Virus record (IMG/VR): IMGVR_UViG_3300051212_000869
Location: 1-20,234 of that record
Source: a virus
Reading direction: 5' to 3' (one strand)
Length of the DNA stretch: 20,234 nt
Under the pieces are notes generated by a model, which was not told where the DNA came from, made no database searches, and saw only the letters and a list, made by a program, of their open reading frames with translations. Shown here in pieces: positions 1 to 20,234 of this stretch (positions are counted from its first letter, which is position 1; every line of letters begins with the position of its first letter). The translations under genes were made by a program, and so were the position numbers.

Positions 1-2
1 CA

Positions 3-227
3 TTCATAGAAGAGGCCCTGGCGGAGTACGGGGTCATGGTAGTACATGCAGGTGTCTTGCTAGAAGGGCGAAAAGTCATGAATATCTTAGACGATGCTCG
101 CCTTCTATTTGCCGAGTCCAAAGAGCACACAAAACAGCTGGAGGACATCCTCAAGAGCATCATCGATAAGATCGAGTCTACTTATAGACTTTATGATATC
201 AATACAAGGGTGATTGTGCGCACATGA
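3..227 (+). CDS. Hypothetical protein, 5' end cut by or unresolved at window edge
   Basis: The frame is open from the first bases of the window to TGA at 225-227, so the gene may start outside the window. Possible internal starts are ATG 36, without a clear ribosome site, and ATG 78, preceded by AAGGG at 64-68; the latter would give a 49-residue protein. The C-terminal half is helical and charged, with heptad-like spacing around EHTKQLEDILKSIIDKIE, which suggests a short coiled coil. The stop overlaps the next start (ATGA), as expected for translational coupling in a phage operon. I do not recognise a family. The coding call rests on open frame, protein-like composition and tight junctions. 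Confidence 0.55.
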   Translation, partial: FIEEALAEYGVMVVHAGVLLEGRKVMNILDDARLLFAESKEHTKQLEDILKSIIDKIESTYRLYDINTRVIVRT

Positions 228-430
228 CCTTCTACCTAGTAATACTGGAGGATAGCGATCGCACCACGCATGGCATGTGGGTGGTAGCGGATCACGGCGC
301 GGCGCAGTATAAGCTGGAACAGCTGCTGCCCCTGGACCCCGGATTCAAGATTCATTTTGCGGGGCCGTATAACTTCGGCGAAGATATCTTAGACGACCGC
401 GTTTACTATACGGTGACGAACAATGAATAA
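224..430 (+). CDS. Hypothetical small protein (68 aa)
   Basis: The ATG at 224 overlaps the TGA of the preceding gene (ATGA), so it is probably translated by coupling; no strong ribosome site is visible. The protein starts with an alternating hydrophobic stretch (FYLVILEDSD) and looks like a small alpha/beta or all-beta fold with several Tyr and Asp residues. There are no cysteines, membrane segments or recognisable motifs. It lies in the run of small genes that precedes the DNA-metabolism genes. No function can be assigned. Confidence 0.6.
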   Translation: MTFYLVILEDSDRTTHGMWVVADHGAAQYKLEQLLPLDPGFKIHFAGPYNFGEDILDDRVYYTVTNNE

Positions 431-440
431 GGGAGAACAC

Positions 441-731
441 ATGAGACTCTACAAGCTACCATCGGGCGTCACAACGACAGACCCTGAAGAGTACGCAGCG
501 GCCTGGACGACGCTCGGCGATGAACTAGTCAAGTTACTGCCGGGATATCAAACCTATAGCTTTGACCCTGGCATCTCTATCGGCCTCGCTGATTACAAAG
601 GGGACGTGATACAGATGTCTGCTCATATGGCTAAGACATTGATTGATACCTTCGCGACACTTAAACTAGAACTCTGTACCGTGCGAGCGCAACTCGCGGA
701 GCGTTTGCTTAAGGAACTTGTCCATGACTGA
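441..731 (+). CDS. Hypothetical protein (96 aa)
   Basis: I chose ATG 441 because GGGAGA lies about 7 nt upstream at 431-436. The alternative ATG 423, six codons earlier, overlaps the previous stop but has no ribosome site. The C-terminal third is helical (MAKTLIDTFATLKLELCTVRAQLAERLLKEL, residues roughly 62-92) and may form a coiled coil or dimer helix. The N-terminal part has a Thr/Asp-rich loop. The stop overlaps the next gene's start. Nothing in it identifies a family. Confidence 0.6.
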   Translation: MRLYKLPSGVTTTDPEEYAAAWTTLGDELVKLLPGYQTYSFDPGISIGLADYKGDVIQMSAHMAKTLIDTFATLKLELCTVRAQLAERLLKELVHD

Positions 732-975
732 AGCACTACACGACTGGCGCTGGTTCAACCACAACAACATGGCCGTCAAGCGTACAGATCACTTCACATA
801 CACTGTGTGGAGGTGGGTCGACCGCGACGGCTGGGGCGCAGCTGTGGATCTCAAACTCGAACACCAGCTTGTCAAAGACCTTGGCTTCGCCGACGGCGAT
901 ACCTGGGAAGACGCGATCAACCATGCCAAGGTGGCCGCAATCAAACACCTTGAACTTCTACAAAAGGAACTGTGA
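724..975 (+). CDS. Hypothetical Trp-rich small protein (83 aa)
   Basis: The start is ATG 724, which has AAGGA at 711-715 and sits 5 nt inside the upstream gene's end; a TTG two codons earlier is less likely. The product is rich in Trp, His and Asp (for example HDWRWFNHNN and VWRWVDRDGWG) and ends in a helix (INHAKVAAIKHLELLQKEL). Such small aromatic-rich proteins are common in phage early regions, but I recognise no family. The stop TGA (973-975) touches the start of the zinc-ribbon gene. Confidence 0.6.
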   Translation: MTEALHDWRWFNHNNMAVKRTDHFTYTVWRWVDRDGWGAAVDLKLEHQLVKDLGFADGDTWEDAINHAKVAAIKHLELLQKEL

Positions 976-1172
976 TGCCTATCTACGAGTACCAGTGCGC
1001 GGACTGTAAGCAGGTGTGCGAGCGCAAGATGTCCATCAAGGACAACCATCCGCCGCATGTCATGCACAATTGCAACGGAGACCCCTTGACATTCTGTGAG
1101 CACAAGCGCAAGGTCAGCGCATCGAACTTCCAGCTCGCAGGTAGCGGCTGGGCCAAAGATGGATATAAATAA
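975..1172 (+). CDS. FmdB-like zinc-ribbon protein (65 aa)
   Basis: The N-terminus MPIYEYQCADCKQVCE is the signature of FmdB-family zinc ribbons (M-P-x-Y-E-Y-x-C-x-x-C), with Cys8 and Cys11 as the first zinc knuckle. The C-terminal part, SNFQLAGSGWAKDGY, matches the end typical of this family (F-x-L-x-G-x-G-W). The second knuckle is atypical: instead of a CPxCG pair there is NCNGDPLTFC, so Cys33 and Cys41 are the only candidate ligands. ATG 975 is preceded by AAAAGGA at 962-968. The family is called regulatory by homology only; its role in phages is not known. Zinc binding and DNA or protein contacts are inference. Confidence 0.75.
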   Translation: MPIYEYQCADCKQVCERKMSIKDNHPPHVMHNCNGDPLTFCEHKRKVSASNFQLAGSGWAKDGYK

Positions 1173-1174
1173 CT

Positions 1175-1615
1175 ATGCAAACATTTCTTCCCTACTCTGA
1201 TTTCAAAGATTCGCTCGCAACCCTCGACTATCGTCGTCTGGGCAAGCAGCGTGTGGAGACCAAGCAGCTGCTCATGGCCCTCAACGGCGAGACCAAGGGC
1301 TGGGTCAATCATCCCGCAGCCAAGATGTGGCGCGGGTACGAGACCGCGCTCGCGATGTACGGCGCCCTTAGCTGCCAGATTTGGTTACAGCGCGGTTACA
1401 AAGATAGCCTGCTCAGTTACTTTGAGGAGCGCCTCAACGCGCCTGTTGTTCTGCCGCCCTGGCTCGGCGATGAGCGCGTGCATGCCAGCCATCGTTCTAA
1501 CCTTTTGCGCAAGGATGCGCAGTTCTACGGCCAGTACGCCTGGACCGAATCCAATGACTTGCCATATCTATGGCCCGTGCTTACTGATTACGGCTACAAG
1601 CTGGAGACCCGCTGA
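1175..1615 (+). CDS. Pyrimidine-dimer DNA glycosylase family protein (MSMEG_6728-like)
   Basis: The sequence has the layout of the MSMEG_6728-like proteins grouped with pyrimidine dimer DNA glycosylases (Pyr_excise). It has the N-terminal MQTFLPYSDF, then LDYRRLGKQRVE (residues about 17-28), GWVNHPAAKMWRGYE, a WLQRGYKDS segment, and the C-terminal ASHRSNLLRKDAQFYGQYAW followed by the LPYLWP end. At 146 residues it is full length. T4 endonuclease V uses an N-terminal threonine after Met removal; here residue 2 is Gln and residue 3 Thr, so I would not assume the same chemistry. It follows the zinc-ribbon gene by 2 nt. A repair or base-excision role fits but is not shown. Confidence 0.75.
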   Translation: MQTFLPYSDFKDSLATLDYRRLGKQRVETKQLLMALNGETKGWVNHPAAKMWRGYETALAMYGALSCQIWLQRGYKDSLLSYFEERLNAPVVLPPWLGDERVHASHRSNLLRKDAQFYGQYAWTESNDLPYLWPVLTDYGYKLETR

Positions 1616-1616
1616 G

Positions 1617-1685
1617 ATGGATACTTTTGCTCTTGTTACTGCTGTTATGCTCATTGTTCCTACCTATTTCACCCTACGGTTCTGA
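1617..1685 (+). CDS. Possible 22-aa single-span membrane peptide
   Basis: This short frame starts 1 nt after the previous stop and ends 2 nt before the methyltransferase start, so it fills the gap exactly. GGAGA at 1603-1607 gives a good ribosome site 9 nt upstream. The peptide is almost entirely hydrophobic (FALVTAVMLIVPTYF) and would span a membrane once. It is too short for ordinary gene callers. The packing and ribosome site support it, but length alone makes it uncertain. Confidence 0.45.
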   Translation: MDTFALVTAVMLIVPTYFTLRF

Positions 1686-1687
1686 CC

Positions 1688-2188
1688 ATGACACACGTCG
1701 CGCACAACACTGGTAACATGGAGTGGTACACACCCGACCATATCCTGCAGTTTGCTCGCGGCATGTTGGGCGGCCCCTTCGACCTCGACCCTGCTAGTTC
1801 CGAGCAGGCTAATCGAGTCGTCGGGGCCTCCCGTTTTTACACCAAAGAAATGAACGGGCTCGCGCTGCCCTGGGAGGCGGAGCGGCTTTGGCTCAACCCG
1901 CCTTACAGCAGGGGATTGCTTGCCCAGTTCATTGATAAGCTGCTGCTTGAGCGCAGTGCATTCAGGGTCAAGAGCGCCGCTCTTCTCATGAATAACTGCA
2001 CTGAGACAGCAGCTTGTCAGAAGGTGCTAAGACATGCGCGCCAAGTCTGCTTCCTGCATAAGCGTATCAAATTCCTGAATCAAGAATTGGAGCCCGCCAA
2101 CTCGCCGCTGCAGGGGCAGATCATAGCCTTCTTTGGTGTGTACCCCGGCGTCGACAATAACACGCCTGACCTAGGAGTAATCCGATGA
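1688..2188 (+). CDS. Phage DNA N6-adenine methyltransferase (Dam family)
   Basis: This matches the phage N6-adenine methyltransferase family (PF05869 type). It opens with EWYTPDHI (12-19), has the SAM-site-like segment FDLDPASSEQAN (31-42), then FYTKEMNGL, and the catalytic LNPPY motif at 69-73 (an N-P-P-Y version of DPPY). The C-terminal SPLQGQIIAFFG is also typical. At 166 residues it is complete. It would transfer a methyl group from SAM to adenine N6 in DNA, which in phages commonly protects against host restriction; the recognition sequence cannot be read from the protein. It overlaps the HD gene by ATGA. Confidence 0.88.
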   Translation: MTHVAHNTGNMEWYTPDHILQFARGMLGGPFDLDPASSEQANRVVGASRFYTKEMNGLALPWEAERLWLNPPYSRGLLAQFIDKLLLERSAFRVKSAALLMNNCTETAACQKVLRHARQVCFLHKRIKFLNQELEPANSPLQGQIIAFFGVYPGVDNNTPDLGVIR

Positions 2189-2820
2189 CACCTCGCCCTT
2201 GGATGAAGGCGCGCGGCGGCCTCGTGCTTTTCAAGCCCGTGGAGCTTCGCTTCGGATCTAGCAAAGAACTGCTGGAGGATATCGGCCACAGCTTGCACGA
2301 GCAGAACAGGTCTCTTGGCCGTATGTCTTGGTCTGTTGCCGAACATAGCATCGCGGTTAGCCGCTACCTCGCTAAGCAGCAGCATCCGCTGCCAGTTCAG
2401 TTGGCAGGATTGTTGCATGATGCGCACGAGGCGTTCGTTGGCGATATGCCCTTGCCCGCCGTTCGTGCGCTGGCCGATAGCAACCTAAAGGTACTCAAGG
2501 CGCAGTTCGATACCGCGATCTTCGAGTATTTGAAGGTGGCTGATGTACTTTGGCCAGAGTTGGACTCTGATGCTATCTGGGGGCCGGTTGCCAAAGCAGA
2601 CCAGCTGGCCTTTCTTGCAGAGTGGCGCACGTTTATCCCCTGGGATAACAGTATCACATCGGATTTGCTTCGCTACGAAGAACTCAAAGAAGCTATGTTC
2701 GGCATCCCGGACAAGGATATGCGCATGATGCTCAACTGTATCAAGGACGTACACGAGAACAATCCATCCTGGGCCATTGAGACCGCTCGAATGCTTCGCC
2801 TGTTTGGTCACCATGTTTGA
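2185..2820 (+). CDS. HD-domain phosphohydrolase, 5'-deoxynucleotidase (YfbR)-like
   Basis: An HD-type metal site is visible: SVAEHSIAVSRYL gives His54, LAGLLHDAHEAFVGDMP gives His78-Asp79 with Glu82 and Asp87 nearby, and a later Asp in AKADQLAFLAEW completes the usual set. The order and length (211 aa) fit phage HD hydrolases related to the YfbR 5'-deoxynucleotidases. The substrate would be a deoxynucleotide; which one cannot be told from sequence. It is coupled to the methyltransferase upstream and sits two genes before thyX, so a role in shaping the dNTP pool is likely. HD dATP triphosphohydrolases (DatZ) of 2-aminoadenine phages are an alternative, but no purZ is present here. Confidence 0.78.
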   Translation: MTPRPWMKARGGLVLFKPVELRFGSSKELLEDIGHSLHEQNRSLGRMSWSVAEHSIAVSRYLAKQQHPLPVQLAGLLHDAHEAFVGDMPLPAVRALADSNLKVLKAQFDTAIFEYLKVADVLWPELDSDAIWGPVAKADQLAFLAEWRTFIPWDNSITSDLLRYEELKEAMFGIPDKDMRMMLNCIKDVHENNPSWAIETARMLRLFGHHV

Positions 2821-3025
2821 GATTCTCATCCGAGACAAAGACACGGGGCGCTCTGTGGCTCTTGAGTATACTAAGACTTCAGAACTGACCTATCGCATCC
2901 ATCCTGACCCCAAGGAAGCGATGGTCAATACATTTGGGGTCTATCAACTCGACGATATCGAAGAGTTCTTGTGCCGCGTCGCAGAAGAACTGGAAGCCTG
3001 GTACAAAAGGATCGACAATGAATAA
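2813..3025 (+). CDS. Hypothetical small acidic protein (70 aa)
   Basis: ATG 2813 overlaps the HD gene's stop by 8 nt; a longer frame from TTG 2777 has no supporting ribosome site. The protein begins with a beta-like stretch (MFEILIRDKDTG) and ends in an acidic amphipathic helix (DDIEEFLCRVAEELEAWYKRI). No catalytic motif is seen. The stop overlaps the thyX start in AATGAATAA. Its location between two nucleotide-metabolism genes is the only hint of function. Confidence 0.65.
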   Translation: MFEILIRDKDTGRSVALEYTKTSELTYRIHPDPKEAMVNTFGVYQLDDIEEFLCRVAEELEAWYKRIDNE

Positions 3026-3854
3026 GGCCTTCACTAAGGGCGGCATGCCTTTCAAAGTGCATCTCGTCGCGGACTCTAGTTCCTTTGGCACACGGATCTC
3101 TACCTTTGCGCTTACCTATCCGCGCTTCATCCATGCGCAGATGATGACCCATCGCATGCTGTCGCGAAACGCGCAGTCCAGTCGGGCGATGCCCGTCAAT
3201 AAGATGCTGCAAGAGCCCCCGGTCATTCCGACCGATTTGCGCTACAATCAGAAGGGTATGCAGCCTGCGGAGCCCTTGACAGCGGAGGATGCGCAGAAGG
3301 CCCAGAAGGTGCTGCAGGATCTGCATGATCAGACTATGGCAGCAGTGCAGGCCCTGAATAAGATTGGGGTGCATAAGCAGTGGGCCAACCGCTATCTCGA
3401 GCCCTTTAGAACCATCACCGCAATCTACACAGGCACCGATGACGCCTGGAAGGCCTTCTTCGCACTGCGCGCACATCCTGACGCGCAGGAAGAAATTTGC
3501 TGGCTGGCTCAAGCCATTAAGGAGGTCTATGAGGCTTCTGTACCGGAGGAGACATCCCTGCATATGCCTTTTGTGACGCTGGAGGAGAAGCAAGAACTTC
3601 CAGTGAGGGTACAGTTCCAAGTCTCCTCAGCACGCTGCGCAAGGGTTAGCTATCTCACGTTCGAGGGAACGCGAGATATTGAGAAAGATAAAGAACTGCA
3701 CGACCGTTTGAGCAAAGCAGATCCTCCGCATTTGTCACCACTGGAACACTGCGCGGTATCCGACTACGGACGCATCGCCAATTTCAACGGCTGGCGCTCG
3801 TATCGTAATATGGTCGAATGCGGATTTGTTCACTTTGAAGCACTTTTGCCTTGA
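3018..3854 (+). CDS. thyX: FAD-dependent thymidylate synthase ThyX
   Basis: The flavin-dependent thymidylate synthase signature is clear: PRFIHAQMMTHRMLSRNAQS followed by SRA places THR at residues 44-46, seven residues, then Ser54 and Arg56, which is the RHRx7S ThyX motif with Thr replacing the first Arg, a change that I recall from phage versions. Later segments such as ETSLHMPFVTLEE and LSPLEHCA (C-terminal third) also fit. The enzyme makes dTMP from dUMP with methylene-tetrahydrofolate and FAD. ATG 3018 has AAAGGA at 3006-3011, about 7 nt upstream; in-frame codons back to 2934 belong to the overlap with the previous gene. At 278 residues it is complete. It closes the nucleotide-metabolism cluster. 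Confidence 0.9.
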   Translation: MNKAFTKGGMPFKVHLVADSSSFGTRISTFALTYPRFIHAQMMTHRMLSRNAQSSRAMPVNKMLQEPPVIPTDLRYNQKGMQPAEPLTAEDAQKAQKVLQDLHDQTMAAVQALNKIGVHKQWANRYLEPFRTITAIYTGTDDAWKAFFALRAHPDAQEEICWLAQAIKEVYEASVPEETSLHMPFVTLEEKQELPVRVQFQVSSARCARVSYLTFEGTRDIEKDKELHDRLSKADPPHLSPLEHCAVSDYGRIANFNGWRSYRNMVECGFVHFEALLP

Positions 3855-3879
3855 TCAAAACTCAATCTTCCGCCATACT
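3851..3879 (+). promoter_or_regulatory. Weak candidate sigma70 promoter
   Basis: TTGATC (3851-3856), a 17-nt spacer, then CATACT (3874-3879) lie in the short gap between thyX and the next gene. Each box matches consensus at 4 of 6 positions. The predicted start (about 3886) would fall on the ribosome site AAGGAGG, leaving almost no leader, so this is tentative. Confidence 0.3.
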
Positions 3880-3896
3880 GTCGACAAGGAGGCCAT

Positions 3897-4292
3897 ATGG
3901 CTTTGATCACACACCAGCATGCAAAAGACCTGTTCATTCGTGTTCTTGACCAGTTCGACAAGGAGCGAGAGGCGCTTGATCTCGTAGACCGCGTCCGTCG
4001 AGAGAGCACCAATATCCTTGGTGCTGCCGTTAAGCAGCTCAAGGGCATCTACTTCGCAACAGACGAGGGTGTCGTCTTCATTGCGCGCGTCAAGGGCAAT
4101 TCGGTTAACATCCGACGTGCCTCAAATCGCACGCTCGATAGGCTGCGTCGAGATCCTGGGATGCTGGTGGATGTCCGCACCGCTGCCAAGGGCCGCAATC
4201 TTGACCCGATCCCCATGCGCGGGGAAGTCGATACCTCGCAGTGGTTCCCGACCATCAAGCACGAGGCGGGCGACGAGGGTGAGGAAGAATAA
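3897..4292 (+). CDS. Hypothetical protein (131 aa), upstream partner of GroES-like gene
   Basis: A strong ribosome site, AAGGAGG at 3886-3892, lies 4 nt before ATG 3897, after a 42-nt gap behind thyX, so this may open a new transcription unit. The N-terminal half is helical and charged (DLFIRVLDQFDKEREALDLVDRVRRES). A beta-rich middle follows (IYFATDEGVVFIARVKGNSVNI), and the tail is acidic (EAGDEGEEE). I do not recognise the family. Its stop overlaps the next start (TAATG), so it is co-translated with the GroES-like protein. Confidence 0.7.
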   Translation: MALITHQHAKDLFIRVLDQFDKEREALDLVDRVRRESTNILGAAVKQLKGIYFATDEGVVFIARVKGNSVNIRRASNRTLDRLRRDPGMLVDVRTAAKGRNLDPIPMRGEVDTSQWFPTIKHEAGDEGEEE

Positions 4293-5017
4293 TGGACGCG
4301 GATGCCTACTTGGAGGCGATGCTTGAGGAAGATAAGGTGCGCCCTCTCCCCGGCCATCTTATCGGCCTCAAGCATACCAAGAACAAGCACATCGAACTTG
4401 AGGGCTATGGACAGATAGCCGTCAGCCAGCAGACTGCTAGTGGGCTCGTCGTCGTATCCAATGACACGAGAGAAGCCGAGAACTACAAAGCACTGCTGGT
4501 TACTGTACTTGTCCTGGGGGATGAGCCGGACAAGTGGGCTACTCGCTGGTTTGACAAGAAGAAAGACTGGAAGACGACCTTTGCGGAGCAGCGCATCGAT
4601 GTCGGAACAACCGTGGCCATTCGTGCGGTCTCTGGTGTCGATCAGGTCAAAGGCAGCAAGTTCATTCAGCTTCGCTATGACGAGGTAAGCGCAATTGGAC
4701 AGGCAGAAGACGAAATCGACGTTCCCGATATGCTACCCGCACCAGGCTGGGTATTGGTCCAGCTTGATACCACGGAGCACAAAAATAAAGCCGGGCTTCA
4801 TGTTTATGAAGGTCTCCAACAAGTCCTAGATCAGGGACAGATGTCCTACGGGACCATTATCGGCCTCCCGCGAGGATACCCTTTCCAGGACCTTCATGTC
4901 GGAGACACCATTTGTTTCCCCACGCATACAGGCGCGGGCGCAACAGAGTTTGTCGAGTTTGCAGAGGGGCTCCGCTGCTTGCCTATCGATGACATCCTCG
5001 GGGTAGTAGATGCTTGA
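4292..5017 (+). CDS. Tandem GroES-like co-chaperonin (putative, 241 aa)
   Basis: The second half (about 146-241) reads like a GroES chain: LPAPGWVLVQLDTTEHKNKA at the start, a mobile-loop-like AGLHVYEG, then GTIIGLPRG, LHVGDTICF and the ending LRCLPIDDILGVVD, which matches the ...EDILGVVE end of GroES. The first half (about 16-136) has the same order: RPLPGHLIGLK, SGLVVVSND as the loop, LLVTVLVLGDE, VGTTVAIRAVSG, and LRYDEVSAIG. Ordinary GroES and phage cochaperonins are about 95-115 aa, so two domains fused in one chain explain the length. It would cap a chaperonin ring during folding of phage proteins. No GroEL gene is in the window. The assignment is by pattern, with no alignment run. Confidence 0.6.
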   Translation: MDADAYLEAMLEEDKVRPLPGHLIGLKHTKNKHIELEGYGQIAVSQQTASGLVVVSNDTREAENYKALLVTVLVLGDEPDKWATRWFDKKKDWKTTFAEQRIDVGTTVAIRAVSGVDQVKGSKFIQLRYDEVSAIGQAEDEIDVPDMLPAPGWVLVQLDTTEHKNKAGLHVYEGLQQVLDQGQMSYGTIIGLPRGYPFQDLHVGDTICFPTHTGAGATEFVEFAEGLRCLPIDDILGVVDA

Positions 5018-5105
5018 ATGGCTTATCGGCGCAACTATTGGATTTGCGATGGTATTTGTCGCGATGACAGCATGGGTTCTCTTCGGAGACCCGTTTAAGA
5101 AGTAG
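5010..5105 (+). CDS. Small single-span membrane protein (31 aa)
   Basis: ATG 5010 overlaps the end of the GroES-like gene by 8 nt and the frame runs to TAG 5103-5105. The peptide has one clear hydrophobic segment (LIGATIGFAMVFVAMTAWVLF, residues about 5-25) and a basic end (DPFKK), giving a positive cytoplasmic tail if the N-terminus is outside. The ribosome site is weak (GGGG at 5000-5003). No family is recognised; phage membrane peptides of this size include holin-like and superinfection-exclusion proteins, but the context gives no support for either. Confidence 0.5.
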   Translation: MLEWLIGATIGFAMVFVAMTAWVLFGDPFKK

Positions 5106-5108
5106 AAT

Positions 5109-5152
5109 CTTTTACACAAACGGCCTTTTTGGCTCTTAAGGTAAAAGTTTTT
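5109..5152 (+). terminator. Possible rho-independent terminator or regulatory hairpin
   Basis: CTTTTAC (5109-5115) and GTAAAAG (5141-5147) form a perfect 7-bp inverted repeat, and five Ts follow (5148-5152). The 25-nt loop holds a smaller GGCC/GGCT stem around TTTTT. This could end the early transcript behind the membrane-peptide gene. The stem is AT-rich and the loop long, so termination would be weak. Confidence 0.35.
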
Positions 5153-5161
5153 ACACTGTAA
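5151..5161. promoter_or_regulatory. Palindrome TTACA-C-TGTAA, possible operator
   Basis: TTACACTGTAA is symmetrical around its central base and lies 9 nt before the start codon at 5170. TTTTACAC also occurs at 5110-5117 and 5149-5156. Such a site between a hairpin and a ribosome site (AAGAGG, 5160-5165) could bind a regulator. No protein is known for it. Confidence 0.3.
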
Positions 5162-5169
5162 GAGGTTCT

Positions 5170-6009
5170 ATGTTCGGGGTTGGATTCAGGCCTAATATCA
5201 AACGCGAGGAACTGCGGGCAGTTCTTGACCGCTGCATCCTCGACCCTGATAAGGCCTGGATCCCCATCTCTCCTGCCCCTCGTGCCGCGTCTTCCGTAGC
5301 CGATATCCCCCGCTGGAATCGAGGATTCCCCAAGATTTCAGACGATACTAAGCTACCAGCGCGGCACGAGGTGGAGGATTTATGCGACGCCTATTTCCGT
5401 ATGGGCTTCTGGGATTTCGCCTTCCTTATTGTGACCTACGCCTACACAGGCGAGATGCGTCTACGCGAACTAGATAGGCTCATCTGGGAAGGCTTCCCCG
5501 GCGTCTCTAGGCTCTGGATTGTGCGCGAGGACATGGCTATCCCTTTGCCCAAGACAGGCCCCATTCGCAGAGCGGCAGAGACATGGTGGGCCTTGTCTGG
5601 CGGCTATAGCAACCATTTGCGGCGCTGCATGCCCATCTATGAGAGCGAGTTCCTAGAACACTTCCGCTCGCTCAATTCACCTATCTTGCTGTCCTTGCCC
5701 TTCGAGTCCGACGACCCAGACTATGTCTTGGCTCAACTCAAGAAGAGCATCAGCAATGAGATGGCCTACCCATTGAAGCCTTCTCTAGCACTGTCCTCGG
5801 GCGTGGACTTCTCCGAGACTCAGATAAAAGGCCCCATCCGGTTTTACAAGGACATCCCGATCGACTGGTCGCCTTTTGAAAACGAGGTCGAGAGCATCAA
5901 GCGAACCCCATGGGGTCTCAACTGGTTGGATGCTGCCAAGGATACCATTCCAGAACGGATTTATCGGCGGGCGCGCAACTTCCGATTGCATCGATTCGAG
6001 AAGCTCTGA
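5170..6009 (+). CDS. Hypothetical protein (279 aa)
   Basis: ATG 5170 follows AAGAGG at 5160-5165. The protein is basic and Trp/Pro-rich. One segment, VTYAYTGEMRLRELDRLIWE (about 88-107), looks faintly like the first catalytic-Arg region of tyrosine recombinases (T-G-x-R-x-x-E-L). However, the expected HxxR and Tyr motifs do not follow at the right spacing, and the rest (KGPIRFYKDIPIDWSPFE, ending RIYRRARNFRLHRFEKL) does not match. I therefore leave it unassigned. Its 3' end overlaps the minus-strand gene tail-to-tail by about 92 nt. It lies just before the packaging genes, a spot where phages often carry HNH or accessory genes, but no HNH motif is visible. Confidence 0.7.
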   Translation: MFGVGFRPNIKREELRAVLDRCILDPDKAWIPISPAPRAASSVADIPRWNRGFPKISDDTKLPARHEVEDLCDAYFRMGFWDFAFLIVTYAYTGEMRLRELDRLIWEGFPGVSRLWIVREDMAIPLPKTGPIRRAAETWWALSGGYSNHLRRCMPIYESEFLEHFRSLNSPILLSLPFESDDPDYVLAQLKKSISNEMAYPLKPSLALSSGVDFSETQIKGPIRFYKDIPIDWSPFENEVESIKRTPWGLNWLDAAKDTIPERIYRRARNFRLHRFEKL

Positions 6010-6268
6010 GTTTGTGGGCTTCTGAGAGATTCTTACTGACGAAGCGCCTATGCGAGGACAGGCAGCAATTCGGTGTAAGTTCAATATCTTCAACTAGGTC
6101 CACCGGACCGCATGTCCATATCTTACCGTCTTTGGGGCGGTAGACCCTCAAGCCGAGCATGCCAAGGGCTTCGCTTGAGGGGCAAGGGACCTCGGCGTTG
6201 TAGGCGACGGGGTTGTTGGTCGCAAGAAGCCACTGGACCTTTTTTACGGCATCGTCAACTTCGGTCAT
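5918..6268 (-). CDS. Hypothetical protein (116 aa), only minus-strand gene
   Basis: The frame starts at ATG 6268 (read leftwards) and fills the roughly 300-nt gap between two + strand genes. Its first 65 residues look protein-like: a helix (MTEVDDAVKKVQWLLATN), then RVYRPKDGKIWTCGPVDLVE. There is no ribosome site. Instead a good minus-strand promoter ends 9 nt before the start codon, predicting a 3-nt leader. The last 30 residues overlap the end of the 5170 gene and could be read either way. Cysteines occur in the PCPSS, WTCGP and NCCLSS segments. I recognise no family. A divergent, differently regulated gene beside the late operon could be a regulator, but no DNA-binding motif is evident. 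Confidence 0.6.
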   Translation of the reverse strand: MTEVDDAVKKVQWLLATNNPVAYNAEVPCPSSEALGMLGLRVYRPKDGKIWTCGPVDLVEDIELTPNCCLSSHRRFVSKNLSEAHKLRASRIDAIGSCAPADKSVLEWYPWQHPTS

Positions 6269-6273
6269 GGTTC

Positions 6274-6302
6274 TTGCATTCTATCAAGTTTTATGGGATA
6301 AT
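6274..6302 (+). promoter_or_regulatory. Sigma70 promoter for packaging operon, leaderless start
   Basis: TTGCAT (6274-6279), a 17-nt spacer, and GATAAT (6297-6302) with an extended -10 TG at 6294-6295. Counting -7 as the last base of the -10 box puts +1 at 6309, the A of the start codon of the next gene. No ribosome site is present, which fits a leaderless transcript. Confidence 0.7.
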
Positions 6303-6306
6303 GCAA
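6278..6306 (-). promoter_or_regulatory. Divergent sigma70 promoter facing the minus-strand gene
   Basis: On the minus strand TTGCAT (6306-6301), 17 nt, TAGAAT (6283-6278). Predicted +1 is 6271, 3 nt before the ATG at 6268. It occupies almost the same bases as the + strand promoter, each -35 overlapping the other's -10, so the two cannot be bound by polymerase at once. Confidence 0.6.
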
Positions 6307-6308
6307 GC

Positions 6309-6824
6309 ATGACCTCTAGGTGGGAAAGCAATCTTCCGGCAGCCATTCAACTTCTTCTTGACGTCAAAGACGAGGAACTGGGGGATTTTGCGGAAACCAT
6401 TCGTAGTCAGACAGTCATCTCCCGCTTAGCGTATAAGCGCGCGGTAGAGGCCGTCGCGCAGTCAGAGTACAGCACGGCTGAGATTGTCGAGATGGGGGAC
6501 ACAACCGATGGTCCTAGCAACATTAGTGTTCTTCGCGATCGGGATATCACTTCCAGATTGGAGATGGCCACAAAGGCGAACAAGGCCCTCGTGGATGTTA
6601 AAGCTGCCCGACTAGAAGCCCTTGAAAAGTTCAAAGAGAAGGCCCTCGACCAGCCCAAGCCTGCTAACATTGTCTTCCATCGTACAGAGACCAGTCCGTC
6701 GCTTCTTGTGCGCAGACTGCTCATCCTCGGGCGTACTGAGGAGGCTAGGACTGTGGCTCGCGATAACAAGCTAGACTGGGCGCAATTTGAGCAGCACCGC
6801 TCGGTGGAGAGCGTAGAATCATGA
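6309..6824 (+). CDS. Putative terminase small subunit (171 aa)
   Basis: The gene lies immediately upstream of terL and overlaps it by ATGA, the standard place for the small terminase subunit, which recognises phage DNA and feeds it to TerL. The protein is mostly helical: an N-terminal helix bundle (SRWESNLPAAIQLLLDVKDE), a helix-turn-helix-like RLAYKRAVEAVAQSEYSTAE (about 39-58), and a coiled-coil-like stretch (LEMATKANKALVDVKAARLE) suited to oligomerisation. The C-terminus is acidic. ATG 6309 coincides with the predicted transcription start; the frame is open further upstream, but those codons overlap the promoter. Assignment is mainly positional, so moderate. Confidence 0.6.
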   Translation: MTSRWESNLPAAIQLLLDVKDEELGDFAETIRSQTVISRLAYKRAVEAVAQSEYSTAEIVEMGDTTDGPSNISVLRDRDITSRLEMATKANKALVDVKAARLEALEKFKEKALDQPKPANIVFHRTETSPSLLVRRLLILGRTEEARTVARDNKLDWAQFEQHRSVESVES

Positions 6825-8302
6825 TTGAGCCTGACGAGCAGAGCAGCAGCTCTGAGGAAGACGATATCGCAGGGGATTGGGGCGATATCAATGACCTGCT
6901 AGTCTGGCCGTGCCAAGAAGATTTCATCTTCTCAGATGCCCCTAAAGCCGGACTTTTTACAGGGGCCGGATATGGCAAGAGCAACGTGCTGATTCAAGCA
7001 GCCCTCAAACAGGCGGTAGAACAAGATGGATGGTGGAATCGGAGCCTAGACTGGAAGAGCAATCCGCTCAAGATCCTAATGGGAGCCCCTCATAATCGCT
7101 ATCTAATTACCCGCCTCATCCCAGGCTTTAACGGACAGGTGGACGACTTTGAGAGGCGCATCGGGCGGACGATTACCAAACGAACAGGCCGCAAGGGGGA
7201 TGGCTGGTTTACGAGCGCGAGCGAGCGCCGACGAGAGATGGATAACGGGACAACGTTCTATTTCTACGGCCTCCACGAATCCGGCAATGCGGTTGCCATG
7301 GACTCCATCGGATTGTACATCGATGAGGTCACCATGCTCCGAAACCAAGATATCTGGCAACGCGCACAGAACCGCTGTCGTGATCCGCGCGCGAACACAC
7401 AACGCATTCGAGTCGTTGGAACGCCTGAGAAGGGACATTTCATCTACGACGACTTCTATGACAATGACATTGTAAAGCCAGGTTGCGAAGTGTTTACAGC
7501 TTCGAGCCTTACTAATCCGCTTCTCACGGATCAATTCTTTCAGACGATGGCTTCTGCGTCTGACTTCTACATCGATATGCAGGTCATGGGACAATGGGTT
7601 AAAGGTGCTTCGGGCCAACGATTTGCGCGTTCTTTCGATGAGGATGTGCATCTGCAGCCCATGAATATCCCGCCTAATCATCCAGGAGCTCGATTCGACA
7701 TCGGGTGGGACCCTGGATATGCCAGCGGGCAAATCGTCATCATGTACTACAGCGAAAAGCGTAAGATTTGGTATGTCGTAGATGAGATTGTTATCCAAGG
7801 TTTTGGAACACAGACAGCTTGTGAGATGCTCAAAAGCAAAGGCTACGGGGCGCATAATATCCGCCGCATTTTCATGGACCCGAAAGACGCTACAAAGCAC
7901 AAGTCGAACGGGCCGCAAACAGACGAAAGCATTGTGCATAAGATGCTGGGCATTCGCCCACGGGTGGCCTCGGTCCCAGGTCGAAATGCGGTGCTTCGAA
8001 CTCGCCTTGATGCTCTGGATGAGATGCTGAAAGCAAATCGCGTTGTCATCAATAGCACGCTCAAGCCCAAGAACACACGCTCGCGCGGTTTGGTCAATGC
8101 AATCAAGAACTTCTCCTTGCAGAAGTCTCGAAGCGACGAGGGGCGAGAACTTGACCGCCCGACATCAGAAAGCGTGCAAGAGTGGAAACATTCTATCGAC
8201 GCGATACACTATGTGCTGATGAACTATGAGCATGATGTGTACCGCAAGGTAACTCGAAACGACCCGGATAAAGTGGTTCATCGTCGAAAGAGAGGTAGCT
8301 AA
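6821..8302 (+). CDS. terL: Terminase large subunit TerL
   Basis: The packaging motor is well marked. WPCQEDF (29-35) is an adenine-motif-like region, TGAGYGKSN (47-55) is Walker A, GLYIDE (164-169) is Walker B with Asp168/Glu169, and RVVGTPEKG (about 197-205) is the coupling motif. In the C-terminal RNase H-like nuclease, FDIGWDPGYA (about residue 291), IFMDPKD (about 350) and HSIDAIHYVL (about 465) carry the metal-binding acids. The 493 aa length is normal. It cuts concatemers and drives DNA into the procapsid with ATP through the portal encoded next. Coupled to the small subunit gene by ATGA and to the portal by TAATG. Confidence 0.92.
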   Translation: MIEPDEQSSSSEEDDIAGDWGDINDLLVWPCQEDFIFSDAPKAGLFTGAGYGKSNVLIQAALKQAVEQDGWWNRSLDWKSNPLKILMGAPHNRYLITRLIPGFNGQVDDFERRIGRTITKRTGRKGDGWFTSASERRREMDNGTTFYFYGLHESGNAVAMDSIGLYIDEVTMLRNQDIWQRAQNRCRDPRANTQRIRVVGTPEKGHFIYDDFYDNDIVKPGCEVFTASSLTNPLLTDQFFQTMASASDFYIDMQVMGQWVKGASGQRFARSFDEDVHLQPMNIPPNHPGARFDIGWDPGYASGQIVIMYYSEKRKIWYVVDEIVIQGFGTQTACEMLKSKGYGAHNIRRIFMDPKDATKHKSNGPQTDESIVHKMLGIRPRVASVPGRNAVLRTRLDALDEMLKANRVVINSTLKPKNTRSRGLVNAIKNFSLQKSRSDEGRELDRPTSESVQEWKHSIDAIHYVLMNYEHDVYRKVTRNDPDKVVHRRKRGS

Positions 8303-10059
8303 TGGTGCAGTCTATTCAGCGCATGGCCGCTAAGATTTTCAAGCGTCCCCAGCTTACTGGGACCATCGTCGAGCCGGTCACTGAATCGGAAATCAACGAT
8401 GAGCAGATTCCGGGCTATGCGGAACTTCGCGAACTGCGCGAAGGGACTATGGACTACACGACCTGGCTGCAGTCCAGCTATAGCTATGAGATGCAGCGAC
8501 GCAAAGCCTACTACGAGATGACGCAGGTCGAGACCGATGCAGGCAGCATTGCAGGCATGGAAGAGACCTATATCACTCCCGGACAGTGGAATCTCGCGCA
8601 TAGCGGCCCAGGCTGGCAAGACCTGCGCGCCATGCTGCCAGATGCTACCGAGGAGACGTGCGTTAAGCCTGTGATGACGAATCTTTGCCAGGTCATCATC
8701 GACAATCGCCAAGTCGTCTACGACTCTCCGGCAGAGAAGCGCGAGGTGCTCGTCAACGGCAAGGTCGATGTCGAGTACACCAACACGCTGAAGCTGTTGT
8801 ACGAGGCATGTGCGCACGACCTCGCCAGCAAGCATCTTTGTAAGTGGACTGGGCTTTTCGCTACAGCCTTCCAGTGCGTGACGTATGATGAGTTCGACGA
8901 TCGCCTCATCAAGACGAACCTTGAGCCCTATCGCGTCATGGTCATCGATGTCCCGCAGGCGAGGGGCAATCTGCAGCATCCTGACTGCATGGTGGCCATT
9001 GCGCAGGATCTTGAGAACATCGCGGACATTGACAGGGACGAGCATTTTCAGGTCACCTGGCAGGTCTGGTGGCGAGATATGTGGTGGTACGAGCAGCAGC
9101 CCGGGGTGCCCTACAAAGATGTCAATCTGACTGAGGCGGGCTATAACGCTAACCCCTTCCGCGATAATCGCGGGCGCCCTGTCAAGCCAATCTTGGTGGT
9201 GCACGATAATCCTACGGTCACGCGCGTGCATGAGCCTGGTAGCGACATTCTCGTCAATCAGAATCAGGTCATCGACCGCATGCTGACGGGCGCTGCACAC
9301 ACCATTGAGTATCAGAACTTCGCCGTTCCTGTTATCACTGGTGCAGACCTTGAAGAGGTCGAGAGTCAGCCCTATAGCCCTGGGGCTCCGCAGGTCTATC
9401 GCAATCCAGATACCTCATTCCAGTTCGCACACCCTGCGGCCCCTATCGGAGAGGTTGTCGGCGCGGACACGCGGATTATGCGCACCTTCGCTCGCTTGCA
9501 CTCTATCGACCCTGAGCTCGTCGACCCAGAGACCAAGGTGCAGTCTGGTGTCTCGCGCATGCAAGCACGCACGGCCCTCGTCGAGCGCCGTAATCAAGAG
9601 TTCCCCAAGTGGAACGTCTACGAGCGTGAGAGCTTCTGGATTAGCATCATCGTTTGGAATGCGTTCCATCCGGGACAAGCTCTCGCAGTGCCCGATCGAT
9701 ACCCGCGCCCTAATGGGGTGGACATTGAGATGCTTGTACAGTTCGGCGAAGTGGACCTCAGCGTTGACCCGCTTACGGAAGCTACAGTCATCGATATGTA
9801 TCTGCGTAATGATCTTATCACGCGCGCAGACGTCATTGCCTCCAATCGACGTGTTCCAATTCAGCGGGCCACTGAGATTCTCAAGCAGATTCAAGAGCAG
9901 AATAAGCAAGACAAGCCGGAGCCTACCTCTTTGCTCAAAGAGACGACGCCGCGCATTGGACAGAACGGCAATCGCCCTATGGTCAATGAACGCGACCGCA
10001 GCAAGACGGGCGGAAACACCACGAGCGGCACGGGTAATATCACCATCGGCGGTAACTAA
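8302..10059 (+). CDS. Phage portal protein
   Basis: Position after terL, length (585 aa) and internal features fit a portal. The N-terminal part has Trp/Tyr-rich helices (YTTWLQSSYSYEMQRRKAYY). A wing domain has VKPVMTNLCQVIIDNRQ. The central clip/stem region has YSPGAPQVYRNPDTSFQF and RIMRTFARLHSIDPELV. SGVSRMQARTALVERRNQEF is typical of portal C-terminal helices near the tunnel. The tail is a low-complexity Gly/Thr/Asn stretch. Twelve copies would form the ring at one capsid vertex through which DNA passes. Both flanking junctions are TAATG. I see no protease or fusion domain. Confidence 0.88.
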   Translation: MVQSIQRMAAKIFKRPQLTGTIVEPVTESEINDEQIPGYAELRELREGTMDYTTWLQSSYSYEMQRRKAYYEMTQVETDAGSIAGMEETYITPGQWNLAHSGPGWQDLRAMLPDATEETCVKPVMTNLCQVIIDNRQVVYDSPAEKREVLVNGKVDVEYTNTLKLLYEACAHDLASKHLCKWTGLFATAFQCVTYDEFDDRLIKTNLEPYRVMVIDVPQARGNLQHPDCMVAIAQDLENIADIDRDEHFQVTWQVWWRDMWWYEQQPGVPYKDVNLTEAGYNANPFRDNRGRPVKPILVVHDNPTVTRVHEPGSDILVNQNQVIDRMLTGAAHTIEYQNFAVPVITGADLEEVESQPYSPGAPQVYRNPDTSFQFAHPAAPIGEVVGADTRIMRTFARLHSIDPELVDPETKVQSGVSRMQARTALVERRNQEFPKWNVYERESFWISIIVWNAFHPGQALAVPDRYPRPNGVDIEMLVQFGEVDLSVDPLTEATVIDMYLRNDLITRADVIASNRRVPIQRATEILKQIQEQNKQDKPEPTSLLKETTPRIGQNGNRPMVNERDRSKTGGNTTSGTGNITIGGN

Positions 10060-10781
10060 TGGACGAGTTTCTCAACGAGCTTAGCACTGACCTGGATGCG
10101 TTCCTGGAAGACATGCAGGGGCGCGTTGAGGACATGTCCGATAGTATCTTGACGCAGGTCGAGGAAGATAACCTGAGCCGTTCTGACCTCATGTTCTGGG
10201 CCGCTGCGGTAGCTATCGCACTAGCGCCAGAACTGAGGCGTTTGAATACGTTCATGGCTTCTCGTAGCCTTAAGATTGCCGAGCAGTTTGGAGATGATGA
10301 ACTCGCTCGTACCTATCGTCGTAAAGCCATGCTCATGGCTGAAGCGAATATAGGTATTGCGGCAGCAGCTATCAATGCCAAGACCCAAGAGACCGTTATT
10401 GCTGGGGTTCGTGGACGAGAGCTTGCTGATGGTATTCGCACGATCATTGAACAAGAAATGGCAGACCTGGTTAAATCGATGGACACGATTGTGTCCCTTT
10501 TTGACCGCACTGCCATTCGGGATGTGGGAGAGACTCGAGATAATCTGTGGCTTTATGTAGGCCCGGCAGATAGCCGCAACAGAAAATTCTGCGCGGATAT
10601 TGTTCGGCGCAAGGTGGCTTTCACGCCTAGTGGCATTGAAAAGCTGAATGAGCATCCAGACTTGCACAAGTATGTTCCGCCTAACGTCAGCATCCTTTGC
10701 GGGGGATACGGCTGTCGACATGTATGGTGGCCGGTCAGCGAGGACTATGTCCAGCAAGCTGGACTAAGGATTGAATCATGA
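10059..10781 (+). CDS. Minor head protein, MuF-like head morphogenesis domain
   Basis: It lies directly after the portal, where MuF/gp7-type minor head proteins are found. The N-terminal 170 residues are helical (FLNELSTDLDAFLEDMQGRV, then LMFWAAAVAIALAPELR). The C-terminal part has the layout of that family: YVGPADSRNRKFCADIV, GIEKLNEHPDLHKYVPP and CGGYGCRHVWWPVS, with Cys residues suited to a zinc or disulfide site. Such proteins are packed inside the procapsid in a few copies and may be ejected with DNA. At 240 aa it has no extra toxin domain. The hydrophobic helix at about residues 48-60 is short and probably buried. Confidence 0.72.
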   Translation: MDEFLNELSTDLDAFLEDMQGRVEDMSDSILTQVEEDNLSRSDLMFWAAAVAIALAPELRRLNTFMASRSLKIAEQFGDDELARTYRRKAMLMAEANIGIAAAAINAKTQETVIAGVRGRELADGIRTIIEQEMADLVKSMDTIVSLFDRTAIRDVGETRDNLWLYVGPADSRNRKFCADIVRRKVAFTPSGIEKLNEHPDLHKYVPPNVSILCGGYGCRHVWWPVSEDYVQQAGLRIES

Positions 10782-11299
10782 CTATCAAGGTCACAGGTTC
10801 TGCTACATACGGACGCAAGAAGCTCGACCGGATGAAGATCCGGAAGGAGATCGCACAACAAATCAAAGAATATATTATGGAACGGGTTAACGTGCGAGGC
10901 CAGGGTGCGAATGGCAAGCTCAAAGGATATTCGACTAAGCCTTTGCGGATACACAAACCAGATGCCGGACAAAAGCCCATGCAGAAACCAGCACGAGGGT
11001 GGGCAAGTTTTCACAAAGGCGGGTACAAGCAATATCGTGACGAGGCAGGCCTTATCTCCAACAAGTTTGTCTTCTCTAACAAGGGAGCAGCCTGGCGCGA
11101 CTGGATGAAAGCGACACAGGAGCCAGACGGACCTCTGCGTTTCGGCTTTTCTGATTCTCTCAACGTCATGGCAGCAGACGAGGCGATTGAGAACGGTCGC
11201 GAGGACATGCTCGACTTAAACTCTATAGAACTCAATAGGTTTGGACAAGAATATATCGAGTTAGCACTCCGGCAAATCTGGACAGAAGAAAGGGCTTGA
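10778..11299 (+). CDS. Putative head-tail joining or virion morphogenesis protein (173 aa)
   Basis: The gene overlaps the minor head gene by ATGA and ends at the promoter for the scaffold operon. The first half is very basic (GRKKLDRMKIRKEIAQQIKE, GYSTKPLRIHKPD), followed by GWASFHKGGYKQYRDEAGL and FRFGFSD-like beta segments, then an acidic helical end. The pattern of a basic G-x-x-Y-K-x-Y-R-x-x-x-G-L segment resembles small phage morphogenesis or completion proteins, but I cannot name a family. Role is inferred from position. Confidence 0.5.
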   Translation: MTIKVTGSATYGRKKLDRMKIRKEIAQQIKEYIMERVNVRGQGANGKLKGYSTKPLRIHKPDAGQKPMQKPARGWASFHKGGYKQYRDEAGLISNKFVFSNKGAAWRDWMKATQEPDGPLRFGFSDSLNVMAADEAIENGREDMLDLNSIELNRFGQEYIELALRQIWTEERA

Positions 11300-11324
11300 C
11301 TCTTTTTATATTTCTTGGTAAAGT
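11296..11324 (+). promoter_or_regulatory. Sigma70 promoter for scaffold/capsid genes
   Basis: TTGACT (11296-11301, 5 of 6), 17-nt AT-rich spacer, TAAAGT (11319-11324, 4 of 6). Predicted +1 is 11331, the first base of a hairpin. It sits at the end of the upstream gene with the -35 overlapping its stop codon. Confidence 0.6.
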
Positions 11325-11330
11325 AGACGC

Positions 11331-11371
11331 GCTACCATAAGTAGCACCTCCATCCCGGTCTCTCTGCCGGG
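11331..11371 (+). promoter_or_regulatory. 5' leader with two hairpins before the scaffold gene
   Basis: GCTAC/GTAGC (11331-11335, 11341-11345, loop CATAA) begins exactly at the predicted transcription start. A second stem, CCCGG/CCGGG (11354-11358, 11367-11371), follows. There is no T-tract, so these are more likely mRNA-stability or translation elements than terminators. The ribosome site AGGAG (11386-11390) is left free. Confidence 0.5.
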
Positions 11372-11395
11372 TCATCAAACAGAGTAGGAGTGAGA

Positions 11396-12076
11396 ATGAG
11401 TGAGCCCGCACAGGACGAGCAGTCCGAGACGGCGACGCAGAATACTGCCCCGTCTGAAACCGTTGAAAAGCCCAATACCGACGATGTAAAGAAAGCCAAA
11501 GCAGAAGCTGCGCGCATGGCTAAGGCTCTTGCAGACCTTCAGAAGAAGGCGCAGGAACTTGAAGATTTCAAGAAGAATGCCGAGCGCGAAAAGATGTCTG
11601 CTGAAGAGCGCATCAAGGCCGAGAAAGAGGACCTTGCTCTGCAGCTCAAGCAGCACCAGGAGAACCTCGCTGCCGCTCGTACCGAGTTGGAGCAGGAACG
11701 CCTCATCAATAAGCTCATTGCCAACGGCCTCGACGACCCCGACTTCGGTTCGTTGATCATCAAGAACTTCAACGCAGAAGATGAAGCCTTTGAAGACTTC
11801 GTTGGACGCATGAAGACGAGCAAGAAGTTTGGTCGATTCTTTAAGGGAGACCAGAAAGTCGAAGCACCAGAAGCGCCTAGACCGACTGCGCCTACCGCCC
11901 CTAACTCTGGGTCTCAGCGTTCGAATAGAGCGGCTGATGAGGTCTCGGAGGCAGATAAACGCCTCGCGGAAGACCGATATCCCAAGGACAAGGCTAAGCA
12001 AGCAACCTTCCTGAAGAATCTGTTGGAAGCTCGCAAAATTCGCAAGCAAAACGAGGTAGACTATGGTCGAGGGTAA
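11396..12076 (+). CDS. Head scaffolding protein
   Basis: An acidic, Ser/Thr/Pro-rich N-terminus is followed by a long charged coiled coil from about residue 26 to 105 (KKAKAEAARMAKALADLQKK through QHQENLAAARTELEQERLIN). Then come a compact segment (LIANGLDDPDFGSLIIKNFN), a Pro/Ala-rich linker and a basic helical C-terminus (DKAKQATFLKNLLEARKIRK) of the kind scaffolds use to hold coat protein. This architecture and the place two genes before the capsid region are typical of scaffolds, which are lost from the mature head. I chose ATG 11396 over GTG 11390 because AGGAG is 5 nt upstream of the ATG and overlaps the GTG. No protease domain is fused. Confidence 0.82.
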   Translation: MSEPAQDEQSETATQNTAPSETVEKPNTDDVKKAKAEAARMAKALADLQKKAQELEDFKKNAEREKMSAEERIKAEKEDLALQLKQHQENLAAARTELEQERLINKLIANGLDDPDFGSLIIKNFNAEDEAFEDFVGRMKTSKKFGRFFKGDQKVEAPEAPRPTAPTAPNSGSQRSNRAADEVSEADKRLAEDRYPKDKAKQATFLKNLLEARKIRKQNEVDYGRG

Positions 12077-12539
12077 GAGCGGAGAAAAGAAGAAGAGCCT
12101 GCAGGAGCGAATCGCTGAGAAGGCCAAGAGCCGCGCGTTCAATCCTACCTTCCTTGACGGCAAGGCACAGCTCTTCAACATCAAGAACTACGGAGTGGAC
12201 TACACCGCTGGCGGACAGCTCAGTGCGCGTTTTGTCGCGAACGACGACGCCCGAATCAGCATGATGCGCGCGCAGGGATATATGTTCCCAGATGAGTGGG
12301 ATACCGAACTTCCGCGACGCAACTTCGGTGGCCTAACGCTTATGCTCCGCGAGCAGGAAGCGGCTGAACATCGTCGAAATGTACTCGAAGCCCTCGCAAG
12401 GCAGCAAGATGCCAAGCGAGCAGACATTCCTGATAATCTCAATAAGCCCTGGCAGCAGGGCGGTGTTCAGGGCGCGATCGAGCGCGTCACTGGGCAGGCC
12501 AAGGCGAACTATACTCGGGAGCCTATCACTCCCGACTAA
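12063..12539 (+). CDS. Hypothetical head-region protein (158 aa)
   Basis: It begins 14 nt inside the scaffold gene in another frame, with GAGG (12053-12056) 6 nt upstream of ATG 12063, so both are translated together. The N-terminus is strongly basic (GKSGEKKKSLQERIAEKAKS). The middle is NIKNYGVDYTAGGQLSARFV and the C-terminal half helical (LMLREQEAAEHRRNVLEALA). No family is recognised. Its conserved-looking position between scaffold and decoration genes suggests a head assembly or minor structural role. The tail is polar and probably disordered. Confidence 0.68.
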   Translation: MVEGKSGEKKKSLQERIAEKAKSRAFNPTFLDGKAQLFNIKNYGVDYTAGGQLSARFVANDDARISMMRAQGYMFPDEWDTELPRRNFGGLTLMLREQEAAEHRRNVLEALARQQDAKRADIPDNLNKPWQQGGVQGAIERVTGQAKANYTREPITPD

Positions 12540-12542
12540 CCC

Positions 12543-12556
12543 GGCCCTGCGGGGCC
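12543..12556 (+). promoter_or_regulatory. Intercistronic hairpin before decoration gene
   Basis: GGCCC (12543-12547), loop TGCG, GGGCC (12552-12556) form a perfect GC stem, followed 4 nt later by the ribosome site AGGAGG (12561-12566). Without a T-tract it is not a standard terminator. It may protect the mRNA 3' segment or mark a processing point. Confidence 0.5.
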
Positions 12557-12573
12557 TAAGAGGAGGTTGATCC

Positions 12574-13065
12574 ATGCCGGATCTCAAGCCCGTTAGCAAT
12601 CATACGCGCACCCAGCGTTACTACCTCGCGGCCTCGCAGACCATTGATGTTGGCGATCCCGTTCTTCTCAACTCGGCAGGCTACGTCGAGCTGGCCACGG
12701 CTTCGTCCGCGAGCCTTCTTGGTATCTGTGCAGAGAAGATCACGTCGTCTACGCTTGGTCAGGCTGTCGTTGTCTTCGATGATCCCGACCTTGAGTTCGA
12801 GATTCTCGCAGATGACGTCGCTGAGGCCATTCAGACCGCCGTCGGTGAGACTCACGACCTCATCGTCACTGGCGGTGTGTTCCTCGCCAATCTTGGGGCC
12901 ACGACCACCAACGTGCTCAAAGTGCTGGCAGTGAACACCAACTTCGACCCTCTTCTCGACGGCGAGACCATCTACGGTTCTTCTCTCGCGGGTAACTTTG
13001 TTCCCCCGTGGAATGATAAGAAGAAGATCCGCTGCAAGTTCGCTCTTCACCAGAAGGCTAACTAA
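12574..13065 (+). CDS. Capsid decoration-like protein (163 aa)
   Basis: The gene has an ideal ribosome site (AGGAGG, 7 nt before ATG 12574) and sits immediately before the major capsid gene, the usual place for head decoration or stabilisation proteins. The protein is beta-rich with a repeated pattern: YYLAASQTIDVGDPVLLN, then LLGICAEKI, GQAVVVFDDPDLEFEI and HDLIVTGGVFLANLG. The segment DVGDPVLLNSAGYVELAT is like that in phage capsid decoration and DUF2190-type proteins. High ribosome-site strength suggests abundant product. Codon use is strongly C/T-ending, as in the capsid gene. Function is by position and fold impression. Confidence 0.65.
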   Translation: MPDLKPVSNHTRTQRYYLAASQTIDVGDPVLLNSAGYVELATASSASLLGICAEKITSSTLGQAVVVFDDPDLEFEILADDVAEAIQTAVGETHDLIVTGGVFLANLGATTTNVLKVLAVNTNFDPLLDGETIYGSSLAGNFVPPWNDKKKIRCKFALHQKAN

Positions 13066-13074
13066 TTAAATCCT

Positions 13075-13090
13075 AGCGGGGCAACCTGCT
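13075..13090 (+). promoter_or_regulatory. GNRA-tetraloop hairpin before capsid gene
   Basis: AGCGGG and CCTGCT pair (one G-T wobble) around the loop GCAA, a GNRA tetraloop. It lies 2 nt before the ribosome site AAGGAGGA (13093-13100) of the capsid gene. It may stabilise this high-expression transcript. Confidence 0.5.
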
Positions 13091-13108
13091 TGAAGGAGGA
13101 AAAGGACC

Positions 13109-14035
13109 ATGGCAGTTGCTAGTTTGATGCAGCTCTTCCGCGAGACGGACGAGCGTTTCCTCTCGATCTTTATGACCGAGTGGGCTGTTGCTGAGAACGA
13201 AGTTGCCCCGCTCGTTCGTGAGCGCGACCTTCAGGGCCGCGACCATGACCGCTATGCGGAGCGTTATCTCGGTACGGCTACCGCCCCTATCGCGGGCGAA
13301 GGCCAGCCGTTTACCTACATCAGCCCGAACGAGGGTAAGTCGGTTGAAATCACCACCGACATCTACCAGTTCGGTATGAAGGTGACGGAAGAGATGCGCG
13401 ACTTCGGTCGTGGCGGTTGGAATGAGTATCCCTCGATGATGGTCGACGTGTATAACCACACGAAGGTCGTCATGGTGGCGAATCTCCTCAATCGTGCGTT
13501 CAATTCCAGCTACCCCACCCTTTACGATGCCAAGGAGCTTTGCGCTACCGACCATCCGCTGGCTGGTGGTGGCACGGCCTCTAACGAGCTCGCTACGGCG
13601 GCTGACCTCTCCGAGGCGACCGTTGAGGCGATGATCGAGCTTATGCAGCGTACCCCGAATGAGGACGGCGTTCTCATCAATCGGTACCGCCCGACGCTCC
13701 TCATCACCTCTCCGTCGACCTGGGGTACGAACGTGCGTCTTACCCAGTCGCAGTTCACCACCGACGTGTCGAGCAATCGCGGCGACAACACTGTCAACGC
13801 GATCACCTCGGTCTACGGGCTTCAGACCTTCACGCACCCCTACCTGCAGGACGCGGATGCCTCGTTCATCCTCGACTCTGCTCGTACTCCGCTTGAGGTC
13901 ATCTACGCCCGCCGTCCGACGCTCTACCCGGGCTACATTGAGCAGGGCACCCGTAACTGGGTGTGGACCAGCAAGATGCAGCTCGCGGTCAAGGCGACCG
14001 GCTGGCGTGGTATCGTGGGTACTGCTGGAGCCTAA
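13109..14035 (+). CDS. Major capsid protein (HK97-fold, Mu gpT-like)
   Basis: At 308 aa and following scaffold and decoration genes, this is the coat protein. The N-terminal arm is helical (SLMQLFRETDERFLSIFMTE). The middle has EGQPFTYISPNEGKSVEITT and a long helix (SMMVDVYNHTKVVMVANLLN). LCATDHPLAGGGTASNELAT is typical of the Mu gpT-like capsid family, followed by RPTLLITSPSTWG (A-domain-like), QTFTHPYLQDADASFIL and the C-terminal NWVWTSKMQLAVKATGWRG. Its ribosome site AAGGAGGA is among the best in the window, and codon use is highly biased. No cleavage delta-domain is obvious, which agrees with a separate scaffold. It forms the icosahedral shell. Confidence 0.88.
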   Translation: MAVASLMQLFRETDERFLSIFMTEWAVAENEVAPLVRERDLQGRDHDRYAERYLGTATAPIAGEGQPFTYISPNEGKSVEITTDIYQFGMKVTEEMRDFGRGGWNEYPSMMVDVYNHTKVVMVANLLNRAFNSSYPTLYDAKELCATDHPLAGGGTASNELATAADLSEATVEAMIELMQRTPNEDGVLINRYRPTLLITSPSTWGTNVRLTQSQFTTDVSSNRGDNTVNAITSVYGLQTFTHPYLQDADASFILDSARTPLEVIYARRPTLYPGYIEQGTRNWVWTSKMQLAVKATGWRGIVGTAGA

Positions 14036-14059
14036 TAACGGTCGGCACCTAGTGTGCTA

Positions 14060-14100
14060 ACCAGAATCTGGGCCCGGTTGTCGGGCTCAGATTCCCTGGT
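14060..14100 (+). promoter_or_regulatory. Long hairpin after the capsid gene
   Basis: ACCAG-AATCTG-G-GCCCG pairs with CGGGC-T-CAGATT-CC-CTGGT, giving about 17 base pairs with one wobble and a 2-nt bulge around the loop GTTGT. No T-tract follows; the ribosome site GGAGG of the next gene comes 3 nt later. It may limit read-through, block 3' exonucleases or lower expression of the connector gene relative to capsid. Confidence 0.6.
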
Positions 14101-14114
14101 CATGGAGGGGGGCC

Positions 14115-15089
14115 TTGTCTACATACAACGTTTTGCTGTATCGGCAAGGGGGGACTTTGTATCTCGACGAGCCCCTTCCAGACCAGCCTTCTGCCTGCAC
14201 CGTCTCAATTACCCAATTGGATGGTAACGGCCTGGCTGATCTCGGCGGCGGCTTCGCGAACATCTCCGATGTCGCTGCCACGATCGACAATCTTGTGCTG
14301 ACTCTGCCTGCTAAGGCTTCGCCTTGGCGCACTGTGGCACCTACTGCAACGGCAGGCACCATTGGCGACCTGACGGCAGAGGGCCGACGATTCCTCCTCA
14401 ATCGAGGCGGACGTAAGCGGTGGGCACGAGTCTCTGAGTTTGATACCGCTGGTGGAGAGGTCACAGAGGTTCGGTTTGACGAGGGCATTGATTATGCCAC
14501 CAAGACCGGCGACACACTCAAAGGCGTTCGCTGCTCCTATACCGTCAACTGGGCATCGGTCTCTAGCACGTTCGTTGGACGTGTCAAAGCCACCTGGAAG
14601 GTCACTGTAGAAGGCACTGTCCGAACCATCGTCAAGGTATACGATGTCGTTAAGCAAGTGCTGTTCTGCCCCGCTACTTGGACGGATGTAGGTCGTCTGC
14701 GCCCTGACGTGGATAATGAACTCTCCAAAGTCCAAGATAAAGAGATGCTCATTCAGCAGGCCTGGCAAGACATCGTCCGGGACCTCGACGCAATGGGCAT
14801 TCGACATAATCTCGTCATCCCAGACGGAAGTACTATCCTTCGGGATGCCGCCGTGCTACAATGCCTAATCAATCTGACCCAATATCAAGGGCTGGCCGCG
14901 CCACCCGGATATATCGGACAGACGGACGACTACATTGATGCACTGGAATCCAAGAAGCAATCCATCCTCGGCAAGTTCGCAATCCCTGTGGACTTCAATC
15001 AGGACGGCAACTTGGATACGACTGAGCAGTATGGGAACAAGCGGCAGGTATGGTTCCGCCGTCCCCCTCGGTCTAAAGGGCGAGACTAA
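14115..15089 (+). CDS. Putative head-tail connector protein (324 aa), TTG start
   Basis: The frame begins at TTG 14115, with GGAGG (14104-14108) 6 nt upstream; no ATG or GTG in frame nearby could replace it. An ATG at 14102 is out of frame. The N-terminal 160 residues are beta-rich (NVLLYRQGGTLYLDE, TIDNLVLTLPAKA). The C-terminal half is helical like connector/adaptor proteins: LRPDVDNELSKVQDKEMLIQ, then DLDAMGIRHNLVIPDGSTIL and AAVLQCLINLTQYQG. Near the end DFNQDGNLDTTE (293-304) has the ligand spacing of an EF-hand calcium loop. It should join portal and tail; assignment is by position and helical pattern. Confidence 0.6.
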   Translation: MSTYNVLLYRQGGTLYLDEPLPDQPSACTVSITQLDGNGLADLGGGFANISDVAATIDNLVLTLPAKASPWRTVAPTATAGTIGDLTAEGRRFLLNRGGRKRWARVSEFDTAGGEVTEVRFDEGIDYATKTGDTLKGVRCSYTVNWASVSSTFVGRVKATWKVTVEGTVRTIVKVYDVVKQVLFCPATWTDVGRLRPDVDNELSKVQDKEMLIQQAWQDIVRDLDAMGIRHNLVIPDGSTILRDAAVLQCLINLTQYQGLAAPPGYIGQTDDYIDALESKKQSILGKFAIPVDFNQDGNLDTTEQYGNKRQVWFRRPPRSKGRD

Positions 15090-15565
15090 TGGCTCTTGAT
15101 TGTGTCATCCGGCGCTTGTACGCCACCATCTGCCGCGACCCAGATACGGGCGAAGGCGGATTGACACCCACGGCCTCTGACTTCCATGCCGAGGGTTTCA
15201 CCCGGGTTGACAATATCCGCATCCCTAATGCGGTCAAAGGGTCAGTGGATCGCATGGTCGAGATTGATTATCTCGGCACGGCCAAATACCAAGCCTTCGC
15301 CAATGGTGCAGGCACTAAACGCCGCGCGACGCATAGATTGCTCTTGCGAATCGGATATTTCGCAGGAGACAACCATAATGAAACCCAGATGATCATCGCG
15401 GCGGATGATAGCCTTATTGGGCTCTACATCCAGAAACTTGACAATATCCATGGTGAATGCGAAGGTCTCTGCCTTGAGAAGGTCGAGGTGGATTCCAGCG
15501 AGGTTATCAAGCTCGATAGCCAACGCTACGAGCTGCAGATGAGTCTCAAAGTACAGGTCTATTGA
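15089..15565 (+). CDS. Putative tail terminator or tail completion protein (158 aa)
   Basis: The start overlaps the connector stop (TAATG). The gene lies just before the major tail protein, where siphophages encode the tail terminator that caps the tube. The protein is beta-rich with several basic segments (AGTKRRATHRLLLRIGYFAG) and alternating strands at the end (LEKVEVDSSEVIKLDSQRYELQMSLKVQVY). It has Cys5, Cys15 and two Cys in GECEGLCLEK. I see no diagnostic motif, so the role is inferred from order and size. Confidence 0.55.
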   Translation: MALDCVIRRLYATICRDPDTGEGGLTPTASDFHAEGFTRVDNIRIPNAVKGSVDRMVEIDYLGTAKYQAFANGAGTKRRATHRLLLRIGYFAGDNHNETQMIIAADDSLIGLYIQKLDNIHGECEGLCLEKVEVDSSEVIKLDSQRYELQMSLKVQVY

Positions 15566-15581
15566 CCACGGGAGGCCGCAA

Positions 15582-16988
15582 ATGGTTGACGGAAAGAGAT
15601 CAGATTACATTGGGCTGTATTTCATGCCCGAATCCAGTTACGGCGTGGACCCGGGCATTGTCGCGGCTTCCACCGTAAATGGCACCAGCGAGACCTATCG
15701 CTTCGTGCCCAACTCCACCTACAGGGCGTTTGTTCGCCTGGCCGAGAAGCCCTCGGGCCTTCCCAAGCAGCCCCTTGTCGATGTGCCGCAGATTTATGCG
15801 ACGCACGACTATGACACCTGCAAGGTCAAGGGCATCAAGGACACGGGCGAGTTCAGCATCTCCATGCACATCCATGGCCCCGTGACCGACTTCGGCACCA
15901 CTGGCGCCACGGGCCGCACTCAGCCTCCTCCGTGGCTCCAGCTTGCTGGTAGCGCCTGCGGCTTCCTGCTCGGCAATAAGACCGGACAGAGCGGCGGAAC
16001 GGCGGACACGATTGCTTCTTCGACGAGCGGCAAGGCTTTTGTTGTCACCACTGGCACCGTCGACGAAGGACATGTCCTCGCAATCCCGGCTCCGGGCTCT
16101 AGCACGGACTTTGAGATTGCCCGTCCGACCACTGTGGGCTCTAGCACGGCAGTCACCGACATCGCCTACAACGGCGTTGATTGGGGCTTCACGGCGACTC
16201 CGGTTGCGGCAGAGAACGTGTACTACGCTTGCCAGGGTGCTTTCGATAAGCGTTTCGAGGGCGTCTCCGAGTCTTTCACCATGCTCCTGCAGCGTGCTGA
16301 TAGCAACGCCAGCATCAAGTTCACGGGCGCTCGCTGCTCCGGTGTGGAGATTACGTCGAAGGTCGGCGAACTCCCCATGATCAAGCTCTCCTTCATCTAC
16401 CGCGACTATGTCTATGTCACCGACGCGATTGACGACGAGCCTGAGTATGTTACCACGTTCCCCTGCCCCGCTGTGACCCAGGGCGCGAAGCTCTGGATTA
16501 CCTGGGACGAGAATGCGGACGGAGTGGTTGACGCAGCGGATCGCAAAGAGAACATGGAGCTTTCCAGCTTCAATCTCAAGTGGACGCCGGGCTATGTTCG
16601 CCGCAAGGCCAGCACTGCCAGTGACGGTATCGCAGAGGTCATCTGCTCGCAGAAGAGCGAGTTTGAGGTCAGCTTCGAGACCCTCTACAATCAGGACTGG
16701 CAGGATTACCTCGGCCTTTGCTGCAACGAGAACTTTGCCTCGCTGTCGCTTTGCTACTGGGAGCCCAATGTGGACTTCGTTCGTACCAGCGCGACCAATA
16801 CCCGCCAGGGCGCTTGGTTCGCTTTCGTGGCCAATGCCCACCAGCTCGAGGACCCGGGTAGTGAGGGGGAGATGGACTCCATCATGTACCAGACTATCCG
16901 CCTCGGATGTGGTAACTACACTGGGGACAACGGCAGCTTTGGAACCAGCACGCACATCGATACCAAGTGGCTTATCGGGGTTGTGTAA
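15582..16988 (+). CDS. Major tail tube protein
   Basis: After a good ribosome site (GGGAGG, 15569-15574), this 468-aa protein begins DYIGLYFMPESSYGVDPG, a typical tail tube start. It also has FSISMHIHGPV and PPWLQLAGSACGFLLG, which are characteristic of siphovirus tube proteins. An inserted beta domain runs from about 145 to 215 (SGKAFVVTTGTVDEGHVLAI to TPVAAENVYYA), which makes it longer than the usual 200-300 aa. The core returns with FEGVSESFTMLLQRADSNAS and GARCSGVEITSKVGELPMIK. At 309-320, DENADGVVDAAD has EF-hand/dockerin-like spacing. GGGCTCTAGCACGG repeats in frame at 16094 and 16136 (encoding GSST twice). It builds the tube through which DNA leaves. Confidence 0.8.
   Translation: MVDGKRSDYIGLYFMPESSYGVDPGIVAASTVNGTSETYRFVPNSTYRAFVRLAEKPSGLPKQPLVDVPQIYATHDYDTCKVKGIKDTGEFSISMHIHGPVTDFGTTGATGRTQPPPWLQLAGSACGFLLGNKTGQSGGTADTIASSTSGKAFVVTTGTVDEGHVLAIPAPGSSTDFEIARPTTVGSSTAVTDIAYNGVDWGFTATPVAAENVYYACQGAFDKRFEGVSESFTMLLQRADSNASIKFTGARCSGVEITSKVGELPMIKLSFIYRDYVYVTDAIDDEPEYVTTFPCPAVTQGAKLWITWDENADGVVDAADRKENMELSSFNLKWTPGYVRRKASTASDGIAEVICSQKSEFEVSFETLYNQDWQDYLGLCCNENFASLSLCYWEPNVDFVRTSATNTRQGAWFAFVANAHQLEDPGSEGEMDSIMYQTIRLGCGNYTGDNGSFGTSTHIDTKWLIGVV
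16094..16149 (+). repeat. 14-bp direct repeat pair inside the tail tube gene
   Basis: GGGCTCTAGCACGG occurs at 16094-16107 and 16136-16149, 42 nt apart and in frame. Each copy encodes Gly-Ser-Ser-Thr within the inserted beta domain, which points to a small internal duplication or repeated turn. Confidence 0.6.
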
Positions 16989-16991
16989 TCC

Positions 16992-17020
16992 TTGACAATC
17001 CGCTGAGCATGCGATAGAAT
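16992..17020 (+). promoter_or_regulatory. Strong sigma70 promoter for chaperone/tape-measure genes
   Basis: TTGACA (perfect -35, 16992-16997), 17-nt spacer, TAGAAT (5 of 6, 17015-17020). Predicted +1 is 17027, which lies inside the left arm of the terminator stem that follows. Confidence 0.75.
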
Positions 17021-17055
17021 GGGGGTCGGTGGAAACACCGTCCCCCTTTGTTTTT
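17021..17055 (+). terminator. Rho-independent terminator behind the tail tube gene
   Basis: GGGGG-T-CGGTG (17021-17031), loop GAAA, CACCG-T-CCCCC (17036-17046), then TTTGTTTTT. Ten GC-rich pairs with one T-T mismatch, a GNRA loop and a T-tract make this a textbook intrinsic terminator for transcripts arriving from the tail tube gene. It abuts the ribosome site GGAGG (17056-17060). Confidence 0.8.
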
Positions 17056-17066
17056 GGAGGCCCCTG

Positions 17067-17609
17067 GTGGCACGCAAAGCTCGCTCTAACGCAACTACTA
17101 TCGCTCGCTTTATTGCCTTTGACGATGACGCAATCGGCGGTGATTCCAATACTCTCGGCGAGCGGTATGAGAAGTACCTCAATACCGCCGATTTGAGGCC
17201 TCTGGAACTCGACAAGGACAAGGCGCCTGCCTACTACTATGTACGGCCCTTCACGAGCCAGGAACGCGCGATTCTGCGCGATTACTTCGAGTCAGTGCGC
17301 GAGGTCTCGGATGAGAACTCCGAGGAGACCAAGCTGAGCGCCCTTGATACCCAAGACATCGTGGAGCGGTTTGGCGTTGTGCGCCGTAGCGTGCTGCAGA
17401 ACTGCTTGGTTGGCTGTATCGACCACCCCACGGTCGGCGGCGAGCTTCCAGACGATGGTGTCCTGCAGGTCAAGCATCTCAAGTGGGACATTGGCAGCCC
17501 GGAGCCCGTCGGACTCAAGGAAGCCATCCTTGCGGACGAGATGCTGGTCGGGGCCATGCTGACCTTCTTGTTCACTATCTCGCGCCTGAGCGAAGACGAA
17601 AAAAACTAA
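17067..17609 (+). CDS. Tail assembly chaperone, short form (gpG-like, 180 aa)
   Basis: The start is GTG 17067, placed 6 nt after GGAGG (17056-17060); codons upstream belong to the promoter and terminator. The protein is an acidic helical molecule with a basic N-terminus. Segments include YYYVRPFTSQERAILRDYFE, LSALDTQDIVERFGVVRRSV and DEMLVGAMLTFLFTISRLSE. It lies between tail tube and tape measure, the invariant position of the gpG/gpGT chaperones that load the tape measure for tube polymerisation. The 3' end carries the slippery heptamer just before its TAA, so most ribosomes should give this form and a minority the longer one. Confidence 0.78.
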   Translation: MARKARSNATTIARFIAFDDDAIGGDSNTLGERYEKYLNTADLRPLELDKDKAPAYYYVRPFTSQERAILRDYFESVREVSDENSEETKLSALDTQDIVERFGVVRRSVLQNCLVGCIDHPTVGGELPDDGVLQVKHLKWDIGSPEPVGLKEAILADEMLVGAMLTFLFTISRLSEDEKN

Positions 17610-17989
17610 TAAAGCTGGCGTGTTGGGAATCCGAATGGCCTATTCGGCAGCTTCGTTGCGAGGCGTGCGGTGGGCGCAAGGAATCGGATGCGCATATACG
17701 CAAAGTTCTAGGGTGCGATACACCGCTCCCTAACAACCGCCAGCATGTCATCAAACGAGGAAACGCGCTTCCTCCTCTGACGCTCAATACCTGCCCTAGA
17801 AAAGCAATCCAGCCTGCTAGTGCGTATTTCAGCGTCTACAACTGGGCCAAGAAGGGACTACTGGAATATCAGTATCCGCCAGAGGCTCTACCAGCTAAGT
17901 ACGCCGAGGCCATTGAGTGCATTGACGTGGAGCTGGATGAAAAGCACAATGCGTTGACAGAAGCGAGTAAATCGCGAAGCAAGGAGTAG
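17067..17989 (+). CDS. Tail assembly chaperone, -1 frameshift fusion (gpGT-like, about 307 aa)
   Basis: Ribosomes slipping back one base at A AAA AAC (17600-17606) would continue as LIKLACWESEWPIRQLRC to TAG 17987-17989, adding 127 residues. In the -1 frame there is no ATG, GTG or TTG between the slip site and about 17930, so the extension cannot be an independent gene. The extension begins with a Cys cluster (LACW, LRCEACGG, VLGCD) resembling a zinc ribbon, then ends with helices such as YNWAKKGLLEYQYPPEALPA. This G/GT arrangement is known in many siphophages (lambda G and GT). Only 6 nt separate it from the tape measure start. Confidence 0.78.
17600..17653 (+). promoter_or_regulatory. Programmed -1 frameshift site with downstream structure
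   Basis: The heptamer A AAA AAC is in phase with the zero-frame codons AAA AAC and is followed at once by the stop TAA. After a 5-nt spacer, AAGCTG (17612-17617) pairs with CAGCTT (17648-17653), and CCGAAT/ATTCGG (17631-17636, 17642-17647) forms an inner stem. A 13-nt bulge lies on the 5' side only. Spacer length and stem position suit a stimulatory structure. Confidence 0.75.
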
Positions 17990-17995
17990 CCCATT

Positions 17996-20234
17996 ATGGC
18001 CCGAGCCACTGCACACCTTGAGGTTACCGTAAACGACAAACAACTTGTCGATCACGCTGCAACCTTGAAGCAAACTCGGGATACTTGGGATAGCCTTGTC
18101 AAGGCAGCCAAAGATTTTAGCGGGGCCTATACTCAGGACATGGGCAAGGGATTTGCCGACCTGGGTAAAGGCCTTGCTGCGTTTAATAGAGTTGATGCTG
18201 CTAATATCTCTGCTGTTTTCCAAGGCCTACAAGAAGCGGCTAAAGCTGATCTATCCAAATTCGTTAAATCTACTGAAGGGTTTTTGAAGCATTTAGAGCC
18301 GCTAACAGCTGGTACATATAATTGGGCCAATCAGCTTGGCCGCGTCTTCGGCTATATCAAATCGCTGGACGAGCGGCTCGATTCCTTGGGCATTCAGCAG
18401 CAGAAGACCGTACAGCTCTCCAATCAGTTTGAGGGAGAACTGAAGCAGATTACGGACGCGATGAAGCTGCAGGCCGATACCATGAAGGGCCTTGTGCAGA
18501 GCTACGCTGGGCTCAATACTTCTCTGCAAAACGCTTTGCAGGCTCAAAATAAGCTAGGACAACAGCAAGAAGAAACTACAGAAAAAACAAGCAAGCAGAA
18601 AAAGGAACTAGGCTCCGCTAAAGACGTGTTCACGACAATGGAGCGTGCCTATATTCGACACTCCACCGCGTTTTTTATCGCTGGACAGCAGATCGAATCA
18701 GCAATAGAGGGACTGAGGACTGCCGCACAAGAAATTGATCTCGATAAAGTGTTGGCTAGATCAGTAGAAGGCTGGGGACAGATTCGAGAGGCGACACAAA
18801 AATCTACTAAGGGCATGGTTAGTGACCTGCAGATTCTCAAATCTGGCGCGCTGATGTCTTCTTTCAAGATCCCCGTCGATAATCTCGCGCAGAATATGGA
18901 GATGTTGCAGAAGCTGGCAGTAAGAACAGGCCAGCCTATCCAATATATGATGGATTCTTTTGCGCGTGGTGTTTCGCGCCTTAGCCCTGCAATTTTGGAT
19001 AACTTGGGGCTCCAGATTAAGTTATCAGAGGCCTACGATAAGTTCGCCAAAAAACAAGGCATTTCCGTCGATAAGATGGATGCGGAACTAAAAAAGCGCG
19101 CTGTATTGAATGAGGTACTTTCTCAAGGTAATGAACTTGTTAAAGATGTAGATCCCTACTCAAGTTTGCAGGGGCGCTTGGACCGCGCATCTGCTGCTTA
19201 CGAGAATTATACCAGTCGAGTTAAAGGCGCTTTGCTTGAGGCCGCTTTCGCTATTACCATGACGGAAGAGTTTGCTCTAGGTAAGATGGCCGATATTATG
19301 GCCATTCGCCAAAAAGAGTTCGAAAAATATGGAAGAGTAGTTAGCGACACAGCAAAGAACGCCCTATTAGCTATAAATATAGATGCCCAATCAGCGGTCG
19401 AGGAATTTGCTGCACTTCAAAGTGTAGCTACTCTTGACTTTTTGTTCCGTACTGAAGCAGGAGCAGCAGCAGCTAGAAAAGAGCAACTGCTAGATTTAGG
19501 GCTAATTGTCGATGTCAATAAATTAACTAGAGAGCAAGAAAAGGAAAGATTACAGGCCCTTGAGAAGGAGAGAGGGCTTCGGCAGCGATATAACGAAATC
19601 CTCAACCGCCGGGAGGAACTAGAAAAAATATTATATGATAATTTTACTCGCCGTAATGAGAAAGCATTAGAGGGAATAAAAACAAGTATTACATCTTTTG
19701 AAGCTCTTCGCCTAGCTATTGAAAAGGCGGGCGCTTCGGGCAAGGGTGATAAAACACCGCTCGGTATTACTCTGCAAGAAATCAATAAAGACAAAGCAGA
19801 GCAGTTGGAGCGTATTCGCCTAAATTTTGTAGAAATAGCGAATCAGGTGGCCAAGGTCGGAGGCAACGTCGGAGCAGTTACAACCATCGCGGATACCCTA
19901 TTGAATATCTCGCTCGCGCGTTTTCATGAAGAGAACAAGAAGGCCGCTCAGGAAAGACTGGTTGCACATCAGAAGAAAAATGCGGAAGGATTCGCAGAAC
20001 TAGCTATAGCAGAGAAACTCTATTCTCAGAGCAATATGATTGTGGACGAGGATAGGACGAGGCTTAGTCTGGCGTTTGAACTTGAGAAAAAACAAAAAGA
20101 ACTAGCTGATGCCCAGAAATTGTATCTCGATATGGACGAGAAAGCCAGTTTGAGGGGAGCTGAAGGCGCGGAGTATAGCGCAACGCAGGTACTCAATCAG
20201 GCTAAAAAACTAAAGGGCTTGGCTGATGAAGTAG
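17996..20234 (+). CDS. Tail length tape measure protein, 5' part (3' end beyond window)
   Basis: The frame is open from ATG 17996 to the window edge (746 codons). It starts ARATAHLEVTVNDKQLVDHA and is almost entirely helical. GKGFADLGKGLAAFNRVDAA and LDERLDSLGIQQQKTVQLSN precede a conserved-looking block (SFARGVSRLSPAILDNLGLQ, KRAVLNEVLSQG). That block is the type seen in tape measure proteins. The later part is Lys/Glu-rich coiled coil (LEKERGLRQRYNEILNRREE, AFELEKKQKELADAQKLYLD). Tape measures set tail length and are threaded in the tube; length cannot be judged here. The second half is more AT-rich than the capsid genes. No peptidase or lysozyme domain is visible in the part seen. It follows the chaperone genes by 6 nt. 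Confidence 0.85.
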   Translation, partial: MARATAHLEVTVNDKQLVDHAATLKQTRDTWDSLVKAAKDFSGAYTQDMGKGFADLGKGLAAFNRVDAANISAVFQGLQEAAKADLSKFVKSTEGFLKHLEPLTAGTYNWANQLGRVFGYIKSLDERLDSLGIQQQKTVQLSNQFEGELKQITDAMKLQADTMKGLVQSYAGLNTSLQNALQAQNKLGQQQEETTEKTSKQKKELGSAKDVFTTMERAYIRHSTAFFIAGQQIESAIEGLRTAAQEIDLDKVLARSVEGWGQIREATQKSTKGMVSDLQILKSGALMSSFKIPVDNLAQNMEMLQKLAVRTGQPIQYMMDSFARGVSRLSPAILDNLGLQIKLSEAYDKFAKKQGISVDKMDAELKKRAVLNEVLSQGNELVKDVDPYSSLQGRLDRASAAYENYTSRVKGALLEAAFAITMTEEFALGKMADIMAIRQKEFEKYGRVVSDTAKNALLAINIDAQSAVEEFAALQSVATLDFLFRTEAGAAAARKEQLLDLGLIVDVNKLTREQEKERLQALEKERGLRQRYNEILNRREELEKILYDNFTRRNEKALEGIKTSITSFEALRLAIEKAGASGKGDKTPLGITLQEINKDKAEQLERIRLNFVEIANQVAKVGGNVGAVTTIADTLLNISLARFHEENKKAAQERLVAHQKKNAEGFAELAIAEKLYSQSNMIVDEDRTRLSLAFELEKKQKELADAQKLYLDMDEKASLRGAEGAEYSATQVLNQAKKLKGLADEV

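What the first reader, a model, noticed from the sequence alone, without database searches (positions are those of the whole stretch)
16992..17060. Promoter whose start site lies inside an intrinsic terminator stem
A near-consensus promoter is followed without gap by a strong terminator. Predicted +1 (17027) is the first base of the inner CGGTG arm, after the GGGGG outer arm. Read-through RNA from the tail tube gene contains the whole stem and should stop; RNA started here lacks the outer G5 arm next to the T-tract and should escape. One 70-bp element would thus insulate and restart transcription while leaving a small GNRA hairpin at the new 5' end.
Basis: partly seen in the sequence, partly recalled or inferred. 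Interest (0 to 1): 0.75.

Follow-up and report, generated by a model that had tools for sequence, protein, structure and literature searches.

The report
Promoter hidden inside a terminator hairpin
Between two virion-assembly genes, this phage seems to use one 64-letter stretch both to stop incoming transcription and to start new transcription that lacks half of the stop hairpin; the same layout recurs in other phages, marine cyanobacterial ones above all.

Summary
TTGACA-17-TAGAAT (16992-17020) is the best sigma70-type promoter in the window. The next base begins a GGGGG-U-CGGUG-GAAA-CACCG-U-CCCCC stem (17021-17046) with a T tract (17047-17055). The predicted start (17027, or purine 17028) lies inside the stem, so RNA from this promoter lacks the outer G5 arm (-20.7 versus about -7 kcal/mol). 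Comparative evidence says both halves are under selection. Relative L002 has 1 change in 64 bases against 34% divergence at fourfold sites. In distant relative L011 (tail tube 66% identical) the -35/-10 boxes match at 11 of 12 positions but the spacer at only 2 of 17, and a different hairpin of equal strength sits in the same place. The layout is recurrent: an IMG/VR scan found 91 composites abutting the -10, against 13 in a 12-base-offset control. They include cyanophage psbA, pstS and talC junctions; cultured P-SSM4 and Syn9 have it, and M13's gene VIII/III junction is the closest known case. A second conserved promoter of the operon also makes RNA predicted to start with a hairpin exactly at +1. 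Most likely it is a 'stop-and-restart' relay that ends tail-tube readthrough and restarts the chaperone/tape-measure unit. No RNA data were available. New variant of a known kind.

The parts
15582..16988 (+). major tail tube protein gene (468 aa), upstream gene
   Evidence: gene order; weak match to phrog_290; relatives 94% and 66% identical. Structure prediction uninformative
16992..16997 (+). -35 box TTGACA
   Evidence: 6/6 consensus; identical in L002 and L011
16998..17014 (+). 17-nt spacer
   Evidence: length kept, sequence only 2/17 identical in L011
17015..17020 (+). -10 box TAGAAT
   Evidence: 5/6 consensus; TAAAAT in L011
17021..17025 (+). G5 discriminator of the promoter = outer 5' arm of the terminator stem
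   Evidence: pairs with 17042-17046; precedes predicted +1, so absent from RNA started here
17027..17028 (+). predicted transcription start (C17027 by spacing, G17028 by purine preference)
   Evidence: inference from -10 end + 7; hairpins of both operon promoters begin exactly at this position in two lineages
17027..17040 (+). inner stem-loop CGGUG-GAAA-CACCG: part of the terminator in readthrough RNA, 5'-terminal hairpin in restarted RNA
17021..17046 (+). full terminator stem-loop (10 bp with one 1x1 mismatch), -20.7 kcal/mol
   Evidence: z = -4.6
17047..17055 (+). T tract TTTGTTTTT; predicted 3' ends of tail-tube RNA
   Evidence: sequence; identical in L002
17056..17060 (+). ribosome-binding site GGAGG
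   Evidence: sequence
17067..17609 (+). first tail assembly chaperone gene (lambda G-like position), GTG start
   Evidence: gene order; L002 has an in-frame TAG just before this GTG, so the ATG at 17019 is not the conserved start
17600..17606 (+). A AAA AAC slippery site for -1 frameshift into the second chaperone frame (17483-17989)
   Evidence: sequence, kept in L009
17996..20233 (+). tape measure gene (open at window end)
   Evidence: phrog_3779/phrog_1272 tape measure
11296..11324 (+). second conserved promoter of the structural operon, TTGACT-17-TAAAGT, before the scaffold-like gene
   Evidence: conserved in L009, L010, L011
11331..11345 (+). 5'-terminal hairpin GCUAC-CAUAA-GUAGC beginning exactly at predicted +1 of the scaffold promoter
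   Evidence: replaced by a different hairpin at the same position in L011

Best explanation
It is a terminator/promoter relay. RNA polymerase coming from the scaffold-capsid-tail-tube genes makes the full 10-bp G+C hairpin followed by a U tract and stops at about 17050-17055 (inferred), which gives the abundant tail-tube mRNA a stable 3' hairpin. A sigma70-type promoter, whose discriminator is the terminator's outer 5' arm, starts new RNA at about 17027/17028 inside the stem. That RNA cannot form the outer helix next to the U tract, so it escapes termination. It begins with a small stem-loop, as does RNA from the operon's other promoter, and is translated from GTG 17067 into the low-copy chaperone/tape-measure block. 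Shown here: positions, folding, conservation, recurrence. Inferred: activity of the promoter, termination efficiency, and the purpose of setting high- and low-copy gene levels apart.
For: Anatomy and folds. Only 1 substitution in the 64-bp core versus L002 while fourfold sites diverge 34% (P about 7e-11). In L011 the -35/-10 boxes match at 11/12, the spacer at 2/17, and a different -20.4 kcal/mol stem starts in the same place, within 3 nt of the -10. Of 115 distinct TTGACA-N17-TANAATGNGGG sites, 13 (11 without this lineage) carry an abutting stem plus T tract; shuffles average 0.3. Offset-0 composites: 91 stretches, 50 distinct, all with stems of 5 bp or more; offset-12 control: 13 stretches, 9 distinct, 5 with stems. 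In those composites the stem is about -12 kcal/mol in readthrough RNA and about 0 from +1. Stem-loops start exactly at +1 at both operon promoters in both lineages.
Against: No RNA 5' or 3' ends exist for this phage and its host is unknown. Only two relatives reach the junction, and L011's contig ends inside the stem, so its T tract is unseen. The T tract here is interrupted by G17050. A G-run discriminator could slow promoter opening (G+C-rich discriminators lower open-complex stability, PMC10232725). In L011 the RNA from +1 would keep an 8-bp stem (-11 kcal/mol), so escape there is less clear-cut. Many recurrent examples are related cyanophages and so are not independent; in cultured P-SSM4 only one of roughly 20 convincing terminators carries the composite.
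Confidence: 0.75

Rival explanations
1. Only a terminator or attenuator is real. It trims transcription after the tail tube gene so that chaperone and tape-measure genes are expressed by partial readthrough; the promoter-like boxes are chance.
For: Strong stem and T tract; an interrupted T tract suits partial readthrough; a TTGACA..TANNNT match occurs by chance in about 1 of 5 such windows.
Against: The boxes and 17-nt spacing survive in L011 while the spacer is randomised. The boxes are not needed for termination yet are invariant. Many phages pair boxes and stem at the same offset.
Confidence: 0.12
2. Only the promoter is real, with a 5'-terminal stabilising hairpin; the outer arm reflects a favoured G-rich discriminator (GGGA-like, bound by sigma region 1.2) rather than a terminator.
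For: GGGA immediately downstream of the -10 is the optimal sigma region 1.2 contact (PMC10232725). The scaffold promoter of the same operon has a +1 hairpin without a terminator.
Against: The matching C5 arm and the T tract directly after it serve no purpose for a promoter and are invariant in L002; L011 keeps a full-length outer helix with other bases. In the recurrent cases no stable hairpin remains from +1, yet the stem and T tract are perfect.
Confidence: 0.08
3. A very short non-coding RNA unit or an operator dyad for a DNA-binding repressor placed over the promoter.
For: An inverted repeat overlaps the start region of a promoter, as operators do.
Against: The start falls inside the stem, so no complete hairpin RNA can be made from this promoter. 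The arm sequence is replaced in L011, unlike a fixed operator. No Rfam match.
Confidence: 0.05

Closest known systems
Ff filamentous phage (M13/f1/fd) central terminator with the gene III promoter, between gene VIII and gene III
   Same: A terminator directly after the most abundant structural gene, with a promoter-like -10 (TACAAT, 9/12 overall) ending 4 bases before the G+C stem, so the predicted +1 lies in the 5' arm; the next gene is a low-copy virion protein. That M13 transcripts end here and gene III has its own weak promoter is from my own knowledge, not from a held paper.
   Different: Unrelated ssDNA phage, weak -35, short stem with no separate inner hairpin. The related phage I2-2 keeps the terminator but shows no promoter of at least 8/12 there.
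Composite intergenic elements after psbA, psbD, pstS, talC and others in T4-like cyanophages (Kyanoviridae: P-SSM4, Syn9)
   Same: TTGACA-17-TATAAT directly followed by a G-start stem and T tract; start codon often right after the T tract; same escape geometry.
   Different: A+T-rich phages, mostly 5-8 bp stems with usually no residual hairpin from +1. The published annotation lists promoters and terminators flanking such genes (PMC3037559, PMC10452541); I saw no mention that they overlap in the passages read.
Terminator-coupled reinitiation by recycling RNA polymerase (E. coli, single-molecule)
   Same: Polymerase retained on DNA after intrinsic termination can restart at a nearby promoter; Harden et al. 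suggested sense promoters near terminators could couple genes (PMC6978380, PMC6978322).
   Different: Shown with engineered templates; no natural element with the promoter inside the terminator was described in the passages read.
lambda V-G-T-H gene order
   Same: Major tail protein, -1-frameshift chaperone pair, tape measure.
   Different: In lambda only 15 nt separate V and G, too little for a terminator or promoter of this kind.

Membership tests
sigma70-type promoter | TTGACA / TATAAT hexamers with 16-18 nt spacing | tested here: met
   11/12, 17 nt; kept in L002 and L011
sigma70-type promoter | RNA 5' end about 7 nt after the -10 | not testable with these tools
   no RNA data
intrinsic (Rho-independent) terminator | G+C-rich stem directly followed by a T tract | tested here: met
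   -20.7 kcal/mol stem, TTTGTTTTT with no gap
intrinsic (Rho-independent) terminator | RNA 3' ends in the T tract | not testable with these tools
   no RNA data
M13-type terminator/promoter overlap | promoter start site inside the terminator stem that follows the major structural gene | tested here: met
   same geometry at window 16992-17055 and at M13 gene VIII/III, by sequence only
M13-type terminator/promoter overlap | common descent with Ff phages | tested here: not met
   dsDNA tailed phage with terminase and tape measure; so it works like it but is not a relative
cyanophage composite element | stem starts 0-2 nt after the -10 and T tract abuts the stem | tested here: met
   offset 0
known structured RNA (Rfam) | match to a covariance model | tested here: not met
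   no match up to E = 1 in 10900-18100

The most novel reading that the evidence does not exclude
Phages across several lineages have converged on a general 'relay' element in which the terminator's 5' arm doubles as the promoter's discriminator. The polymerase that terminates is recaptured in place by the overlapping promoter (post-termination recycling), so transcription is handed over with the old RNA released and a fresh 5' end made, rather than lost. This would be a natural example of terminator-coupled reinitiation.
Probability: 0.2. Interest if true: 0.8.

Novelty: new variant of a known kind. Interest (0 to 1): 0.55.

Why it matters
It gives a compact way to separate gene expression levels inside one phage operon: about 64 bases stop, restart and cap the new RNA with a hairpin. 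Annotation programs treat promoters and terminators apart, so the class has gone unremarked as far as the searches here show, although it sits at psbA, pstS and talC junctions of abundant cyanophages. It also offers natural templates for asking whether polymerase that has just terminated restarts on the spot, a possibility raised from single-molecule work but without, as far as I found, a dedicated natural site. It could serve as a short insulator for gene circuits.

Tried and rejected
Phage-record searches with the junction DNA and the tail tube protein found nothing; terminase matches cultured phages only at about 25% identity. Two genome-contig scans found no relatives. Candidate relatives L004 and L238 do not carry an alignable tail tube junction. 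An unselected promoter/terminator offset histogram in the held loci, with the selected sites removed, had too few pairs to show a peak. In P-SSM4 most terminators lack an embedded promoter. An AlphaFold model of the tail tube protein was unusable (pLDDT 27) and no solved structure matched. A small-RNA or operator reading was rejected (start inside stem; arm sequence replaced in L011; no Rfam match). The reading frame from ATG 17019 through the hairpin was rejected because L002 has an in-frame stop. Paper searches for the M13 junction found no held paper, two direct look-ups failed, and a Syn9 transcriptome paper was not held. Cellular genomes could not be searched for the composite.

Full report
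WHAT IS THERE. The window is a 20,234-base IMG/VR virus fragment. It carries a terminase (phrog_2), a capsid gene with a borderline Mu gpT match, a 468-aa gene in tail tube position (15582-16988), a -1-frameshift chaperone pair (17067-17609 and frame 17483-17989, slippery A AAA AAC) and a tape measure gene. The 78 bases between tail tube and chaperone hold TTGACA-17-TAGAAT (16992-17020), then without a gap GGGGG-T-CGGTG-GAAA-CACCG-T-CCCCC (17021-17046), TTTGTTTTT (17047-17055), GGAGG and GTG 17067. The promoter is the best of 11 promoter-like sites in the window; chance expectation is 0.23 for the box pattern and 0.085 for an 11/12 site. The stem folds at -20.7 kcal/mol, z -4.6. RNA begun at 17027 keeps only a 5-bp hairpin (-7.5) whose foot is 6 nt from the T tract; RNA begun at 17028 keeps 4 bp (-6.2).

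CONSERVATION IN ITS OWN LINEAGE. L002 (tail tube 94% identical) has the same 64-bp core with one change, in the promoter spacer, whereas fourfold-degenerate sites of the two flanking genes differ at 34% (P about 7e-11; 0.005 against overall divergence). L011 (tail tube 66%, capsid 76%) has, 3 nt after its tail tube stop codon as here, TTGACA-17-TAAAAT and then GCGGGGAGGTGCAGGAATCAAAACCTGCCCTCCC. Boxes match at 11/12 positions, spacer 2/17, and the hairpin is made of other bases but has the same energy (-20.4). The L011 contig ends inside the stem, so its T tract is unknown. This pattern, boxes and spacing kept, spacer randomised, stem rebuilt, is what selection on both promoter and hairpin predicts.

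A HAIRPIN AT +1 ON BOTH OPERON PROMOTERS. Another convincing promoter on this strand, TTGACT-17-TAAAGT at 11296 before the scaffold-like gene, is conserved in L009, L010 and L011. In all four the first base of a stem-loop is exactly the predicted +1: GCUAC-CAUAA-GUAGC (CAGAA loop in L010) in three, and an unrelated longer hairpin in L011. At the tail tube junction the inner stem also starts exactly at +1 in both lineages. So both mRNAs are predicted to begin with a 5'-terminal stem-loop, a feature known to protect bacterial mRNAs such as ompA (own knowledge). At the tail tube junction that stem is lengthened upstream of +1 by the discriminator, and a T tract is added: this turns a 5' cap hairpin into a terminator that only readthrough RNA can form in full.

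RECURRENCE. A scan that required stem and T tract found 91 stretches (50 distinct junctions, every one with a stem of at least 5 bp). The same scan with the stem moved 12 bases downstream found 13 stretches (9 distinct, 5 with stems). In the abutting set the hairpin is worth a median -12.1 kcal/mol in readthrough RNA and 0.0 from +1. Clustering of flanking proteins gives about 30 different gene pairs; many have psbA, pstS or talC upstream, often with the TGA stop inside TTGACA and the next ATG right after the T tract. Cultured examples are P-SSM4 (12/12 promoter) and Syn9 after psbD (11/12, 18-nt spacer). These are related phages, so the number of independent origins is smaller than the count; the scan was also pattern-limited to a 17-nt spacer and G-start stems.

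HOW IT MOST LIKELY WORKS. Stop-and-restart relay: readthrough from the abundant structural genes is terminated, and a new RNA starts within the stem and escapes because its outer arm was never transcribed. The discriminator doing double duty is plausible: GGGA just downstream of the -10 is the best sigma region 1.2 contact, while high G+C there lowers open-complex stability (PMC10232725), so promoter strength is uncertain. A likely purpose is to decouple high-copy head/tail-tube mRNA from low-copy chaperone/tape-measure mRNA. A further possibility is that the terminating polymerase itself is recaptured: polymerase retained after termination restarts at a downstream promoter in vitro in 37% of termination events, 55% with added sigma70 (PMC6978380), and a sense promoter near a terminator was suggested as a coupling device (PMC6978322). 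This step is speculative here.

COMPARISON WITH THE KNOWN. The nearest known arrangement is the M13 gene VIII/III junction, where a TACAAT -10 ends 4 bases before the G+C central terminator stem; its relative I2-2 has the terminator without such a promoter. Lambda, with the same gene order, has only 15 nt between V and G. The window element therefore works like the M13 junction and the cyanophage composites without being related to M13 by descent. I found no held paper describing this overlap as a class, but most subscription papers are not in the library.

VERDICT. Observation confirmed; interpretation supported by comparative evidence but untested at RNA level; a new, cleaner variant (near-consensus promoter, double-length stem, 5' hairpin left behind) of a known but little-noticed kind.

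Noticed in passing
window 11296-11345; L009 6184, L010 6199, L011 932: Conserved promoter before the scaffold-like gene whose transcript is predicted to begin exactly with a stem-loop at +1; the hairpin sequence is wholly different in L011 but starts at the same base.
   Followed up: partly
window 11353-11372: A second leader hairpin CCCGG-TCTCTCTG-CCGGG before the scaffold-like gene shows paired changes in L010 (CCCAG/CTGGG), suggesting a conserved structured 5' leader.
   Followed up: no
window 14060-14100: Strong hairpin (-27 kcal/mol for 14050-14105) just after the capsid gene without a T tract, with paired changes in L010; perhaps an mRNA stabiliser or processing site.
   Followed up: partly
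window 17600-17606: A AAA AAC slippery heptamer right before TAA TAA at the end of the first chaperone frame; the -1 frame stays open to 17989, a lambda G/GT-like frameshift without detectable family match.
   Followed up: partly
L151, L153, L184, L188, L168, L172, L138 and others: Cyanophage psbA, pstS and talC genes are often followed by a promoter/terminator composite with the stop codon inside TTGACA and the next ATG directly after the T tract (leader of about 20 nt, no obvious room for a ribosome-binding site).
   Followed up: partly
L011 3863-4567: An ORF with Cys pairs and an HNH-like motif lies between capsid and next structural gene, where the window lineage has the hairpin instead.
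   Followed up: no
window 4292-5017: A 241-aa protein whose C-terminal part resembles phage GroES-like co-chaperonin (phrog_3188, E 4e-6), i.e. a GroES-like domain on a longer unknown protein.
   Followed up: no
L011 7562; L003 end: Two relatives' contigs stop at or before the composite (L011 exactly inside the stem), perhaps an assembly break at the hairpin.
   Followed up: no
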